A stretch of 64,000 nucleotides of DNA from positions 1 to 64,000 of the forward strand of contig NZ_JAAKGT010000007.1 in the NCBI RefSeq assembly GCF_011043625.1, given 5' to 3'. Each line of letters begins with the position of its first letter. The first letter of the stretch is position 1. This document shows positions 1-64,000 of the stretch, piece after piece. The notes under the pieces are model-generated. The model was not told the origin of the DNA. It ran no database searches and worked only from the letters and a program-made list of their open reading frames with translations. The position numbers and the translations under genes are program-made. This DNA is from Caulobacter sp. 602-2 (GTDB lineage: Bacteria; Pseudomonadota; Alphaproteobacteria; Caulobacterales; Caulobacteraceae).

Positions 1-10
1 GTTTCTACGT

Positions 11-39
11 AAAGCCCCCAGCCCAAAGCTGGGGGCTTT
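11..39. terminator. Intrinsic terminator at the window start
   Basis: A perfect 12-bp stem (11-22 pairing with 28-39) around a 5-nt loop, rich in G and C and ending in TTT. It probably ends a gene that lies before the window; the stem also starts with AAA, so it could work in both directions. Confidence 0.8.
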
Positions 40-100
40 CGTCGTTTTCGCCCCTCCGCACAGATCCGCCGGCTTTCGTCATCGCCAGGGCGTACGCATC

Positions 101-134
101 AATTTTCATATTTGACGTCATGGTTCATATATGA
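101..134 (+). promoter_or_regulatory. AT-rich promoter/operator region of the fucP operon
   Basis: Two similar 10-mers, TCATATTTGA (106-115) and TCATATATGA (125-134), lie 19 bp apart; the second is a perfect palindrome. They stand out in very GC-rich surroundings about 55-80 bp before fucP. Two sites nearly two helical turns apart suggest a regulator such as the IclR protein of this operon, but that link is inferred. Confidence 0.45.
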
Positions 135-186
135 TGCCTTGTCCGCAGGCGCTCCGTCAGAGAGCGCGGCCGGGAGGAAACGCCTG

Positions 187-1500
187 ATGACCCAAGATCC
201 CAGAGCCCGTGAGCAGGGCGCGCGCACGGGCCTTGCGCCGCTGGTTCTGATCGTCGCGCTGTTCTTCCTGTGGGGCGTGGCCAACAACCTCAACGACGTG
301 CTGATCCCGCACCTGAAGAAGGCTTTCTTCCTCACCGACCTGCAGTCGGGCCTGGTGCAGTCGGCCTTCTATCTCGGCTACTTCTTCCTGGCCCTGCCGG
401 CCGGCCTGCTGATGCGCCGCTTCGGCTACAAGGCCGCCGTGATCGTGGGGCTGCTGCTGTTCGGGGCGGGGGCGCTGCTGTTCTGGCCGGCGGCCGAACT
501 GCGCCGCTACGAACTGTTCCTGGGCGCTCTCTTCGTCATCGCCTCGGGCCTGGCGTTCCTGGAGACCTCGGCCAATCCGCTGATCACCGTGCTGGGCGAT
601 CCGGCCAGGGCCGAGCAGCGCCTGAACCTGGCCCAGGCCTTCAACCCCCTGGGCGCGATCACCGCCGTAGTGGTGGGCCGCCAGTTCATCCTGTCGGGCG
701 TGGAGCCCACGAAGGCGGAGTTCGCGGCCATGAGCCCGGACCAGCTGTCGGCCTTCCAGGCCGCCGAGGCCCAGTCGACCCAGGTTCCCTACCTGATCAT
801 CGCCGCCGTGGTGCTGACCTGGACGTTGCTGGTGGCGCTGACGCGCTTTCCGGCGCAGGCCAGCCGCCCCGCCGCCGACGCCGTCGAGGACAAGGTCGAT
901 CGGCCGATCCTGGGCCTGTTCTCACGCCCGCGCTTCCTGTTCGGCGTGGTCGCTCAGTTCTTCTATGTCGGGGCGCAGGTGGGCGTGTGGAGCTACATGA
1001 TCCGCTACGGCCAGCACCAGGTGGCGGGCATGGGCGAGAAGGCCGCGGCGGCCTATCTGTCGTGGTCGCTGGTCGGTTTCATGGTCGGACGCTTCGCCGG
1101 CACGGCGCTGATGAGCCGGGTCGATCCCTCGCGCCTGATGGCGCTGTTCGCCGCCGCCAACGTGGCGCTGACCCTGGCGGCCGTGGCCATAGGCGGCCAC
1201 ACGGGCCTGCTGGCCCTGGCGGCGACCAGCTTCTTCATGTCGATCATGTTCCCGACCATCTTCGCCGGTTCGCTGAAGGGCCTGGGCCCGCTGACCAAGA
1301 CCGGCTCGTCGTTGCTGGTGATGAGCATCATCGGCGGGGCGGTGCTGCCGGCGGTGATGGGCGCGGTGTCGGACGCAAGCTCGATCCGCACGGCGATCCT
1401 CGTGCCCTGCGCCTGCTTCGCCGTGGTCGGCCTGTTCGCCGTCACCGCCCGCAAGCGCGAGGTCTCGGCCCACGACGCCGTGCTGGTCGGAGGTCACTGA
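187..1500 (+). CDS. fucP: L-fucose:H+ symporter, MFS superfamily (FucP)
   Basis: Inner-membrane permease of about 437 residues that imports L-fucose with protons. The protein follows E. coli FucP closely from end to end, including the NNLND segment of helix 1 (Asp37 here, Asp46 in E. coli), Glu126 in LETSANP (Glu135 in E. coli) and the RLNLAQ-FN segment. Twelve hydrophobic segments are expected. I chose the ATG at 187 because it follows a GGGAGG ribosome-binding site at 172-177; an in-frame extension to 112 has no such site and would add an unlikely tail. It is first in a plus-strand operon with a zinc dehydrogenase, a lactonase-like hydrolase and an IclR regulator. Confidence 0.92.
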   Translation: MTQDPRAREQGARTGLAPLVLIVALFFLWGVANNLNDVLIPHLKKAFFLTDLQSGLVQSAFYLGYFFLALPAGLLMRRFGYKAAVIVGLLLFGAGALLFWPAAELRRYELFLGALFVIASGLAFLETSANPLITVLGDPARAEQRLNLAQAFNPLGAITAVVVGRQFILSGVEPTKAEFAAMSPDQLSAFQAAEAQSTQVPYLIIAAVVLTWTLLVALTRFPAQASRPAADAVEDKVDRPILGLFSRPRFLFGVVAQFFYVGAQVGVWSYMIRYGQHQVAGMGEKAAAAYLSWSLVGFMVGRFAGTALMSRVDPSRLMALFAAANVALTLAAVAIGGHTGLLALAATSFFMSIMFPTIFAGSLKGLGPLTKTGSSLLVMSIIGGAVLPAVMGAVSDASSIRTAILVPCACFAVVGLFAVTARKREVSAHDAVLVGGH

Positions 1501-1502
1501 GC

Positions 1503-2528
1503 ATGACGCCGGAACTGATGGACGTGCTGGTCTGCGCCGCGCCGGGGCGACTGGTTCTCGAGCGGCGGGTGACGCCGCGGCCGGGGCCGGGCGAGGTGCT
1601 GCTGCGCGTGCGCAGGGTCGGGGTGTGCGGCACCGATATGCACATCTATCGCGGCACCCAGCCCTTCCTGTCCTATCCCCGGGTGATGGGCCACGAGCTG
1701 TCGGGCGAGGTGGTCTCGGCGCCGCGGGAAAGCGATCTGGCGCCGGGCGATACGGCCTATGTCATGCCCTACCTGTCGTGCGGAACCTGTCCGGCCTGCG
1801 CCAAGGGCAAGACCAACTGCTGCATGAACATCCGCGTGCTGGGCGTGCATATGGACGGGGGGCTGGCCGAGTACCTGGCCGTACCGGAGGGGTTCGTGCG
1901 CAAGGTCGAGGGCGTGGGCCTGGACGAGGCGGCGATGGTGGAGTTCCTGGCCATCGGCGCCCACGCCGTGCGCCGGGCGCGGATCGAGCCGGGGCAGGCG
2001 GCCCTGGTCGTCGGCGCCGGGCCGATCGGCATCGCCGTCGCCCTGTTCGCCCGGCTGGCCGGGGCGCGGGTGAGCGTGCTGGACGGCCGCGAGGATCGCC
2101 TGGCCTTCTGCGCCGAGCACCTGGGCGTGGAGCGGGTGATCCCCCTCGGCAAGCATACGGCAGAGACGCTGGCCGGCCTGACCGACGGCGCCTTCTACGA
2201 CCTGGTGTTCGACGCCACCGGCAATCCGGCGGCGATGCAGCAGGGCTTCGGCTATGTCGGCCATGGCGGGACCTATGTGCTGGTCTCGGTCGTGGCGGCC
2301 GACATCACCTTCTCGGATCCGGAATTCCATAAGCGCGAGATGTCGCTGCTGGGCAGCCGCAACGCCACGCTGGAGGATTTCGACCACGTGCTGGCGGCGA
2401 TCCGGGCGGGCCAGGTGCCGACGGCGGCGCTGAACAGCCACAAGGCCTCTCTGCATGACCTTGCGCAGGCGCTGCCGGGCTGGATGGAGCCGGCGGCGGG
2501 GGTGATCAAGGCCATCGTCGCGTGCTGA
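1503..2528 (+). CDS. Zinc-dependent alcohol dehydrogenase of the fucose operon
   Basis: A medium-chain NAD(P)-dependent dehydrogenase of 341 residues. The N-terminal half has the catalytic zinc Cys42 (GVCGTD), the GHE motif and a cluster of structural-zinc cysteines (SCGTC-PAC...NCC). The C-terminal half has a Rossmann fold with VGAGPIG. The family includes sorbitol, L-threonine and sugar-acid dehydrogenases. The start lies 2 bp after fucP and the end overlaps the next gene, so it is co-translated. It probably oxidises a fucose-derived acid or L-lactaldehyde-like product; the exact substrate cannot be read from the sequence, and the locus also has an SDR that fits the keto-deoxy-fuconate step. 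Confidence 0.75.
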   Translation: MTPELMDVLVCAAPGRLVLERRVTPRPGPGEVLLRVRRVGVCGTDMHIYRGTQPFLSYPRVMGHELSGEVVSAPRESDLAPGDTAYVMPYLSCGTCPACAKGKTNCCMNIRVLGVHMDGGLAEYLAVPEGFVRKVEGVGLDEAAMVEFLAIGAHAVRRARIEPGQAALVVGAGPIGIAVALFARLAGARVSVLDGREDRLAFCAEHLGVERVIPLGKHTAETLAGLTDGAFYDLVFDATGNPAAMQQGFGYVGHGGTYVLVSVVAADITFSDPEFHKREMSLLGSRNATLEDFDHVLAAIRAGQVPTAALNSHKASLHDLAQALPGWMEPAAGVIKAIVAC

Positions 2529-3325
2529 TCGACGCCCACTGCCATGTCTGGCGGATCGGCGAGAACGATTGCCGATGGCCGGGGCGGGACCTGGCGGTGA
2601 TCCACCGCGACTTCGGCCTCGACGACCTGCGGGCGGCGGGCGGTCCAGACGGCGTGGTGCTGGTGCAGTCGCAGCCGAGCGCGCGCGACACCGCCTGGCT
2701 GCTGGAGGTGGCGGAAAGCGACCCGCTGGTCCTGGGCGTGGTGGGCTGGGCCGACCTGGCCGCGCCGGATGCGGTGGAGGCGATCCTGGCCCTGGCCGGA
2801 AACGCGCGGCTGAAGGGCCTGCGGCCGATGCTGCAGGATCTGGAGGACGATTGGATCCTGAGCCCGGCCGTGGCGCCGGCGATCGCGGCGATAGTCGAGG
2901 CGGGGCTGGCCTTCGACGCCCTGGTCAGGCCCAGGCACCTGCCGGCTCTGCTGACCCTGGTTCGCCGCTGGCAGGATCTGCGGGTGGTGATCGACCATGG
3001 CGGCAAGCCGACGATCGGGGAGGGCGTCATGCACCCCTGGCGCGACGACATCGCCGCCCTGGCTGCCGAGCCGGGCGTCTTCTGCAAGCTTTCGGGTCTG
3101 CTGACCGAGGCTGGCGACACGCCGACGGCGCAGGCCCTGGCGCCCTATGTCGCGCATCTGCTGGAAGCGTTCGGGGCCGAGCGACTGATGTGGGGTGGCG
3201 ACTGGCCGGTGCTGAACCTGGCCGGCGACTACGCCGGCTGGCGGCGGATGTGCGAGGCCTGGGTCCCGCCGGACCGGCGAGCGGCGCTATTTGGCGAGAC
3301 GGCGCGACGATTCTATCGCTTATAG
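2522..3325 (+). CDS. Amidohydrolase-family lactonase (probable L-fucono-lactonase)
   Basis: A 267-residue TIM-barrel hydrolase of the amidohydrolase 2 (COG3618) type. The N-terminal metal-binding motif DAHCHVW is at residues 4-10, and a later GGDWPV segment carries the conserved Asp. Family members in fucose and rhamnose clusters open sugar 1,5-lactones to the acid, so hydrolysis of L-fucono-1,5-lactone to L-fuconate is the likely role. The start is GTG at 2522, inside the last codons of the dehydrogenase gene (7-bp overlap), which implies translational coupling. The neighbourhood matches the fucose clusters of Campylobacter and Xanthomonas, which carry the same family. Confidence 0.8.
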   Translation: MLIDAHCHVWRIGENDCRWPGRDLAVIHRDFGLDDLRAAGGPDGVVLVQSQPSARDTAWLLEVAESDPLVLGVVGWADLAAPDAVEAILALAGNARLKGLRPMLQDLEDDWILSPAVAPAIAAIVEAGLAFDALVRPRHLPALLTLVRRWQDLRVVIDHGGKPTIGEGVMHPWRDDIAALAAEPGVFCKLSGLLTEAGDTPTAQALAPYVAHLLEAFGAERLMWGGDWPVLNLAGDYAGWRRMCEAWVPPDRRAALFGETARRFYRL

Positions 3326-3330
3326 AAGGC

Positions 3331-4110
3331 ATGTCCGACGCGCCCGCCAAGAAGCGAGAATATCGCGCTCCCGCCCTGGAAAAGGGTCTCGACGTGCTGG
3401 AGCTGCTGGCCGCGCACCGGGGCGGCCTGACGCTGGCGCAGATCTCGGCGGCGCTCGATCGTTCGTCCAGCGAGCTGTTCCGCATGGTCCAGGTGCTGGA
3501 GGCGCGGGGCTATGTCGGCCGCGCCGCCGACGAGGACGGCCTCGTCCTGACCAACAAGCTGTTCGCGCTGGGCATGACCCGGGCGCCGGCCAAGGACCTT
3601 CTGGAAGCGGCTTTGCCGGAGATGCGGGCCTCGTGCCAGGTCACCGGCCAGTCGTGTCACCTGGCCGTGGCCAGCGGCGACCAGATGGTGGTGGTGGCGC
3701 GCATCGAGGCCCCGGGCGACCAGGGCTATTCGGTGCGGGTGGGCTATCGCCGCAAGATCGCCGAGGCCACCTCGGGCCTGGTGCTGTTCGCCTTCCAACC
3801 CGAGCGGGTGCGCGAACGCTGGAGCGGACAGCTGCGCGAGGGCGTCTCGGAGGCGGCGTGGGAAGCCTTCCTCGCCAGCGCCGCCCAGGCCCGCAAGGAC
3901 GGCCACGTGCAGGCCGCCAGCTACGTGACCTCGGCGGTGATCGACCTGTCGGTGCCGGTGCGGGGCGCCGACGGCGTGGTGGCGGCCCTGACCTGTCCGT
4001 ATGTCGATACGCCCAGCGCGATCTCGATGCCCGAGACCATCGCCAACCTGCAGCGCCACGCCGCCGCCATCAGCGCCGAGATCGGCCCGACGGCGCGGAA
4101 CGGGGTCTAG
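3331..4110 (+). CDS. IclR-family transcriptional regulator of the fucose locus
   Basis: A 259-residue IclR regulator: an N-terminal winged helix-turn-helix at about residues 14-75 (LEKGLDVLELLA, then LAQISAALDRSSSELFRMVQVLE) and a C-terminal effector-binding domain. It sits last in the fucP operon and 5 bp after the lactonase gene, so it is likely autoregulated. IclR proteins also accompany the Campylobacter fucose cluster. Its ligand is presumably fucose or a fucose acid, which is inference. Its TAG stop overlaps the stop of the convergent glycosidase gene by 2 bp. Confidence 0.85.
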   Translation: MSDAPAKKREYRAPALEKGLDVLELLAAHRGGLTLAQISAALDRSSSELFRMVQVLEARGYVGRAADEDGLVLTNKLFALGMTRAPAKDLLEAALPEMRASCQVTGQSCHLAVASGDQMVVVARIEAPGDQGYSVRVGYRRKIAEATSGLVLFAFQPERVRERWSGQLREGVSEAAWEAFLASAAQARKDGHVQAASYVTSAVIDLSVPVRGADGVVAALTCPYVDTPSAISMPETIANLQRHAAAISAEIGPTARNGV

Positions 4111-5285
4111 GGAAGTCCCGCCAGGTCCCGATCCATGGCCGCGCCGTCGAACGGCACGACGATGATCTTGCTGCCGTGGCCGTTGTTTCCGGTCTGGTCG
4201 TCTTTCGGCGTGTCCACGACGGCGAAGGTCATGGCGACGACATGGCCGTTCTCCATCACCACGCCGGGACGTTCGAGCTTGTTCCAGTTGTTCTTCGTCC
4301 CGTCGGCGTAGCGGATGAAGTCGGCGCCGGGCTCGTAGGCCAGGCCCTGCACCTTCCACCCCGTGATCCCGTCGCGCGAGATCAGGTGATAGGCGCGGCG
4401 CTCGCGCCACTGGTTGACGACGATGTGGTAGAGGCCGCCGCTGAACCAGACGACAGGGTCTTCGAAGGCGCGCATGTCGCGCTGCGGGATGCCGTCGAGG
4501 CCGCGATAGACGCTGTCGCCCATCACGGTATAGGGGCCGAGGATCCCCGTCCTGCTGATCAGGATCTGGCCCGAGCGCGGCACGATCTGGTAGGCGCCGT
4601 CGGGCCGCAGCATGACGCTGAAATTGGCCGGCTTGGCGGGCTTGGCCGTCGGCGTGTCGCGCAGGGCCACGTCGCCCGGCGTCTTGACCAGCTGGAAGCG
4701 GCTCTGGTCGAGGCTGATGGTTCCCAGCTGCGTCCAGGGGCCGTCGAGGCCGTCGGAGACGAACACGTCGCCGCCGCGCGTCTCGCTGACCACCACGGCG
4801 TAGCGGCCGTCGTGCATCTTCAGGGCCGTGACGTTGTGGCCAAGGCCGCCCTGGTTTTCGGGCCAGGTCAGGCCACGATCGCGATAGGGGCCAAAGAGGG
4901 TGTCGCTGATCGCGCTGACCCCCAGGGACTGGCCCCAGGCCTTGTGGCCCAGCGCCTGGTCCCAGCGGCTGGCGAACATGCGGTACTTGCCGTCGGCGCC
5001 CTTCAGGATCTGGCCGTCCCAGTAGTTCCACCGGTTCATCGAGCCGTCCTCGAGGCCGTTGCGCGGATCGCGCGGGCCGACCTCGGCGGCGCCCCAGGCC
5101 TTGCGGGACAGCTTGGCGCGCGGCATCGGCTTGAAATAGCCGATGAAGGGCTTGGGGCCGAGCGTCGGCACGGCCTCGACGGCCGTCGCGGCGGCCGGAG
5201 GCTGTGCGGCTCCGACGGCGGGCGAGGCCATCGGGGCCAGAAGCAGCGTCGCCGCCACGGCCAGCTTGCTTGAACGCGAGACCAT
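4107..5285 (-). CDS. Secreted glycoside hydrolase, beta-propeller type (GH43/GH117-like)
   Basis: A 392-residue exported protein with a signal peptide (about residues 1-26: positive start, then a hydrophobic Ala/Leu run). The mature part has repeating blade-like segments (NYWDGQILKG, GLGHNVTALK, FEDPVVWFSGG) typical of five-bladed propeller glycosidases. It ends the minus-strand fucose operon, just after the GH95 gene, so a role in trimming fucose-containing oligosaccharides fits. I could not place it in a numbered family with certainty. The ATG at 5285 follows GGAG at a 7-nt distance; an in-frame TTG just before it is less likely. Confidence 0.6.
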   Translation of the reverse strand: MVSRSSKLAVAATLLLAPMASPAVGAAQPPAAATAVEAVPTLGPKPFIGYFKPMPRAKLSRKAWGAAEVGPRDPRNGLEDGSMNRWNYWDGQILKGADGKYRMFASRWDQALGHKAWGQSLGVSAISDTLFGPYRDRGLTWPENQGGLGHNVTALKMHDGRYAVVVSETRGGDVFVSDGLDGPWTQLGTISLDQSRFQLVKTPGDVALRDTPTAKPAKPANFSVMLRPDGAYQIVPRSGQILISRTGILGPYTVMGDSVYRGLDGIPQRDMRAFEDPVVWFSGGLYHIVVNQWRERRAYHLISRDGITGWKVQGLAYEPGADFIRYADGTKNNWNKLERPGVVMENGHVVAMTFAVVDTPKDDQTGNNGHGSKIIVVPFDGAAMDRDLAGLP

Positions 5286-5322
5286 CAAATCACTCCAGCG
5301 AACTTTGCGGCGGCGGGGCTGT

Positions 5323-7668
5323 TCATGCCCGCTTCAGCACGCCGTTGCGAGCCACCAGCCGCACGCGCTGGCCCTGCTTGAGGTCGACCTCAAGCGTCGA
5401 GCCGGCCAGCACCACGGTGTGCTTGCCGGCCTGCTTGGCCTTCAGAACGGCCTCGGTCAGCTTGCCGCCGCTCCAGCGGACATCCACGCCAAGCGCGCCG
5501 CGTGCGCGCAGGCCGGTCATGGCGCCCGTGGGCCAGGCCTTGGGCAGGGCGGGCAGCAGGTAGAGGCGGTCGTTGCGGCTCTGCATGACCAGCTCGGTCA
5601 TGCCCGAGGTCCCGCCGAAATTGCCGTCGATCTGGAACGGCGGGTGGGCGTCGAACATGTTGGGGTAGGTGCGCTCGGGGCCCAGCAGCAGCTTGAGGAT
5701 GCTGTGGGCGCGGTCGCCGTCGCCCAGGCGGGCCCAGAGGTTCAGGCGCCAGGCGATGGCCCAGCCGGTCGACAGGTCGCCGCGCGTGATCAGCGAGGTC
5801 TTGGCCGCCTTGGCCAGGTCGGGCGTGGTGTCGACCGAGATCTGGTCGGACGGGAACAGGCCGTAGAGGTGCGAGACGTGACGGTGATGGATGTCGTTGG
5901 CGTCGGCGTCCCAGTCTTCCTGCCACTCCTGCAACTGGCCGTCCTTGCCGATCTTGTAGGGGGCCAGCTTGTCGCGGGCGGCGCGGACTTCGGCGACGAA
6001 GTCGGCGTCCGGGCCCAGGATGGCCTCGGCCTTCAGGCAGTTGTCGAACAGGTCGCGGATGATCGCCTGGTCCATGGTCGGCCCCGCGACCAGGGACGAG
6101 CCGTGGCCGTGGTTGTTCTCGGGCGAGATCGACGGGTTGGTGACCAGCACGCCGAACTTCGGATCGACCACCAGGGTGTCGAGGAAGAACCGGGCCGAGC
6201 CCTTCATCAGCGGATAGACGCGGGCGAGATAGGCCTTGTCACGTCCGTAGTCGTAGTGGTCCCAGACGTGCTTGCACAGCCAGGCGCCGCCGGTGGGCCA
6301 GACGCCGAACTTGGCGCCGTCGATCGGGCCCGTCGCACGCCACAGGTCGGTGTTGTGGTGAGTGACCCAGCCGCGCGCGCCATACATGGCCCGAGCCATG
6401 CGCTCGCCGGTCTGGGCGATGTCGGAGACCAGGGCGATCAGCGGCTCGACCAGTTCGGGCAGGTCGGTCGGCTCGGCCGGCCAGTAGTTCATCTCGGTGT
6501 TGATGTTGATCGTGTACTTGCTGCCCCAGGGCGCAAAGGTCTTGTCGTTCCAGATCCCCTGCAGGTTGGCCGGCTGGCTGCCGGGGCGCGAGCAGGCGAT
6601 CAGCAGGTAGCGGCCGTACTGGAAGTACAGCGCCTCCAGCGACGGATCGTCGGTGGTCGGCGATTGTTTGATGCGTTCGTCGGTGGGCAGCAGGTCGGCG
6701 CGGGTGCGGCCGAAGTCGACGCTGAAGCGGCGGAAGAGGGCGCGGTGATCGGCCTGGTGCTCGGCCAGGATCTTCGCCCACGGCTTGCCGGCCAGCTTGG
6801 CGAGCGTGGCCTTGTTCAGCGCGGCCGGGTCGCCCGAGACGTCGTCGTAGCGACGATAGCTGGTGGCCGCGGCGATCAGCAGCAGAACCTCGTCGGCGCC
6901 CTTCACCGACAGCTTGCCGTCGGCGACCGAGACTTGGCCGCCCTTGGCGCGCACCTCGACCCGGGTCTCGAAGGTCAGGCGGGCGTCGATGCCCTGCGAG
7001 GCCTCGTTCTTGCCGGCGAGGACCAGGTGCGCGCCCTCGACCGACGAGACGGGCTTGGACTTCAGCGGCGAGGTGAAGGAGAGGTCGACGCTGATCGCGC
7101 CCTTGCGGCTGGCGGTCAGGCGCACGGCGATGACGCCGTCGGGATGGCTGGCGATCACCTCGCGCAGGTGGCTGACGCCGCCGACGGTGAAGCGCGTGGT
7201 GCTGATGGCGCCGTCGAGATCGAGATCGCGGACATAGCCTTCTACGGCTTGCGGCAGGCCGGGGAAGTCGAGCTTGAGGTCGCCGATGGTCTGGTACGAC
7301 ATCTGGCGCTTGGGCAGGGCCATGAACTTGGCTTCGGCGAGATCGGTGGCCTTGGCGTACTCGCCGGCGTCGATCAGGCGGCGGATCTCGGGCAGGGCGC
7401 CCTTGGCCTCGGGATTGATCGGCTCGTAGGGGCCGCCGGCCCACAGGGTGTCTTCGTTCAGTTGCAGGCGCTCGGCCGCGACGCCGCCGAACACCATTGC
7501 TCCTAGTTTGCCCGAGCCGACGGGCAGGGCCTCGACCCATTCCTTGGCGGGCTGGCGGTACCACAGGCGGGGCGCGGCGGCCTTGGCCGGAGCAGAGCGG
7601 GCCGGCGAGGCGGCGACCAGGGAGACGCCGGCGGTGGCGGCCAGGGCGGTTCTGCGGGTCACATTCAT
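5323..7668 (-). CDS. GH95 alpha-L-fucosidase (or alpha-L-galactosidase), exported
   Basis: A 781-residue exported enzyme of glycoside hydrolase family 95. The N-terminus has a twin-arginine-like signal (RRTALAATAGVSL). Family hallmarks are visible: the N-terminal VGSGKLGAMVFGG and LNEDTLWAGGP, the Asn pair in NINTEMNYW near residue 391, the proposed acid in NPSISPENNH near 514, and PPFQIDGNFGG near 678. The Bifidobacterium enzyme AfcA cleaves alpha-1,2-linked fucose by inversion. The gene lies 64 bp after the mutarotase gene on the same strand, so released fucose and its epimerisation are encoded together. Fucose rather than galactose as leaving group is inferred from the locus. Confidence 0.88.
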   Translation of the reverse strand: MNVTRRTALAATAGVSLVAASPARSAPAKAAAPRLWYRQPAKEWVEALPVGSGKLGAMVFGGVAAERLQLNEDTLWAGGPYEPINPEAKGALPEIRRLIDAGEYAKATDLAEAKFMALPKRQMSYQTIGDLKLDFPGLPQAVEGYVRDLDLDGAISTTRFTVGGVSHLREVIASHPDGVIAVRLTASRKGAISVDLSFTSPLKSKPVSSVEGAHLVLAGKNEASQGIDARLTFETRVEVRAKGGQVSVADGKLSVKGADEVLLLIAAATSYRRYDDVSGDPAALNKATLAKLAGKPWAKILAEHQADHRALFRRFSVDFGRTRADLLPTDERIKQSPTTDDPSLEALYFQYGRYLLIACSRPGSQPANLQGIWNDKTFAPWGSKYTININTEMNYWPAEPTDLPELVEPLIALVSDIAQTGERMARAMYGARGWVTHHNTDLWRATGPIDGAKFGVWPTGGAWLCKHVWDHYDYGRDKAYLARVYPLMKGSARFFLDTLVVDPKFGVLVTNPSISPENNHGHGSSLVAGPTMDQAIIRDLFDNCLKAEAILGPDADFVAEVRAARDKLAPYKIGKDGQLQEWQEDWDADANDIHHRHVSHLYGLFPSDQISVDTTPDLAKAAKTSLITRGDLSTGWAIAWRLNLWARLGDGDRAHSILKLLLGPERTYPNMFDAHPPFQIDGNFGGTSGMTELVMQSRNDRLYLLPALPKAWPTGAMTGLRARGALGVDVRWSGGKLTEAVLKAKQAGKHTVVLAGSTLEVDLKQGQRVRLVARNGVLKRA

Positions 7669-7732
7669 CTTGTCGCCGTGCCTCGTTCTGAAAGCGAAAA
7701 CAATCGTGGTGTCGGGAAGAGCGGCCGGAAGG

Positions 7733-8077
7733 TCAGGGCTGCTCGGAAAGGGCGAAGATCCGGCGCATGTCGCGCCACTTCTCGCTCGGGGCCGAGCCGG
7801 GCAGGGGCTTCTGGAAGGCCGACATCAGCCGCTCCCAGGCCCGCACGTCGCGAGAGGCCATGTCGGCCGCCGCCTTGGCTTCCGGCGAGAAGTCTGGCCC
7901 TGCCTCGATGACCATGAACAGCCGGTCCTGGACGCGCCAGATCTCCATCTCGACGACGCCCGCCTCGCGGATCGACCGGATCACGGGCTCGGGCGCCGCG
8001 CCGGGGCGATGCCAGGCCTCGTAGCGGGCGATCAGGTCGGCGTCGTCCTTGAGGTCGAGGGCGAGGCAGCGACGCAT
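7733..8077 (-). CDS. L-fucose/L-rhamnose mutarotase family protein (COG3254)
   Basis: A small 114-residue protein of the RhaM-type mutarotase family (DUF718), with the expected MRRCLALDLKDD start and the EIWRVQDRLFMVIE core. Such enzymes interconvert the anomers of 6-deoxy sugars. The same family sits in the Campylobacter jejuni fucose cluster, so L-fucose is the likely substrate. It is 2 bp after the SDR gene, consistent with translational coupling in the minus-strand catabolic operon. Confidence 0.85.
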   Translation of the reverse strand: MRRCLALDLKDDADLIARYEAWHRPGAAPEPVIRSIREAGVVEMEIWRVQDRLFMVIEAGPDFSPEAKAAADMASRDVRAWERLMSAFQKPLPGSAPSEKWRDMRRIFALSEQP

Positions 8078-8079
8078 GG

Positions 8080-8808
8080 TCAGTTGATCCAGCCGCCGTC
8101 GATGATGTGGATCTGGCCCGTGGTGAAGGCCGACTCGTCGCTGGCCAGATAGAGGGCCAGCTGGGCCAGCTCTTCTGGCCTGCCCAGGCGGCCCATCGGC
8201 TGGCGGGCGGTGAAGGCCTTGTGGGCGGCCTCGTAGTCGCCGGTGTCGGCCAGGCGCTGGTTCAGCGAAGGCGTGTCGACCGTGCCGGGGCAGATGGCGT
8301 TGCAGCGGATTCCCTGGCCCACGAAGTCGGCGGCCACGGCCTTGGTCAGGCCGATGACGGCGGCCTTGGTGGCGCCGTAGGCGAAACGACCCGGCACGCC
8401 TTTGATCGAGCTGGCCACCGAGGCCATGTTGACGATCGAGCCGCCGCCGGCCGCCAGCATGGCCGGCAGGAAGGCGCGGATGGCGCGGTACTGGGCCGTG
8501 ACGTTGAGGTCGTTGGAGAACGCCCAGGCCTGCTCGTCGCAGTCGAGGATGGTTCCCGAATGGACGTAGCCGGCGCAGTTGAACAGCACGTCGACGGCGC
8601 CGAGTTCGGCGGCCAGGGCGTTGATGGCGTCGGGATCGCGAACGTCCAGGCGGCGGCCTTCGCAGCCTTCGACGCCGGCCAGCAGATCCTCGTTAAGGTC
8701 GGTGGCGATCACCCGCGCGCCCTCGCGGGCGAAGAGTTCGGCGCTGGCCTTGCCGATGCCCTGGGCGGCCGCCGTCACCAGGGCGGTCTTGCCTGAAAGT
8801 CTTCCCAT
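8080..8808 (-). CDS. SDR dehydrogenase, probable 2-keto-3-deoxy-L-fuconate dehydrogenase
   Basis: A 242-residue short-chain dehydrogenase. It has the cofactor motif TAAAQGIG near residue 12, NCAG, the catalytic Ser in MASVASS and the YGATK active site. Whole stretches (VLDC-E type, VASSIKGV, CPGTVDTPSL, IIDGGW) match the group that includes the Xanthomonas KDF dehydrogenase and human BDH2/DHRS6. It would oxidise 2-keto-3-deoxy-L-fuconate to the 2,4-diketo acid with NAD. It lies between the mutarotase and the dehydratase genes. The hydrolase that would split the diketo acid to pyruvate and lactate was not found in the window. Confidence 0.82.
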   Translation of the reverse strand: MGRLSGKTALVTAAAQGIGKASAELFAREGARVIATDLNEDLLAGVEGCEGRRLDVRDPDAINALAAELGAVDVLFNCAGYVHSGTILDCDEQAWAFSNDLNVTAQYRAIRAFLPAMLAAGGGSIVNMASVASSIKGVPGRFAYGATKAAVIGLTKAVAADFVGQGIRCNAICPGTVDTPSLNQRLADTGDYEAAHKAFTARQPMGRLGRPEELAQLALYLASDESAFTTGQIHIIDGGWIN

Positions 8809-8820
8809 TGGTGTCGCCCC

Positions 8821-10029
8821 TTAACTCACGCGCCGCAGCGGCAGGCAGGCCGGACCGATCGGGTCGAAGGCCTTGTAGGTGAGGATGAATTCCTGGTGGC
8901 CCAGGGCTTCGGACACCGTCCGCTCGCCGCCGGCCACGGCCAGCACCAGGTCGAAGATCTCGTCGCCCACCTCGTCGAGCGTGCCGCGGCCTTCCATGAT
9001 CCGGCCGGCGTCGACGTCCATGTCGCCGGCCAGCTTGCGGTAGGTCTCGGGATTGGCGCAGACCTTGATCACCGGCGAGATCGCCGATCCGACGACCGAG
9101 CCGCGCCCGGTGGTGAACAGCGTCAGGTGCGCTCCGCAGGCGATCAGCTCGACGATCTCGGCGTTGTCGGAGATGTTGGGAAAGCCGAACCGCACCTCGC
9201 CGTCGGGCACCACGTCGAGCAGATAGAGACCGCCGCTGACCGGCTGGTCGCCGGGCTTGAGGATGCCCACGATCGGGGCCGAGCCCGACTTGGAGTAGGC
9301 CCCCATCGACTTTTCTTCCTGGGTGGTGAGGCCGCCTTCGGCGTTGCCCGGCGCGAAGCTGCCGTAGCCCATGACGGTGTAGTAGGCCTCGGCCTTGCGG
9401 ACGCTGGCCTCGAGTTCAAGACCCAGTTCCGGGGTGAGGGCACGATCGGCCATGATCTTCTCGCAGCCGACCAGCTCGCCCGTCTCCTCGAAGATGCAGG
9501 CCGCGCCGGCCGCGCCGAGGCGGTCGAACGCGCGCCCGACCGCGGGGTTGGCGGTGATGCCGCTGGTGCCGTCAGAGCCGCCGCAGATGGTGCCGATCAC
9601 CAGTTCGGAGACGTCCATGGGCACGCGCGGGGCTTGGCCTGCGACGGCTTTCAGGCGGGCGACGGCTTCGACGCCCTTGCGGACGGTCTGCGCCGTGCCG
9701 CCGCTCTCCTGGATGACCAGCACCTCGACCGGGCGGCCGCTGGCGGCGATCGCGGCGCGCAGGGCCTCGCGGTTGAAGCTCTCGCAGCCCAGCGAGATCA
9801 GCAGCACCCCGCCGACATTGGGATGCGTGCCGATGGCCTGCATGACCTTCAGCGCATAGGCGTTGGGGTAGCAGCCGGGAAAGCCGATCAGGTGGACGTC
9901 GGGATCGTCGCTTTTCGTGACGACGGTGCGGGCCACGTGATGGGCGCATTCGACCAGGTAGGCCACCGCCACGACATTGCGGATCCCCTTGCGGCCGTCG
10001 GCCCGCAGGAAACCGGTCAGGGCGCTCAT
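8821..10029 (-). CDS. UxaA-type dehydratase, large (C-terminal) half; probable L-fuconate dehydratase
   Basis: A 402-residue protein matching the C-terminal catalytic domain of altronate/galactarate dehydratases (UxaA/GarD). It shows GFPGCYPN, the GTICGGSDGTSGITANPAVG-type loop and a TTGRGS segment. In most enterobacteria this domain is fused to an N-terminal SAF domain; here the two halves are separate genes overlapping by 4 bp. Campylobacter jejuni has the same split pair in its fucose cluster. The likely reaction is dehydration of L-fuconate to 2-keto-3-deoxy-L-fuconate. No enolase-superfamily fuconate dehydratase is present to compete for this role. Confidence 0.8.
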   Translation of the reverse strand: MSALTGFLRADGRKGIRNVVAVAYLVECAHHVARTVVTKSDDPDVHLIGFPGCYPNAYALKVMQAIGTHPNVGGVLLISLGCESFNREALRAAIAASGRPVEVLVIQESGGTAQTVRKGVEAVARLKAVAGQAPRVPMDVSELVIGTICGGSDGTSGITANPAVGRAFDRLGAAGAACIFEETGELVGCEKIMADRALTPELGLELEASVRKAEAYYTVMGYGSFAPGNAEGGLTTQEEKSMGAYSKSGSAPIVGILKPGDQPVSGGLYLLDVVPDGEVRFGFPNISDNAEIVELIACGAHLTLFTTGRGSVVGSAISPVIKVCANPETYRKLAGDMDVDAGRIMEGRGTLDEVGDEIFDLVLAVAGGERTVSEALGHQEFILTYKAFDPIGPACLPLRRVS

Positions 10030-10322
10030 GACGACGCCTCGCCGGTGGCCTGGCGGGTGTGGCTGGCGATGTAGTCGCTCTTCATGTTGTGCATGTGGAC
10101 ATGGGCGCCGGGCGCGGCGGGCGCGGTCATCGAGCCGATCGGCGCGCCGTACTTCAGCACCTTGTCGCCGACGGAAAGGGCGTGGCGGGCGATCTTGTGG
10201 CCGACGGCGACGTCGTGCGGCGCGGCCAGCATCGCACCGTCGATCTCGATCGACTGGCCGGCCTGGATCGCTTCGGCCAGCACGAGGACGTTGTCGTCCG
10301 GATGCAGCAGGATCGGCTTCAC
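10026..10322 (-). CDS. UxaA-type dehydratase, small SAF-domain half
   Basis: A 98-residue protein corresponding to the N-terminal SAF domain of altronate dehydratases. It shows DNVLVLAEAIQAG, then HDVAVGHKIARHAL and the KYGAPIG motif. It overlaps both neighbours by 4 bp, so it is made together with the large half and probably forms one enzyme with it. The function is assigned from the partner and the fucose context. Confidence 0.82.
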   Translation of the reverse strand: MKPILLHPDDNVLVLAEAIQAGQSIEIDGAMLAAPHDVAVGHKIARHALSVGDKVLKYGAPIGSMTAPAAPGAHVHMHNMKSDYIASHTRQATGEASS

Positions 10323-11350
10323 GCGGCGGCTCGCGAGACGGGCGTCGGCGCGTCGGGGCGCAGCAGGCCCTCGGCGCGCAGGTCGCTCCAGAGGGCGGCG
10401 GGCAGCTGCATCTCCATCCAGGCGACGGCGTCGGCGACCTGGGCGGGGCCGGCCATTCCGGGGATCACGCTGGCGACGGCCGGGTGGGCGAGGGGGAACT
10501 GCAGGGCCGCCGCGGCCAGGGGAACGCCGTGGGCGGCGCAGACGCGGCGCAGGCTCTCCACCCGTGCGACGATCTCGGCTCCGGCCGGTGCGTAATCGTA
10601 ATGGATCGGCCCGCCGCCGGGCTTCTCGACCAGGGCGCCGGAGTTGAACGGGCCGCCGACGATGATCTTCACGCTCCGCTGCCGGCAGCGCGGCAGGAAG
10701 CCGTCCAGGGCGGCCTGTTCCAGCAGGGTGTAGCGGCCGGCCAGCAGGAAGACGTCGAGGTCGGCGTGATCCAGCGCCTCCTCGCAGACGGCCTGCTCGT
10801 TGACGCCCAGGCCGATGGCGTCGACCGCGCCTGCGTCCTTCAGCTGGCGCATGGCGCGGTAGCCGCCGTCCAGGAAGGCGCGCATGTGGCCGGCGTGGGC
10901 CTCGCCGTGGGTCAGGCGGCCCAGGTCGTGGGCCAGCAGGATGTCGACGCGGTCGCGTCGCAGGCGGCGCAGGCTGGCCTCGAACGAGCGCATGACGCCG
11001 TCGTAGCTGTAGTCGAACACCGGCTCGAACGGGGCGGCGTCGACGAAGCCGTGGCGTTCGCGCCGGTCGGTCTCAATAGGCTCCAGCACGCGGCCGACCT
11101 TGGTGGAGATGATCGCCTCGCGGCCGGCCAGCGCCTCGCCGTGGCGGGTCTCGCTGAGGCCGAAGCCATAGTGCGGGGCGGTGTCGAAATAGCGGATGCC
11201 GGCGGCCAGCGCCGCGTCGATCACCGCGCGGGCCTGGGCGTCGGACACGGCGGCGTAGAGGTTGCCCACGGCCGCGCCGCCGAAGCCCAGTCGCGGCAAC
11301 CGCGCCAGGGCCTGCGATCGCTCTTGGGCGACGTCCATCCGCGCTTCCAT
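10319..11350 (-). CDS. Aldo-keto reductase, probable L-fucose dehydrogenase
   Basis: A 343-residue aldo-keto reductase of the D-threo-aldose 1-dehydrogenase/L-fucose dehydrogenase group. It has LGFGGAAVGNLY at the start, the active-site Asp and Tyr in YFDTAPHYGFG, the Lys in ISTKVGR, and a GPFNSG segment near the cofactor site. It should oxidise L-fucose at C1 to the lactone, giving the substrate of the amidohydrolase at 2522. It is first in the minus-strand operon running down to the glycosidases. The start at 11350 gives the longest protein; an ATG 12 bp downstream with GGAAG before it is also plausible. Confidence 0.8.
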   Translation of the reverse strand: MEARMDVAQERSQALARLPRLGFGGAAVGNLYAAVSDAQARAVIDAALAAGIRYFDTAPHYGFGLSETRHGEALAGREAIISTKVGRVLEPIETDRRERHGFVDAAPFEPVFDYSYDGVMRSFEASLRRLRRDRVDILLAHDLGRLTHGEAHAGHMRAFLDGGYRAMRQLKDAGAVDAIGLGVNEQAVCEEALDHADLDVFLLAGRYTLLEQAALDGFLPRCRQRSVKIIVGGPFNSGALVEKPGGGPIHYDYAPAGAEIVARVESLRRVCAAHGVPLAAAALQFPLAHPAVASVIPGMAGPAQVADAVAWMEMQLPAALWSDLRAEGLLRPDAPTPVSRAAA

Positions 11351-11442
11351 CCCGTTTATTTATAAAATCGATGTTGCTGGTAAAATTTCATCGCTCGCGC
11401 AACGAGTCAATCCGCCACGCATCAAGCGCAGCCATCAGGACA
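11351..11442 (-). promoter_or_regulatory. Promoter region of the fucose catabolic operon
   Basis: A short AT-rich pocket (about 11355-11385) in GC-rich DNA directly before the aldo-keto reductase gene. On the minus strand it reads CATCGATTTTATAAATAAAC, which shares CATC-ATTTT with the fucP promoter region (CATCAATTTTCATATTTGAC). A shared operator is possible but the match is only about 13 of 20. Confidence 0.3.
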
Positions 11443-11472
11443 AAGAAAAAGGGCCCGCCGTGAAGCGGGCCC
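11443..11472 (-). terminator. Intrinsic terminator after the fucose-locus TonB receptor
   Basis: On the minus strand an 8-bp GC stem (11465-11472 with 11451-11458) and 6-nt loop are followed by TTTTTCTTT. It lies 28 bp after the receptor stop codon and separates that gene from the catabolic operon. Confidence 0.85.
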
Positions 11473-11499
11473 AGTCAAGGAGGCAGGAGAAGAAGAGAT

Positions 11500-13938
11500 C
11501 TAGCGGCGAACGCGCAGCGTCACGCCGAAGGTGCGCGGATCACCCAGGGTGCCGGTGATCGCGCCGGTGTTCCCCGCGCCCAGCGACAGGTAGTAGAGCT
11601 TGTCGAAGACGTTGCGGCCCCAGACCTGCAGGTCCCAGCTGCCGTCCTCGGCGCCGATGCCGGCCCGCAGGTTCAGCAGGGTGTAGCCCTTGATCTTGGA
11701 GTACTCCGAGTTCGAGGCGCTGGTGTAGTAGGACGACTTGTAGCTGGCGTCGTAGCCGGCATAGGCCTGCAGGCCGTCGCCGCGCCAGGTTCCGGCGGCC
11801 TTGCGATACTCGCCGCCGGTCGAGGCGGCCCACAGCGACGCGCCGGGCAGGCGGCGGCCGGTGAGGTTGCAGTAGGTCGTCAGGTGGATCTCGATCGGGC
11901 AGGCGGCCTGCTCGTAGCTGGTGTAGCTGGCGTCGTTGTAGGTGGTCGAGCCGTAGAGGGTCAGACCGTCGATCGGGGCCGCCCGCAGGTCCAGTTCGAC
12001 GCCGCGGCTGCGCACGCTGCCGGCGTTGGTCAGGTAGCTGGCGTTGTTGATCAGGTTGACCGCCGTGGTCTGGTAGCCGTCGTCCTGCGTCCAGAAGAGG
12101 GCGAGGTTGGCGGTCAGCCGGCGCTCGAACCAGGTGCTCTTCAGGCCGGCCTCGTAGGCGTCGATGGTCTCCGGCGCGATGACCGGATCGACGGCGTTGG
12201 CGCCGGAGGTGTTGATGTTCGACAGGTTCAGGCCGCCGGCCTTGTAGCCCCGGGCGTAGGTCGCATAGACCAGCGGGCCGGCGTCGAAGGTGTAGGCCAG
12301 GGTGATGTTGCCGGTCAGGCTGTCGCCCGAGGTCTTGGAGGCGAACTTGTTGGCCGCGCCGAAGCGGGCCCGCAGGGCGAGCGCGGTGGCCTGGTCGGCG
12401 GCGCTGAGGCCCGACAGGTCCGCGCCCCACGCGGTCTGATCGAACCAGCCGGTCATCTTCTCGTAGGTGTAGCGAAGGCCGCCGGTGATATCGAAGCGGT
12501 CGGTGACGTGCCAGGTGCCTTGCGCGAAGGCCGCCGCGCTGGTGGTCTCGGGGCTGGAGTGGCTGACGATCGAATAGTTGTTCAGCGCCGCCGCCCGCAC
12601 CGTGGCCGAAGCGGCCGCCGGGGCCAGCAGCCAGTCGGCCGCCGCCGGGCCGTAGTAGTTGACCGCCTCGGCCTCGAGATCCTGCCAGAAGTAGTAGAGG
12701 CCGGCGACGTAATCGAGCTTGCGGTCGCCTTCGGAGCGGATGCGCAGTTCCTGGCTGAACTGCTGCTGGTCGTTGTCCTGGTGGGCGTCGATGATCGCCG
12801 AGACGGTCGTGCCGTCGGCGTCGTTGTGCGGACGCCAGTGCCAGCCGCGCCAGGCGGTGACCGAGGTGATGGTGGCGTCGGCCAGCTTGTAGTCGACGAT
12901 CGCCGAGACCCCGCCATGGGTCTCGAAATAGCTGTTCTTGGTGTTGGTCGAGACGCGGCGCGCGCCCGGATCGATCGGCGGCGGCGTGAAGCCGACGCGG
13001 GCGGCGCGGGCCAGATAGCCGTTCGGATAGGCCGCGCCGTCGTCGGCGTAGTTGGTGAACAGGCCGGTCAGGACGCTGGCGCTGGTGTTGGAATACTGCT
13101 GGCCGTAGTCGCCCGAGAGCTTGATCGAGAGGCTCTCGTTCGGGGTCAGCAGGAACTGCAGGCGGCCGCCGAAGTCGTGATAATCCTGGGTCTTCGACCC
13201 GTCATAGACGTTGGTCATGTAGCCGCCGCGCTGGGTGTTGGCCAGCGAGACGCGGTAGGCCAGCTTGTCCTCTACGATGGGGCCCGAGCTGATCAGGTGG
13301 GCCTGGAAGTAGTCGTAGTTGCCGCCGGTGACGTCGGCGCTGAACTCCGGGGTGAACTTCGGCTCCTTGGTGGCGATCACCAGGGCGCCGGCCGAGGTGT
13401 TCTTGCCAAACAGCGTGCCCTGCGGACCGCGCAGCACCTGCACGGAGTCGAGGTCGGCCAGGTCGAACACCGCCTGGCCCGGACGGCCCAGATAGACCTG
13501 GTCGAGATAGACGCCGACCGCCGACTGCAGGCCGTCGTTGTAGACCGAGACGTTGTTGCCCAGGCCCCGGATGTTGATGCTGGTGTTGCGCGGGTTGGTG
13601 ACGCTGACCGACAGGCTGGGCGACAGGGTCTGCAGGTCGCGGACGTTGAAGGCGCGGGCGGCTTCCAACTGGGCCCCGCCGAAGGCCGAGACGGCCACCG
13701 GCACGGTCTGGGCGTCCTCGTCGCGGCGACGGGCGGTGACGACCACGGCCTCCAGGCCCACGGAGTCGTCCGCCGAGGCGTTGGTCGGCTCGGGAGCGGT
13801 CTCGGCGGCGAGGGCGGGCGCGGCGCCGGCCATCAGGGCGACGCACGAGGCGGCCAAGGCCAGGCGACGCAGCGTCACGTTGTGGTTGTGGTCACGGCGA
13901 GTATTCGCCTGATGGATAGAAACGAGTACGCCCGACAT
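11500..13938 (-). CDS. TonB-dependent outer-membrane receptor of the fucose/fucan locus
   Basis: An 812-residue TonB-dependent receptor. It has a signal sequence ending in an Ala-rich run (about residues 25-45), a TonB-box-like EAVVVTARRR, a plug domain with LRGPQGTLFGKNTSAGAL, a long beta-barrel and the C-terminal aromatic strand ending GVTLRVRR. It should carry oligosaccharides or sulfated fucan pieces across the outer membrane, powered by TonB. It is monocistronic, ended by its own terminator and placed between the fucose enzymes and the sulfatase. The long N-terminal lead makes the start uncertain; a GTG near MTLRRLALA would give a more usual signal peptide. Confidence 0.87.
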   Translation of the reverse strand: MSGVLVSIHQANTRRDHNHNVTLRRLALAASCVALMAGAAPALAAETAPEPTNASADDSVGLEAVVVTARRRDEDAQTVPVAVSAFGGAQLEAARAFNVRDLQTLSPSLSVSVTNPRNTSINIRGLGNNVSVYNDGLQSAVGVYLDQVYLGRPGQAVFDLADLDSVQVLRGPQGTLFGKNTSAGALVIATKEPKFTPEFSADVTGGNYDYFQAHLISSGPIVEDKLAYRVSLANTQRGGYMTNVYDGSKTQDYHDFGGRLQFLLTPNESLSIKLSGDYGQQYSNTSASVLTGLFTNYADDGAAYPNGYLARAARVGFTPPPIDPGARRVSTNTKNSYFETHGGVSAIVDYKLADATITSVTAWRGWHWRPHNDADGTTVSAIIDAHQDNDQQQFSQELRIRSEGDRKLDYVAGLYYFWQDLEAEAVNYYGPAAADWLLAPAAASATVRAAALNNYSIVSHSSPETTSAAAFAQGTWHVTDRFDITGGLRYTYEKMTGWFDQTAWGADLSGLSAADQATALALRARFGAANKFASKTSGDSLTGNITLAYTFDAGPLVYATYARGYKAGGLNLSNINTSGANAVDPVIAPETIDAYEAGLKSTWFERRLTANLALFWTQDDGYQTTAVNLINNASYLTNAGSVRSRGVELDLRAAPIDGLTLYGSTTYNDASYTSYEQAACPIEIHLTTYCNLTGRRLPGASLWAASTGGEYRKAAGTWRGDGLQAYAGYDASYKSSYYTSASNSEYSKIKGYTLLNLRAGIGAEDGSWDLQVWGRNVFDKLYYLSLGAGNTGAITGTLGDPRTFGVTLRVRR

Positions 13939-14165
13939 CGCGAGGAGCCCCCATAAACGGCAAGAACAACCGCAGAAAAACGACGATCAGTGACGCGTCG
14001 GCGGGCCCTTCGCCGATGCGTCGTCGTTGCGGTGCGGGGGGAGCTTTAAATCCCAACTACTCCGATCGGCATTACAGAAATTCTCAACAGCGCGTTTCGA
14101 AATTGTCGTAAGAGCGCTCGCCGCCGGAGGCCTTAGGGGGAAGGGAGAACACGAGGGAAAGCGTC

Positions 14166-15935
14166 ATGAAGACCCATCACACGACCCTGCGCGCACGGCT
14201 GCTGGCCGGCGCCCTGATCGCCGCGACCAGCCTCGCGGGCAGCCTGGCCAGCGCAGCGGAACCTACGGTTCCGGCCGCGACCCGCGCCGTCGAGAAGCGT
14301 CCGAACTTCTTGGTCATCGTCGCCGATGACTTGGGCTATTCTGACCTGGGCGCGTTCGGCGGCGAGATCGAGACGCCCAACCTGGACGCCCTGGCCAAGG
14401 CCGGCGTACGGCTGTCGGGCTTCCACACAGCGCCGACCTGCTCGCCGACCCGCTCGATGCTGATGACCGGCTCGGACAACCACCAGGTCGGCCTGGGCTC
14501 GATGGCCGAGGTGCTGACACCGGGCCAGAAGGGCAAGCCGGGCTATGAGGGCTATCTCAACGACCGCTCGGTGACCGTGGCCGAACTGCTGCGCGACAGC
14601 GGCTATCGCACCCTGATGGCCGGCAAGTGGCATCTGGGCCTGGCCGACGACCAGTCGCCAGCCGCGCGCGGCTTCGAGCGCTCCTACGCCCTGCTGCAGG
14701 GCTTGCAGAACCACTTCGGCGAAGACCAGACCGAGGCCTACAAGGCCGCCGGCGCCGCCTCGACCTTCCGCGAGGACGGCAAGGTCGTGACCTATCCCAA
14801 GGGCGTCTACTCGGCCGACTTCTACGGCGACAAGATGGCCCAGTTCATCCGCGATGGGGCGGGCGATAGCCGGCCGTTCTTCGCCTACCTGACCTTCACC
14901 GAGCCGCACTGGCCGCTGCAGGCTCCGCCCGAGACCATCGCCAAGTACAAGGGCCGCTACGACGCCGGCTACGAGGCGCTGCGCGAGCAGCGGCTGGCCA
15001 GGCTCAAGGCGCTGGGCCTGGTTCCCAAGGACGTCAAGCCGCATCCGTTCATCGACACGCCGGCCTGGAAGTCGCTGACCGCCGAGCAGAAGAAGGACCA
15101 GTCGCGTCGCATGGAGATCTATGCGGCGATGGTCGACCGGATGGACCAGAACATCGGCAAGGTGGTCGCCGCCCTCAAGGCGAGCGGCCAGTACGACAAC
15201 ACCGTCATCGTCTTCCTGTCGGACAACGGCGCGGAAGGCAGCCGCATCGACACCGTGCGCGGCGTCACCGATCCGGCCAAGCTGGCGACCCTGCCGATCG
15301 ACAACAGCTTCGACAATCTGGGCGCAGGCTCCTCGCACGTGGGCTACGGCCCCGGCTGGGCGCAGGCGGCCACGGCCCCGACCCGCCAGGTCAAGGGCTA
15401 CACCACCGAAGGCGGCATCCACACGCCGGCCATCGTCGAGGGGCCGGGCGTCAAGGGCGACGGCCGCATCGTCGACTCCCTGGCCCACGTGGCCGACGTC
15501 GAGGCCACGGTGCTGGAGCTGGCCGGGGTGAAGCGCCCCGAGACCTATCGCGGCCGCGCGGTCGCCCCGTCGATCGGTCGCTCGTGGGTTCCGGCCCTGG
15601 CCAGCGCCGACGCCGGAGTGCGCGGGCCGCAGGACCTGGTGGCCTGGGAGCTGTTCTTCCGCCGCGCGGTGCGCCAGGGCGAGTGGAAGGCGGTCTATCT
15701 GCCCAGCGCGCCGGGCGGGGCGGCCTATTCGCGCGAGGCGGTGCTGCCGGCCAACTGGCAGCTGTTCAACCTCAAGAGCGACCCGGCCGAGGCCGTCGAC
15801 CTGGCCGCCAGCCAGCCCGACAAGCTGAAGGAACTGGTCGAGGCCTGGAACCGCTACGCCGCCCAGAACGGCGTGGTCCTGCCGCCGCCGCCCGCGGCCG
15901 GTTCGCCCGCGCCCGCCAAGGCCGGCGCGCGCTGA
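14166..15935 (+). CDS. Exported sulfatase, formylglycine type (S1 family)
   Basis: A 589-residue type I sulfatase with a signal peptide (about residues 1-30). The metal-binding VADDLGYSDLGAFGG follows, then the CSPTR motif whose Cys92 must be oxidised to formylglycine. GKWHLG and a C-terminal LFNLKSDPAEAVDL complete the family pattern. It would remove sulfate esters from a polysaccharide, plausibly sulfated fucan given the neighbours. The next gene encodes the enzyme that makes the formylglycine and overlaps by one base. The locus is divergent from the TonB receptor. Confidence 0.92.
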   Translation: MKTHHTTLRARLLAGALIAATSLAGSLASAAEPTVPAATRAVEKRPNFLVIVADDLGYSDLGAFGGEIETPNLDALAKAGVRLSGFHTAPTCSPTRSMLMTGSDNHQVGLGSMAEVLTPGQKGKPGYEGYLNDRSVTVAELLRDSGYRTLMAGKWHLGLADDQSPAARGFERSYALLQGLQNHFGEDQTEAYKAAGAASTFREDGKVVTYPKGVYSADFYGDKMAQFIRDGAGDSRPFFAYLTFTEPHWPLQAPPETIAKYKGRYDAGYEALREQRLARLKALGLVPKDVKPHPFIDTPAWKSLTAEQKKDQSRRMEIYAAMVDRMDQNIGKVVAALKASGQYDNTVIVFLSDNGAEGSRIDTVRGVTDPAKLATLPIDNSFDNLGAGSSHVGYGPGWAQAATAPTRQVKGYTTEGGIHTPAIVEGPGVKGDGRIVDSLAHVADVEATVLELAGVKRPETYRGRAVAPSIGRSWVPALASADAGVRGPQDLVAWELFFRRAVRQGEWKAVYLPSAPGGAAYSREAVLPANWQLFNLKSDPAEAVDLAASQPDKLKELVEAWNRYAAQNGVVLPPPPAAGSPAPAKAGAR

Positions 15936-16900
15936 TGCGGCGCGGTCTTCCTGGGGCGGCGGCGGTGGTCGCGATGCTGGCGGGCCTTTCGGCCGGCGGC
16001 TTTACGACCCCCGATCCGGCGGGCGCGGAGGTTGCAGCGATCCGCGCCGCGCCTCCCGGCGCCTGCAAGACCCGGGAAGGCCGCGCCTTCATTCCGGCCG
16101 GCGAGGTGTCGCTGGGCGAGGACGGTCCGGGGCGGCCGGGCAGGGCGGTGACGGTGGCGGGCTTCTGGCTTGATCGCCACGAGGTGACCAATCGCCAGTT
16201 CGCCGCCTTCGTCGACGCCACCGGCTACGTCACGCAAGGCGAGCGCGACGGGGCCTCGGCGGTGTTCGTCCAGCCCGAGCACCTGTCGGGCATGGACGAC
16301 GCTGGCCAGTGGTGGAAGCTGGTGCGCAAGGCCAACTGGCGTCGGCCGCATGGCGGCGGGGCCGACGACCTGGCCCATGCCGACGAGCCGGTGGTGCACG
16401 TGGCCTATGCCGATGCGGCCGCCTATGCCCGTTGGGCCGGCGGGCGCCTGCCGACCGAAGCCGAGTGGGAGCGCGCGGCGCGCGGCGACCAGTTAGGCCC
16501 GCGCGCGCCGCAAGCCTGGGCCTATGACGACGACGGCAAGCCGACCGCCAACACCTGGCAGGGCGATTTCCCGCTGGCGCAGAGCAACGAGGACCACTTC
16601 ACGGGTCTTGCGCCCGTCGGCTGCTTTTCGCCCAACGCCTTCGGCCTCGTCGACATGATCGGCAACGTCTGGGAGTGGACGGCCAGCGCCGCCGGAACCT
16701 CGGGTGTCGAGCGCCTGATCAAGGGCGGCTCGTTCCTCTGCGCCTTCAACTACTGCGCCAACTTCCGCCCCGCCGCCTGGCAGGCGCAGGAGGAGGGGAT
16801 CGGAACCTCGCACGTGGGGTTCCGGGTGGCTTACGAAAAACCCTCTCTCAAAGAGAGAGGGATTTCGCATCCCCATCCAGGTCCACCCGCTGCCGCATGA
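15935..16900 (+). CDS. Formylglycine-generating enzyme (SUMF1/FGE family), sulfatase activator
   Basis: A 321-residue exported protein of the FGE-sulfatase family. The domain runs from FIPAGEVSLGED to GFRVAYE and includes FWLDRHEVTNRQFAAFV, GGRLPTEAEWERAARG and GNVWEWT. The two cysteines of true FGEs are present as Cys269 and Cys274 in GGSFLCAFNYC, so this is probably an active copper enzyme that converts the sulfatase Cys92 to formylglycine, not an EgtB-like relative. The ATG overlaps the sulfatase stop by one base. The last 17 or so residues look unrelated to the fold, read through the terminator of the convergent gene and overlap it by 53 bp. Confidence 0.88.
   Translation: MRRGLPGAAAVVAMLAGLSAGGFTTPDPAGAEVAAIRAAPPGACKTREGRAFIPAGEVSLGEDGPGRPGRAVTVAGFWLDRHEVTNRQFAAFVDATGYVTQGERDGASAVFVQPEHLSGMDDAGQWWKLVRKANWRRPHGGGADDLAHADEPVVHVAYADAAAYARWAGGRLPTEAEWERAARGDQLGPRAPQAWAYDDDGKPTANTWQGDFPLAQSNEDHFTGLAPVGCFSPNAFGLVDMIGNVWEWTASAAGTSGVERLIKGGSFLCAFNYCANFRPAAWQAQEEGIGTSHVGFRVAYEKPSLKERGISHPHPGPPAAA
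16836..16861 (-). terminator. Intrinsic terminator of the GH43 gene
   Basis: A perfect 9-bp stem (16841-16849 with 16853-16861), 3-nt loop, followed on the minus strand by TTTTT. It overlaps the GH43 stop codon and also lies inside the end of the convergent FGE gene. Confidence 0.75.
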
Positions 16901-17879
16901 TCTCCAGCCGGTCCCCCGCGTCGCGCATCTCGTAGAGCTTGCCGCGGGCGTTCTTGAAGGGGCGGTGGACCACCATCATCAGTTGGCCGTCGAAGCGGTT
17001 GAACAGCATGCCGTGGCCGCTGTCGTGGCGGACCAGCGGCGGCAGCTGCTCCCACGGGCCCTCGATCGTTCCGCTTTTCGAGCGCGCCTGCGATTGGACG
17101 TAGCCGTCCTTGTCGTAGCTGGACCACAGCATCAGCAGCTGGCCGGTCTTGCTGGTGAAGAGCTGAGGACCGTCGGTGACATAGGCCAGATCGCCCTCGG
17201 GCTGCTTCTTGCCGTCGGCCCAGGTCGCTTGGCTGGCGGTGAACAGCGTGCGCGGCGGCCCGGCGGCGGCAAGATCGTCGGTGAGGGGCAGGGCTTCGAT
17301 CGCGCCGTCGCCCACCTGCAGCCACTCGCGCGAATAGACGTACCAGGGCCGCCCGTCCGGCGCGATGTAGAGCGTGCCGTCCAGGGTCATCAGCGCCTTG
17401 GGCGCGATCGGTTCGCCGTCGCGGACAACGGTGAATGGTCCCTCGGGGCTGTCGGCTACAGCCAGGATCGCGCCCCGCCGATAGGGCTTGCGCTTGCCGG
17501 CGGTTGGCAGAAGCGCGGCCTCGTCGTGGAAGGTGGCGAACAGAAACCAGCGGCCGCGCCACTGGTGAACCTCCGGCGCCCAGGCCCCGCCCTTGAACCA
17601 GGCGTCGGTGGGAGCCTGGAACACGCAGCGCGGCTTTTCCCAGTTCGCCAGATCGCGGCTGACGTACATCATCGTCCCCAGGCCCGGCGTTCCGCTGAGC
17701 CGAGCGATGTTGGAGGTGTAGAGCCGGTAGAGTCCCGCCTGCGTGTCGGCGACCATGAACGGGTCGTGCAGCGGCATGTTGGGCAGGCGCAGCATCGGTT
17801 CGGCGCGAGCGACGGCGGGCGCCAGCGCCAGGGCGGCGGCCCCGAGGGCGACGGCCCGTCGCGAGGTGTCGATGGGCAT
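16848..17879 (-). CDS. Exported GH43-family glycoside hydrolase
   Basis: A 343-residue five-bladed propeller glycosidase of the GH43 type with a twin-arginine-like signal peptide (SRRAVALGAAALAL). Visible elements are LHDPFMV with the probable base Asp, GGAWAPEVHQWRGRWFLFATF and a VTDGPQLF segment where many GH43 enzymes have a catalytic Glu. The family acts on arabinose-, xylose- or galactose-containing glycans. It ends the polysaccharide part of the island, convergent with the sulfatase pair. The substrate is not evident. Confidence 0.8.
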   Translation of the reverse strand: MPIDTSRRAVALGAAALALAPAVARAEPMLRLPNMPLHDPFMVADTQAGLYRLYTSNIARLSGTPGLGTMMYVSRDLANWEKPRCVFQAPTDAWFKGGAWAPEVHQWRGRWFLFATFHDEAALLPTAGKRKPYRRGAILAVADSPEGPFTVVRDGEPIAPKALMTLDGTLYIAPDGRPWYVYSREWLQVGDGAIEALPLTDDLAAAGPPRTLFTASQATWADGKKQPEGDLAYVTDGPQLFTSKTGQLLMLWSSYDKDGYVQSQARSKSGTIEGPWEQLPPLVRHDSGHGMLFNRFDGQLMMVVHRPFKNARGKLYEMRDAGDRLEIMRQRVDLDGDAKSLSL

Positions 17880-18090
17880 GCTTCCTCCGGGCGACGCTGT
17901 ACGAGCCGCGATCTAGGAAGACATGGCGGCGCTTTGCAACGGCGAGGGCAGGGGGCAAGCTGTCGGCGTTGTCGTGGTGTGCGGCAAAGGTCGTGCTGGC
18001 CTATCGGTGTTTTAGGGCATAAACCTCGGCCGATAACGAAGCATGCGACAGAGGCTGGCCCAAAACAGCCTCGCCCCTAGGAGGAACGCG

Positions 18091-20055
18091 TTGATCGAGT
18101 CGGTTCTGATCGCCAATCGCGGCGAGATCGCGCGCCGGATCATCCGCACCGCGCGCGAGATGGGCGTGCGCACGGTCGCCGTCCATTCGGAGGCCGACAG
18201 CCACGCGCCGTTCGTGATGGAGGCCGACATGGCCATCCTGATCGGCGGCTCGCCGGCCCGTGAAAGCTATCTCGATCCCGCCAAGATCCTAGCCGCCGCG
18301 CGCCAGACCGGCGCCGAGGCGATCCATCCCGGCTACGGCTTCCTGTCGGAGAACGCCGACTTCGCCCAGGCCGTGATCGATGCTGGCCTGGTCTGGATCG
18401 GCCCGCCGCCCTCGGCCATCCGCGCCATGGGCCTGAAGGACGCGGCCAAGAAGGTCATGATCGAGGCCGGCGTGCCGACCACCCCCGGCTATCTGGGCGA
18501 TGACCAGTCGGTGGAACGCCTGACGATCGAAGCCGCGAAGATCGGCTTCCCGGTGCTGATCAAGGCCGTGGCCGGCGGCGGCGGCAAGGGCATGCGCAAG
18601 GTCGATCGGGCGGAAGACTTCGTCGAGGCCTTGGGTTCGTGCCGCCGCGAGGCCGCCGCCAGCTTCGGCGACGATCGCGTGCTGCTTGAAAAGTGGGTCA
18701 CCCGTCCGCGCCACATCGAGGTGCAGGTGTTCGGCGACCAGTTCGGCGACGTCGTCCACCTGTTCGAACGCGACTGCTCGCTGCAGCGTCGCCACCAGAA
18801 GGTCATCGAGGAGGCTCCGGCCCCCGGTATGGACGAGGAGACGCGCGAGGCCGTCTGCGGCGCGGCCGTGCGCGCCGCTCAGGCCGTCGGCTATGTCGGC
18901 GCGGGCACCGTGGAGTTCATCGCCGACGCCAGCGAGGGCCTGCGCGCCGACCGCATCTGGTTCATGGAGATGAACACCCGGCTGCAGGTCGAGCACCCCG
19001 TCACCGAGATGGTCACCGGCCAGGACCTGGTGGAGTGGCAGCTGCGCGTCGCCTCGGGCGAGCCGCTGCCGCTGGCCCAGGACGAGATCGAGCTGCAGGG
19101 CTGGGCCATGGAGGCGCGCCTCTATGCCGAGAACCCGGCGACCGGCTTTCTACCCTCGACCGGGCCGCTGAAGCACTTCCGCCTGCCCGAGGGCGACGTG
19201 CGCGTCGACAGCGCGGTGGAGGAAGGCGGCGAGGTCACGCCGTTCTACGATCCGATGATCGCCAAGCTGATCGCCCACGGCGTCGATCGAGAGGACGCCG
19301 CCCACCGCCTGGCCGAGGCCTGCAAGCTGGTCGAGGTCTATCCGGTCAAGACCAACGCCGCGTTCCTGGCCGCCTGCGCCAGCCATCCGGACTTCGTGGA
19401 CGGCGCGATCGACACCGGCTTCATCGCCGCGCGGCTGGACGAGCTGGTCGAGCGCCAGTTCTCGGATGCTCCGACCCTGGCCGCCATCGGCCAGCGGCTG
19501 GAGACCTTCATGGCCGCCGACCAGCCCAAGGCCGATCCATGGGCCAGCGCGCCCTCGCGCCTGCTGGGCTTCCGCATGGGCGCGCCGCGCGCGGCCATGG
19601 CGCTGCCGCTGACCGTGGACGGCGCCAGGGTTCCGCTGCGGGTGGGGCTGGTGACCGGCGCCGGCGACGACTGGTCGTGGGACATCACCGTCGAAGACGG
19701 CCGGCCGCTGGACGACGTCGATGTGCTGCCCGGCGTCTATGGGCGCGATCCGCTCTATGTGTTCGAAGGCGGCGACGTGCGCGAGTTCGACTTCACGCCC
19801 CAGGTCGGCGGCGGCGCCCATGGCGCGGCCTCGGACGGGGCGATCCTGTCGCCGATGCCGGGCAAGGTGGTGTCGGTGGCGGTTTCGGCCGGCCAGTCCG
19901 TGACCAAGGGCCAGACCCTGCTGGTGCTGGAAGCCATGAAGATGGAGCACGCCCTGGCCGCGCCGTTCGACGGCGTGGTGGGCGAACTGTCGGCCGTTGC
20001 CGGCGGCCAGGTGGCCGAGGGCGTGGTGCTGGCCCGGCTGGAGGCTGCGGCCTGA
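18091..20055 (+). CDS. Biotin-containing acyl-CoA carboxylase alpha subunit (methylcrotonyl-/propionyl-CoA type)
   Basis: A 654-residue fusion of biotin carboxylase (about residues 1-450, with ANRGEIARRI, GGGGKGMR and EMNTRLQVEHPVTE) and biotinyl domain at the C-terminus (EAMKMEH, biotin on Lys617). It carboxylates biotin with ATP and bicarbonate for a separate beta subunit, which is not in the window. Sequence detail (RDCSLQRRHQKVIEEAPAPG) fits the methylcrotonyl-CoA carboxylase group of leucine breakdown slightly better than propionyl-CoA carboxylase. The start is TTG at 18091, 6 nt after AGGAGG. Confidence 0.85.
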   Translation: MIESVLIANRGEIARRIIRTAREMGVRTVAVHSEADSHAPFVMEADMAILIGGSPARESYLDPAKILAAARQTGAEAIHPGYGFLSENADFAQAVIDAGLVWIGPPPSAIRAMGLKDAAKKVMIEAGVPTTPGYLGDDQSVERLTIEAAKIGFPVLIKAVAGGGGKGMRKVDRAEDFVEALGSCRREAAASFGDDRVLLEKWVTRPRHIEVQVFGDQFGDVVHLFERDCSLQRRHQKVIEEAPAPGMDEETREAVCGAAVRAAQAVGYVGAGTVEFIADASEGLRADRIWFMEMNTRLQVEHPVTEMVTGQDLVEWQLRVASGEPLPLAQDEIELQGWAMEARLYAENPATGFLPSTGPLKHFRLPEGDVRVDSAVEEGGEVTPFYDPMIAKLIAHGVDREDAAHRLAEACKLVEVYPVKTNAAFLAACASHPDFVDGAIDTGFIAARLDELVERQFSDAPTLAAIGQRLETFMAADQPKADPWASAPSRLLGFRMGAPRAAMALPLTVDGARVPLRVGLVTGAGDDWSWDITVEDGRPLDDVDVLPGVYGRDPLYVFEGGDVREFDFTPQVGGGAHGAASDGAILSPMPGKVVSVAVSAGQSVTKGQTLLVLEAMKMEHALAAPFDGVVGELSAVAGGQVAEGVVLARLEAAA

Positions 20056-20056
20056 T

Positions 20057-20230
20057 CCTTCTCCCCTTGTGGGAGAAGGTGTCGGCGTAGCCGACGGATG
20101 AGGGGTCTCTCAAAAATCAAACGCCGCGACAGCTGATCGGCCGTCGCGGCGTTTCTGTTCATGCGACCCCTCACCCGACCTCCTTCGGAGGCCACCCTCT
20201 CCCGCAGGGGGAGAGGGCTATCTAAGGGGA
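20057..20230. repeat. Intergenic palindromic repeat element with terminator
   Basis: Arm A (20057-20110) and arm B (20162-20230) are mostly reverse complements built from CTCCCCTTGTGGGAGAAGG-like and GACCCCTCACCCGAC-like words. Between them, 20119-20154 is a strong terminator (12-bp stem AAACGCCGCGAC with GTCGCGGCGTTT). A near-identical pair of arms recurs at 34393-34554. The terminator could serve both the carboxylase gene and the convergent antiporter gene. Confidence 0.8.
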
Positions 20231-20240
20231 GAGGGAGGTT

Positions 20241-21542
20241 CTAAGCCGGCAGCCTCGCCAGTTCGCTGTCCTCGTCCTCGCTTTCGTCCAACGCGCCCAG
20301 TTCGCCCCGGGCCCGCGCGGCCTTGCCGTACAGCAGCTCGAACAGCGGGCTGGCCATCAGGGTGGTGATGATCGCCATCAGCACCAGCATGGAGAACAGC
20401 GCCGGGCCGATGATGCCCTTCTGCAGGCCGATGTTGATGATGATCAGCTCCATCAGGCCGCGGGCGTTCATCAGGGCGCCGATGCCGCAGGCGGTGGCGT
20501 TGTCCTGGCCGGTGAGGCGCGCGGCGGCCCAGCAGGCGCCGCCCTTGGCCAGGATCGAGCCGGCCAGGATCACCGCGGTCACGGCGACCAGGCTGATGCT
20601 GTTGACCATGGTCAGCTGGGTGTGCAGGCCCGAGAAGGTGAAGAACATCGGCAGCAGCAGCACGACCGCGAACGGCTCCAGCTGCTTCTTGACCTCGCGG
20701 GTCAGCACGCCGCGCGGCAGCACAGTGCCCAGGATGAAGCCGCCGAACACCGCGTGGATGCCGACCGCGTCCATGGCCCAGGCGCTGAGCATGAACAGCA
20801 TGACCACCACGCCCAGAATGTTGGGCGTGACCTTGCCTTCGCGCTCGGCCCAGCGGCCCAGCGGGGCCAGGAGCTTGGGGCCCAGGGTGATCATGAAGAC
20901 GGCGAACAGACCGCCGCCGACGATGGCCTTGACGGCCACGGCCGGACCGCCGCCGAAGGTGGCCAGCACGATGGCCAGCACCGTCCAGGCGCCGGCGTCG
21001 TCGATGGCGCCGGCCGACAGCGAAAGCGTGCCGAGCGGGGTCTTGGACAGGCCGCGCTCGTGGATGATGCGGGCCAGCATCGGGAAGGCGGTGATCGAGA
21101 TCGCCGCGCCCATGAACAGCGTGGCCTGGAAGGTGTCGATGCCCTTGCCGAACAGGCCAAGGCTCAGCAGCCACGGCGCGATGCCCACGGCCACCAGGAA
21201 CGGCGCGGCCATCCCCGACAGCGACACGGCCGCCGCGCTCTTGGCGTTGCTCTTGAAGTGGTCGGCCTGGAAGCCGAGGCCGACCAGGAACATGTAGAGG
21301 CCGACGCCCATCTGGGCGCCGACATAGAGCACGCTCTTGGAGTCCTTGGGGAACAGCATGTGCTGGATGTCGGGGGCCAGCAGGCCCAGCAGCGACGGGC
21401 CCAGCAGCACGCCGGCGATCATCTCGCCCACCACCTGGGGCTGGCCCAGATACTTCTTCGCGAGCCAGCCGACGAGCCGGCTGACGGCGATGATCACGAA
21501 CATCTGCAAAAAGAAGACAACGCTGAGCTCAGCCGCCGTCAT
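20241..21542 (-). CDS. Cation:proton antiporter, CPA2/KefB-like
   Basis: A 433-residue integral membrane protein with about 12-13 hydrophobic segments and the Na+/H+ exchanger pattern. It has GEMIAGVLLGPSLLG near residue 40, SAGAIDDAGAW with the paired acidic residues, and GFILGTVLPRG. It exchanges K+ or Na+ for protons at the inner membrane. There is no C-terminal TrkA-N domain; the tail is short, acidic and ends DESEDEDSELARLPA. It is divergent from the DUF1489 gene. Confidence 0.85.
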   Translation of the reverse strand: MTAAELSVVFFLQMFVIIAVSRLVGWLAKKYLGQPQVVGEMIAGVLLGPSLLGLLAPDIQHMLFPKDSKSVLYVGAQMGVGLYMFLVGLGFQADHFKSNAKSAAAVSLSGMAAPFLVAVGIAPWLLSLGLFGKGIDTFQATLFMGAAISITAFPMLARIIHERGLSKTPLGTLSLSAGAIDDAGAWTVLAIVLATFGGGPAVAVKAIVGGGLFAVFMITLGPKLLAPLGRWAEREGKVTPNILGVVVMLFMLSAWAMDAVGIHAVFGGFILGTVLPRGVLTREVKKQLEPFAVVLLLPMFFTFSGLHTQLTMVNSISLVAVTAVILAGSILAKGGACWAAARLTGQDNATACGIGALMNARGLMELIIINIGLQKGIIGPALFSMLVLMAIITTLMASPLFELLYGKAARARGELGALDESEDEDSELARLPA

Positions 21543-21711
21543 GGTCCCATTCCCCCGAAATCGCGCCGTCGTTCGACGGTCGCCGTCTCTTCCCTTGGCT
21601 CTCCGATATCATCGGTCTGGAACCGGACCTAGATGTTAAATGATAGCGTTGTCACGTAGTCGCCGGAGGTGAGCGCTTGCGCGGCGACTGCAGCGCGCTA
21701 AATCCGCGTAC

Positions 21712-22110
21712 ATGGCTCTGCACATGATCAAGCTGGTCGTCGGCTGCGACACGATCGACGACCTCGTCGCCTGGCACAAGGAAGGTCATCCCTGGGTGAT
21801 GCACACCCGCATGACCCCCAAGCGGATCGACGAGATCCTCGACGGCGGCTCTCTGTATCGGGTGTTCAAGGGCCAGGTGCTGTGCCGCCAGACGATCCTG
21901 GCCATCGACACGGTGGGCGAGGGGCAGAACGCGCGCTGCGAGGTCACGGTCGACCCGACCATCGTGCGGGTCGCGCCCCAGCCGCGCCGGGCCTTCCAGG
22001 GCTGGCGCTATCTCAAGCCCGAGGACGCGCCGCCCGACCTGAGCGAAGGCGAGGCCGCCGACATGCCGCCGGAGCTGGCTCGCCAACTCCGGGAGCTCGG
22101 GGCTTGGTGA
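21712..22110 (+). CDS. DUF1489 family protein
   Basis: A 132-residue soluble protein that I recognise as the alphaproteobacterial DUF1489 family (HMIKLVVGCDTIDDLVAWHKE, VMHTRMTPKR, GSLYRVFKGQVLCRQTI, FQGWRYL). No function is known to me. The start at 21712 keeps the conserved N-terminus; there is no clear ribosome-binding site, so it may be read from a leaderless message. Confidence 0.8.
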   Translation: MALHMIKLVVGCDTIDDLVAWHKEGHPWVMHTRMTPKRIDEILDGGSLYRVFKGQVLCRQTILAIDTVGEGQNARCEVTVDPTIVRVAPQPRRAFQGWRYLKPEDAPPDLSEGEAADMPPELARQLRELGAW

Positions 22111-22177
22111 TCGCTTAGCGGATCATCAACCCAGGCGTGCGAAGTTGGCCGCTCGACCTTTTCGGGGGAGAGCGAAG

Positions 22178-22267
22178 ATGCGACTGGCCTATATGGCGCT
22201 CGGCATGGGTCTGCTGTTCCTGGCGATGGTGATCGCCGTCGGCATCGCCCTGGTGGCGAAGGGGTAG
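22178..22267 (+). CDS. Small 29-residue single-span membrane protein
   Basis: An ATG behind a GGGGGAGA site (22164-22171) opens 30 codons: MRLAYMALGMGLLF, a continuous hydrophobic helix, then a VAKG end. It fills most of the gap between DUF1489 and panC. Codon use (GCC, CTG, GTC) matches the neighbours. Function unknown. Confidence 0.5.
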   Translation: MRLAYMALGMGLLFLAMVIAVGIALVAKG

Positions 22268-22284
22268 GGCGCCGCCCCGGTTCT

Positions 22285-23133
22285 CTAGGCGCCCATGTTG
22301 TCGATCAGGCGGGTCTTGCCCAGCCAGGCGGCCGCCAGCAGGCGGGCCTTTGCGCCGTGCAGCGCATCGGGACCCAGGCGCGACAGGTCGTCGGCGTCGC
22401 GGAAATCGAAATAGTCCACCTGCCGGAAGCCGGCGGCCTCGAGCGCGGCCTTGCCGGCGGCTTCGGCCGTCTCGACGCGTTCGCCCGCCTGCACGGCGGC
22501 GATGGCGGCCTTCATGGCGTTCGGCAGGGCCACGGCGGCGGCGCGTTCCTCGCTCGTGAGGTAGGCGTTGCGCGAGGATAGGGCCAGGCCGTCCTCGGCG
22601 CGGGCGGTCGGCGCGCCGACGATCTCGACGGGCAGATCAAGGTCGCGAGTGACGCGGCGGATGACCTGCAACTGCTGGTAGTCCTTCTCGCCGAAGACGG
22701 CGATGTCGGGCTGCGCCTGGATCAGCAGCTTGGTGACCACGGTGGCCACGCCGCCGAAGAACTGCGGGCGGGCCGCGCCTTCCAGCGGCTCGGAGACACC
22801 CGTCAGGTTGATCGTGGTCGAGAAGCCCTGCGGGTACATCTCGGCGGCGTTGGGGGCGAACAGCAGGTCGCAGCCGGCGCTTTCCAGCAGCTGGGCGTCG
22901 CGGGCCTCGCCGCGCGGATAGGCGTCGAAGTCCTCGTGCGGGGCGAACTGCTTGGGATTGACGAAGACGCTGGCCACGGTGCGCTTGACGCGGGTCTGGG
23001 CCAGGCGGACGAGCGACAGGTGGCCGTCGTGCAGCGCGCCCATGGTCGGGATCAGGCCCACCTGTTCGCCCGCGGCCTTCCAGGCGCGGACCTGCTCACG
23101 CAATTCGGCGACGGTGCGGACGATACGGGTCAT
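22285..23133 (-). CDS. panC: Pantothenate synthetase
   Basis: A 282-residue cytoplasmic enzyme that joins pantoate and beta-alanine with ATP in coenzyme A synthesis. The signature elements are all present: PTMGALHDGHLSLV (ATP site), VFVNPKQF, FGEKDYQQLQVIRRV and ALSSRNAYL. It is divergent from mipZ, the arrangement known from Caulobacter. Length is usual for the family. Confidence 0.95.
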   Translation of the reverse strand: MTRIVRTVAELREQVRAWKAAGEQVGLIPTMGALHDGHLSLVRLAQTRVKRTVASVFVNPKQFAPHEDFDAYPRGEARDAQLLESAGCDLLFAPNAAEMYPQGFSTTINLTGVSEPLEGAARPQFFGGVATVVTKLLIQAQPDIAVFGEKDYQQLQVIRRVTRDLDLPVEIVGAPTARAEDGLALSSRNAYLTSEERAAAVALPNAMKAAIAAVQAGERVETAEAAGKAALEAAGFRQVDYFDFRDADDLSRLGPDALHGAKARLLAAAWLGKTRLIDNMGA

Positions 23134-23221
23134 GTCGGGGGAACTCTGCTGCGACGCAAAAACGAGCGTTCGGACGCGCGGCTTATGGCCGATATGGGAC
23201 AGCGGGTCCACCTGCGACACC

Positions 23222-23313
23222 GAGTCTGTGGACGCAGGGCGCCATAAGATTGACGCTAGGAGCGCGCAGGGCGTTTCATGCGCGTTAAGATTTTGGTTAG
23301 ATTCGCCCGAGTC
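23222..23313 (+). promoter_or_regulatory. mipZ promoter region with CcrM GANTC sites
   Basis: Three GANTC methylation sites lie upstream of mipZ: GAGTC at 23222-23226, GATTC at 23300-23304 and GAGTC at 23309-23313, the last two within 40 bp of the start. In Caulobacter crescentus mipZ is known to be controlled by GcrA and CcrM methylation, so the sites are probably functional here as well. Confidence 0.6.
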
Positions 23314-23335
23314 GGCGGAACGAAGGATGAAGCCT

Positions 23336-24172
23336 ATGGCCGAAACGCGCGTGATCGTCGTCGGCAACGAAAAGGGCGGGGCCGGCAAGTCCACCATCGC
23401 GATGCACCTGATGACGTCGCTGCTGTACGGCGGCGCCCGGGTCGCGATCATGGACCTGGACCTGCGCCAGTGCACCAGCATGCGGTTCTGCGAGAACCGC
23501 GCGGCCTGGCTGGCCGGCAACGACGTCAAGCTGCCGATGCCGCAGACCTTCCGTCTCAGCGACGACGACATCGCCCTGGCGGCGGCGTCGGAAGCCGAGC
23601 AGGTGGCCGCGTTCGAGAAGGCGTTCCTGGCCGCGCGCGAGGTCGCCGACTTCGTGCTTATCGACACCCCCGGCGGCGACACCCAGATCACGCGCATGGC
23701 CCACGGCCTGGCCGATCTGATCGTCACGCCGATGAACGACAGCTTCGTCGACTTCGACATGCTGGGCCACGTCGACCCGGTGACCATGGAGCTGCAGAAG
23801 CCCAGCCTCTATTCCCAGACGGTGTGGGAGGCCCGCAAGGCCCGCGCCATGGCCGGCCAGCGCCAGCCGCTGGACTGGGTGGTGCTGCGCAACCGCCTGG
23901 CCACCACCGAGGCCCGTAACCGCAAGCGCCTGGAAGACCGCCTGACGGCCCTGGCCAAGCGCGTGGGCTTCCGCATGGGCCCTGGCCTGCGCGACCGCGT
24001 GATCTATCGCGAGCTGTTCCCGTTCGGCCTGACCATCGCCGACCTGTCGACCCAGGTCCGCCCGGTGCCGGTGTCGCTGCAGCACCTGGCCGCGCGTCAG
24101 GAACTGCGGGCGCTGATGCACTCGCTTGGCCTGGCCGCCTTCTCGGGCGAAACTCTGCTCGCCGCCCAGTAA
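23336..24172 (+). CDS. mipZ: Division-plane positioning ATPase MipZ
   Basis: A 278-residue ParA/MinD-type ATPase that forms a bipolar gradient, binds the ParB-parS complex and inhibits FtsZ polymerisation away from midcell. It has the deviant Walker A EKGGAGKST with the signature Lys13 and Lys18, DLDLRQ, and DTPGGD. Almost the whole C-terminal half (PMNDSFVDFDMLG, LRNRLATTEARNRKRLE, LRDRVIYRELFPFG) matches Caulobacter MipZ. An ATG 9 bp upstream is possible, but MAETRVI is the known start. The J-domain gene follows after 27 bp. Confidence 0.96.
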   Translation: MAETRVIVVGNEKGGAGKSTIAMHLMTSLLYGGARVAIMDLDLRQCTSMRFCENRAAWLAGNDVKLPMPQTFRLSDDDIALAAASEAEQVAAFEKAFLAAREVADFVLIDTPGGDTQITRMAHGLADLIVTPMNDSFVDFDMLGHVDPVTMELQKPSLYSQTVWEARKARAMAGQRQPLDWVVLRNRLATTEARNRKRLEDRLTALAKRVGFRMGPGLRDRVIYRELFPFGLTIADLSTQVRPVPVSLQHLAARQELRALMHSLGLAAFSGETLLAAQ

Positions 24173-24199
24173 CCCGCTGGGGCGGCGCCGGGTCCGCGC

Positions 24200-24631
24200 A
24201 TGCTCTTCTATCTGATCCTCGGCGCGGTGGTCGTCGCCTGGTTGCTGTGGGGAAAGCGCAAGCCGCTCTTCGCGGGCGAGGGCTGGCGCGTCGGCGCGGG
24301 GGTGGCCTCGGCCGCCGCCTTCGCCGCGGCCGCCTATGCCGGGGTGCGCAGTCAGTGGCCGGCCACCCTGGCGCTGTGCGTGCTGGGCCTGTGGTGCGCC
24401 ACGTCGGCCCGCCAGCGGCCGGTGATCCGCAAGGTCGCCGAGCCGGGCAAGGCCCAGCTTTCGGCCAGCGAGGCCCGCTCGATCCTCGGGGTCGACGCCA
24501 AGGCCGGCCCCGACGAGATCCAGGCCGCCTACGCTCGTCTGATCCGCCTGGCTCACCCCGACAAGGGCGGCACGGCGGGACTGGCGGCGCAGCTCAACGC
24601 GGCGCGGGACCGGCTACTGAAGGGGCGGTGA
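24200..24631 (+). CDS. Membrane-anchored J-domain protein
   Basis: A 143-residue protein with two hydrophobic segments near the N-terminus (about residues 2-17 and 35-68) and a C-terminal J domain. The J domain contains the HPDKGG motif near residue 118 preceded by ARSILGV and IQAAYARLIRLA. This layout resembles DjlA/TIM14-like co-chaperones that recruit DnaK to a membrane. It lies 27 bp after mipZ and is probably co-transcribed. Confidence 0.82.
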   Translation: MLFYLILGAVVVAWLLWGKRKPLFAGEGWRVGAGVASAAAFAAAAYAGVRSQWPATLALCVLGLWCATSARQRPVIRKVAEPGKAQLSASEARSILGVDAKAGPDEIQAAYARLIRLAHPDKGGTAGLAAQLNAARDRLLKGR

Positions 24632-24646
24632 GGGGGCTCTCCTCAT

Positions 24647-24754
24647 TGTCATCCCGGCCGTAGCGAAGCGGAGCGCCGGGATCTCCCGTGTTTGATCAGT
24701 CCGGCGTGGGAGATCCCGGCTCTACGGCGCTGCGCGCCTTCGGCCGGGATGACA
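24647..24754. repeat. Nested palindromic intergenic element
   Basis: Outer arms TGTCATCCCGGCCG (24647-24660) and CGGCCGGGATGACA (24741-24754) are perfect reverse complements. Inner arms GCCGGGATCTCCC (24675-24687) and GGGAGATCCCGGC (24708-24720) are also perfect. The element would fold into a long cruciform or hairpin between two convergent genes, like the REP-type elements of many proteobacteria. Confidence 0.85.
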
Positions 24755-24773
24755 GGGATATTGGGGCAAAGAA

Positions 24774-24803
24774 AAAGCCGGCGACCGCGAGGTCGCCGGC
24801 TTT
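24774..24803. terminator. Bidirectional intrinsic terminator after the carboxypeptidase gene
   Basis: A perfect 13-bp stem (24774-24786 with 24791-24803) and GCGA tetraloop, with A residues on one side and T residues on the other, 26 bp after the minus-strand stop codon. Confidence 0.88.
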
Positions 24804-24828
24804 CCTGTTTCTGGCTCGGCGCCTGCGA

Positions 24829-26139
24829 TCAGCGCGGAGCGATGACCATGCAGGGCTGGCGCTTGGCGGTGATCGCCGAGCAGGCCGCGCGAGCGGCGTC
24901 GGCGGTCATGCCCTGGAACTGGGCGCGGAAGGCGCCGCCGGCGGCGCTGACCACGGCGCCCTCAGCGTCGGAGACGGCCTTGGCGAAGCGGCCGCGGACG
25001 ATGGAGAGCTGCTTGTTGGCCAGGCTCTTGGACTGGAAGGCGCCGACCTGGACGCTCCACTCGCCCTTGGCCTTCTTCGGCGCCGGCTTGGCGGCGTCCT
25101 TGGCGGCCTTGAGGGTGGGGGAGACCTTCACCGGGGCGGGCTTGGGGTTGTCGGTCAGCACGATCTTGAGGCCGGCCTGGTCGCCGTCGCCCTCTTCCGA
25201 GGAGGGGCGCATGATCGGGCCGGTCGGATCTTCTTCGTAGAGGTTGGCGGCGATGCTGGTGCGCTCGCCGTGCGAGCGGCGCTTCATCACGTCGAAGCCG
25301 GTGGTCAGCAGGTCTTCCATGTTGTTGTCGCGCCAGGCGGTGGACGAGCCGCCCAGGACCACGGCGATCAGGCGGCGGCCGTCACGCACGGCCGAGCCGG
25401 CGAGATTGTAGCCGGAAGCGTTGGTGTAGCCGGTCTTCAGGCCATCGAAGCCTTCCATGCTGGTGAGCAGGCGGTTGTGGCCGCGCACGTAGTTGCCGCG
25501 GAACTCGAAGCCCTTGAGGCTGAAGTAGGAATAGTACTGCGGGAAGTCGCGCATGGTGGCGCGCGACAGGATGGCCAGGTCGCGGGCGGTGCTGATCTGG
25601 CGGCTGTCGGGCAGGCCCGAGGCGTTCACGAAGCGGGTGTTGCGCATGCCCAGCTCCTGGCCCCGCAGGGTCATCAGGGCGGCGAAGCGGCTTTCGCTGC
25701 CGCCGAGCTTCTCGGCCATGGCGGTGGCGATGTCGTTGGCCGACTTAACGGCCATGGCGCGAATCGCCTCGTCGACGCTGAGGCTGTCGCCCGGACGCAG
25801 GCCCATCTTGGTCGGGGCCTGGGCGGCGGCGCGCGGTGAGATCGGCACGCGGTCGGTCAGCTTCAGGCGGCCTTCGCTCAGCGCCTCGAAGGTGAGGTAC
25901 AGCGTCATCACCTTGGTGACCGAAGCCGGGTAGCGCGGGCTGTCGGCCCGTTTGTCGTAAAGGACTTCGCCCGAGTTGGCGTCGATCACGATGGCCGCGT
26001 ACTTGGGTTCGGCGGCGTTCAGCTGAAGGTACGGGATCTGAGCCGAAGCGACGGTGGGAGCAGCGACGCCGACCAGCGAAGCCGCGGCGAGGCCGGCGGC
26101 GACGAGGAGGCGACGGGCGGATTTAAGCTTGGCGAACAT
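24829..26139 (-). CDS. D-alanyl-D-alanine carboxypeptidase (PBP5/6 type) with SPOR domain
   Basis: A 436-residue periplasmic serine peptidase that trims peptidoglycan pentapeptides. It has a signal peptide ending near ASAQ (residue 34) and the three penicillin-binding motifs: Ser73-V-T-Lys76, Ser133-Ala-Asn135 and KTG near residue 235. After a basic Lys/Pro linker, the C-terminus (EWSVQVGAFQSKSLANKQL to ITAKRQPCMV) is a SPOR domain, which binds denuded glycan at division sites. I chose the ATG at 26139 because it gives a normal signal peptide; the frame stays open 63 bases further upstream. Confidence 0.93.
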   Translation of the reverse strand: MFAKLKSARRLLVAAGLAAASLVGVAAPTVASAQIPYLQLNAAEPKYAAIVIDANSGEVLYDKRADSPRYPASVTKVMTLYLTFEALSEGRLKLTDRVPISPRAAAQAPTKMGLRPGDSLSVDEAIRAMAVKSANDIATAMAEKLGGSESRFAALMTLRGQELGMRNTRFVNASGLPDSRQISTARDLAILSRATMRDFPQYYSYFSLKGFEFRGNYVRGHNRLLTSMEGFDGLKTGYTNASGYNLAGSAVRDGRRLIAVVLGGSSTAWRDNNMEDLLTTGFDVMKRRSHGERTSIAANLYEEDPTGPIMRPSSEEGDGDQAGLKIVLTDNPKPAPVKVSPTLKAAKDAAKPAPKKAKGEWSVQVGAFQSKSLANKQLSIVRGRFAKAVSDAEGAVVSAAGGAFRAQFQGMTADAARAACSAITAKRQPCMVIAPR

Positions 26140-26475
26140 GCGACAAACGTCCGTCATTTGAACTGAGCGGTTCCGCACCGCCACACGCGTGAGAGCTAGC
26201 ATGCGCGTTGTCGCCTTACGCCAAAGTAAACAACTGGTGAGCGATTTCGCCGCACATTAAGATAAAACTTAGGCGTTGCGGCAACGCTTCGCTGCCTGGG
26301 CGTTCAGACCACGGAGCAGCTTCACCCTAGGTTATGGTGCGCTGCACAAAAACGTTTGACTGCTGCACTGCAACATGAGAAAACCATGTCGTCCCAACGC
26401 ATGGCGCGGGATCGCGGCTGGAAAACTCCAAAAACGCCGCGTCGTCCCACCATGACCCGCCCAGGAGCCCTCCCC
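26140..26475. promoter_or_regulatory. Divergent regulatory gap between carboxypeptidase and phasin genes
   Basis: There is no gene in these 336 bases. An exact inverted repeat GCGTTGC-G-GCAACGC lies at 26273-26287. TGC/GCA-rich words at 26337-26346 and 26361-26373 (TGCTGCACTGCAA) resemble sites bound by the polyhydroxybutyrate regulator PhaR in other alphaproteobacteria. AT-rich DNA at 26220-26270 probably holds the carboxypeptidase promoter. Confidence 0.4.
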
Positions 26476-26910
26476 ATGGCCGTCACCGAGACCCTGAAGA
26501 GCACCGTCGAGCAGTACACCTCCGCCAGCAACCAGGCGTTCAAGGATGGTGTCGACAAGTCCCTCGCCGCCCTGGCCGAAGCTAACACCCATTCCAAGAA
26601 GAACCTCGAAGCCGTGGTCGCCTCGGTGACCGCCGCGACCAAGGGCGCCGAAGCCCTGGGCGCCGAAGCCTTCGCCTACTCGAAGAAGGCCGCCGAGGAC
26701 CAAGTGGCCGCCGCCAAGGCGCTGGCCGCCGCCAAGAGCGTGCAGGAAGCCGTCGAGCTGCAGACCGCCTGGGCCAAGTCGGCCCTGGAAGCCTACATCG
26801 CCCAGCTGAGCAAGGCCTCGGAGATCGTCTCGGCCTCGATCAAGGACTCGGTGAAGCCGCTGAACGAGCGCGTCACCGCCACGGTCGAGAAGTTCCAGGC
26901 CGCGCGTTAA
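26476..26910 (+). CDS. Phasin family protein (polyhydroxyalkanoate granule-associated)
   Basis: A 144-residue, almost entirely helical, Ala/Lys/Glu-rich protein of the phasin family (TIGR01841/PF09361 type): YTSASNQAFKDGVDKSLAAL, then AFAYSKKAAEDQVAAAKALAAAKSVQEAVELQ. Phasins coat polyhydroxyalkanoate granules. The start at 26476 follows AGGAG at 26463-26467; an upstream in-frame extension is not needed. It has its own terminator. Confidence 0.88.
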   Translation: MAVTETLKSTVEQYTSASNQAFKDGVDKSLAALAEANTHSKKNLEAVVASVTAATKGAEALGAEAFAYSKKAAEDQVAAAKALAAAKSVQEAVELQTAWAKSALEAYIAQLSKASEIVSASIKDSVKPLNERVTATVEKFQAAR

Positions 26911-26922
26911 TTCGAAATTCGG

Positions 26923-26949
26923 AACGGCCCCGCTTGCGGGCCGTTTCGT
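26923..26949 (+). terminator. Terminator of the phasin gene
   Basis: An 8-bp stem AACGGCCC/GGGCCGTT (26923-26930 with 26938-26945) starts 13 bp after the phasin stop. Confidence 0.7.
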
Positions 26950-26971
26950 AAGTCTACCCAGCCTTCAGGCT

Positions 26972-27072
26972 CGGACCTTTCGGTCCGGGCCTTTTTTCTT
27001 GCCCTTGGCCCAGACCCGCGTCCGGGCCTCTTCCTTGCCCCTGGCCCGGCCGCGGCCGGGCCTTTTTCCTTG
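26972..27072 (+). repeat. Tandem terminator-like units between phasin and RidA genes
   Basis: A CGGACC/GGTCCG hairpin (26972-26987) runs into GGCCTTTTTT. The following sequence repeats the unit CCGGGCC-T-rich-CTTGCCC-TGGCC three times, starting at 26985, 27022 and 27056. The last unit is preceded by a GGCCCGGCC/GGCCGGGCC stem (27043-27062) and followed by TTTTTCC. Each unit alone looks like an intrinsic terminator. Confidence 0.65.
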
Positions 27073-27123
27073 TACGAAGGCCCGCCCTTGCTAAGCATGC
27101 GCTCTCGGTAAGGGAGCGTTTGA

Positions 27124-27582
27124 ATGTCGAAGGTGGAAGAGCGTCTGGCGGGTCTGGGGATCACGCTGCCGCAGCCGGTGGCCCCGGTGGCCAACTACGT
27201 GCCGTTCGTGCGGTCCGGAAACCTCGTCCACATCTCCGGCCAGATCTCCATCGACGCTTCGGGCGGCATCAAGGGCACGGTCGGCGTCGACGTCGACCTG
27301 GAGACCGCCCAGAAGGCCGCGCGCCTGTGCGGCGTGAACCTGCTGGCCCAGATCAAGGCCGCGGTCGGCGACCTCGACAAGGTGGCCCGGGTGGTCAAGC
27401 TGGGCGGCTTCGTGCAGGCCGGCCCCGACTTCATCGACATTCCCAAGGTCATCAACGGCTGCTCGGACCTGATGGTCGAGGTGTTCGGCGACGCCGGTCG
27501 CCACGCCCGTTCGGCCGTCGGCGTCTACAAGCTGCCGCTGGGCTTCGCCGTCGAGGTCGACGCGGTGGTGGAGGTCTTCTGA
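27124..27582 (+). CDS. RidA family (YjgF/YER057c/UK114) protein
   Basis: A 152-residue protein of the RidA superfamily (YjgF type with the longer N-terminus, LGITLPQPVAPVANYVPFV). It shows the GQI, LIAQIKAAVGDLD-like and RSAVGVYKLPLG segments that form the trimer interface. Archetypal members hydrolyse reactive enamines or imines. The Arg of RSAVGVYKLPLG is at the usual substrate position. The stop overlaps the ATG of the next gene by one base, so the two are coupled. Confidence 0.9.
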   Translation: MSKVEERLAGLGITLPQPVAPVANYVPFVRSGNLVHISGQISIDASGGIKGTVGVDVDLETAQKAARLCGVNLLAQIKAAVGDLDKVARVVKLGGFVQAGPDFIDIPKVINGCSDLMVEVFGDAGRHARSAVGVYKLPLGFAVEVDAVVEVF

Positions 27583-28355
27583 TGCGCGCGCGTCCGCGGC
27601 CCGGGACCGAGGTGTTCGGCGAGGCGTGGGAGCGCCTCTTCGATCCGCCGATCGCGCACCGGGGTCTGTGGACGCCCGATGGCGCGCCCGAGAACTCGCT
27701 GGCCGCCTTCCAGGCCGCTTGCGCCAAGGGCTACTCCATCGAACTGGACGTGCAGCTGACGGCCGACGGCCAGGCGGTGGTCTTCCACGACGATCGTCTG
27801 GAGCGCCTGACGGGCGTCGAGGGACGGCTGCGCGACCACACCGCCGCCGAACTGGCCGCGATGAAGCTGTCGGGCACGGACGAGACCATCCCGACCCTGG
27901 CCGACGCGCTGGCCGTGATCGGCCACCGGGCCATGGTCCAGATCGAGCTCAAGACCCCGTTCGGCGAGGTCGGCGAGTTGGAGAAGAAGGTCTCTGAGAT
28001 CCTGATCGACCATGCCGGTCCGATCGCCGTGATCGGCTTCAACCCGTACTCCCATGCCTGGTTCGCCGATCACAATCCGCAGGTCTTGAGAGGCCTGGAT
28101 TCCTACAGCTGGAACGACGAGAACGCCCGCAAGCTGGCGCCGGAACTGCGCAAGTCGCTGGCGGCCCTGGAGCAGGTCGAGATCGCTCGCCCGGACTTTC
28201 TGGCCCTGGGCCTGGACATGCTGCCCAGTCCCCGCGCCGACGTCTTCCGCGCCAAGGGCATGCCGATCGTCGCCTGGACGGTGCGCTCGCCCGAGCAATG
28301 GGATGCCGTTTCCGACCATTGCGACAACCTGATCTTCGAGGGCTTCGCTGCGTGA
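27582..28355 (+). CDS. Glycerophosphodiester phosphodiesterase
   Basis: A 257-residue cytoplasmic GDPD-fold enzyme that splits glycerophosphodiesters. The motif IAHRGLW (His near residue 26), PENSLAAF, ELDVQLTADGQAVVFHDDRLERLTG with metal ligands Glu and Asp and the second His, and the VAWTV end are all present. There is no signal peptide. It is in an operon with ridA and the acyltransferase-like gene, overlapping both. Confidence 0.9.
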   Translation: MRARPRPGTEVFGEAWERLFDPPIAHRGLWTPDGAPENSLAAFQAACAKGYSIELDVQLTADGQAVVFHDDRLERLTGVEGRLRDHTAAELAAMKLSGTDETIPTLADALAVIGHRAMVQIELKTPFGEVGELEKKVSEILIDHAGPIAVIGFNPYSHAWFADHNPQVLRGLDSYSWNDENARKLAPELRKSLAALEQVEIARPDFLALGLDMLPSPRADVFRAKGMPIVAWTVRSPEQWDAVSDHCDNLIFEGFAA

Positions 28356-29512
28356 GTTCGCTTAAGGCGGAGGTGCGCGTCCACCGCCGCATCGCCGATA
28401 TCGGCCGCGAGGCCTGGGACGCCTGCGCCGTGGCGTCCGGCGATCCCTTCGTCAGCTTCGACTTCCTCGACATCCTCGAAGAGAGCGGCTGCGCGTCCGA
28501 TCGCACCGGCTGGGCGCCGCATCACGTCAGCGTCGCCGACACCGATGGCGCCATCGCCGGGGTGATGCCGCTCTATCTGAAGAACCACAGCCAGGGCGAA
28601 TACGTCTTCGACCACGCCTGGGCCGACGCCTACGAGCGGGCGGGGGGCGCCTACTATCCCAAGCTTCAATGCTCGGCGCCGTTCTCGCCGGTGACCGGAC
28701 CGCGCCTGATCGCCCGGCCGGACGTGGATCCCGACGAGGCGAGGGCGGCCCTGCTGGGCGGCGCCTTGACCCTGTGCGAGCGCATCGGCGCCTCGTCGCT
28801 GCACGTGACCTTCCCGACGGAAGACGAATGGGACTGGATGGGCGACCGGGGCCTGCTGCGCCGGCAGGACCAGCAGTATCACTGGGAGAACGCCGGCTAC
28901 GCCACGTTCGACGACTTCCTGGCGGCCCTGTCGTCCAACCGCCGCAAGACCATCCGCCGCGAGCGCCGCGACGCCCAGGACGGGCTGGAGATCGTCGCCC
29001 TGAGCGGCGACGAGTTGACCGACGAGCACTGGGACGCGTTCTTCGGCTTCTACATGGACACCGGCGGGCGCAAGTGGGGGCGGCCGTACCTGAACCGCCG
29101 CTTCTTCTCGCTGCTGCACGAGCGGATGGCCGACAAGGTGCTGCTGATCCTGGCCCGGCGGCCGGGCGGGCCGTGGATCGCCGGCGCCCTGAACCTGATC
29201 GGCCGCGACTGCCTGTACGGCCGCCACTGGGGCTGCACCGAGGACGTGCCGTTCCTGCATTTCGAGCTCTGCTACTATCAGGCCATCGAGCATGCGATCC
29301 GGCTGGGCCTGCCGCGCGTCGAGGCGGGCGCGCAGGGCCAACACAAGATCGCCCGCGGCTATCTGCCCAGCGCCGTCTATTCGGCGCACTGGATCGCCGA
29401 TCCGGCCCTGCGCGAGCCGGTGGCCCGCTATCTGGAGCGCGAGCGCGAGGCGGTGACGCAGGACATGGCGATGCTCACCGAGGAGTACTCGCCGTTCCGT
29501 CACGAGGGCTAA
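28352..29512 (+). CDS. FemAB/GNAT-like protein of the DUF482 family
   Basis: A 386-residue cytoplasmic protein matching the DUF482 (COG3146) group, predicted N-acyltransferases with a doubled GNAT/FemAB fold: DPFVSFDFLDILEESG, YLKNHSQGEYVFDHAWADAY, GSLHVTFP-like, then FLHFELCYYQAIEHAI and GAQGQHKIARGYLP. The start is GTG at 28352, overlapping the phosphodiesterase stop by 4 bp. A role in transferring an acyl group to a peptide or lipid is family-level inference. Confidence 0.82.
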   Translation: MSSLKAEVRVHRRIADIGREAWDACAVASGDPFVSFDFLDILEESGCASDRTGWAPHHVSVADTDGAIAGVMPLYLKNHSQGEYVFDHAWADAYERAGGAYYPKLQCSAPFSPVTGPRLIARPDVDPDEARAALLGGALTLCERIGASSLHVTFPTEDEWDWMGDRGLLRRQDQQYHWENAGYATFDDFLAALSSNRRKTIRRERRDAQDGLEIVALSGDELTDEHWDAFFGFYMDTGGRKWGRPYLNRRFFSLLHERMADKVLLILARRPGGPWIAGALNLIGRDCLYGRHWGCTEDVPFLHFELCYYQAIEHAIRLGLPRVEAGAQGQHKIARGYLPSAVYSAHWIADPALREPVARYLEREREAVTQDMAMLTEEYSPFRHEG

Positions 29513-29527
29513 AGCGCCAATCTCCGG

Positions 29528-30013
29528 CTAGTGCAGAACAACCTCGGCGACCTTGTTGCGGTAGCTCTTCTTCGGATCCTCGCCCAGCATCAGGCGCACG
29601 CCGGCGAACAGGCTGTTCTCGTTGCGCCAGATCCGGGCGTGCTCGGGCTCGAAGCGCAGCAGGCGAAGCGCCGGGTCGGTCTTTCCGGTGAACCAGGCGG
29701 CCACGTACGGGTGCCAGAGGGCGTCGATGGCCTGGCGGTCGTTGTCGATGCGCAGACGGCCGTCGATCTCGGCGAACAGGTCGTGGCCCTTCGAGGCGAA
29801 GTGCATCACCGCGTCGCGCTCACGGTCGAGGGCGGCGACCATGTCGCAGTCGGCCGAGGTGAAGATCCATAGCGGGCCGCCTTGCTCGCTCTCCATCAGG
29901 GCGGTCATCGGCTGGCTGTGGCCGCCCTCGACGTCGGGCAGGCCCAGCATGACGGTACGGTCGGCCCTCATGGCCTTCCAGAACCGGGCGGTGAGATCGG
30001 CTTCCTTGGACAT
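29528..30013 (-). CDS. General-stress pyridoxamine 5'-phosphate oxidase-like protein
   Basis: A 161-residue flavin-binding split-barrel protein of the general stress group (WIFTSADCDMVAALD, VMHFASKGHDLFAEIDGRL, LWHPYVAAWFTGKTDPALRLLRFEP). Such proteins bind FMN or FAD or related cofactors; a true pyridoxine oxidase role is unlikely. It is convergent with the acyltransferase gene and downstream of the DUF4287 gene on the same strand. Confidence 0.85.
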   Translation of the reverse strand: MSKEADLTARFWKAMRADRTVMLGLPDVEGGHSQPMTALMESEQGGPLWIFTSADCDMVAALDRERDAVMHFASKGHDLFAEIDGRLRIDNDRQAIDALWHPYVAAWFTGKTDPALRLLRFEPEHARIWRNENSLFAGVRLMLGEDPKKSYRNKVAEVVLH

Positions 30014-30063
30014 GGTCTTGTCCTCCCGCCGTAGAAACGTGGCCGCGCCCGGCGCCGTTCCCG

Positions 30064-30654
30064 TCAAGAGCGGTCCCAGGCCGCCTTCAGCAGCGCCTTG
30101 ACCTCGTCGTCGACCTCGGCCGGAGAGGCGAGGGCCAGCTTGGCCTTGAGCCGCTCGGACCAGCTTTCGTTCTTCGGCTCGGAAAGGCGAGGGGAGGCGT
30201 CGGGCGTCAGGGCCAGGCCCAGCGACACCGTTCCGCCCTTCAACGGCCTGGCGGCGGCGAACTGAACCTTGCCCGACCAGGCCGTGAAGGCCTTGCGCTG
30301 GCCGGTGACGACGCCGGGGAAGTCCGCGACGGCCGCCTCGATCGCTTTCAGGATCGCGGCCGAGGCCGGGTCGGTCCACAGCGCCGCGCGCAGGCCGGCC
30401 GCGTCGTCCCAGCCCAGCTCGGAGGGGAAGGCCACGCCCAGGATGTGGGCGGCGCGGTTGACACCCAGGCCGTGATTGGCCTTCAGCCAGTCGACGCGGG
30501 CCTTGGGCTTGGTCTCCTTGCAGTCGCGGCGGACGATCTCGACCCATTGCTCCAGGGTCTTGCCGGTGTCGCGCTCCAGGCTGGCCTGCACCGAGGCGAA
30601 CCACTTCTTCTGGCGTTCGGTCAGGCCCTGGCCCGTCTCGTCGGTCTTGCCCAC
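30064..30654 (-). CDS. DUF4287/DUF5655 domain protein
   Basis: A 196-residue soluble protein. The N-terminal half (LTERQKKWFASVQASLERDTGKTLEQWVEIVRRDC, DWLKANHGLGVNRAAHIL) is the DUF4287 helical domain, and the C-terminal half (FPGVVTGQRKAFTAWSGKVQFAAA) is a DUF5655-like domain. Biochemical function is unknown. The start is GTG at 30654. It lies 50 bp upstream of the stress flavoprotein gene and may be co-transcribed with it. Confidence 0.75.
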   Translation of the reverse strand: MGKTDETGQGLTERQKKWFASVQASLERDTGKTLEQWVEIVRRDCKETKPKARVDWLKANHGLGVNRAAHILGVAFPSELGWDDAAGLRAALWTDPASAAILKAIEAAVADFPGVVTGQRKAFTAWSGKVQFAAARPLKGGTVSLGLALTPDASPRLSEPKNESWSERLKAKLALASPAEVDDEVKALLKAAWDRS

Positions 30655-30709
30655 GCTTGCGCCCCCTCCCTGGTTTGCTAGGACCGTCCTCTACGCAAGG
30701 GAGCGGTCC

Positions 30710-31141
30710 ATGAGCCTGACGGGAAGCTACGACGACGCCAACATCTTCGCCAAGATCGTGCGGGGCGAGATTCCCAGCGTGAAGATCTTCGAGGACGACG
30801 CGGTCCTGGCCTTCATGGACGCCTTCCCGCAGTCGCGCGGCCACGCCCTGGTGATCTCCAAGACCTCCAAGGCCCGCAACATCCTCGAGGTCGAGCCGCA
30901 GGTGCTGGCCGAACTGGCCGCCGCGACCCAGAAGCTGGCGCGCGCGGTCACGGCGGCCCTGAAGCCCGACGGCGTGGTGGTCACGCAGTTCAACGGCGCT
31001 CCGGCCGGCCAGACCGTGTTCCACCTGCACTTCCACGTCATCCCCCGCTACGAGGGCGAGGCGCTCGGCCGTCACGGCGGCGGCATGGCCGACATCGACG
31101 ACCTGAAGGCCCTGGCGGCGAAGATCAGCGCGGCGCTTTAG
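30710..31141 (+). CDS. HIT-family nucleotide hydrolase
   Basis: A 143-residue HIT protein of the Hint/PKCI-like branch that hydrolyses AMP-linked conjugates. It shows NIFAKIVRGEIPSVKIFEDD, AFMDAFPQSRGHALVI and the catalytic histidine triad HLHFHVIP near residue 104. Divergent from the DUF4287 gene with a GGGAGCGG ribosome site before the ATG. Confidence 0.93.
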   Translation: MSLTGSYDDANIFAKIVRGEIPSVKIFEDDAVLAFMDAFPQSRGHALVISKTSKARNILEVEPQVLAELAAATQKLARAVTAALKPDGVVVTQFNGAPAGQTVFHLHFHVIPRYEGEALGRHGGGMADIDDLKALAAKISAAL

Positions 31142-31498
31142 GCGCGCGGCTGGCGCTGGCCCCCTCCGTCCGCTTCGCGGCCACCTCCCCCTGAAGGGGG
31201 AGGATCTTGGATCTGCGGACCTCCCCCTGTGGGGGAGGCGATCGCGTCAGCGATCGGTGGGGGGAGTTGGTGGTGGCCTTCAGACGTCCCGGAAGCTGAA
31301 AACGACCCCCCGCCGGCCTTTGGCCGCCTCCCCCAGAGGGGGAGGTTCCTTGTCGGCGGGCGCGGCTTTTCGGCCGCGCGCATTTTCTGCGATGGAGAAG
31401 GCGCGGGGCGTCCGATCGGCAAACCCGACTGGACGTGCGATCAAAGAAAAAGGCCCGGATCGCTCCGGGCCTTTTCCAGTCTCATGCGGCTCTGGGCC
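31142..31498. repeat. Intergenic gap with GC-rich palindromic repeats and clpA terminator
   Basis: No gene is seen in these 357 bases. They hold repeated CTCCCCC/GGGGGAG palindromes (31183-31207, 31220-31238, 31328-31345), mixed with GCGATCGCGTCAGCGATCG and TCCGCTTCGCGG words, a cluster of the short repeat families seen elsewhere in the window. The last part (31449-31474) is a terminator: an 11-bp stem AAAGGCCCGGA/TCCGGGCCTTT with a TCGC loop, 25 bp after the clpA stop. Confidence 0.8.
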
Positions 31499-33820
31499 TT
31501 ATTCGGCCAGGGCCGGTTCCTCGGCGTCGTCCGACTTGCCGGACTTGCCTTCCGAGGCGCTTTCGATCTCGAAGCCGATCTTGCCGTTCTCGAGCACCAC
31601 CTTGACGTGGCCCCCGCGGGTGAGGCGGCCGAACAGGATGTCGTCGGCCAGCGGCTTCTTGATGTGCTCCTGGATGACCCGGGCCAGCGGACGGGCGCCG
31701 TAGAGCTCGTCGAAGCCGTTCTTGGCCAGCCAGTCGGCCGCGTCGTCGGCCAGTTCGATCGTGATGTTGCGGTCGGCGAGTTGCGCCTCCAGCTGCATGA
31801 CGAACTTCTGGACGACCTGGCGGATGATCTCCGGCGTCAGCGGCTTGAAGGCCACGACGGCGTCCAGGCGATTGCGGAACTCCGGCGTGAACAGGCGCTT
31901 GAGCGCGGCGTCTTCCTCGCCCTCGACCTTCGAGCGGCCGAAGCCGATCGAGTTGCGCTGGGCGTCCGAGGCCCCCGCGTTGGTGGTCATGATCAGGACC
32001 ACGTTGCGGAAGTCGACCTTCTTGCCGTTGCTGTCGGTGAGCGTGCCGTTGTCCATCACCTGCAGCAGGATGTTGTAGACATCCCCGTGCGCCTTCTCGA
32101 TCTCGTCGAGCAGGACGACGGCGTGCGGGTGCTGGTCGACCGCGTCGGTCAGCTGGCCGCCCTGGTCGAAGCCGACATAGCCGGGAGGGGCGCCGATCAG
32201 GCGGCTCACGGTATGGCGCTCCATGTACTCCGACATGTCGAAGCGAAGCATCTCGATGCCCAGGGTCTGGGCCAGTTGCTTGGCGGCTTCGGTCTTGCCC
32301 ACGCCCGTCGGGCCGCTGAACAGGTAGCTGCCGATCGGCTTGTTGGGTTCACGCAGACCGGCGCGCGCCAGCTTCATCGCGGCCGACAGCTGGGTGAGGG
32401 CTTCTTCCTGGCCGAACACCGCGCGCTTCAGGTCGTTCTCGAGCTCCTTGAGGGCCTCGGTGTCCGACTTGCTGACCGACTTGGGCGGGATGCGGGCGAT
32501 CTTGGCCACGACGGCCTCGATCTCCTTGACCCCGATGGTCTTCTTGCGACGGCTTTCGGGCAGCAGCATCTGGCCCGCGCCCGCCTCGTCGATCACGTCG
32601 ATCGCCTTGTCGGGCAGCTTGCGGTCGGTGATGTACTTGGCCGACAGCTCAACGGCGACCTTGAGGGCCTCGTTGGTGTACTTCAGCTTGTGGAAGTCCT
32701 CGTAGTAGGTCTTCAGACCCTTGAGGATCTTGATGGTGTCTTCCACCGTCGGCTCGTTCACGTCGATCTTCTGGAAGCGACGGACGAGGGCCCGGTCCTT
32801 CTCGAAGTGCTGGCGGAACTCCTTGTAGGTGGTCGAGCCCATGCAGCGCAGGGTGCCCGAGGCCAGGGCGGGCTTGAGCAGGTTGGACGCGTCCATCGCC
32901 CCGCCGCTGGTCGCGCCGGCGCCGATGACGGTGTGGATCTCGTCGATGAACAGCACCGCGTTCGGGTGGTTCTCGAGTTCCTTGACCACCTGCTTGACGC
33001 GTTCCTCGAAGTCGCCGCGATAGCGGGTGCCGGCCAGCAGCGCGCCCATGTCGAGCGAGTAGATGGTGGCTTCCGCCAGGACTTCAGGGACCTGGTGGGT
33101 GATGATCTTGCGCGCCAGGCCTTCGGCGATGGCGGTCTTGCCGACGCCGGGGTCGCCCACGAGCAGCGGGTTGTTCTTGGTGCGGCGGCACAGGATCTGG
33201 ATCGCGCGTTCCACTTCGTTCGCGCGGCCGATCAGCGGGTCGACCTTGCCCTGGCGGGCCTTTTCGTTGAGGTCGACGCAGTAGGCCTCAAGGGCCTCGC
33301 CGCCGGTCTTGGTGTTGGGCTTTTCCTGGTCTTCCTCGACCGCGGTCGCGCCCTTGGCGGCCTTGGGCTCCGAAGCGCCGGCCTTCTTGGCGATGCCGTG
33401 GGCGATGAAGTTCACCGCGTCGTACCGCGTCATGTCCTGCTCCTGCAGGAAGTAGGCGGCGTGGCTCTCGCGTTCGGAGAAGATGGCGACCAGGACGTTG
33501 GCGCCGGTCACTTCCTCGCGGCCGGACGACTGGACGTGGATCACCGCGCGCTGGATCACGCGCTGGAAGCCCGCCGTGGGCTTGGCGTCCTCCTCGTCGT
33601 CGACCACCAGGGACGAGAGTTCGACGTCGAGATAATTGACCAGGCTCTTCTTCAGAGCCGCCAGGTCAACGTCGCAGGCGCGCATCACGCCGGCGGCGTC
33701 GTCATCGTCGGTAAGCGACAACAGGAGGTGTTCGAGGGTCGCGTACTCATGCTTTCGCTGATTGGCGTACGCGACGGCGCGATGCAGGGATTCTTCGAGA
33801 GGACGCGAAAAAGAGGGCAA
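31499..33820 (-). CDS. clpA: ATP-dependent Clp protease ATP-binding subunit ClpA
   Basis: A 773-residue AAA+ unfoldase that feeds substrates to ClpP. The N-terminal Clp-N repeats ([29 protein letters not shown]) are followed by two ATPase modules with Walker [15 protein letters not shown] and [14 protein letters not shown] and the middle [14 protein letters not shown]. No ClpB-type coiled-coil middle domain is present, so it is ClpA. I chose TTG at 33820 because GAGGAG lies 7 nt before it and [10 protein letters not shown] is the normal start. It follows clpS by 11 bp. Confidence 0.95.
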
Positions 33821-33831
33821 GGGGAGGCTCC

Positions 33832-34161
33832 TCAATCCTTTTCCATGGTGCACTGCAGCGGGTGCTGATGTCTGCGGGCTGAGTCGATCACTTGAGCGAC
33901 CTTGGTCTCGGCGACTTCGTAAGTGAATACGCCGCAGACCCCGACGCCGTTCTGGTGAACGTGCAACATGATCCGTGTCGCGTCTTCGCGCGACTTGTTG
34001 AAGAACCGTTCGAGCACGTAAACGACGAACTCCATGGGGGTGTAGTCGTCGTTCAGGATCAGTACGCGATACAACGAGGGCTTCTGCGTCTTCGGCTTCA
34101 CTTCCGTGACGACCGAAGAGCCCGCGCCGTTATTCTGTCCGCCTTGCTTTCGCTCGGCCAT
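33832..34161 (-). CDS. clpS: ClpS adaptor protein (N-end rule)
   Basis: A 109-residue adaptor that delivers N-degron proteins to ClpAP. The core [25 protein letters not shown] and the [27 protein letters not shown] stretch are those of Caulobacter ClpS, almost residue for residue. The ATG at 34161 (MAERKQGG) is the known start; the frame is open 14 codons further upstream without need. Confidence 0.96.
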
Positions 34162-34563
34162 CGACCGCTTTCTCCCGGCGGGAACCAAATCACCCGCCTT
34201 CATGAATTAGATATGGAAAAGCGGCGGCTTTGGAAGAGGCCGCCGCCCGACTGCGCCGCTTTAGCACAGGGGCGCCGTCGAAATCGGCTTCACGTTTGGG
34301 AGAGCGGCGATAGGGGTCTGTGCGTTCCCGCGGCGAGGCTGCGAAATGGTGTGCGGCGCGTTGTCGCGCAAGGGGGCGGGGGAGTGCTTGTTCCTTCTCC
34401 CCTTGCGGGAGAAGGTGTCGGCGACAGCCGACGGATGAGGGGTCTCTCAGGCGGCTGACGTCGCGCCCAGCCCTTCCGCTTCGCTGCGGCGCCGTTCATC
34501 GACCCCTCACCCGACCCGCTTCGCGGGCCACCCTCTCCCGCAAGGGGAGAGGGGATCGGGAAG
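34162..34563. repeat. Intergenic gap with a second copy of the palindromic arm pair
   Basis: No gene is seen in these 402 bases. Arm A (34393-34449) and arm B (34501-34554) repeat the arms found at 20057-20230, for example CTTCTCCCCTTGCGGGAGAA and ACCCTCTCCCGCAAGGGGAG. Arm A also contains GTCGGCG-ACAGCCGAC. The middle part differs from the first copy and has no obvious terminator. The clpS promoter should be within 34165-34300. Confidence 0.75.
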
Positions 34564-35355
34564 TCAGCCCGTCACCGTGTAGATCATGATCCCCGTGGCC
34601 ACCGACAGGTTCAGGCTGTCGGCGCGGCCGCGCATCGGGATCTTGACGTTGACGTCGCAGGCGGCGGCCAGTTCGGGCGGCAGGCCCTGCTGTTCGTTGC
34701 CCATCAGGATCAGCGACGGCTTCACGTAGTCGGCGCTCTTGTGGTCGACGGTGGCGGTCAGCAGGGTGCCGACCACGCTGCCGGGCCATTCCTCGCGCCA
34801 GGCCAGGAACTCCTGCACGCTGGCCTTGGCGATCTTCACGGCGAAGACCGAGCCCATGGTCGCGCGCACGCCCTCGACCGAGTAGGGGTCGACGCAGTCG
34901 CCGACCAGGATAACGCCGCCGGCGCCGGCCGCGTCGGCCGTGCGGATGATGGTGCCCAGATTGCCCGGATCGCGGACGGCCTGCAGGGCCACCCAGCAGT
35001 CGGCGCTTTGCGGCACGATGGCCGACAGCGGCGTGTAGACCTGGCGGAACACGCCGACCACGGCCTGGGGATTGTCGCGGCGCGAGACCTTCTCGAGGAT
35101 CTCGCGGTTGACCTCGATGACCTCGCCGCCGGCGGCGGCGCAGGCCTTGGCGGCCTTCTGCAGCATCGGGTGGTCGGCTGCGTCGGGGCCGTACATCAGG
35201 ATCTTGGGCGCGTGGCCGCAGTCGATCGCCTCGATGACGATCTTCAGGCCTTCGGCCAGGAACAGGCCGCTTTCCTCGCGCTCCTTGCGCATGTGCAGGG
35301 CGCGGACGGCCTTCACCGTGGCGTTGGTCAGGGAGGTGACGGTCTTGACGCTCAT
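34564..35355 (-). CDS. TrmH/SpoU-family RNA 2'-O-methyltransferase
   Basis: A 263-residue SPOUT methyltransferase. It has the N-terminal substrate-binding part (SLTNATVKAVRALHMRKER, LFLAEGLKIVIEAI) and the knotted SAM-binding domain with ALQAVRDPGNLGTIIRTADAAG (motif 1), ILMGNEQQGL (motif 2) and IPMRGRADSLNLSVATGI (motif 3). It probably 2'-O-methylates rRNA or tRNA. It follows the next methyltransferase gene by 5 bp on the same strand. Confidence 0.92.
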   Translation of the reverse strand: MSVKTVTSLTNATVKAVRALHMRKEREESGLFLAEGLKIVIEAIDCGHAPKILMYGPDAADHPMLQKAAKACAAAGGEVIEVNREILEKVSRRDNPQAVVGVFRQVYTPLSAIVPQSADCWVALQAVRDPGNLGTIIRTADAAGAGGVILVGDCVDPYSVEGVRATMGSVFAVKIAKASVQEFLAWREEWPGSVVGTLLTATVDHKSADYVKPSLILMGNEQQGLPPELAAACDVNVKIPMRGRADSLNLSVATGIMIYTVTG

Positions 35356-35360
35356 AGGTC

Positions 35361-36272
35361 TCAGGCCTCCGACGACCAGCGGGCGAAGAACGACAGGCCG
35401 ATCTGGCGGTCGCCCTTGTCTTCCACGAGGGACAACTCGCCCCAGTCGATGACGCCGGCGCGGCCGTCCAGAGCCTGGGCCAGCAGGCCCGACATGGCCG
35501 CGCCAGAGACGCGGGCGGCATAGGCGTTCATCAGCAGGAAGTCGGCGTCCTCGGCCAGCAGCGCCGCGCAGTCGGCGGCCAGCGCCGGCAGGTCCTCGAA
35601 CAGGCGCCAGACCTCGCCGTCGGGGCCGCGGCCGAACTTCGGCGGGTCGAGAATGATCCCGTCATAGACGTTGCCGCGGCGCACCTCGCGGGCGACGAAG
35701 CGGCGAGCGTCCTCGACGATCCAGCGGATCGGCTTTTCGGCGAGGCCGGCGAAGGCGGCGTTTTCGCGCGCGAAGCCGACCGACTTCTTGGAGGCGTCGA
35801 CGTGGGTGACATGGGCCCCGGCGGCGGCGCAGACCAGGCTGGCCACGCCCGTGTAGCCGAACAGGTTCAGGATCTTGGGCTGACGGCCGCGGGCCTTGAT
35901 GAAGGCGCGCACGCGTTCGTCCTGCCAGGCCCAGTTGGCGGCCTGCTCGGGAAAGAAGGCCAGGTGGCGGAACGGCGTGAACTGGCCGTGGAACTTGGCC
36001 TCGCCCCAGGCCAGGTCGAACTTTTCGATCGGCTTGCCGCGGAAGCGCCAGCGGCCGGCCTCGTCCTCGTCGGACGGGTCGAACACGGCGTCGGCTTCGT
36101 CCCAGGCGCTGGCCGGCAGGCGCGGCTCCCAGAAGCACTGCGGCTCGGGGCGGACGACGGTGTAGCGGCCGTAGCGCTCCAGCTTCTTGCCGCGCCCGCT
36201 GTCGAGCAGGGCGTAGTCGGCCCAGCCGGTGGTGCGCATGACGAGGGGAGAGGCGGCGATGGTCGGGTGCAT
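35361..36272 (-). CDS. Class I SAM-dependent methyltransferase (probable rRNA cytosine/guanine MTase)
   Basis: A 303-residue Rossmann-fold methyltransferase related to the RlmI/RlmK group (COG1092-like). It shows the SAM loop ILNLFGYTGVASLVCAAAGAHVTHVDASKK, EDARRFV and the ILDPPKFGRG motif, and ends QIGLSFFARWSSEA. No PUA domain precedes it. The ATG at 36272 gives MHPTIAASP; reading further upstream would run into the glycosyltransferase gene. It is likely co-transcribed with the SpoU gene. Confidence 0.87.
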   Translation of the reverse strand: MHPTIAASPLVMRTTGWADYALLDSGRGKKLERYGRYTVVRPEPQCFWEPRLPASAWDEADAVFDPSDEDEAGRWRFRGKPIEKFDLAWGEAKFHGQFTPFRHLAFFPEQAANWAWQDERVRAFIKARGRQPKILNLFGYTGVASLVCAAAGAHVTHVDASKKSVGFARENAAFAGLAEKPIRWIVEDARRFVAREVRRGNVYDGIILDPPKFGRGPDGEVWRLFEDLPALAADCAALLAEDADFLLMNAYAARVSGAAMSGLLAQALDGRAGVIDWGELSLVEDKGDRQIGLSFFARWSSEA

Positions 36273-36289
36273 GGCCACGCCATACGCGC

Positions 36290-37702
36290 TCAGCCCAAGC
36301 GTCGTCCAGCCCGAGGCGCATGCGGGGTCTTGTCCCAGTGGTGCGGGCGCAGGACGAATTGCACCAGCGCATGGCAGCCGGCCCAGCCCTGCAGGAGCCA
36401 GATCAGCGGCAGGCCGAGCAGATCCAGCCACCTGGCCTTGCCGCCGGCGCGCCGCCGGCCGACCACGGCGGCGATGGCCGATCCGCTCCAGGCGTAGGTG
36501 AAGAGCGCCAGGCCGGGGCCGTCGATCGCGGCATGGCCGTCCGGCGCCAGGTCCAGCAGGATCATCAGCATGGCGCCGGCCAGGATCGGCGCGTGCAGGT
36601 GCGTGGAGACGAGCGACAGGAAGAGGGTCAGGAACAGCGCCAGGGCCACGCGGGGCCTGCGGGCGGCCGGACCGCGCAGGTGCACCAGCAGGGTGGCCAG
36701 GTGGCCCTTGATCCACCGCGCCCGCTGCGGGCGCCAGGCCTTCCAGGTGGTCGGCGCGGTTTCCAGCGTCGGCCGGTCGATGACGCCGAGCGCAAGGCCG
36801 ACGGCGGCCAGCCGGAAGCCGACATCGGCGTCCTCGGTCACGTTGAAAGCGTCCCACCCGCCGACAGCCCGCAGGGGCGCGACGGCGAAGTGATTGCTGG
36901 TGCCGCCTAGGGGGAAGGCCAGCCGCCAGCGCGCCAGGGCCGGCAGCAGCACTTCGAAGTGGGCGGCGTACTCCTGCTGGAACTGCCTGGGCAGCATGCC
37001 TGAGATGGCCGGGATCTCGATGCGCAGCGGGGCCTGCAGGCAGGCCAGGCTGGCCGGCCCCGCCGCGAAGTGGGCGGCGGCCTCTCGCAGTTGGCCAGGA
37101 TCGGGCGCGTCCTCGGCGTCATAGATGACCAGCAGCTCGCCGCGCGCCCGCTCAAGGGCGTGGTTGCAGGCCCTGGGCTTGGTCTTCGGACCGCCCGGCG
37201 GCACGATCAGCACCTGGACGAAGGCGGGCAGGTCGAGGGCGTGGAAGGCCGCGATGGTCTCGGTGTCGTCGGCCTCCAGCACGATCAGGGCCTGCAGGCG
37301 ATCGCGCGGATAGTCCAGGCGGTCGAGGTTGGCGACCAGCTCGGCCGCCACCGAGGCTTCCTTGTAGAGCGGCGCCAGCACCGTGTAGGCGGGCAGGGCG
37401 TGGTCGGGCAGGGGCGGGGCGGCGCTCGCGCGGCGGGGCGTGCAGGCGGCGACCAGCCGCAGCGTGGCCAGGAGGGCGAAGAGAGCCAGGCCCGTCCATT
37501 TCAGGACTTCGAGCGTCCGGCCGGGCGCGAGCGCCAGGGCGGCGACCAGGGCGAGCGCGATCGCCGTCCCCGCGACGCTCTGCGCCGGGCTCAGCCGTCG
37601 ATGCGCGCCGTCCGCGACAGGGAGCGGCGAGACCTGGGGCGGATCGGGCAGGGTGGCGTGATCCAGCCCATCGACGTGCAGCCGTCGTTCCTCACGCGCC
37701 AT
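36290..37702 (-). CDS. Membrane glycosyltransferase family 2 (cellulose-synthase-like)
   Basis: A 470-residue inner-membrane GT2 enzyme. It has N-terminal membrane helices (about residues 44-82), then a cytoplasmic catalytic domain with LAPLYKEASVAAELVANLDRLDYP, the UDP-binding YDAEDAPD, TEDADVGFRL (base) and the QRARWIKGH motif, and more helices at the C-terminus. Such enzymes make or export polysaccharide chains such as holdfast or capsule sugars. The product is unknown. It is divergent from the TetR gene. Confidence 0.87.
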   Translation of the reverse strand: MAREERRLHVDGLDHATLPDPPQVSPLPVADGAHRRLSPAQSVAGTAIALALVAALALAPGRTLEVLKWTGLALFALLATLRLVAACTPRRASAAPPLPDHALPAYTVLAPLYKEASVAAELVANLDRLDYPRDRLQALIVLEADDTETIAAFHALDLPAFVQVLIVPPGGPKTKPRACNHALERARGELLVIYDAEDAPDPGQLREAAAHFAAGPASLACLQAPLRIEIPAISGMLPRQFQQEYAAHFEVLLPALARWRLAFPLGGTSNHFAVAPLRAVGGWDAFNVTEDADVGFRLAAVGLALGVIDRPTLETAPTTWKAWRPQRARWIKGHLATLLVHLRGPAARRPRVALALFLTLFLSLVSTHLHAPILAGAMLMILLDLAPDGHAAIDGPGLALFTYAWSGSAIAAVVGRRRAGGKARWLDLLGLPLIWLLQGWAGCHALVQFVLRPHHWDKTPHAPRAGRRLG

Positions 37703-37882
37703 GTCGTCCCCCAGCCCCCCTGGCCTGAACCTAGGCCTTTCGGCGGGAACGACTCGATTAATTCAACCATAAAGTGTCAAATGGAAAAATACGCGTTCTA
37801 CGCAAAACCGGCGTTACGCTTGTCGGCCCTGGGTGATTCCCGTTTAGTGTCAGGTCGGGGAAGAGGGAGGAAGTACCGTATC
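37703..37882. promoter_or_regulatory. Divergent promoter region, glycosyltransferase and TetR genes
   Basis: This is one of the most AT-rich stretches of the window (37755-37810). It contains a GANTC site (GACTC, 37751-37755) and a CtrA-like word TTAA-N7-ATAA at 37758-37772, one base off the TTAA-N7-TTAA consensus. Whether CtrA binds there is not known. Confidence 0.35.
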
Positions 37883-38521
37883 GTGACCGTCGCGTTGAAG
37901 AAGCCGCCCAGGTCCGCCCGCAAGCCCAAGGGCGACGGGCACATGCGTCGGGGCGAGATCCTGGCCGCCGCCGAGAAGATCTTCATCGCCGAGGGCTATG
38001 CCGGGGCGACGATCCGCAAGATCGCCGACGCCGTTGGCGTGTCCTCGACCGCGCTGTACATGCACTTTCGCGACAAGGACCAGATCCTGCTCGAGATCGG
38101 CAAGGAAGCCATCGAGAAGCTGCTGTCGATCAATGTCGCCCTGTCGCAGGAGCCGATCGACGCGGTCGAGAAGGTGCGGCGGATGCTCGACGCCTACATG
38201 CGCTTCGCCTTCGAGAACCCCAACACCTACCAGCTGGTGTTCTGCGGCTCGAACGAGGCGATCTCGGTGGAGAAGCAGCAGGCGGTGTCCGACCTCGGCG
38301 ACCGCTGCTTCGACGAGTTCAGCGGCCCGATCCGCGAGATCGCCGCCGCCGGCCGCCTGAAGACCGGCACGGCCGAGAGCGCCGCCCAGGTGCTGTGGGC
38401 CGCCTGCCACGGCATCGTCTCGCTGGTCATCACCAAGCCCAGCCGCAGCTGGGCGCCGGCCGAGGAACTGATGCAGGTCACGCTGGACGGGGTGATGCAC
38501 GGCCTGATCGCCGACAGGTAG
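37883..38521 (+). CDS. TetR/AcrR-family regulator
   Basis: A 212-residue TetR regulator. The N-terminal helix-turn-helix (RRGEILAAAEKIFIAEGYAGATIRKIADAVGVSSTALYMHFRDKDQIL) is followed by a ligand-binding domain with the WAACHGIVSLVIT segment of the TetR_C_33-like group. The GTG at 37883 follows a GGGAGG site at 37864-37869. It lies upstream of the first porin gene but 145 bp away, so a regulatory link is only possible. Confidence 0.87.
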   Translation: MTVALKKPPRSARKPKGDGHMRRGEILAAAEKIFIAEGYAGATIRKIADAVGVSSTALYMHFRDKDQILLEIGKEAIEKLLSINVALSQEPIDAVEKVRRMLDAYMRFAFENPNTYQLVFCGSNEAISVEKQQAVSDLGDRCFDEFSGPIREIAAAGRLKTGTAESAAQVLWAACHGIVSLVITKPSRSWAPAEELMQVTLDGVMHGLIADR

Positions 38522-38548
38522 CAGTCGGGCGCGGCGGGCGACAAACGG

Positions 38549-38560
38549 TCGCACCTGCGA
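38549..38560. promoter_or_regulatory. Palindrome shared by both porin promoters
   Basis: TCGCA-CC-TGCGA, 106 bp before the first porin gene. The same CGCACCTGCGAA word recurs at 40035-40046 before the second porin gene. Possible operator for a common regulator. Confidence 0.35.
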
Positions 38561-38666
38561 AATTTCCCCGCAGCGCCAGAAGCTTAGCCGTCTTGCGAAA
38601 ATACAACGCCGTTCGATGGGCTGGCGGTGGTAGCGGGTTAACCCTTGGGCCCTAGAGCCCCGCCGC

Positions 38667-39950
38667 ATGAGCAGACTTCATGTTGTGTGTGCGGGCCTTG
38701 CGGCCCTGGCCTGGGCGAGCGGCGCGAACGCGCAGGAGGCGTCGCTGCTTGACGCCGTGAAGGCCGGCAAGCCGCTGCTGGAGATCCGCGCCCGCTACGA
38801 GCGCTACGACCAGACCAAGACCGCCACGCTGCGCAACAACGCCGAGGGCACGACGGTGCGCACGCGCTTCGGCTGGGAGACCGGCGCCTGGCATGACGTG
38901 AAGGCCCTGATCGAGTTCGACGACGTCCGTCGCGTGGGTCCCGAGCACTTCGCCATCACCACGCCGGGCGTCTCCACGCCGCTGAACGGCGCCGACAAGG
39001 CGCGCTTTCCGGCGATCAACGATCCCAACGTCACAGAGGTGAACCGCGCCCAGCTGCAATGGACGCCCAGCAAGGCGCTGCAGCTGACCGCCGGCCGCCA
39101 GAAGATCCAGTTCGACGACCAGCGCTTCGTCGCCGCCGCCGCCTGGCGCCAGGACGAGCAGACCTATGACGGCCTGCGCGCCGACCTGTCGCTGAGCCGC
39201 TTCAAGGGGACCTATGTCTACGTCACCCGCGTGAACCGGGCGCTGGGCGAGCGGCGCGACTGGGACAGCGACAGCCATTTCGTCAACGCCAGCTGGACCT
39301 TCTCCGAGGCCCTGAAGGCCACGGGCTTCGTCTACGCGCTCGATTTCTCGGACTCGCCGCTCAACACATCGATCACCAAGGGCGTGCGGGCCGTCGGCAA
39401 GGCCAAGGCGGGCGCCTACACCCTGAACTATTCGGGCGGTTTCGCGCGGCAGAGCGACTATCACCGCGCCACCGCCGACTACGAGCTCGACTATCTGGGC
39501 GGCGAGATCGCGGCCACGCGCGGGATCTATACGGCTCAGCTCGGCTACCACACGCTGGAAGGCGACGGCACGCGCGGCTTCGGCGCGCCGCTGGGCGCGG
39601 CCCACGGCTTCTACGGCTGGGCCGACGCCTGGTCGTCGCTGGGCGGCAACAAGAGCTTCGCCGACGGCCTGGACGACCTGAACTTCACCGTCACCCTCAA
39701 GCCGAAGATCAAGGTCCGCAACTTCTCGAGCCCCGAGCTGCTGGTCCGCTATCACGACTTCGACGACGACCGCACGGGCGTTGATCTTGGTCACGAGTGG
39801 AACGCCCAGCTGACGGCGACCATCGCTCCGAAGCTGTCGGCCCAGCTGAAGTACGCCGGCTTCGACCGCGTTGCGAGCGTGCCGGCCGGCACGCCGGCGC
39901 CGCCCGCGTCGCGCAAGAAGGTATGGTTCACCCTCGAGTACAAGCTCTGA
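38667..39950 (+). CDS. Outer-membrane porin, alginate-export-like beta barrel (copy 1)
   Basis: A 427-residue outer-membrane beta-barrel protein with a signal peptide ending near ANAQ (about residue 23). Alternating strands and periplasmic turns continue to an aromatic C-terminal strand (VWFTLEYKL), the signal for barrel assembly. It matches the alginate-export-like porin group. It is a clear paralogue of the protein at 40251 (shared VRTRFGWETG/VRTRLGWETG, WDSDSHF/WDSDSHL, GDGTRGF, NKSFADGL, LLVRYHDFDD). Substrate unknown; the nitrate transporter just downstream of the second copy suggests small anions or nitrogen compounds. Confidence 0.82.
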   Translation: MSRLHVVCAGLAALAWASGANAQEASLLDAVKAGKPLLEIRARYERYDQTKTATLRNNAEGTTVRTRFGWETGAWHDVKALIEFDDVRRVGPEHFAITTPGVSTPLNGADKARFPAINDPNVTEVNRAQLQWTPSKALQLTAGRQKIQFDDQRFVAAAAWRQDEQTYDGLRADLSLSRFKGTYVYVTRVNRALGERRDWDSDSHFVNASWTFSEALKATGFVYALDFSDSPLNTSITKGVRAVGKAKAGAYTLNYSGGFARQSDYHRATADYELDYLGGEIAATRGIYTAQLGYHTLEGDGTRGFGAPLGAAHGFYGWADAWSSLGGNKSFADGLDDLNFTVTLKPKIKVRNFSSPELLVRYHDFDDDRTGVDLGHEWNAQLTATIAPKLSAQLKYAGFDRVASVPAGTPAPPASRKKVWFTLEYKL

Positions 39951-40250
39951 GATCGTCCGTAGCGAGAGGAGGGCGCCCGGTTTGCGGGCGCCGCTCAAGT
40001 CTTGGGCGCCGTGCCGCTGCGCAAAAACGGGCGCCGCACCTGCGAAGCGACCGATAACGACGGTTTGTCGATTGCCGATCCCCGGCGGTCGGTGCGTCCC
40101 TGATCACCGACACGCGGGGCAACGACGTTCCGCGAGGGGCCGCAAGGCCCTGACGCCGACGACGGGGTCGGCGACTGTTTTGGACAACGACGTCCGGAGG
40201 GGGCTCACGCCCTCGCCGGGCGTTTTTTTTTGGCCTTAAGGGGAAGAGGC
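39951..40250 (+). promoter_or_regulatory. Gap before porin copy 2: promoter and ANTAR-type leader
   Basis: No gene is seen. A GGCGCCCG/CGGGCGCC hairpin (39972-39992) without a clear U-tract may end porin copy 1. The promoter should lie at about 40000-40100, where the shared CGCACCTGCGAA word (40035-40046) sits. The rest is the structured leader listed next. Confidence 0.7.
40113..40231 (+). ncRNA. Candidate ANTAR (NasT/NasR-type) antitermination leader
   Basis: Hairpin P1 (40113-40120 with 40127-40134) and hairpin P2 (40178-40185 with 40192-40199) both carry the same 6-nt loop AACGAC, with A at loop position 1 and G at position 4, the signature of RNA targets of ANTAR proteins. A third perfect 7-bp stem with a 6-nt loop GACGGG (40154-40173) lies between. 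The 3' arm of P2 also pairs as CGTCCGG (40191-40197) with CCGGGCG (40216-40222), inside which AGGG/CCCT pairs, followed by nine T residues (40223-40231). So P2 and the terminator exclude each other. Nitrate-responsive leaders of this plan precede nitrate assimilation genes in other proteobacteria. An ANTAR gene is not in the window. Confidence 0.72.
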
Positions 40251-41618
40251 ATGAGGACGAAGAGGGCCGGGCTGACGCTCGGCGCTGGGCTCGCGGCGCT
40301 GCTGTGGGCATCGGGAACGCACGCCCAGACGACAACGCAAAGCACGCCGCTGGCCGCCGAGCCGGAAGCCGTGACCGAGGCGGCCGAACCACCGCCGCCG
40401 CCCGCGCCGCCGCCGACGTTCAGTGACCAGGTGCTGGCCGGCAAGCCGATCCTGGAGGTGCGCCTCCGCTACGAGGGCGTCGACCAGGCCAACCTGCGCG
40501 ACAGGGCCTCGGCCTATACGGTGCGCACTCGCCTTGGCTGGGAGACCGGCGATTTCCATGGCCTCAAGGGCCTGATCGAGTTCGAGGACGTCCGCCTGGT
40601 CGGCCCCGAGCACTACGCCGTCAACGTGCCCGGCGCGACCACGCCGCCGCTGAACGGCGCCGACAAGGCCCGCTATCCGATCGTCAACGACCCGGACGTC
40701 ACCGAGGTCAACCGCGCCCAGGTGACCTGGACGCCGGGCGCGGCGCTGCAGGTCACGGCGGGCCGCCAGCGCATCGTGCTCGACGACCAGCGCTTCGTCG
40801 GCGGCGTCGCCTGGCGCCAGGACGAGCAGACCTTCGACGGCGTCCGCGCCGACTTCGCGGCGGGCCGGGTGAAGGGGACCTACGCCTATCTCACCCACGT
40901 CAACCGCATCCTGGGCGAACTACGCGACTGGGACAGCGACAGCCACCTCCTGAACGTCACCTGGTCGCCGGCCGAGGCGCTGCGGCTGCAGGGGTTCGTC
41001 TACGCGCTGGATTTCGGCAATTCGGCGATCAACTCGTCGATCACCAAGGGCGCGAAGGCTTCGGGCAAGACCTGGCTTGGCCTTTACCAGGTGGCCTATG
41101 GCGCGACCTTCGCCCGCCAGAGCGACTGGCACGGCAACACGCCCAGCTATGATCTGGACTATCTCGCCGGCGAGGTGGCGGGGACCTTCGACATCTACAC
41201 CGCCCGCCTGGCCTACGAGCAGCTGGAAGGCGACGGCACGCGGGGCTTCACCACGCCGCTGGGCACGGTTCACGCCTTCAACGGCTGGTCCGACTCGTGG
41301 GTCTCGCCGGGCGGCAACAAGAGCTTCGCCGACGGCCTGCAGGACCTGAACGTCGGCCTCAACGTCAAGCCGCGCTTCAAGAAGACCTACTTCTTCAACA
41401 GCGATCTGCTGGTCCGCTACCACGATTTCGACGACCAGCGGACCGGCGCCGACCTCGGCCACGAGTGGGAGGTCCAGCTGACCGCGGCGATCACGCCCAA
41501 GCTGACCCTGCTGCTGAAGTACGCCGACTTCCAGCGCGAGACGACCGTGCCGGCCGGGACCCTGGCCCCGCCGGCTTCGCGGACCAAGGCCTGGTTCTCC
41601 CTCGAATACAAGCTGTGA
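40251..41618 (+). CDS. Outer-membrane porin, alginate-export-like beta barrel (copy 2)
   Basis: A 455-residue paralogue of the porin at 38667. The signal peptide ends near THAQ (about residue 25) and is followed by a short Pro-rich spacer (EAAEPPPPPAPPPTF) that copy 1 lacks. The barrel then matches copy 1 throughout and ends AWFSLEYKL. It is the first gene of the nitrate-type transporter operon, behind the ANTAR leader, and the next gene starts 9 bp after its stop. It probably lets the transported anion cross the outer membrane. The ATG follows GGGGAAGAGG. Confidence 0.83.
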   Translation: MRTKRAGLTLGAGLAALLWASGTHAQTTTQSTPLAAEPEAVTEAAEPPPPPAPPPTFSDQVLAGKPILEVRLRYEGVDQANLRDRASAYTVRTRLGWETGDFHGLKGLIEFEDVRLVGPEHYAVNVPGATTPPLNGADKARYPIVNDPDVTEVNRAQVTWTPGAALQVTAGRQRIVLDDQRFVGGVAWRQDEQTFDGVRADFAAGRVKGTYAYLTHVNRILGELRDWDSDSHLLNVTWSPAEALRLQGFVYALDFGNSAINSSITKGAKASGKTWLGLYQVAYGATFARQSDWHGNTPSYDLDYLAGEVAGTFDIYTARLAYEQLEGDGTRGFTTPLGTVHAFNGWSDSWVSPGGNKSFADGLQDLNVGLNVKPRFKKTYFFNSDLLVRYHDFDDQRTGADLGHEWEVQLTAAITPKLTLLLKYADFQRETTVPAGTLAPPASRTKAWFSLEYKL

Positions 41619-41626
41619 GCCCGATC

Positions 41627-42916
41627 ATGACCAAGACCGACAAGACCGCCCAATCGGGCGTCTCCCGCCGCACGGCCCTGATCGGGGCCGCCGCCACCAT
41701 GGCCGCCGTCAAGGCCGCGTTCCCGGCGGGCGCCCACGCCGCCGGCGCAGGGCCGGAAACCGCCAAGGCGCGCCTGGGCTTCATCGCCCTGACCGATAGC
41801 TCGCCGCTGATCATCGCCAAGGAGCGGGGCTTCTTCGCCAAGCACGGCCTGCCCGACGTGGAGGTGGTCAAGCAGGCCTCGTGGGCGGCCACGCGCGACA
41901 ACCTGGTGCTGGGCTCGGGCGGCGGCGGCATCGACGGGGCGCACATCCTCTCGCCCATGCCGCTGCAGTTCACCCTGGGCGTCCAGACCGGCGGCAAGCC
42001 GCTGCCGATGTACGTGCTGGCCAGGCTCAACACCAACGGCCAGGCGATCTCGGTCGGCAACGACCTGAAGGCCGTGAAGGTGGGGCTGAGCGCCGCCGGG
42101 GCCAAGGCCAAGTTCGCCCAGCTGAAGGCCTCGGGAAACATCGCCAAGGTGGCGATGACCTTCCGGGGCGGCACCCACGACCTGTGGGTCCGCTACTGGC
42201 TCGCCGCGGCGGGGATCAATCCCGACCTCGACGTCTCGACCATCGTCATCCCGCCGCCGCAGATGGTGGCCAACCTCAAGGCCGGCACCCAGGACGCCTT
42301 CTGCGTGGGCGAGCCGTGGAACGGCCAGACGGTCAACCAGCGCATAGGCTACACCGCCACCACCACCAGCGAGCTCTGGATGAACCATCCGGAGAAGGCG
42401 CTGGGCATGCGGGCCGACTGGGTCGACCGCTATCCGCGCGCCGCCCAGGCCCTGACCGCCGCCGTGCTGGAGGCCCAGATGTGGTGCGACAAGCCGGCCA
42501 ACAAGGCGGCCATGTGCTCGATCGTCTCGGGGCGGCAGTACATCAACGTGCCGATGGGCGACATCCTGCCCCGCCAGCAGGGGACTATCGACTACGGCGA
42601 CGGCCGCAAGGTCACAGGCTCTCCCCACCTCATGAAGTTCTGGGCCGACAACGCCAGCTTTCCCTTCAAGTCGCACGACCTGTGGTTCGTCACCGAGAAC
42701 ATCCGCTGGGGCGTGATCGGGCAGGGGGTCAACAAGCAGGCGCTCGTCAACAAGGTCAACCGCGCCGACATCTGGCGCGCGGCCGCCAAGTCCATCGGCC
42801 AGTCGGGTCCCGCCGGCGACAGCCGCGGCCCCGAGCGGTTCTTCGACGGCAAGGTGTTCGATCCGGCCAATCCGGGCGCGTACCTCGCCAGCCAGCCCAT
42901 CAAGAAGCTCGCCTGA
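41627..42916 (+). CDS. nrtA: Nitrate-type ABC transporter substrate-binding protein (NrtA/CmpA family)
   Basis: A 429-residue periplasmic binding protein with a twin-arginine signal (SRRTALIGAAATMAAVKAAF). The mature part has the NrtA/CmpA pattern: LGFIALTDSSPLIIAKERGFFAKHGL, QASWAATRDNLVLGSGGGGIDGAHILSPMP, VGEPWNGQ and the YIN-VPMGDI segment. Family members bind nitrate, nitrite or bicarbonate, and the gene order plus leader favour nitrate or nitrite. It lies in an operon with the permease and ATPase genes. Confidence 0.88.
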   Translation: MTKTDKTAQSGVSRRTALIGAAATMAAVKAAFPAGAHAAGAGPETAKARLGFIALTDSSPLIIAKERGFFAKHGLPDVEVVKQASWAATRDNLVLGSGGGGIDGAHILSPMPLQFTLGVQTGGKPLPMYVLARLNTNGQAISVGNDLKAVKVGLSAAGAKAKFAQLKASGNIAKVAMTFRGGTHDLWVRYWLAAAGINPDLDVSTIVIPPPQMVANLKAGTQDAFCVGEPWNGQTVNQRIGYTATTTSELWMNHPEKALGMRADWVDRYPRAAQALTAAVLEAQMWCDKPANKAAMCSIVSGRQYINVPMGDILPRQQGTIDYGDGRKVTGSPHLMKFWADNASFPFKSHDLWFVTENIRWGVIGQGVNKQALVNKVNRADIWRAAAKSIGQSGPAGDSRGPERFFDGKVFDPANPGAYLASQPIKKLA

Positions 42917-42929
42917 GGAGGGGATCCCC

Positions 42930-43832
42930 ATGACCTATCCCAAGCCCGACTTCGCCGAGGCCGCGCCCGTCGCGGCCCCCGTGAAGGCCTCGGTTGCGGT
43001 CCCGCCGCCGGCGGCTGCGAAGAACCCTGGAGGGGGCGGCCTTGGTCGCAGGGCGGGGGCGGTCGTCGCCGCCGTCCTGCCGCCGACGCTGACCGTGCTG
43101 GTGATCATGGCGCTCTGGCAGGGGCTGTCGGGCGACTCCTACGAGGGCCTGCCGTCGCCCTCGCGCATCTGGCTGGAGTCCAAGGAGCTGATCGTCGATC
43201 CGTTCTACGACCGGGGCGGGGTCGACAAGGGCCTGTTCTGGCACGTGCTGACCAGCCTGAAGCGCGTGGCCTTCGGCTTCTCGATCTCGGCGGTGGTCGG
43301 CATCGGACTGGGCGTGCTGGTCGGCGCCAACCGCTGGGCCCACCGGGGGCTGGATCCGATCTTCCAGGTGCTGCGCACCGTGCCGCCGCTGGCCTGGCTG
43401 CCGATCTCGCTGGCGGCTTTCCACGAGGCCAATCCGTCGGCCCTGTTCGTGATCTTCGTCACCTCGATCTGGCCGATCGTCATCAACACCGCCGTCGGCG
43501 TGCGCAACATCCCCGAGGACTATCGCAACGTCGCCCGCGTGCTGCGGCTGTCGCCGATAGAGTACTTCTTCAAGATCCTGCTGCCCGCGACCACGCCCTA
43601 CATCTTTACGGGCCTGCGCATCGGGGTGGGCATGAGCTGGCTGGCCATCGTCGCCTCCGAGATGCTGCTGGGCGGCGTCGGCGTCGGCTTCTTCATCTGG
43701 GACCAGTACAACGCCTCGCGCATCTCCGACATCGTCGTGGCCTTGGCGTGGGTAGGCCTGACCGGCTTCGCCCTGGACCGCATCGTCGCCCTCCTGGGCC
43801 GCATCGTCTCCCGCGGCGACGCGGCGAGCTGA
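42930..43832 (+). CDS. nrtB: Nitrate-type ABC transporter permease (NrtB family)
   Basis: A 300-residue inner-membrane permease with about six to seven helices. It shows the family loops IPEDYRNVARVLRLSPIEYFFKILLPATTPYIFTGLRIGVGMSWLAIVASEMLLGG, including the EAA-type motif that contacts the ATPase. The N-terminus has a hydrophilic Ala/Pro tail of about 40 residues before the first helix. It is 13 bp after nrtA with a GAGGAGGGG site before the ATG. Confidence 0.9.
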   Translation: MTYPKPDFAEAAPVAAPVKASVAVPPPAAAKNPGGGGLGRRAGAVVAAVLPPTLTVLVIMALWQGLSGDSYEGLPSPSRIWLESKELIVDPFYDRGGVDKGLFWHVLTSLKRVAFGFSISAVVGIGLGVLVGANRWAHRGLDPIFQVLRTVPPLAWLPISLAAFHEANPSALFVIFVTSIWPIVINTAVGVRNIPEDYRNVARVLRLSPIEYFFKILLPATTPYIFTGLRIGVGMSWLAIVASEMLLGGVGVGFFIWDQYNASRISDIVVALAWVGLTGFALDRIVALLGRIVSRGDAAS

Positions 43833-43846
43833 GAAGGAGAAACATC

Positions 43847-44632
43847 ATGGGCAAGGCCTATCTCTCCATCGAGAACCTGGGCGTCACCTTCGGGCACGGC
43901 GCGGGGGCTTCCGAGGTGCTGCGCGGCGTCGAGCTGCAGGTGGCCAAGGGCGAGTTCGTCTCGATCATCGGCCATTCGGGCTGCGGCAAGTCCACGCTGC
44001 TGAACGTGGTGGCGGGCCTGGTTCCGGCCTCCACCGGGGCGGTGATCCTCGACCGCGAGGCCGTCAGCGCGCCGGGGCCGGAGCGGGCGGTGGTGTTCCA
44101 GAACCACTCCCTGCTGCCGTGGCTGTCGGTGCGCGAGAACGTGCAGCTGGCGGTGGACAAGGTGTTCGCCGGCAAGAAGTCGGCGGCCGAGCGCCGCGAC
44201 TGGACGCTGCACAACCTCGACCTCGTCAAGATGACCCACGCCAGGGACAAGCGGCCGTCCGAGATCTCGGGCGGCATGAAGCAGCGGGTCGGCATCGCCC
44301 GGGCGCTGGCTATGCAGCCCAAGGTGCTGCTGCTGGACGAGCCGTTCGGGGCGCTGGACGCCCTGACCCGCGCGCACCTGCAGGACAGCGTCATGGAGAT
44401 CCAGGCCAGCCTCAACAACACCGTGCTGATGGTCACCCACGACGTCGACGAGGCGGTGCTGCTGTCGGACCGCATCGTGATGATGACCAACGGCCCGCGC
44501 GCCACGATCGGCGAGGTGCGCCCGGTGGATCTCGTCCGGCCGCGCGATCGCCTGGCCGTGGCGGAGGACGCGTCTTACGTCCATGCCCGGGCGGCGGTGA
44601 TCGAGTTCCTCTATGCGCGGAGGGCGGCTTAG
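43847..44632 (+). CDS. nrtD: Nitrate-type ABC transporter ATPase (NrtD family)
   Basis: A 261-residue ABC ATPase with Walker A GHSGCGKST at residues 42-50, the Q-loop FQNHSLLPW, the signature SGGMKQRVGIARAL, Walker B LLLDEPFGALD and the switch His in VTHDVDEA. It is a single-domain ATPase like NrtD, with no NrtC-like C-terminal binding domain. Its stop overlaps the stop of the convergent GntR gene by 3-4 bp. No nitrate reductase gene follows. Confidence 0.9.
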   Translation: MGKAYLSIENLGVTFGHGAGASEVLRGVELQVAKGEFVSIIGHSGCGKSTLLNVVAGLVPASTGAVILDREAVSAPGPERAVVFQNHSLLPWLSVRENVQLAVDKVFAGKKSAAERRDWTLHNLDLVKMTHARDKRPSEISGGMKQRVGIARALAMQPKVLLLDEPFGALDALTRAHLQDSVMEIQASLNNTVLMVTHDVDEAVLLSDRIVMMTNGPRATIGEVRPVDLVRPRDRLAVAEDASYVHARAAVIEFLYARRAA

Positions 44633-45270
44633 GCCGCCAGCTGCTGGCGCAGGTCGGCCAGCGTGCCTTCGATGTGCTCGGCGAGCAGCGCTTCCACCCG
44701 CGCCGCGTCGCCGGCCTTCCAGGCGTCGAGGATGGCCCGGTGCTCGCGGCTGGCGCGCTCGTCGCGGCCCAGCGGCTCCAGATGCAGGCGCACATAGCGC
44801 TCCGACAGGATCTGCAGGCGCTCGACCAACTGGCTCGTGACATGCCCGCCGGGGCGGACCAGGGCCATGTGGAAGGCGCGGTTGCAGGTCACGTGGTCGC
44901 CCTGCGGCTTGCCCAGCTCGGCTTCCAGCGTCGCCAGGGCGCTTTCGGCGTGGGCGTGGTCGTCGGGGCCGGCCTTCAGCGCCGCCTCGGCCGCCGCGCC
45001 GGGCTCCAGCCGCAGGCGCAGGGCGAAGACCTCGCTGGCCTCCTCGGTCGACGCCGGCCGGACGACATAGCCCTTGTTGGGGTACGAGCTCAGCAGCCCG
45101 TCCTGCTCCAGGCGGCTCAAGGCCTCGCGCAGCGGAATCTTGGAGACCCCCAGTTCGGCGGCGATGGTGTCCTGCCGCACCGCCGCGCCTGGCGGCATGT
45201 CGCCCGTTAGGATCCTCCGTCGCACGATCTCGTAGGTCTGATCGGACAGGGTGCGGACGACGATACTCAT
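44629..45270 (-). CDS. GntR-family (FadR-type) regulator of the hydroxyproline locus
   Basis: A 213-residue regulator with an N-terminal winged helix-turn-helix (TYEIVRRRILTGDMPPGAAVRQDTIAAELGVSKIPLREALSRLEQDGLL) and an FCD-type all-helical ligand-binding domain with conserved metal-binding His residues (NRAFHMAL, ASREHRAIL). It ends a three-gene minus-strand operon with the epimerase and deaminase genes. The operator is probably the palindrome at 47343, and the inducer a hydroxyproline or a product. Confidence 0.85.
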   Translation of the reverse strand: MSIVVRTLSDQTYEIVRRRILTGDMPPGAAVRQDTIAAELGVSKIPLREALSRLEQDGLLSSYPNKGYVVRPASTEEASEVFALRLRLEPGAAAEAALKAGPDDHAHAESALATLEAELGKPQGDHVTCNRAFHMALVRPGGHVTSQLVERLQILSERYVRLHLEPLGRDERASREHRAILDAWKAGDAARVEALLAEHIEGTLADLRQQLAA

Positions 45271-45361
45271 GCGTTGCGAACTGGCCCCAGTCGGCGCCCC
45301 CGCGCCGAAACAAGCCCCGTATACCAGATTGCGCCGGGACCCGGATTAAACCTCGGTCATT

Positions 45362-46360
45362 TCAGACCACTTGGAAACCCGCCCAGAACGGATCCTCGCG
45401 GTCGATCCAGAGGGTGTTGAATCCCGTGGCGATCGCCGAGCCCTGAACCGAGGGAATGATCGCCTGGTGATCGCCCAGCACGGCCTTGGCCTCCACCCGC
45501 CCGACGAAACGGCTCTTGATGTAGCTTTCGTGGACGAAGGCCTCGCCGACCTGCAGCCGGCCGGTGGCGAAAAGGTGCGCCAGTCGCGCCGAGGTGCCGG
45601 TGCCGCAGGGACTGCGGTCGATGGCCCGATCGCCGTAGAACACCGCGTTGCGGCCGTCCGCGCCGTCGCCAGCGGGGGCGTCGGCCCACAGGACGTGGCT
45701 GACCCCGCGGATCGTCGGGTCCAGCGGATGCACCGGCTCGACCTGCTCGCGCACCAGGGCGCGCACGAGCGGGCTCAGCCGCAGGATCTCGGCCGCGCCC
45801 AGGGCGTCGACCCCGGCATAGGCGCCCTGCGGCTCGACGATGGCGTAGAAGTTGCCGCCATAGGAGACGTCGACGTTGAGCGGGCCAAGGCCCGGAACCT
45901 CGATCCGGATCCCGGTCGCGGCCAGATAGCTGGCGACGTTACGGATCTTCACCGAGGTCACCTTCGAGCCTTGGGTCCCGTAGGCGATGTCGATGACCCC
46001 GGCCGGAACCTCCAGCCGCAGGCGGCCGGGCTCACGCGGGGTGATTAGGCCGTTCTCAAGGGCGAAGGTGACGATGCCGATCGTGCCGTGGCCGCACATC
46101 GGCAGGCAGCCGCTGGTCTCGACGAACAGGATGCCCGCGTCGCAGTCGGGCAGGGTGGGCGGGTAGAGGAAGCCGCCCGACATCATGTCGTGGCCGCGTG
46201 GCTCGAACATCAGGCCGGTGCGGATCCAGTCGAAGCGGGCCAGGAAGTCCTGCCGCCGCTCGCTCATGCTGGCCCCGCGCAACAGCGGCGCGCCGCCGGC
46301 GACCAGCCGCACGGGGTTTCCGGCCGTGTGGCCGTCGATGCAGAAGAAGGTGTGGCGCAT
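45362..46360 (-). CDS. 4-hydroxyproline 2-epimerase
   Basis: A 332-residue enzyme of the proline racemase family that turns trans-4-hydroxy-L-proline into cis-4-hydroxy-D-proline. Both active-site cysteines are present, Cys89 in PMCGHGTIG and Cys252 in SPCGTGTSA. Two Cys residues mean an epimerase or racemase, not the Ser/Thr-containing trans-3-hydroxyproline dehydratase. His11 in DGHTAGNP is also usual. The partners on both sides (deaminase, oxidase) support the substrate. Confidence 0.92.
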   Translation of the reverse strand: MRHTFFCIDGHTAGNPVRLVAGGAPLLRGASMSERRQDFLARFDWIRTGLMFEPRGHDMMSGGFLYPPTLPDCDAGILFVETSGCLPMCGHGTIGIVTFALENGLITPREPGRLRLEVPAGVIDIAYGTQGSKVTSVKIRNVASYLAATGIRIEVPGLGPLNVDVSYGGNFYAIVEPQGAYAGVDALGAAEILRLSPLVRALVREQVEPVHPLDPTIRGVSHVLWADAPAGDGADGRNAVFYGDRAIDRSPCGTGTSARLAHLFATGRLQVGEAFVHESYIKSRFVGRVEAKAVLGDHQAIIPSVQGSAIATGFNTLWIDREDPFWAGFQVV

Positions 46361-46401
46361 GGCGTCTCCGGGAACCGGCGGGACTGTCGGGGTCAGGTGT
46401 G

Positions 46402-47319
46402 TCAGGCCGCCTGGGGCTTAGCCAGCACCGGCCGGCTGGCGGCGGCCTCCTCGACCATGGCGACCACCTGGGCCCGGCGGGCGCCGGCCAGCGGCAGGCG
46501 CGGCATGCGCACGCGTTCGGAGCCGCGGCCCATCATCTCCTCGGCCAGCTTGATCGACTGGACGAGGTCGTGCTCGGCGTCGAGGTGCAGCAGCGGCATG
46601 AACCAGCGGTAGATGCGCCGCGCGGTCTCCAGGTCGCCGGCCTCGACCGCCTCCACCAAGGCCACCGACTCCTGCGGGAAGGCGCTGGTCAGCCCCGAGA
46701 CCCAGCCCTTGGCGCCCAGCAGCAGGCCCTCCAGCGCCACGTCGTCCAAGCCCGCCATCAGCACGAAGCGCTCGCCGAAGGCGCGGGAAAGGTCGGTGAA
46801 GCGGCGGGTGTCGGGCGCGCTTTCCTTGACCGCCACGATGGTCGGCTCGTCGGCCAGGCGCGACAGCACCTCCAGGCCGATCGAGACGCGGTAGGCCGGT
46901 GGGTTGTTGTAGAGCATGATCGGCAGGCCGGAGGCGCGGGCCACCGTGCGGAAGTGGGCCTCCAGTTCGGCCTCGGCGGGCACATAGACCATGGCCGGCA
47001 GGGCCATCAGCGCGGTCGCGCCGATCGCCTCGGCGTCGCGGGCGAAGGCGGCGGCGCGCGGCGTGGTCAGCTCCGAGCAGCCGACGATGATCGGCACCCG
47101 CCCGGCCACCACCTCGACGGCGGCCTTCAGCAGGCTGCGCTTCTCGTCGGGCTCCAGCGAATTGTTCTCGCCGCAGGTGCCCAGCACGACCAGGCCATGC
47201 ACCCCGTCGCGCACAAGATTGTCGAGCACCCGCTGGCTGGCGTCATGGTCCACCGACAGGTCAGGCTTGAACTGGGTGGTGGCGGCGGGGAATACCCCGG
47301 TCCAGCGCATGGGGCTCAT
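46402..47319 (-). CDS. DapA-family 1-pyrroline-4-hydroxy-2-carboxylate deaminase
   Basis: A 305-residue Schiff-base aldolase-fold enzyme with Lys165 in VAVKES and Tyr137 in LYNNPPAY. The family includes dihydrodipicolinate synthase, but the position next to a hydroxyproline epimerase and a D-amino acid oxidase points to the deaminase that makes 2-oxoglutarate semialdehyde. AGGAG lies 10 nt before the ATG at 47319. The dehydrogenase that finishes the pathway is not in the window. Confidence 0.87.
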   Translation of the reverse strand: MSPMRWTGVFPAATTQFKPDLSVDHDASQRVLDNLVRDGVHGLVVLGTCGENNSLEPDEKRSLLKAAVEVVAGRVPIIVGCSELTTPRAAAFARDAEAIGATALMALPAMVYVPAEAELEAHFRTVARASGLPIMLYNNPPAYRVSIGLEVLSRLADEPTIVAVKESAPDTRRFTDLSRAFGERFVLMAGLDDVALEGLLLGAKGWVSGLTSAFPQESVALVEAVEAGDLETARRIYRWFMPLLHLDAEHDLVQSIKLAEEMMGRGSERVRMPRLPLAGARRAQVVAMVEEAAASRPVLAKPQAA

Positions 47320-47342
47320 TGCTTTGCGGCTCCTGTTTCGTC

Positions 47343-47358
47343 ATATCGTATACGATAT
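47343..47358. promoter_or_regulatory. Palindromic operator in the divergent hydroxyproline promoter
   Basis: ATATCGTATACGATAT is a perfect 16-bp palindrome in the only AT-rich spot between the divergent deaminase and oxidase genes, 23 bp from one start and 24 from the other. FadR-type GntR proteins commonly bind short palindromes of this form, so it is the probable target of the GntR regulator at 44629. A half-match GTATAC is at 45319-45324, before the regulator gene. Confidence 0.65.
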
Positions 47359-47382
47359 TAAGCTGAGGGACGTGGCAAGGGC

Positions 47383-48651
47383 ATGAAGGCGGCTGGAACG
47401 GCGGTGATCGGCGGCGGGATCGTCGGGACGGCCTGCGCGCTCGCCCTGCGCCGCGCCGGCGAGGACGTGCTGCTGATCGATCCGCGCCGGGACTCGCCGC
47501 CGGCCTCGTTCGGCAACGCCGGCCACATCGCCGTCGAACAGGTCGAGCCGCTGGCGTCGCCGACGGCCCTGGCCTCGGCCCCGCGCCGGCTGTTCGGTCT
47601 GGGCGGGGCGCTGGATTTCCGCCTCGCCGACGTCGGGACCTGGGCGCCGTGGGTCGCCCGCTATGTCGCCGCCAGCACCGCCGAACGCGCGGGCAGGGGC
47701 AGGGCGGCGCTGGGCGGCCTGCTGGCCGACGCCTTGCCGGCCTGGCGACGCCTGGCCGCTTCGCTGGGGCGCCCCGACCTCGTCATCGAGCAGGGCCACC
47801 TGGTGGTCTGGGAGACCAGCGACGCGGCCCGCAAGGGCCTGGCCGCTTGGCGCGAGGCCGACATCGGGACGGCGAGCCTGTCCACCCTTGACGATGCGGG
47901 CCTGCGCCGCGTCGCCCGCCAGGTGAAGCCCCCGCTGGTCGGCGGCGTGCGCTTCGACGGCACGGCCCAGGTCAGCGATCCGGGCGGCGCCCTGCGTCTG
48001 CTGGGCGAGGCGTTCGAGGCCGAGGGCGGCCGCCGGCTGGTTGCGAGCGTGGCCCGCCTGGCGCCCGCCGGACGCGGCGTCCAGGCCGTGCTGGACAGCG
48101 GCGAGCGCGTGGCCGCCGGCCGCATCCTGGTCGCCGGCGGGGTGGGTTCGGGACCCCTGATGCGAAGCCTTGGCCATGTCGCGCCGGTCATCGCCGAGCG
48201 CGGCTATCACCTGGAAGGCGGGGCCGGCGGCTGGGCCGACCTGCCGCCGGTGGTGTTCGAGGACCGCTCGCTGATCCTCACCCGCTTTGGCGACCGGCTG
48301 CGGGCGGCCAGCTTCGTCGAGTTCTGCCGCGACGGCGCGCCGCCCGACCCGGCCAAGTGGGCGCGCCTGCACCATCACCTGGCGGCGCTGGGCATCTCGC
48401 TGCAGGGCGAGGTGCGGCAATGGTCCGGCGCGCGGCCCACCTTGCCCGACTACCTGCCGGCCATCGGCGCCAGCCGGCGGGCCGATAACCTCTACTACGC
48501 CTTTGGCCACCAGCACCTGGGGCTGACCCTGGCGGCGACCACCGGCGAGATCACGGCCCGGTTGATGGCCGGCAAGCCCGTAGACCTGGCTCCCTTCGAC
48601 CTGGACCGGTTCGCATCCGGTCGCGACAAGACCACGAGGAAAGACACATGA
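47383..48651 (+). CDS. FAD-dependent D-amino acid oxidase, probable cis-4-hydroxy-D-proline oxidase
   Basis: A 422-residue flavoprotein of the DadA/DAO family with the FAD-binding AVIGGGIVGTACALAL at the N-terminus, a middle GGVRFDGTAQVSDP and a C-terminal GARPTLPDYLPAIG and GHQHLGLTLAATTG. The likely reaction is oxidation of cis-4-hydroxy-D-proline to 1-pyrroline-4-hydroxy-2-carboxylate. It is divergent from the deaminase gene and overlaps the peptidase gene by 4 bp. Confidence 0.88.
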   Translation: MKAAGTAVIGGGIVGTACALALRRAGEDVLLIDPRRDSPPASFGNAGHIAVEQVEPLASPTALASAPRRLFGLGGALDFRLADVGTWAPWVARYVAASTAERAGRGRAALGGLLADALPAWRRLAASLGRPDLVIEQGHLVVWETSDAARKGLAAWREADIGTASLSTLDDAGLRRVARQVKPPLVGGVRFDGTAQVSDPGGALRLLGEAFEAEGGRRLVASVARLAPAGRGVQAVLDSGERVAAGRILVAGGVGSGPLMRSLGHVAPVIAERGYHLEGGAGGWADLPPVVFEDRSLILTRFGDRLRAASFVEFCRDGAPPDPAKWARLHHHLAALGISLQGEVRQWSGARPTLPDYLPAIGASRRADNLYYAFGHQHLGLTLAATTGEITARLMAGKPVDLAPFDLDRFASGRDKTTRKDT

Positions 48652-49859
48652 CCCTGGGCGTGGGCGGATCGACCATGGCCGCCGAACTGGCCGACCTTTC
48701 GCTACGCGCCGGCCGGCCGCCGGCCATCGCCGCCGCCGAGTACGAGGCGCGGCTGGAGAAGGCGAGGGCGCTGACCCGCGCGCTGGGCGCCGACGCCCTG
48801 CTGATCGGGGCCGGCGCCTCGCTGCGCTATTTCACCGGCGTGCCGTGGGGCGCGACCGAGCGGCTGGTCGCCCTGCTGCTGCCGGTGACCGGCGCGCCGG
48901 TGATGATCTGCCCCGGCTTCGAGCTGGGCTCGCTGCAGGCCGACCTGAAGATCGAGGTCGAGATCCGCCTGTGGCAGGAGCACGAGAGCCCCGCCGCCCT
49001 GGTCGGCCGGGCGCTGGCGCAGCTGGGCGCCGACGTGCTGGCGCTGGATCCGGCTGCGCCGTTCTCGCTGTTCGCCGCCCTGCGGCAGGCCGCACCGTCG
49101 CTGTCGGTCAAGGACGCCGGGCCGGTGGTCGACGGCTGCCGGGGCGTGAAGTCGCCGGCCGAACTGGCGTTGATGCGCTACGCCAAGGCCATCACCCTGG
49201 ACGTCCATCGCCGCGCCGGCGCGGTGCTGGCGCCGGGCGTGCGGGCCAGCGAGGTGAAACGCTTCATCGACGAGGCGCATCGCGCGGCCAGCGGCGGCGG
49301 CTCGACCTTCTGCGCCGTGCAGTTCGGCGAGGCTACGGCCTATCCGCACGGCCTGCCTGGCGACCAGGAGTTGGCCGAGGACGATCTCGTGCTGATCGAC
49401 ACCGGCTGCCAGGTCGAGGGCTACCAGGCCGACATCACCCGCACCTACGTATTCGGTGCGCCCGGCGACGAGCATCGCCGGATCTGGGAGATCGAACACG
49501 AGGCGCAGGCCGCCGCCTTCGCCGCCGTCCGTCCCGGCCTGCCGTGCGAGGCTGTCGACGCGGTCGCCCGCCGGGTGCTCGAACGTCATGGCCTGGGCCC
49601 CGACTACGCCCTGCCGGGCCTGCCGCACCGCACCGGCCACGGCATCGGCCTGTCGATCCACGAAGGACCTTACCTGGTGCGCGGCGATGCGACGCCCCTG
49701 GCGCCGGGCATGTGCTTTTCCAACGAGCCGATGATCGTCATCTCCGGCCGCTTCGGCGTGCGCCTGGAGGACCATTTCCACGTCACCGAGGACGGGGCGG
49801 CCTGGTTCACCCCGCCGTCTCCGTCGATCGACGACCCGTTCGGCCTGCGGGCTCGGTGA
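48648..49859 (+). CDS. M24-family Xaa-Pro peptidase (prolidase-like)
   Basis: A 403-residue creatinase/prolidase-type metallopeptidase. The N-terminal domain (residues about 30-165) is followed by the catalytic pita-bread domain with the five metal ligands: Asp in LIDTGC, Asp in ADITRT, His in HRTGHGIGL, Glu in SNEPMI and Glu in RLEDHF. It cleaves dipeptides or peptides with proline in second place. In a hydroxyproline locus it would release (hydroxy)proline from collagen- or plant-glycoprotein-derived peptides. The ATG has GAGGAAAG before it and overlaps the oxidase stop. Confidence 0.87.
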   Translation: MTLGVGGSTMAAELADLSLRAGRPPAIAAAEYEARLEKARALTRALGADALLIGAGASLRYFTGVPWGATERLVALLLPVTGAPVMICPGFELGSLQADLKIEVEIRLWQEHESPAALVGRALAQLGADVLALDPAAPFSLFAALRQAAPSLSVKDAGPVVDGCRGVKSPAELALMRYAKAITLDVHRRAGAVLAPGVRASEVKRFIDEAHRAASGGGSTFCAVQFGEATAYPHGLPGDQELAEDDLVLIDTGCQVEGYQADITRTYVFGAPGDEHRRIWEIEHEAQAAAFAAVRPGLPCEAVDAVARRVLERHGLGPDYALPGLPHRTGHGIGLSIHEGPYLVRGDATPLAPGMCFSNEPMIVISGRFGVRLEDHFHVTEDGAAWFTPPSPSIDDPFGLRAR

Positions 49860-49910
49860 TCCTCCCCCTCTGGAAGAGCCGGCCCGACGGGCGGGGAGGG
49901 GAAGTCCAGC

Positions 49911-50552
49911 CTATTTCAGCCCGAGGGTGACCGGGTTGGTCGTGCGCACCAGGGCCCGGGGCGGGGCGTCCTGGGAGGCTACGGTCTGTTCGGCGGCCTT
50001 CTCGGCGGTCACGGCCTGGCCCTGGGAGTCGACGAAGGCCGCGGTGATGCCGCGGGCCGACATCGCGGCGACGGCTTGCGCGCCGGTCAGGCCGCGCACC
50101 TCGGGCATGGGAGCCGCATCGTCCAGGGCGGTGGGCGGCGGCACGGGCACGATCTTGAAGGTCAGCTTGGCCGCGCCGCTGGCCTGGAAGGCGTAGCGCT
50201 GCTGGAAGGCCGCATCGACGGGGGTGACATAGGTCCGCGCCTTGCCGATCGCGGCGACCTGGCCCGACGTGCCGGCGCTGCCGTCGGCGCCGCCCGTGCC
50301 GCCGATGTGCATCGAGACCTGCACTTCGCAGGTGGTCTCTGGCAGCACGTAGAAGGTCGGCTGGTAGCCGATGGCGCGCAGGGCCTCGACGCCCTCGTCG
50401 CCGTCGCTCTCGTACATGGCCAGGGTGGCGGCCAGAGAGGCGTGGTCGAGCGCCGCCTGGGCCTCGGCCACCCCGCGACCGACGGCGGCGATCACCTCGC
50501 CCAGCGGCGTGGCCAGGCTTTCGCTGAGCAGGTCCGAAGCGTCCTGGGCCAT
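49911..50552 (-). CDS. PTFY-signature protein with C-terminal PASTA-like domain (operon gene 10)
   Basis: A 213-residue protein and last gene of the ten-gene operon. It has the cluster's N-terminal helix (PLGEVIAAVGRGVAEAQAALDHASL), the signature IGYQPTFYVL at residues 61-70 and the VPVPPP element of its relatives. The C-terminus (MPEVRGLTGAQAVAAMSARGI) resembles a PASTA domain, as in the preceding gene. No signal peptide is seen. Function unknown. Confidence 0.7.
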   Translation of the reverse strand: MAQDASDLLSESLATPLGEVIAAVGRGVAEAQAALDHASLAATLAMYESDGDEGVEALRAIGYQPTFYVLPETTCEVQVSMHIGGTGGADGSAGTSGQVAAIGKARTYVTPVDAAFQQRYAFQASGAAKLTFKIVPVPPPTALDDAAPMPEVRGLTGAQAVAAMSARGITAAFVDSQGQAVTAEKAAEQTVASQDAPPRALVRTTNPVTLGLK

Positions 50553-50555
50553 GGG

Positions 50556-51989
50556 TCAGGCTCCCTGTTCGTCGGCGAAGATGACCATCACCCGCGCGCC
50601 GCGGGCGATGATGGATCCGGCCCCGGGCGACTGGACCATGGCCTGGCCGGGGGCGACGGCCGGGTTGAGGCCGCGCGGGCCGGTGCTGGCCTCCAGCACC
50701 AGGCCCACCGAGGTCAGCACGCGGCGCACCGCGCTTTCGGTCAGCTGCAGCACGTCGGGCACGCGGGGGCCGTCGTCCTCGCTGGCGACCTTCTCGGGAA
50801 TGAACTGGAACTTCAGGTCGCTCAGCGAGTCCTGCGGCAGGGTCTTGAGGGTGTCGGCGTCGAGGAATTCCATGCTGCCGCTGTCGCGCAGTATGCCCTT
50901 GGCGCTGACCTGGATCGCACCCAGCGAAAAGCCCGTCGGCTTCAGGGTCTTCTGGGCGCTGTCGAGCTGGGTGGCCATGGTGGTGGCCAGATCGGTGACC
51001 GCCACGGTCCGCAGCGTGGACGCGACGGCGGGGTTGATCACGCCGGCCGTGGTCCCGGCCGTCGTCCCGCCGGTGGTTCCCGTCGTGGGATCCGGCGTGC
51101 GGGTGGCCTTGATGTCCTCGATCTCGAGGTCCTTGGCGACCAGGGTGGCGCGCAGGCCGGAGATTTCCTTCTCCTGCTCGGCGACCACCCGGCTCCGCTC
51201 GACCAGCTGGGCGTCGCGGCCGGCCAGTTCCTGGTCGCGTTGCGCCAGGCGGGCGTTGCTCTTGGCGGCGTCGTCGGCGGCCTGGGCCCTGACGGCGGCG
51301 ATCTGGGCGTCACGCTCGCCCAGGGCCTTGGACTGGCTCGCGATCTGGACGTCGCGGGCGGCCAGGTCCTGGTCGCTCTTGGCGCGGGCGGCGGTGATGT
51401 CGGCCTTTTCGGCGCGCAGGGTGGTGATCTGGGCGTCGCGCTCGGTGATCTGTTTCGACTGGGTCGAGATCTGGGCGTCCCGTGCGGCCAGATCCTGGTC
51501 GTTCTTGGCCAGCCGCGCGGTGAAGGTCTTGGTGGTGTCGTCGACCGCCTGGGCGCGGATCGCGGCGGCGTCGACCGTCGGCGTCGCGGCGATGGCCGCG
51601 TCGGTGGCCACCACCCCGCCGATCGGCGCGGCCGTCCGCAGGGTGCGGGCCGACAGGGTGCGGGCGATCACCGTCTCCTGCACGGCCAGGCGGCGCACCT
51701 GGCCGAAATCGATGGCCAGTGCGCCGGTGCGCGCGTTGCGGGTGAACTCGGGGCTGGCCGAGATCACGCCGGCGCCTTCGACCAGCCGGAAGGCCGGGGC
51801 GAAGGGCAGGGTGTCGTCGGCGATGGTTCCCGCGCCCTTGGCCGTGCCGGCCGCGTCGGTCTTGGCGCTGGAGGCGCTGGCCCAGGCGCCGGTCTTCAGG
51901 TCGAACAGCTGGACGTCCAGCGACGCGCCGGCCGCGACGGCGCCGTCGGCGTCGGTCAGCCGGGCGGTCCAGGAGAAGGCGGTGCTCAT
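50556..51989 (-). CDS. Coiled-coil protein with C-terminal PASTA domain (operon gene 9)
   Basis: A 477-residue protein in three parts: a beta-rich head (about 1-100; SWTARLTDADGAV), a coiled coil (about 150-290) of repeating ARDAQI/DQDLAARD units, and after a Thr/Gly linker a domain ending in a PASTA motif (VPDVLQLTESAVRRVLTSVGL, then VQSPGAG and VMVIFAD). PASTA domains bind peptidoglycan, but there is no signal peptide or membrane segment. Overlaps gene 8 by 4 bp. Function unknown. Confidence 0.72.
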   Translation of the reverse strand: MSTAFSWTARLTDADGAVAAGASLDVQLFDLKTGAWASASSAKTDAAGTAKGAGTIADDTLPFAPAFRLVEGAGVISASPEFTRNARTGALAIDFGQVRRLAVQETVIARTLSARTLRTAAPIGGVVATDAAIAATPTVDAAAIRAQAVDDTTKTFTARLAKNDQDLAARDAQISTQSKQITERDAQITTLRAEKADITAARAKSDQDLAARDVQIASQSKALGERDAQIAAVRAQAADDAAKSNARLAQRDQELAGRDAQLVERSRVVAEQEKEISGLRATLVAKDLEIEDIKATRTPDPTTGTTGGTTAGTTAGVINPAVASTLRTVAVTDLATTMATQLDSAQKTLKPTGFSLGAIQVSAKGILRDSGSMEFLDADTLKTLPQDSLSDLKFQFIPEKVASEDDGPRVPDVLQLTESAVRRVLTSVGLVLEASTGPRGLNPAVAPGQAMVQSPGAGSIIARGARVMVIFADEQGA

Positions 51990-52639
51990 CCGACTTCCTC
52001 CATGCCGATCACGCCCCGGCCGCTATAGGCGCCGATGGAGGCGACCACCACCACGACCGCGCGGGCGGGCTCCTTGGCGATCGACAGGGCGGCGACCGCG
52101 CGGCCCTCGGCGTCGGTGCGCAGCAGGGCCTGCTGCAGCCGCGTGCCGGGCTGGCGCACGAAATTGGCCACGCCCCGCGCCGCCGACAGGGTGGCGCTGG
52201 CGGCGTCGTCGATGTTCAGCTCGACCGGCTGGCCGGCCAGCACCTCGCCGGCGCTGTTGGTGACCACGACCGATAGGTTGGCCAGCCCGCCGATGTTGCC
52301 GCCGCCCGAGACGGCGATGCGCGGGGTGGGCAGGCCCTCGCCTGGCGGGGTGGCCACGAGGCGCCCGCTGATCGTGCTGCTGACCTGCTGGTTGGTGCTG
52401 TTCTGGTCCTTGGCGGTGAACAGCAGGGCGATGGGCCGCCCGCCGCTGTCGGCCTTGGTCTGCATGTCGACCTTGATCGAGAAGTCGAGGAACGGCAGCT
52501 GGTAGCCGCCGATGGGCGCGCCGCTGGCGTCGACCTTCGGGCCGCTGTTGAGGGCCAGCTGCGCCTCGCGCACTCCTTCGGCGAGGGCCACAAGCAACTC
52601 CTCGATCGAATTGCCGACGAAGCGGCTTTCGGCCGGCAT
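51986..52639 (-). CDS. Operon gene 8, helix then Ig-like beta protein
   Basis: A 217-residue protein. The start (NSIEELLVALAEGVREAQLALNSG) is a variant of the amphipathic N-terminal helix shared by the operon's PTFY-signature proteins, but the PTFY motif itself is missing. The rest is beta-rich with Big/Ig-like features (LANLSVVVTNSAGEVLAGQPVELNID, LLRTDAEGRAVAALSI). No signal peptide. It overlaps gene 7 by one base and gene 9 by 4 bp. Confidence 0.65.
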   Translation of the reverse strand: MPAESRFVGNSIEELLVALAEGVREAQLALNSGPKVDASGAPIGGYQLPFLDFSIKVDMQTKADSGGRPIALLFTAKDQNSTNQQVSSTISGRLVATPPGEGLPTPRIAVSGGGNIGGLANLSVVVTNSAGEVLAGQPVELNIDDAASATLSAARGVANFVRQPGTRLQQALLRTDAEGRAVAALSIAKEPARAVVVVVASIGAYSGRGVIGMEEVG

Positions 52640-53718
52640 CAGGCGTCTCCCTCGGAATTGTCGCGGGACTCTTCGGAGCGCTTGGCCTTCAGGCGCTCCA
52701 GGGCGCGGTCGCGGCGAGCGTCGTCGCGGGCCTCGTCGGCCTCCTTCAGCTCGCGCACGTCGCTGGCCATCTCGCGCAGGCGGTCGGCCTTCTCGGCGTA
52801 GTCGGCCAGTTCGCCGACCGCGACGCTGAGCTTGCGGGCCGTCTCGCGCACATAGGGATCGGCGCGGCCCAGGCCCGGGATGCGCTCGCGGGCCCGCTCC
52901 ACCCAGTCGCTGGGAATGGCGTCGCGGGCGCTGTCCAGCGCGCGTTCGGCGGCGGCGTAGGCCTTGCGGCCGCGGCTGACCATGTCGCGGGCCTTGGCCA
53001 GGCGTCGGTCGAGGGGATCGCTGGCCGACGCCGCGCGCGGACGCTGGTCGACGCCCTGCAGGGCGCGGCCGGCGTCGCGCAGGCCCCGACCGGCCTCGGC
53101 CAGCGAGGCCAGCCGCCGCGACGGCTCGGTGGAGGAGGCGGGTTCCCGGCGGGCGGCGATCCGTTCCCACGGCGCCTCGCGCGGCGTGGTCGCCGGACGT
53201 TCCCAGGCGGCCTCACGGGCGGGCGCGGGCGGACGCTCGAAGATCTCGGGCGTGGTGAAGCGGCGCAGGTCGGGCGTCAGCTCGCCGGGGGTCGGTCGCG
53301 CCTGCTCGCCCGGGGTGGCGCGAAGGCCCTCGCCCGGCGTGGTCCGCAGGGCGTCGGCGGCCGTGCCGCGCAGGGCGGGCGGCAGGGCCGGCGGATGCGG
53401 GTCGGGTCGCGGCGCGACGGCGGCGCGGGCGGCGTCGCGCCCGGCGCTCCAGCGTTCGAGCTCGGCCCGGCGCTGGTCCAGCGGCGTGACGGCGTAGCGG
53501 GGATCGCCGAGCCCGCCCTGGCCGGTCAGGCCGGCCATCCTGCTCTCCAACGCCTGGCGTTCGGCCATCAGCCGCGCCAGGTTCGGAGACACGGCGGCCG
53601 GGTCGGCGCCCGGCGGCAGGCCGCGAGGCGGGGAAGGCGTCGCCCGCGCGGCCGGCGCGGCCGCCGGCGCCGGCGACTTGGCGCGACGCAGGGCGTCCTT
53701 CCAGGGCGGATCGCTCAT
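52639..53718 (-). CDS. Operon gene 7, charged Pro/Arg-rich protein
   Basis: A 359-residue low-complexity protein. The N-terminal half is rich in Pro, Ala and Arg and contains short repeats (TPGEGLRATPGEQARPTPGEL near residues 127-147; AWERPATTPREAPWERIAARRE). The C-terminal third is helical and strongly charged, probably a coiled coil (RLREMASDVRELKEADEARDDARRDRALERLKAKR). No known domain, no signal peptide. It starts inside the stop of gene 6. Confidence 0.6.
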   Translation of the reverse strand: MSDPPWKDALRRAKSPAPAAAPAARATPSPPRGLPPGADPAAVSPNLARLMAERQALESRMAGLTGQGGLGDPRYAVTPLDQRRAELERWSAGRDAARAAVAPRPDPHPPALPPALRGTAADALRTTPGEGLRATPGEQARPTPGELTPDLRRFTTPEIFERPPAPAREAAWERPATTPREAPWERIAARREPASSTEPSRRLASLAEAGRGLRDAGRALQGVDQRPRAASASDPLDRRLAKARDMVSRGRKAYAAAERALDSARDAIPSDWVERARERIPGLGRADPYVRETARKLSVAVGELADYAEKADRLREMASDVRELKEADEARDDARRDRALERLKAKRSEESRDNSEGDA

Positions 53719-54272
53719 CCGTCGTCTTCTTCCTCGGCGGCCCGTCGCTTCTCGATCAGCGCGCGCACCCGCTCCTCGAACAGCGCCGGCGGCGGGATGG
53801 GCACCAGCTTGGTGCGCATCAGGCTCGAACCCTCGGCGCTGTACTGGTACTTGGCCGCGTAGCTGGCGCTGACGCTGCTGGCGCTGACCGCGCCGCCGCC
53901 GCCGAACGGCGTCCAGAAGCCGCCGGCCTTGACCGTCGTGCTGCTGCTGCTGCGCTTGATCTCGGTCTCGGACTTGAACGAGATCGACATCTTCAGCTCG
54001 ATCACGGTGTCGACGAACTGGTAGAAGGTCGGCGTGAAGCCGAGCTCCAGCAGGCTGTACTCTTGGCCGTCGCCGAACTTGACCATGTAGGTCTTCGACT
54101 TGGCCCCTTCGCCTTCCTTCTCCTCGTCGGCGTCCTCGTCGTAGCCGGCCATCAGCCGGGCTATCCGCAGCGACACCATGTCGAGCTGCAGCTGGGCGGT
54201 GGCGATGCCGACGCCCAGGCGCTGGACCATCTCCGGAAAGGGGACGGCGAGCAGTTCGGTGCCCACGCTCAT
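53715..54272 (-). CDS. PTFY-signature protein (operon gene 6)
   Basis: A 185-residue protein with an N-terminal helix (PEMVQRLGVGIATAQLQLD), an acidic insert (DEDADEEKEGEG), the signature LGFTPTFYQF at residues 77-86, a Ser/Gly-rich beta region, YQYSAEGSSLMRTKLVPIPPP and a charged helical tail. It is the closest relative of gene 5, with nearly identical cores. No signal peptide. Function unknown. Confidence 0.72.
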   Translation of the reverse strand: MSVGTELLAVPFPEMVQRLGVGIATAQLQLDMVSLRIARLMAGYDEDADEEKEGEGAKSKTYMVKFGDGQEYSLLELGFTPTFYQFVDTVIELKMSISFKSETEIKRSSSSTTVKAGGFWTPFGGGGAVSASSVSASYAAKYQYSAEGSSLMRTKLVPIPPPALFEERVRALIEKRRAAEEEDDG

Positions 54273-54294
54273 GGCGCGTTCTCCCTCCGGGACG

Positions 54295-55065
54295 TTACGG
54301 GTTCACGGGGGCGGGGTTCTGGGTTCCCAGCTTCTTGTCGAGCAAGCGGCGGCGACGCTCGACCTCCTCGTCCAGCTGACGGCGGATCCGCTCTTCCAGG
54401 ATGGCCGGGGGCGGGATCGGCACCAGCTTGGTGCGCAGCAGGCTCGAACCCTCGGCCGAGTAGCTGTATTTCGACGAGTAGCTGGCGTCGACCTGGCTGG
54501 TCGAGACCTGGGTCGTGTTGCTCGTGCCAGCCTTGCCGCGGAACAGGCTCCAGCTGAAGCTCGAGCCCTTGGTGGTCACCTGGCTGGTGGCCTTGGAGGT
54601 GCGGGTGGACTCGCTGCTGTAGGTGATCTTGATGGCGATCTTCACCTCGATGATCGTGTCGACGAACTGGTAGAAGGTGGGCGAGAAGCCCAGCTCCAGC
54701 ATCGACAGGCGCGTCGGCACCCGGATCAGGGTGGTGTCGGGGTTCTCGCCGTTGTCCTCGGCGGCGTCCTTCTGGTCCTTGACGACCTTTTCCAGCGCCT
54801 TGGTGTCGCCGCCGGAAATGGCGTTGTCGGCGGCGATGTAGGCCAGGGCGTCGCTGGCGGTCATCAGGTCGTAGCCGAAGAAGATGCGGCTGTCGTCGAA
54901 GGTGGTCTTGCCCTCGTCGTCGGTCACGGCCTGGAGGCCGCCCATCATCTCGGCCACCTCGATGCTGTTGGCGTCCAGCTTGATCTGGCCCTCGGCGATG
55001 GCGAAGGCCATCTGGCGGATCATGTCCCCCATGGGGACGTTCAGAAGCTCTCTCCCGATCGACAT
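54295..55065 (-). CDS. PTFY-signature protein (operon gene 5)
   Basis: A 256-residue paralogue of gene 6 with a longer insert between the N-terminal helix (MIRQMAFAIAEGQIKLDANSIE) and the signature LGFSPTFYQF at residues 125-134. It shares the YSYSAEGSSLLRTKLVPIPPPAILEER end and adds an Arg-rich helix (QLDEEVERRRRLLDKK). It starts 13 bp after gene 4. No signal peptide. Confidence 0.72.
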   Translation of the reverse strand: MSIGRELLNVPMGDMIRQMAFAIAEGQIKLDANSIEVAEMMGGLQAVTDDEGKTTFDDSRIFFGYDLMTASDALAYIAADNAISGGDTKALEKVVKDQKDAAEDNGENPDTTLIRVPTRLSMLELGFSPTFYQFVDTIIEVKIAIKITYSSESTRTSKATSQVTTKGSSFSWSLFRGKAGTSNTTQVSTSQVDASYSSKYSYSAEGSSLLRTKLVPIPPPAILEERIRRQLDEEVERRRRLLDKKLGTQNPAPVNP

Positions 55066-55077
55066 GTCTGGTCCTTC

Positions 55078-55560
55078 CTAGGGATTGGGCGCGGGCGCAG
55101 GGGTGGGCTCGCTGATCTTGCGAAGCAGGTTTTCGAGGTTTTCGGGCGGCGGCAGGCTGACCAGCCGGGCCGCGATCGAACTCATGCCCTCGGCGCTGAC
55201 CGAGAACTTGCGCGCGTAGCTGACGTTGACCGAGGCGGCGACCATGACGAAGCCGGCCTGCACGCCGACCGTGGCCCCGGCCGAGACGCCGAATTCGGTG
55301 CTCTCGGTCATGCTGAACGACAGCTTGGCCTCCACCGTCGCCTCGGTGAAGCTGTAGAAGGTGGGCGTGAAGCCCAGCGAAATCAGGTTGTGCGTCTCGC
55401 CGCCCAGTTCGATCTCGGCCTCGGCCATGGCCTTGGCCGTCTCGATGCTGTTGCGGTCGAGCGCGGACTGCGCCTGGGCGATGGCGATGCCCAGGCGTTC
55501 GATGATCTGCGGCAGCGGCGCGGACAGCAGCTGCCGGGTGACGGACGCGGTCTCGCTCAT
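55078..55560 (-). CDS. PTFY-signature protein (operon gene 4)
   Basis: A compact 160-residue member that shows the family most clearly: helix IIERLGIAIAQAQSALDRNSIE, the signature LGFTPTFYSF at 62-71, beta strands (ATVEAKLSFSMTES, VMVAASVNVSYARKF), then VSAEGMSSIAARLVSLPPPENLENLL and a Pro-rich tail. The layout of helix, strand, variable part, strand and PPP end recalls DUF2589-type proteins, though I could not show homology. It overlaps gene 3 by 4 bp. Confidence 0.72.
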   Translation of the reverse strand: MSETASVTRQLLSAPLPQIIERLGIAIAQAQSALDRNSIETAKAMAEAEIELGGETHNLISLGFTPTFYSFTEATVEAKLSFSMTESTEFGVSAGATVGVQAGFVMVAASVNVSYARKFSVSAEGMSSIAARLVSLPPPENLENLLRKISEPTPAPAPNP

Positions 55561-57353
55561 GGCGTGGGCGTCGGGGTCGGCGTGGAGCCGTTGGCCGGCG
55601 CCAGGTAGGTCTTGATCTCGTCGAGGAACTCGACGGGCGCGGGCACCGCGACGATGCGGGCCGAGATGCTGCTGTTGCCGTTGATCGACTGCTCGAACTG
55701 CCGGCTGGTGCGGTAGTCGACCGACAGGCCCACGGCGACCGAGACCTTGGGCTTGTCGGCGCTGGCGGTGGGGCCGGCGGCGATCTTGTCGAGGGCCTTG
55801 GTGACGCTGGCGCCGTCGGCGGCCGACAGGGCGATGTCGTTGGCCGACAGGGTGACCAGGTTGATCACGACCGCGTCCTTGGCGTCGGAGAAGCTGACCA
55901 CGCCGCCCTTGCGCACGGCGCGCACGCCGTGGGTGGCGCTGCCGGCGTTGACGTCGCGCGCCAGGTTGAAGGCGTAGGCCTGGGGCGAGTTGGCCTCCAG
56001 CGTGGTCGAGCCGTCATTGGCCGCGGTTCCGCTGATCGCTACCGAGGTTTCCGAGGCCCCGACCTTCACCGCCGTGCCGTCCACCGGAACGGCGGTGAAG
56101 TGGCGCACGATGATGAAGCCGTTGCCGCCGCCCGAACTGGTCTTGTCCGGCGTCGGCGTGGCCTGCAGCTGGGTTCCGGCGGACTCGACCACGATCAGCA
56201 GGTCGTTGGAGTCGGCCAGCAGCACCTCGGCGCGGCGGAACTGCTGGTTGGCGACGTTGTCGACGGCGCCCTGGGCCTTCCAGCTGGCTTCGCCGCGGCT
56301 TTCGACCTTGCGGATCTGGCCCGGCGCGACGCCGTTGTCGCGCAGGAACTCGGCCACCTTGTTGGCGCGGTCCAGGCCCAGCTTCTGATTGTAGGGGTCG
56401 GTGTCCACCCGATCGGTGAAGCCGACGACGTCGACCGTCGCGCCGTTGGCCTTCAGCGCTCGCGCCACCAGGGTCAGTTCCTCGATGGCGGCCTGCTTGA
56501 GGTCGGACTTGCCGCTGTCGAACAGCGCCAGGCCCAGCGTGCCGCCGCCGACCGGCAGGTCGGAGCCGACCGGATCGCGCAGCAGCTTGGCCTTGAACCC
56601 GCCCAGCGTGTTGATCTGGCTGGCGACGGCGCGGGCGTAGAGCAGGTTGTTGGCCTTGGCGTCGACCTTGGTGCTCTTGCCCGAAGCCAGCACGAACTCT
56701 TCGCTGGTGTTGTTGGTCGGGGTCTCGACAATGCGGATGACGCCCAGGCTGGCCTCCGAGGCGGCGTAGAACGCCACGCTGGTGTCGGTCTTGATCGGGT
56801 TCTTGGCGGTGTCGGGTTCCAGCTTGAACGGCACCTTCGTGCGCTTGGCGCTGACATAGGCCCGCTCGAACTTGCCGGTGGGCGTACCCAGCTTCTTGGC
56901 CAGGTCCTCGGCGGCGGCCTCGACGTCCGCGCCGGCGGCGTCGGTCTTGGTTCCGTCGACGGTGACGCTGGCCGGCAGGCTCTTGAGCGTGACCTGGGCC
57001 TCGCGGGCGTTGGCCGGAGCCTGGGGACCGCCCTGGCCGAAGCCGAAGTCGAGCTTGCCGCCGATGCCGAAGGCGCTGGCCTCGCCGACCTTCATGGTCA
57101 GCTGCATCGAGACCGTCAGGTCGGCGTGCTGGTAGTGGTAGAACGGCGGCGACAGGCCCAGCTGCAGCAGGCTCTTGCCGCCCAGGCCGGGACGCGGCTC
57201 CACGTACTCGCCGACCTGGGCCAGGCTGTTGAGGTCGAGCGCTTTCTGGGCGTCGGCGATCGACAGGCCCATGGCCTTGATGAACTCGGCGACGCTGGCG
57301 TCGGCCAGGATCTGGCCGGGCGTCATCTTCTCGATGGGGTTCTCGTCAGCCAT
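55557..57353 (-). CDS. PTFY-signature protein with internal OmpA-like domain (operon gene 3)
   Basis: A 598-residue protein, the largest of the operon. The N-terminal part has the family helix (FIKAMGLSIADAQKALDLNSL) and the signature LGLSPPFYHY at 65-74. A beta domain leads to an OmpA/MotB-like peptidoglycan-binding domain at about residues 265-385 (ALFDSGKSDLKQAAIEELTLVARAL, GFTDRVDTDPYNQKLGLDRANKVAEFL). The C-terminus repeats the family end (SVDYRTSRQFEQSINGNSS, RIVAVPAPVEFL). No signal peptide. I chose the ATG at 57353 (MADENPIEK). Function unknown. Confidence 0.72.
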   Translation of the reverse strand: MADENPIEKMTPGQILADASVAEFIKAMGLSIADAQKALDLNSLAQVGEYVEPRPGLGGKSLLQLGLSPPFYHYQHADLTVSMQLTMKVGEASAFGIGGKLDFGFGQGGPQAPANAREAQVTLKSLPASVTVDGTKTDAAGADVEAAAEDLAKKLGTPTGKFERAYVSAKRTKVPFKLEPDTAKNPIKTDTSVAFYAASEASLGVIRIVETPTNNTSEEFVLASGKSTKVDAKANNLLYARAVASQINTLGGFKAKLLRDPVGSDLPVGGGTLGLALFDSGKSDLKQAAIEELTLVARALKANGATVDVVGFTDRVDTDPYNQKLGLDRANKVAEFLRDNGVAPGQIRKVESRGEASWKAQGAVDNVANQQFRRAEVLLADSNDLLIVVESAGTQLQATPTPDKTSSGGGNGFIIVRHFTAVPVDGTAVKVGASETSVAISGTAANDGSTTLEANSPQAYAFNLARDVNAGSATHGVRAVRKGGVVSFSDAKDAVVINLVTLSANDIALSAADGASVTKALDKIAAGPTASADKPKVSVAVGLSVDYRTSRQFEQSINGNSSISARIVAVPAPVEFLDEIKTYLAPANGSTPTPTPTP

Positions 57354-57930
57354 GCATCGGCTCCTTGATCCGCGGCTCCTTGGGTCCCACGGGGGACTCA
57401 CAGGCGCGGGCGCTGTCGACGGTGTCGGCGCGCACGGTCCAGTAGCCGTGGGCGCGCTGGGCTTCGGCCATGCGGACGGCCGGAACGCCGAGGCCGCGGG
57501 CCGTCCAGGCCAGGAGGTCGCGGGACAGGGGCAGGGCCCCGTCCAGGGCGATGGCGGCGGCCAGGCTTTCGCGGGCGCCGGTCACGTCGCCGGCCTTTAG
57601 GCGGTTGACGCCGCAGCGTTCGAGCAGGCAGGCGCGATCGCGGCGCTGGAAGTCGCTGGGCGTTCCATCGCCCAGCTCGGCGGCGGCGCTGCAGGCGGCT
57701 TCGTGGGCCAGCATGGCGGCCTGTTCGTTGGCGCCGGTGCGCTCCAGGCTTTCCAGGACGCAGTGCAGGTAGTGCCGGGCGAAGACCTGTGGGGCGCGCA
57801 CGCCGTGGGCTAGGCGCAGGGCTTCGCGATACTTGGCCAGCGCCTCGTCGTGCCGGCCCTTCAGCGCCAGCAGCTTGCCCGCCTCGGCGACGCCGGCGTG
57901 CAGGCGATGCACGTCGATGGCGGGCGTCAT
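57346..57930 (-). CDS. TPR-like helical protein (operon gene 2)
   Basis: A 194-residue protein of helical hairpins that look like tetratricopeptide repeats (AEAGKLLALKGRHDEALAKYREALRLAHG, ERCGVNRLKAGDVTGARESLAAAIALDG). TPR proteins act as scaffolds for other proteins. Several Cys residues are unusual for this cluster. It overlaps gene 1 by 4 bp and gene 3 by 8 bp. Confidence 0.68.
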   Translation of the reverse strand: MTPAIDVHRLHAGVAEAGKLLALKGRHDEALAKYREALRLAHGVRAPQVFARHYLHCVLESLERTGANEQAAMLAHEAACSAAAELGDGTPSDFQRRDRACLLERCGVNRLKAGDVTGARESLAAAIALDGALPLSRDLLAWTARGLGVPAVRMAEAQRAHGYWTVRADTVDSARACESPVGPKEPRIKEPMHG

Positions 57931-59009
57931 GCGCGGGCCTCGGAAAACAGCACCTCGGCCCCGGCCGCTTCCAGCCGATGGCGCATCAGCCGAGCGCGGG
58001 GACGCGGCATCAGCGCCGTCGAGACGGGCGCGGCGTCGGGCAGGCCTATTTCGGCGAGCGCGCGCGCCGGGGCGGAAATGATGTCCAGCGCCTGATAGGA
58101 GAAGGTCTCCAGTTCCGCGCGCACGGTCAGGCCGGCCTCGGCGTAGGCGGCCATGCGGCCCTCCAGGTCGGCGAAGGCGACGCCGGCCTCGACGGGAACC
58201 GGCAACGCCTGGCGCAGCAGCTCGAAATCCTCGGCCGGGACGCCGGCCAGCGCTTCCAGCGCGGCGGCGCCTTCGACGGGAGCGGCGACCAGCTCGACGG
58301 TGAAGCGCAGGAAGGCCTGGTCGACGATCCGCACTTGCTCGGGGGCTTTCAGCCGCCGCCACAGGCTGTCGGCTTCGCTGCGGCCAAGGTCGAAGACGGT
58401 GGCCGAACCGCCCGGCGTCAGATCCGCGCCGTTCGGCAGCCTCTGGCGCAGGATGCCGATCTGCAGGTGCGACAGGTCGCTGGCGAACAGGGCGAAGCGG
58501 GCTTCGTCCGGACGGCTGGCGGTCAGCCGCACGGCGCCGGCGGGCAGGGCGGCCTCCAGGGCGCGGACCGTGGCTTCGGTGACGGCGCCCAGGATCACGC
58601 CCGGCGGGGTCAGCAGCAGGTCGAGGGCGGCGGCGGCCTCCATGCCCAGGAACCGGCCGAGCACGACGCCCACGGCGTCGGCGGCGTCGAGATCCAGGAG
58701 TTCGCCCGCCAGGTCCATCGACGGCGCGCGGGCCGGGGCCGGGCCGGCGGGCGCGACGGCGGCTTCGACACCCAGGGTTCCGATCAGTTCGGCCAGGCGC
58801 GTCGCGTCCTGCCGGGGCAGGCCCGCCAGCAGCCGGGCCGGGGCGCGATAGAGCGCGTCGACCACCGTCTCGACGGGCAGTTCCAGGGCCTGGCTGAGCA
58901 CCGACGCAGCGCGCGGCGACGCGTTTCCGATGCTGGTGATCAGCAGGTCGGCGGCCTCAGGTTCGACGCTTGGATACGCTACGCTGGGGAACACCGACGA
59001 CTCGAGCAC
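57927..59009 (-). CDS. Operon gene 1, repeat protein with L7/L12-like segments
   Basis: A 360-residue protein, first of the operon. Three or four segments share the pattern of a helix, a short loop and an (A/V)xA-V strand, such as VVDALYRAPARLLAGLPRQDATRLAELIGTLGVEAAV and TPPGVILGAVTEATVRALEAALPAGAVRL, which recall the C-terminal domain of ribosomal protein L7/L12. No known enzyme motif. I chose GTG at 59009 because GGGAGG ends 5 nt before it; an in-frame TTG at 59024 overlaps that site. Function unknown. Confidence 0.65.
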   Translation of the reverse strand: MLESSVFPSVAYPSVEPEAADLLITSIGNASPRAASVLSQALELPVETVVDALYRAPARLLAGLPRQDATRLAELIGTLGVEAAVAPAGPAPARAPSMDLAGELLDLDAADAVGVVLGRFLGMEAAAALDLLLTPPGVILGAVTEATVRALEAALPAGAVRLTASRPDEARFALFASDLSHLQIGILRQRLPNGADLTPGGSATVFDLGRSEADSLWRRLKAPEQVRIVDQAFLRFTVELVAAPVEGAAALEALAGVPAEDFELLRQALPVPVEAGVAFADLEGRMAAYAEAGLTVRAELETFSYQALDIISAPARALAEIGLPDAAPVSTALMPRPRARLMRHRLEAAGAEVLFSEARA

Positions 59010-59092
59010 CAACACCTCCCTCAAGGCTGGTTTCGACCGGGGTAATCCACGCTCTAGTTGGCGCGGACCGGGACTCGTGTCAGAGTTGTATC

Positions 59093-59104
59093 ACTTTGTA
59101 AAGT
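59093..59104. promoter_or_regulatory. AT-rich inverted repeat before the ten-gene operon
   Basis: ACTTT-GT-AAAGT lies about 85 bp before the first gene, in the AT-rich stretch 59085-59115, the only promoter-like DNA in the 158-bp gap after the MFS gene. Likely promoter or operator of the operon. Confidence 0.4.
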
Positions 59105-59167
59105 TCTGAAATCTTGCACGTGGTGAATATGCGCCATGTGCGTTCGGTCGTGTGCGGGCGATCGGCT

Positions 59168-60403
59168 CTAGCGCCTTGTCAGCAAGGCTCCCGCGCCGGC
59201 CAGCGCGGCCAGGGCGGCGGCCATGAACACGCCGCGCAGATCGCCGCCGGTCGACGCCACGGCGATGCCGAGCAGCGGGCCCAGCGCCTGGGAGGCCGCC
59301 ACCGCCACGTTCATCAGGCCAAGGTCGCGGCCGTTGCGGGCGCCGTCGGGCAGCACCTCGGCCACGAGAGCCAGATTGCTGGTCGAATAGACCCCGTGCC
59401 CGATCCCGAAGATGATCTGGGCCATCAGCGGGCCGGGCCATTCCGGAGCAAACAGCAGCAGCGCAACGCCCGCGGCGATCAGCACGCCGCCGGTGACGAC
59501 CATCGGCCTGCGGCCCAGCCGATCCGACAGCGGGCCGCTGGCCGCGCCGGCCGCCAGCATGCCCAGGGTCGAGGCCGTCAGCAGCAGGCCGAACGCCGCC
59601 TCCGGCGTCACGCCCGGCAGGCGGCTGGCCAGGTCGCCGCGGTCCTTGAGGTAGAAGAACAGGTAGAGGGTGTGCAGCGCCACGGCCGTCTCCACCAGCA
59701 GGCGCGAGACGAACACCATCCGGAAGCGCCCGTCAGCGAAGGCGGTGAGCCGCAGGCTGGGCCAGGCGATCGGCGCGCGGGCCGGGGCGGGCGGCTCGCG
59801 CAGGGTCAGGGCGAAGGGCAGGACGAGCAGGGCGGTGGCCGCCACGACGGCGGCGTAGCGGCTGGCCGCCGAGACCAGCAGGGCGCTGACCACCAGGGCC
59901 GTGAACAGCTTGGAGGCCGGCAGGGCAAGACCCGCCCAGGCCGCCGCCGCGCCCTTCTGGTGGTCGGGCACGAGGTCGGGCAGCACGGCGGCCAGCGGCG
60001 CGTAGAGGGCGTTGACCGCCAGCTGCAGCAGCACCACGGCGCCCAGCATCTGCCAGGGGGTCTGGGCCAGGCTGACCAGAGCCAGGCTGAGGGCGGTGGC
60101 CGCCCAGCCGCCGAGGATCCAGGGACGGCGGCGGCCCAGGCGGCCGCGCGTGGCGTCGCTGAGCGCGCCGAAGGCGATGTGGGCGATCGCGGCGGTGATC
60201 GCGCCGACGATGGAGATCTGGCTGAGGGTCAGGTCGCGGGCGTGCGGGGCCACCTCGGCGGCCTTCAGCGGCGCCAGCAGGGTCAGGAACGGAATGAAGG
60301 AGATGAAGGCGCCGGCGTTGGCCAGGCCGTAGCCCGCCAGGAAAAGTCGCGATCGCCCGGTGTTGGCGTCGGTGTCGGGAAATGGGCGGCCGCCTTGATC
60401 CAT
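59168..60403 (-). CDS. MFS sugar transporter (GPH/SLC45-like)
   Basis: A 411-residue inner-membrane transporter with 12 predicted helices. It shows FGALSDATRGRLGRRRPWILGG between helices 2 and 3 and SGPLSDRLGRRPMVVTGG between helices 8 and 9, the doubled MFS motif. Its arrangement, divergent from a LacI gene that precedes a TonB receptor, suggests oligosaccharide uptake. Caulobacter crescentus has a similar MFS-LacI-receptor order in its maltose region, but the substrate here is unknown. Confidence 0.82.
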   Translation of the reverse strand: MDQGGRPFPDTDANTGRSRLFLAGYGLANAGAFISFIPFLTLLAPLKAAEVAPHARDLTLSQISIVGAITAAIAHIAFGALSDATRGRLGRRRPWILGGWAATALSLALVSLAQTPWQMLGAVVLLQLAVNALYAPLAAVLPDLVPDHQKGAAAAWAGLALPASKLFTALVVSALLVSAASRYAAVVAATALLVLPFALTLREPPAPARAPIAWPSLRLTAFADGRFRMVFVSRLLVETAVALHTLYLFFYLKDRGDLASRLPGVTPEAAFGLLLTASTLGMLAAGAASGPLSDRLGRRPMVVTGGVLIAAGVALLLFAPEWPGPLMAQIIFGIGHGVYSTSNLALVAEVLPDGARNGRDLGLMNVAVAASQALGPLLGIAVASTGGDLRGVFMAAALAALAGAGALLTRR

Positions 60404-60500
60404 CCGTGGTTTATGCGATCAGGACAGCTTGCGGTCGAGCTATTGTCAGCTCGGCCGTTCGTCCCCATCGTGTCGCCCAGCGTTCGGTTCGGAGAGTTCA

Positions 60501-61544
60501 TTGACGGCAAGACGGCCCACCATCGACGACGTGGCGCGCCTTTCGGGCGTCGCGCGGACGACGGTTTCGCGGGTGCTCAACGACGGCCCCAACGTTCGCG
60601 ACGAAGTGCGGGCCCGGGTGATGGAGGCCGTCAAGGCGCTGGACTACAAGGTCAATCCGCAGGCCCGCTCGCTGGCGGGCGGCGGCAGCCGGCTGCTGGG
60701 CCTGGTGTTCGCCTCCGACCTCGAGAGCGAGCCGAACTCGTTCTATCACTCGGCCCTGGAGCTGGGCGCGCTGCGCGGTTGCCTGGAGCTGGGCTACCAG
60801 CTGGTCACGCGCCATATCCCGCTGCAGAGCGCCGACCGCCAGCAGCAGGTCTACGACCTGATCGCGATCCAGCGCTGCGAGGGCCTGATCTTCACGCCGC
60901 CCTATTCGGACGACGCGCCGCTGATCGCCGAGGTGCTGCGGCGCGGCTGCAAGGTGGTGTCGATCTCGCCGGGCGGGGCGGGCAGGGGCCTCGCCGACGG
61001 GGTGGGCATGGACGACGAGGCCGGCGGCTACGACATCGCCCGCCGCCTGATCGAACTGGGCCATCGCCGATTCGCCTTCATGGGCGGCATCGAGGGCCAC
61101 CTTTCGGCCGATCGGCGCCTGGACGGCCTGATGCGCGCGCTCCAGGAGGCGGGTCTCGGGCAGGCCGACCTGATCCAGGTGCGCGGCGACTTCACCTTCC
61201 GTTCGGGGGTCGAGCTGACGCCGCGCCTGCTGGATGACCCGCTGCATCCGACGGCCCTGGTCTGCGCCAACGACGACATGGCCGCCGGAGCGCTGTCGGT
61301 GGTTCACGGACGCGGCGTGAAAGTGCCGCAAGACCTTTCCGTGACAGGCTTCGACGACACCCCGGTGTCGGCCATCGTCTGGCCGCCGCTGACCACCGTG
61401 CACCAGCCGCTGAAGGACATGGGCCGCCGCGCCGTGGCGCTGCTGGCCAGCCGCCTGACCGGCGGCCGATCCGAGGCCGAACCCGAGTTCGACTGCCTCG
61501 ACCACGCGGTGGTCGAGCGGGGCACCGCAGCCTCCGCGCCCTGA
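60501..61544 (+). CDS. LacI-family regulator of the sugar uptake locus
   Basis: A 347-residue LacI regulator with the N-terminal DNA-binding TIDDVARLSGVARTTVSRVLNDG and hinge, then a periplasmic-binding-like sugar domain (GLVFASDLESEPNSF, GYDIARRLIELGHRRFAFMGG, CANDDMAAGAL, VTGFDDTPVSAIVWPPLTTV). The start is TTG at 60501, a few nt after GGAGAG. The operator at 61590, just after the gene, and the receptor beyond it are the likely targets. Confidence 0.9.
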   Translation: MTARRPTIDDVARLSGVARTTVSRVLNDGPNVRDEVRARVMEAVKALDYKVNPQARSLAGGGSRLLGLVFASDLESEPNSFYHSALELGALRGCLELGYQLVTRHIPLQSADRQQQVYDLIAIQRCEGLIFTPPYSDDAPLIAEVLRRGCKVVSISPGGAGRGLADGVGMDDEAGGYDIARRLIELGHRRFAFMGGIEGHLSADRRLDGLMRALQEAGLGQADLIQVRGDFTFRSGVELTPRLLDDPLHPTALVCANDDMAAGALSVVHGRGVKVPQDLSVTGFDDTPVSAIVWPPLTTVHQPLKDMGRRAVALLASRLTGGRSEAEPEFDCLDHAVVERGTAASAP

Positions 61545-61589
61545 TCGAACGTCGATCCCCTTGACAAGGCCGACGCGTTGCGGCCTTTG

Positions 61590-61605
61590 TTGGAAGCGCT
61601 TCCAA
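61590..61605. promoter_or_regulatory. LacI-type operator before the TonB receptor gene
   Basis: TTGGAAGCGCTTCCAA is a perfect 16-bp palindrome with the central GCGC-type core typical of LacI/GalR operators. A TTGACA -35-like box is at 61561-61566, placing the palindrome near the probable -10 and start site, a repressing position. Confidence 0.8.
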
Positions 61606-61691
61606 TTCACGAAAGCGCGGCTTTTCGACGCCGAATCCGCAAGAGACGGGGCGAGGAGGGCCAGGGAAGAGACGCAGGAGGGGAGAGTACC

Positions 61692-64000
61692 TTGATCCAT
61701 CACGCCCATACGAGCGCGCCCGTTCGCGCCGGCGCCCGGCGCTTCAAGCGCCTGGCCTACGCCTCGGCCGGGGCCCTGTCGCTGCTGGCCGGCGCCGCCC
61801 ACGCCCAGGACGCCGCCCCCGCCAAGGAAGACACCGCCGTCGACGAGGTGGTGGTCACGGGCTATCGCCGCAGCCTGGAGAAGTCGGCCGAGATCAAGCG
61901 CCGCGAGGTCGGCGTCGTCGAAGCCGTTTCGGCCGAGGACATCGGCAAGCTGCCCGACGTGTCGATCGCCGAGTCCCTGGCGCGCCTGCCGGGCCTGACG
62001 GGCCAGCGCGTCAACGGCCGGGTGCAGGTGATCTCGATCCGCGGCCTGTCGCCCGACTTCTCGACCACGCTGCTGAACGGCCGCCAGCAGGTCAGCGCCG
62101 GCGACAACCGCGCCGCCGAGTTCGACCAGTATCCGTCCGAGCTGCTCAACAGCGTCGTCGTCTACAAGACCTCGAACGCCGCCCTGATCGGCCAGGGCCT
62201 GTCGGGCACGGTCGACATGCGCACCGTCCGCCCGCTGGACCAGAAGGGCCGGGTGATGACGCTGAACGCCCGCCGCGAAGTCAGCGATCTGGACAAGGCC
62301 AATCCCGACGGCTCGAAGAGCGGCTATCGTTTCAGCGCCTCCTACATCGACCAGTTCGCCGACGGCACGATCGGCGTCGCGCTGGGCTACGCCCACCTCG
62401 ACAGCCCGACCCAGATCCAGCAGTACAAGGCCTGGTACTGGGAGCAGCCGGCCCAGTTCACCGGCGCCAACGCCGGCGCCTACAGCCTGGGCGGCCAGGA
62501 GATCTTCGCCACCAACCGCGACCAGGTGCGCGACGGCTTCATGGGCGTGCTGGAATGGCGGCCCAACGACAAGCTGCACTCGACGCTGGACCTGTTCTAC
62601 TCGACCTTCGACCAGAAGGAGGTCCGCCGCGGCATGCAGTGGTTCTCCAGCCCCAGCACGCCCGACGCCACGGTGTTCCTGAACCCCGGCTTCACCAAGG
62701 TCGGCAACTCGCTGATCAACACCTCGGGCACGGCGACCAACGTCACCCCGATCGTCCGCAACGACCGCAACACCCGCAAGGACGAGCAGTTCGCCCTGGG
62801 CTGGAACACCTCGTACGTCTCGGGCGCGACCACCTACACGGCCGACATCGGCTACTCGAAGGTCGAGCGTCGCGAGCAGATCCTCGAGACCTACGCCGGC
62901 TACGGCCCGATCCGCACCTTCGACAACATCGCCTACGACCTGAACTTCAACGGCGTGGGCAAGTACACGACGGGCCTGGACTACGCCGACGCGACCCACA
63001 TGCAGCTGGGCGATCCGGCGGCCTGGGGCGGCTGGGGCCATGACGGCGCCATCCGCTTCCCCGAGGTCGAGGACCGGATGTTCACCGGCGACTTCCGCAT
63101 CGACCACGACGTCTCCGAGACCCGTCTCGGCGGCTTCCTGAGCAGCGTGCAGGCCGGCATCAACTACGCCGACCGCAAGAAGGACAAGACGGTCTCGGAC
63201 AACGACCTGTTCCTGAAGAACGGCCGCGCCCCGACCACCGTGGCCTCGCAATACCTGCTGGAGCCGGCCTCGCTGGCGTTCGCGGGCGTCGACCAGGTGC
63301 TGGCCATCAATCTGCAGAAGGCCCTGCCGGTCTATTACAACATCGTCCCGATCGGGAACGCCGACGACTACAACAAGGACTGGAAGATCCAGGAGCGCCT
63401 GACCACGGCCTACCTGATGGCCAAGATCGACACCCATGTCGGCGCGCTGCCGATCAAGGGCGACATCGGCCTGCAGTACATCTCCACCAAGCAGGAATCG
63501 ACGGGCTACACCGTCAGCGGCGGCACGGCCCAGGCGCCGAGCCTGACCAGCGTCGAGGACACCTACGACGAACTGCTGCCGAGCCTGAACCTGACGGCCG
63601 AGCCGGTCGAGAACCTCTATGTCCGCTTCGGGGTGGCCAAGACCTCGGCCCGTCCGCGCCTGGACGACATGCGCGCCAGCATCACCGCCGGCGTCGACGC
63701 CCTGACCTTCCGCTGGAGCGGCTCGGGCGGCAATCCGTACCTGAAGCCGTGGAAGGCGACCGCCTTCGACCTCTCGGTCGAGAAGTACTTCGCGCCGGGG
63801 ACCTACATCGCCGTCGCCGGCTACTACAAGGACCTGGAGACCTACATCTACAACAAGTCGGTCGACTACGACTTCTCCAACGTGCCCAACACCGGCACGG
63901 TCCAGCCGATCAGCAACATCGGCCTGCTGACCCGCCCCGAGAACGGCGAGGGCGGCAAGCTCTACGGCTACGAGATCTCGGGCGCGGTCGACTTCGGGCT
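61692..64000 (+). CDS. TonB-dependent receptor, sugar type (3' end outside the window)
   Basis: At least 769 codons with no stop, cut by the end of the window. The signal peptide ends near AAHAQ (about residue 39). A TonB-box-like DEVVVTGYRRSLEKSAEIK, a plug with LPDVSIAESLARLPGLTGQRV and VQVISIRGLSPDFSTTLLNGRQQ, and long barrel strands follow, matching the Caulobacter-type receptor family TIGR01782. The start is TTG behind GGGGAGAG. The LacI operator at 61590 lies 86 bp upstream, so it is probably induced by an oligosaccharide. Confidence 0.88.
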   Translation, partial: MIHHAHTSAPVRAGARRFKRLAYASAGALSLLAGAAHAQDAAPAKEDTAVDEVVVTGYRRSLEKSAEIKRREVGVVEAVSAEDIGKLPDVSIAESLARLPGLTGQRVNGRVQVISIRGLSPDFSTTLLNGRQQVSAGDNRAAEFDQYPSELLNSVVVYKTSNAALIGQGLSGTVDMRTVRPLDQKGRVMTLNARREVSDLDKANPDGSKSGYRFSASYIDQFADGTIGVALGYAHLDSPTQIQQYKAWYWEQPAQFTGANAGAYSLGGQEIFATNRDQVRDGFMGVLEWRPNDKLHSTLDLFYSTFDQKEVRRGMQWFSSPSTPDATVFLNPGFTKVGNSLINTSGTATNVTPIVRNDRNTRKDEQFALGWNTSYVSGATTYTADIGYSKVERREQILETYAGYGPIRTFDNIAYDLNFNGVGKYTTGLDYADATHMQLGDPAAWGGWGHDGAIRFPEVEDRMFTGDFRIDHDVSETRLGGFLSSVQAGINYADRKKDKTVSDNDLFLKNGRAPTTVASQYLLEPASLAFAGVDQVLAINLQKALPVYYNIVPIGNADDYNKDWKIQERLTTAYLMAKIDTHVGALPIKGDIGLQYISTKQESTGYTVSGGTAQAPSLTSVEDTYDELLPSLNLTAEPVENLYVRFGVAKTSARPRLDDMRASITAGVDALTFRWSGSGGNPYLKPWKATAFDLSVEKYFAPGTYIAVAGYYKDLETYIYNKSVDYDFSNVPNTGTVQPISNIGLLTRPENGEGGKLYGYEISGAVDFG

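Follow-up and report, generated by a model that had tools for sequence, protein, structure and literature searches.

What do ten tightly coupled genes of Caulobacter sp. 602-2 make together? The genes lie on the minus strand at positions 49911-59009 of the window, i.e. the whole stretch of 64,000 nucleotides analysed here (GCF_011043625.1, contig NZ_JAAKGT010000007.1, 1-64,000). A first-pass annotation had described them as a coupled series, and the recomputed coordinates and spacing bear this out: from g1 to g10 the genes overlap by 4, 8, 4, 4, 1 or 4 bp or are separated by gaps of 12, 22 and 3 bp. The features are the following.

59025-59167, minus strand: intergenic region separating g1 from the MFS gene upstream of it, putative promoter location
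57927-59009 (alternative start TTG at 59024), minus strand: g1, tandem L7/L12-CTD-like domains, no Pfam match
57346-57930, minus strand: g2, TPR-like (TPR_2 1.2e-5, below the Pfam cut-off)
55557-57353, minus strand: g3, family protein with an insertion of about 418 aa at the predicted hairpin tip
56274-56525, minus strand: OmpA/Pal-type domain within g3, residues 277-360 (PF00691 1.5e-15)
55078-55560, minus strand: g4, best-conserved family protein, modelled with low confidence as a helix and a long beta-hairpin
54295-55065, minus strand: g5, family protein by sequence and profile matches
53715-54272, minus strand: g6, family protein by sequence and profile matches
52639-53718, minus strand: g7, Pro/Arg-rich and charged, nothing over the Pfam cut-off
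51986-52639, minus strand: g8, family-like N-terminal part and an Ig-like (Big_1) part
50556-51989, minus strand: g9, N-terminal domain, then coiled coil, then C-terminal PASTA
50577-50765, minus strand: PASTA of g9, residues 409-471 (PF03793 24.5 bits, cut-off 23.2)
49911-50552, minus strand: g10, family protein with a PASTA-like domain at the C terminus
49923-50108, minus strand: PASTA-like domain of g10, residues 149-210 (21.3 bits, cut-off 23.2)

No sigma-70-type site was found across 49700-59400. No enzyme, transporter or regulator of its own is recognisable in the cassette, which supports the first-pass description of structural subunits encoded in one coupled operon.

We regard the ten genes as a single self-contained system, and they are conserved together across phyla. 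Relatives of the cassette numbered 149 in a scan of 84,980 species genomes, and 80 of them were fetched. All ten genes are present in 48 of the 58 fetched loci with enough flank, in 47 of these in the same order, and in 53/80 when every fetched locus is counted; in other words, the genes travel together elsewhere, which was the neighbourhood check that the first-pass annotation had proposed. Ten-gene loci span Pseudomonadota, Bacteroidota and Myxococcota, SAR324 and Gemmatimonadota carry diverged versions, and a g7 relative was detected by profile in 69/80 loci. Since all ten reappear in other phyla with their order kept, the shared signature and the operon are not due to chance. Within the genus the cassette is patchy (7/61 genomes). 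In a g3+g4 tree (FastTree, 73 rows, with flagged long branches) the phyla stay mostly together and the Pseudomonadota classes are mixed, a picture we read as probable old inheritance plus some transfer.

No empty site was obtained from the 24 genomes searched. Among these, the MFS gene beside g1 has a counterpart of >90% identity only in four other cassette-bearing genomes, and it is absent from G007, where the cassette is present. The M24 gene on the other flank is far off or on a different contig in G005, G007, G010, G020 and G460. The borders of the cassette are therefore not simple.

Five of the proteins (g3, g4, g5, g6 and g10) belong to one family. Their common signature was proposed in the first pass and is real by both same-genome sequence matches and profile matches: g6 matches g5 (52% identity, E 2.3e-31), g4 (41%, E 4.9e-16) and g10 (27%, E 7e-6), and a g4 profile search of the genome at E <= 0.001 matched these five proteins only. 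On g3 the profile aligns in two stretches, 57033-57314 (model 9-102) and 55608-55778 (model 94-148). Membership of g8 is weak (hhalign against the g4 profile Prob 16, P 1.5e-3, colinear), and g9 belongs at most by its helix (Prob 1.1); g1, the unrelated control, gave Prob 0.3 and P 0.21. The N-terminal helix had also been called amphipathic. A permutation test agrees for g4 (p 0.02), and the values for g3 (p 0.22) and g10 (p 0.11) are not significant. The g4 sequences also gave scattered Pfam hits (best E 0.005, no family with more than 3/69 members), which were taken as chance.

The model of g4 consists of an N-terminal helix and a long beta-hairpin and is of low confidence (pLDDT 65, pTM 0.45, tip <50). 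Comparison of this model with known folds gave weak, generic matches (best Foldseek E 0.086, best Z 3.6), none of them reliable, and by sequence g4 showed no relation to solved structures (best E 0.63, clathrin). When the g4 model and profile are taken together, the insertion of g3, with the OmpA domain inside, falls at the predicted hairpin tip. In hand-chosen strand segments the permutation test found strand 1 amphipathic in g3 and g4 (p 0.0002 each) and in g10 (p 0.009), and strand 2 in g3 (p 0.004) and g10 (p 0.006), with no significant amphipathicity for strand 2 of g4 (p 0.24). Over 70 sequences the middle third of g4 is only 4% charged (KD +1.09), as against 25% and 22% in the flanking thirds (-0.12 and -0.27); the tip of g5 is charge-rich (25%), unlike the nearly uncharged tip of g4. 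By hydropathy, all ten proteins of the cassette, like the rest of those in the window, stay below the thresholds set for signal peptides and transmembrane helices. Among the orthologs, six sequences (five g1, one g8) exceed 1.8 across 19 residues, and three (two g3, one g9) exceed the N-terminal threshold.

The first-pass annotation had guessed at a likeness to DUF2589. As remote homology the guess holds, i.e. the g4 profile aligns with DUF2589 over 145 columns (Prob 80.4, P 1.3e-5), and the g4 and g5 HMMs hit one DUF2589 protein (0.003 and 0.0009). It does not hold as membership: a search of the entire genome with PF11655 itself (gathering cut-off 23 bits) gave no match at E<=1. The comparisons of DUF2589 with the g10 profile (Prob 17) and the g8 profile (Prob 3.6) are weak. 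DUF2589 groups share with the cassette an N-terminal helix with A-x-AQ, the strand-variable-strand layout and paralogs placed side by side; they are smaller in the six fetched loci, and no OmpA or PASTA domain was noticed by eye in their DUF2589 proteins, unlike in g3, g9 and g10. Two of these six loci have a GH19 enzyme or an Amidase_3 as neighbour, and a 64-codon ORF lies before the Amidase_3. A third neighbour, considered as M15-like, had no Pfam match and was left uncounted.

The scaffold-type parts named in the first pass were correct, i.e. TPR-like g2, PASTA in g9 and g10, and L7/L12-like g1. The AF2 model of g1 has a mean pLDDT of 93.6; residues 24-91 match 1ctf (Z 10.3, rmsd 1.8 over 68) and residues 240-304 match 7o9k_FF (Z 8.5, rmsd 1.8 over 65). 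These L7/L12- and ClpS-like structural matches are limited to two of the domains of g1. The reading as a generic scaffold was incomplete: the structural subunits stand, and the OmpA domain, the hairpin-tip insertion and the hydrolases adjacent elsewhere had been overlooked. The OmpA domain of g3 scores well above the Pfam cut-off (57.8 vs 27.2 bits) and is present in 47/48 scanned g3 sequences. Among solved structures, Pal (2hqs, 1.6e-20) comes nearest to the g3 profile. The pattern G-x-x-D ... N-x-x-L-x-x-x-R, which we take to be the diaminopimelate-binding pattern, is present at positions 311, 314, 322, 325 and 329; G311, N322, L325 and R329 are invariant across phyla and D314 is nearly so. 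PASTA is likewise conserved. The g9 domain lies over the Pfam cut-off and was found in 43/43 scanned sequences; the g10 domain just misses the cut-off and reaches E<=0.01 in 38/48. A weak Ig-like part of g8 (Big_1 7.6e-4, under the cut-off) was not in the earlier description either.

Wall hydrolases of changing type adjoin the cassette in a subset of lineages, above chance; such genes in other genomes could not be seen from a single window. In 15/80 loci a neighbour gene encodes a wall hydrolase or wall-binding protein (amidase, CHAP, M15, SH3), and in 65/80, the window's included, the neighbour scans found no wall-related neighbour. Flank genes were predicted by a codon-based caller, and five near-duplicate loci (L023-L026, L100) were excluded. 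The nearest-neighbour list held 126 entries from 68 loci, of which ten were dropped by hand (sisters, very long or masked); the 118 genes scanned, in 67 loci, are the remaining 116 plus the L102 gene, taken in its corrected rather than its fragmentary form, and the second neighbour of L077. They contained Amidase_2 (7), PG_binding_1 (5), SH3_3 (4) and CHAP (3). All four families are absent from the 25 listed for a far-flank control of 118 genes (out of 137, 47 loci), i.e. at most 2 each, and that control does include the wall-related YkuD_2 (3/118). The alignment scans yield counts only; members were assigned by follow-up searches, and L095 and the SH3 parts by eye.

Genome-wide, Amidase_2 has 52 matches in 36 genomes (37 hand-chosen loci including positives, 36 searched). 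At about 4000 genes per genome we estimate that some 0.06 would adjoin the 80 cassettes by chance; seven were observed, from four separate genome types. Coordinates confirmed the adjacent amidases of L052, L067, L070 and L081, and the L102 amidase had no positional match. In phmmer searches among 655 flank genes every hit was at rank 1, a biased result as the six queries were chosen for adjacency, and L035 was matched only at 0.001, via its SH3 part. The wall neighbour of L068 is on the opposite strand, and those of L046 and L100 are about 410 bp off. The CHAP match in L068 falls below the Pfam cut-off, as does the PG_binding_1 match of the first L091 protein. Judged by eye, the hydrolases mostly lack signal peptides; the L035 protein has a hydrophobic stretch.

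The OmpA and PASTA domains of the cassette and the hydrolases adjacent elsewhere point to the peptidoglycan layer, the binding itself being predicted from sequence. The reading that we tentatively prefer is a beta-hairpin ring or pore, built in the cytosol, that extends to the wall and acts together with an endolysin-like enzyme. The family proteins would be made and assembled in the cytosol, with the N-terminal helix serving association, and their long amphipathic beta-hairpins would together form a ring or barrel. The tips of these hairpins, which are almost without charge in g4 and carry OmpA in g3, would traverse the inner membrane or push through it and attach to peptidoglycan; PASTA of g9 and g10 might add further wall contacts, and g1, g2 and g7 may be scaffold or assembly factors. 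The opening would give a signal-less endolysin-like hydrolase access to the wall, its gene being adjacent in some lineages and perhaps elsewhere in others. The cassette would thus act as a release or wall-opening device like holin-endolysin or type 10 systems, not by descent. Against the ring or pore stand the low confidence of the hairpin model, the second strand of g4, the charged tip of g5, the 65 loci with no wall-related neighbour, the loosely placed neighbours of L068, L046 and L100, YkuD_2 in the far-flank control, the three orthologs over the N-terminal threshold and the DUF2589 group of Archaeoglobus described below. A folded OmpA domain carried through the membrane by a hairpin would also be unusual. 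With still more reserve, the cassette might represent a new class of envelope machine, distinct from the known secretion systems and not of phage origin, in which a ring or pore of paralogous beta-hairpins with Pal-type tips passes through the inner membrane, grips the wall and admits an exchangeable hydrolase, and of which the DUF2589 groups, also found in archaea, would be the minimal form.

The main rival, which we consider rather unlikely, is a tailocin-like or other particle that is assembled in the cytosol, freed by lysis of a few cells and acts on the walls of other cells through OmpA, PASTA and a carried hydrolase. The absence of signal peptides by hydropathy, the OmpA and PASTA domains, the varying type of the neighbouring hydrolases and the patchy distribution in the genus would all fit such a particle. 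However, PHROG matches are confined to families of unknown function, on the OmpA part of g3 and weakly on g9; SU10_MCP reaches only 0.099 for g5, under the Pfam cut-off, and Phage_head_fibr 0.006, in one of 48 g3 sequences. One-sequence searches, which would miss distant relatives, found no g6 relative in viral_contigs (six patterns) and no g4 relative in phages, and the cassette has no recognised lysis or immunity gene. One plasmid relative was found (Sphaerotilus, 38% identity), and none in E. coli by DNA search.

An organelle-like cytosolic scaffold or filament of paralogous subunits, with OmpA and PASTA as generic binding modules, seems improbable. The TPR-like, coiled-coil and L7/L12-like repeats are scaffold-type parts and would speak for it, as would the presence of DUF2589 groups in an archaeon. 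The archaeon Archaeoglobus has no peptidoglycan. It also holds a DUF2589 gene group (PMC3949148), and wall work is therefore not the core of the wider family. Nevertheless, the conservation of the five OmpA positions across phyla and the excess of adjacent wall hydrolases argue against mere generic binding.

An abortive-infection system that opens the envelope upon infection is very improbable: the patchy distribution and the wall-breaking partners of some lineages would suit it, but a sensor is not obvious, and among the ten proteins PADLOC gave no core-protein match, only weak partial hits (ZorB 0.0014 on the OmpA part of g3, JetC 0.016 on the g9 coiled coil, PDC-M48B 0.036 on g5). Equally hard to credit is an adhesin- or stalk-like structure that is anchored to the wall of the producing cell and leaves the cytosol by a novel route without signal peptides. 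This would suit the OmpA, PASTA and Ig-like parts but has neither a hydropathy export signal nor a recognised export partner in the cassette, and leaves the endolysin-like neighbours unexplained.

A ten-gene machine with its order kept across phyla, and with no described function found in literature searches, is rare. The link to wall hydrolases makes it possible to state a testable hypothesis for a hitherto anonymous operon and also for the DUF2589 family. The pore reading, if true, would give bacteria a new route for opening their envelope from within; the particle reading, if true, would add a new class of wall-targeting particle.

In agreement with the first pass, which had not recognised the proteins, profile searches with Pfam, NCBIfam, PHROGs and PADLOC placed the cassette in no characterised system, and DUF2589 is the only relative. 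Apart from OmpA, PASTA, TPR-like, Ig-like and coiled-coil parts, the databases yielded weak hits. Holin-endolysin and type 10 secretion systems (PMC10847048) resemble the cassette in their cytosolic products and, in some lineages, a signal-less hydrolase nearby, and they differ in being small lysis cassettes, whereas here a ten-protein assembly comes without a holin-like membrane helix. No small membrane holin is seen, as the ten window proteins have no transmembrane helix by hydropathy, and an endolysin gene does not adjoin the window's cassette, being found next to the cassette in the smaller part of the loci. Tailocins and contractile injection systems are multi-subunit cytosolic assemblies with wall-related parts, like the cassette. 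Nevertheless, the cassette has no PHROG match of known structural function, and no PHROG, Pfam or NCBIfam match to tube, sheath, baseplate or AAA proteins was found in the ten proteins. Rhapidosomes (Archangium and others) were considered as a comparison, and nothing is claimed from it. The FliF S-ring, the translocase pores of binary toxins and lysenin have a long hairpin, as predicted for g4 by the low-confidence model, and the structural similarity is weak (Z 3.6 at best). The g3 profile can be aligned with Pal over the OmpA C-terminal domain; however, the domain of g3 is not part of an outer-membrane lipoprotein or porin but of a protein that lacks a signal peptide by hydropathy, and it is placed where the hairpin tip is predicted.

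The genes considered here lie in the window as follows.

49911-59009, minus strand: cassette of ten genes, g1 (57927-59009) down to g10 (49911-50552), neighbours either overlapping by 1-8 bp or lying less than 25 bp apart
59168-61544: MFS gene, upstream of g1

This coupled layout is as described in the first-pass annotation, which had also pointed to a helix / LGF-PTFY / PPP signature common to g3, g4, g5, g6 and g10. The signature was confirmed by a genome-wide search with the profile of g4, the most conserved member of this paralogous family: at E <= 0.001 the matches were exactly these five genes. The OmpA domain of g3 had been overlooked. Judging from sequence, g8 is probably a divergent sixth family member, and g9 could at most be a seventh.

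Its relatives place the genome in Caulobacter. Within the genus, the cassette was found in 7 of the 61 genomes searched. Its gene order is kept in five other genus genomes read in detail, in one of which the cassette spans two contigs with g1, g7 and g8 out of view. In a 398-genome draw of the phylum, searched with a narrow three-row profile, the genome itself was the sole match. A single degenerate peptide pattern, run against 84,980 species genomes, found 149 relatives with a match, and the loci of the best 80 of these 149 were fetched. The complete ordered set of ten genes is present in 53 of the 80 loci. Flanking sequence is sufficient on either side of the cassette in 58 loci; 48 of these have all ten genes, 47 of them in the same order. 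The genes do travel together elsewhere, and the single order difference is due to a short g9-like gene. The median gap between adjacent cassette genes is -4 to 31 bp across loci, and flanking genes are generally not common to the loci (the widest flank cluster occurs in 8/80).

The cassette is altered in some loci. In six Kordia/Tenacibaculum loci the g6 slot is taken by a g4-like gene. In three deep loci (SAR324, Gemmatimonadota and a deltaproteobacterial bin) g3 and g7 are not recognisable, and two of these have another gene, common to both, in the g3 slot. In Mangrovicoccus ximenensis (L043) g3-g6 only were recognised and the remaining genes were not found despite a long contig; this is a reduced or decaying copy. 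Four myxobacterial loci (L071, L075, L077 and L078) have an additional short gene after g10, which in L071, L077 and L078 is similar to g9 in its C-terminal part, with E values of about 1e-14 to 1e-15. The MFS gene accompanies the cassette in the genus genomes G005, G010, G020 (with LacI) and G460, and G007 has the cassette without it. In the locus L097 (CP034120, labelled Glaciecola amylolytica) the cassette and its flanks match the Fluviicola loci L094, L098 and L101 both in gene order and in the tree; a mislabelled or contaminated record is a more probable reason than transfer. L094, L097 and L098 also have a conserved protein of ~330 residues downstream of g10 (cluster c61), for which the one scanned, that of L094, had no Pfam match.

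The model of g1 is confident and contains L7/L12-CTD-like domains; that of g4, which is of low confidence, has a helix at the N-terminus and a pair of ~30-residue strands. The first strand is amphipathic in all three proteins g3, g4 and g10, the second in g3 and g10 only, g4 being the exception. The tip of g4 is nearly uncharged, whereas that of g5 is not. The g4 profile matches g3 twice, with model positions 9-102 and then 94-148, and ~418 residues lie between the two matches; the OmpA part is thus an insertion at the tip of the predicted hairpin. Of 48 g3 sequences, 47 have the OmpA domain; its closest relative is Pal, and the motif positions are conserved. PASTA domains were found in 43/43 g9 and 38/48 g10 sequences. 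Hydropathy shows neither a signal peptide nor a membrane helix in any of the ten proteins of the window; a few ortholog sequences exceed one of the two thresholds, six that for a helix and three the N-terminal one.

In 15 of the 80 loci the cassette is adjoined by a wall hydrolase or wall-binding protein.

Wall-related neighbours of the cassette, by locus
Amidase_2: L052, L062, L067, L069, L070, L081, L102
CHAP + PG_binding_1: L037; L036 has the end of a gene of this type
CHAP (under cut-off) + PG_binding_1, other strand: L068
CHAP-like, by eye: L095
M15_4 + PG_binding_1, ~410 bp away: L046, and its sister L100 by similarity
SH3 only: L035
Two PG_binding_1 proteins: L091

No such neighbour was found in the remaining 65 loci, the window's kind included. 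The neighbour types vary between tree branches, for loci present in the tree, and it looks as if wall neighbours were recruited several times. Pfam counts for 118 neighbours are Amidase_2 7, PG_binding_1 5, SH3_3 4 and CHAP 3; none of these is among the 25 families listed for 118 distant genes, where the smallest listed count is 2 and the wall-related YkuD_2 has 3. This comparison supports the link of the cassette to the wall. Since 36 genomes contain 52 Amidase_2 matches in total, we estimate chance adjacency at ~0.06 per 80 loci, as against 7 observed.

Directly after g10 in L067, L069 and L070, Amidase_2 continues in frame (by eye) into a CobU-like part, an odd fusion of Ectothiorhodospiraceae-type genomes; CobU was found in 3/118 neighbours by the Pfam scan. 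At the same place in the SAR324 locus (L091:15715-19556) there are two long related PG_binding_1 proteins, one under cut-off, a large part of which has no family assignment. They are possibly a new family of wall-active enzymes.

The analysis shows the conservation, the domains, the absence of export signals as judged by hydropathy, and the neighbours. From these we favour, tentatively, a ring or pore that the beta-hairpin proteins would build in the cytosol, and that would then reach the peptidoglycan and work together with an endolysin-like enzyme. Membrane crossing, ring formation and the hydrolase role are what we infer here. A released particle is somewhat less probable, a scaffold is unlikely, and an abortive-infection device or a wall-anchored surface structure each seems rather improbable.

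The first-pass annotation had placed the proteins in no characterised system, and the libraries used gave no match to one; nor did searches of open-licence PubMed Central text show this cassette. The suggested likeness to DUF2589 stands as remote homology: the Pfam model PF11655 has no match in this genome, but a ten-row DUF2589 alignment (six genomes) aligns with the g4 profile along its full length (Prob 80.4, P 1.3e-5; control Prob 0.3). One DUF2589 protein is reached by the g4 HMM (0.003) and the g5 HMM (0.0009), and the g10 (Prob 17) and g8 (Prob 3.6) profiles give weak support. DUF2589 genes are grouped like those of the cassette family, although in small groups. Among the six DUF2589 loci, a GH19 enzyme follows in one and Amidase_3 in another, past one 64-codon ORF. 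One paper naming DUF2589 was found, which describes the Archaeoglobus group AF0414-AF0417 as up-regulated with lactate (PMC3949148). The action proposed for the cassette is similar to type 10 release (PMC10847048), but the latter needs a holin, which the cassette does not have.
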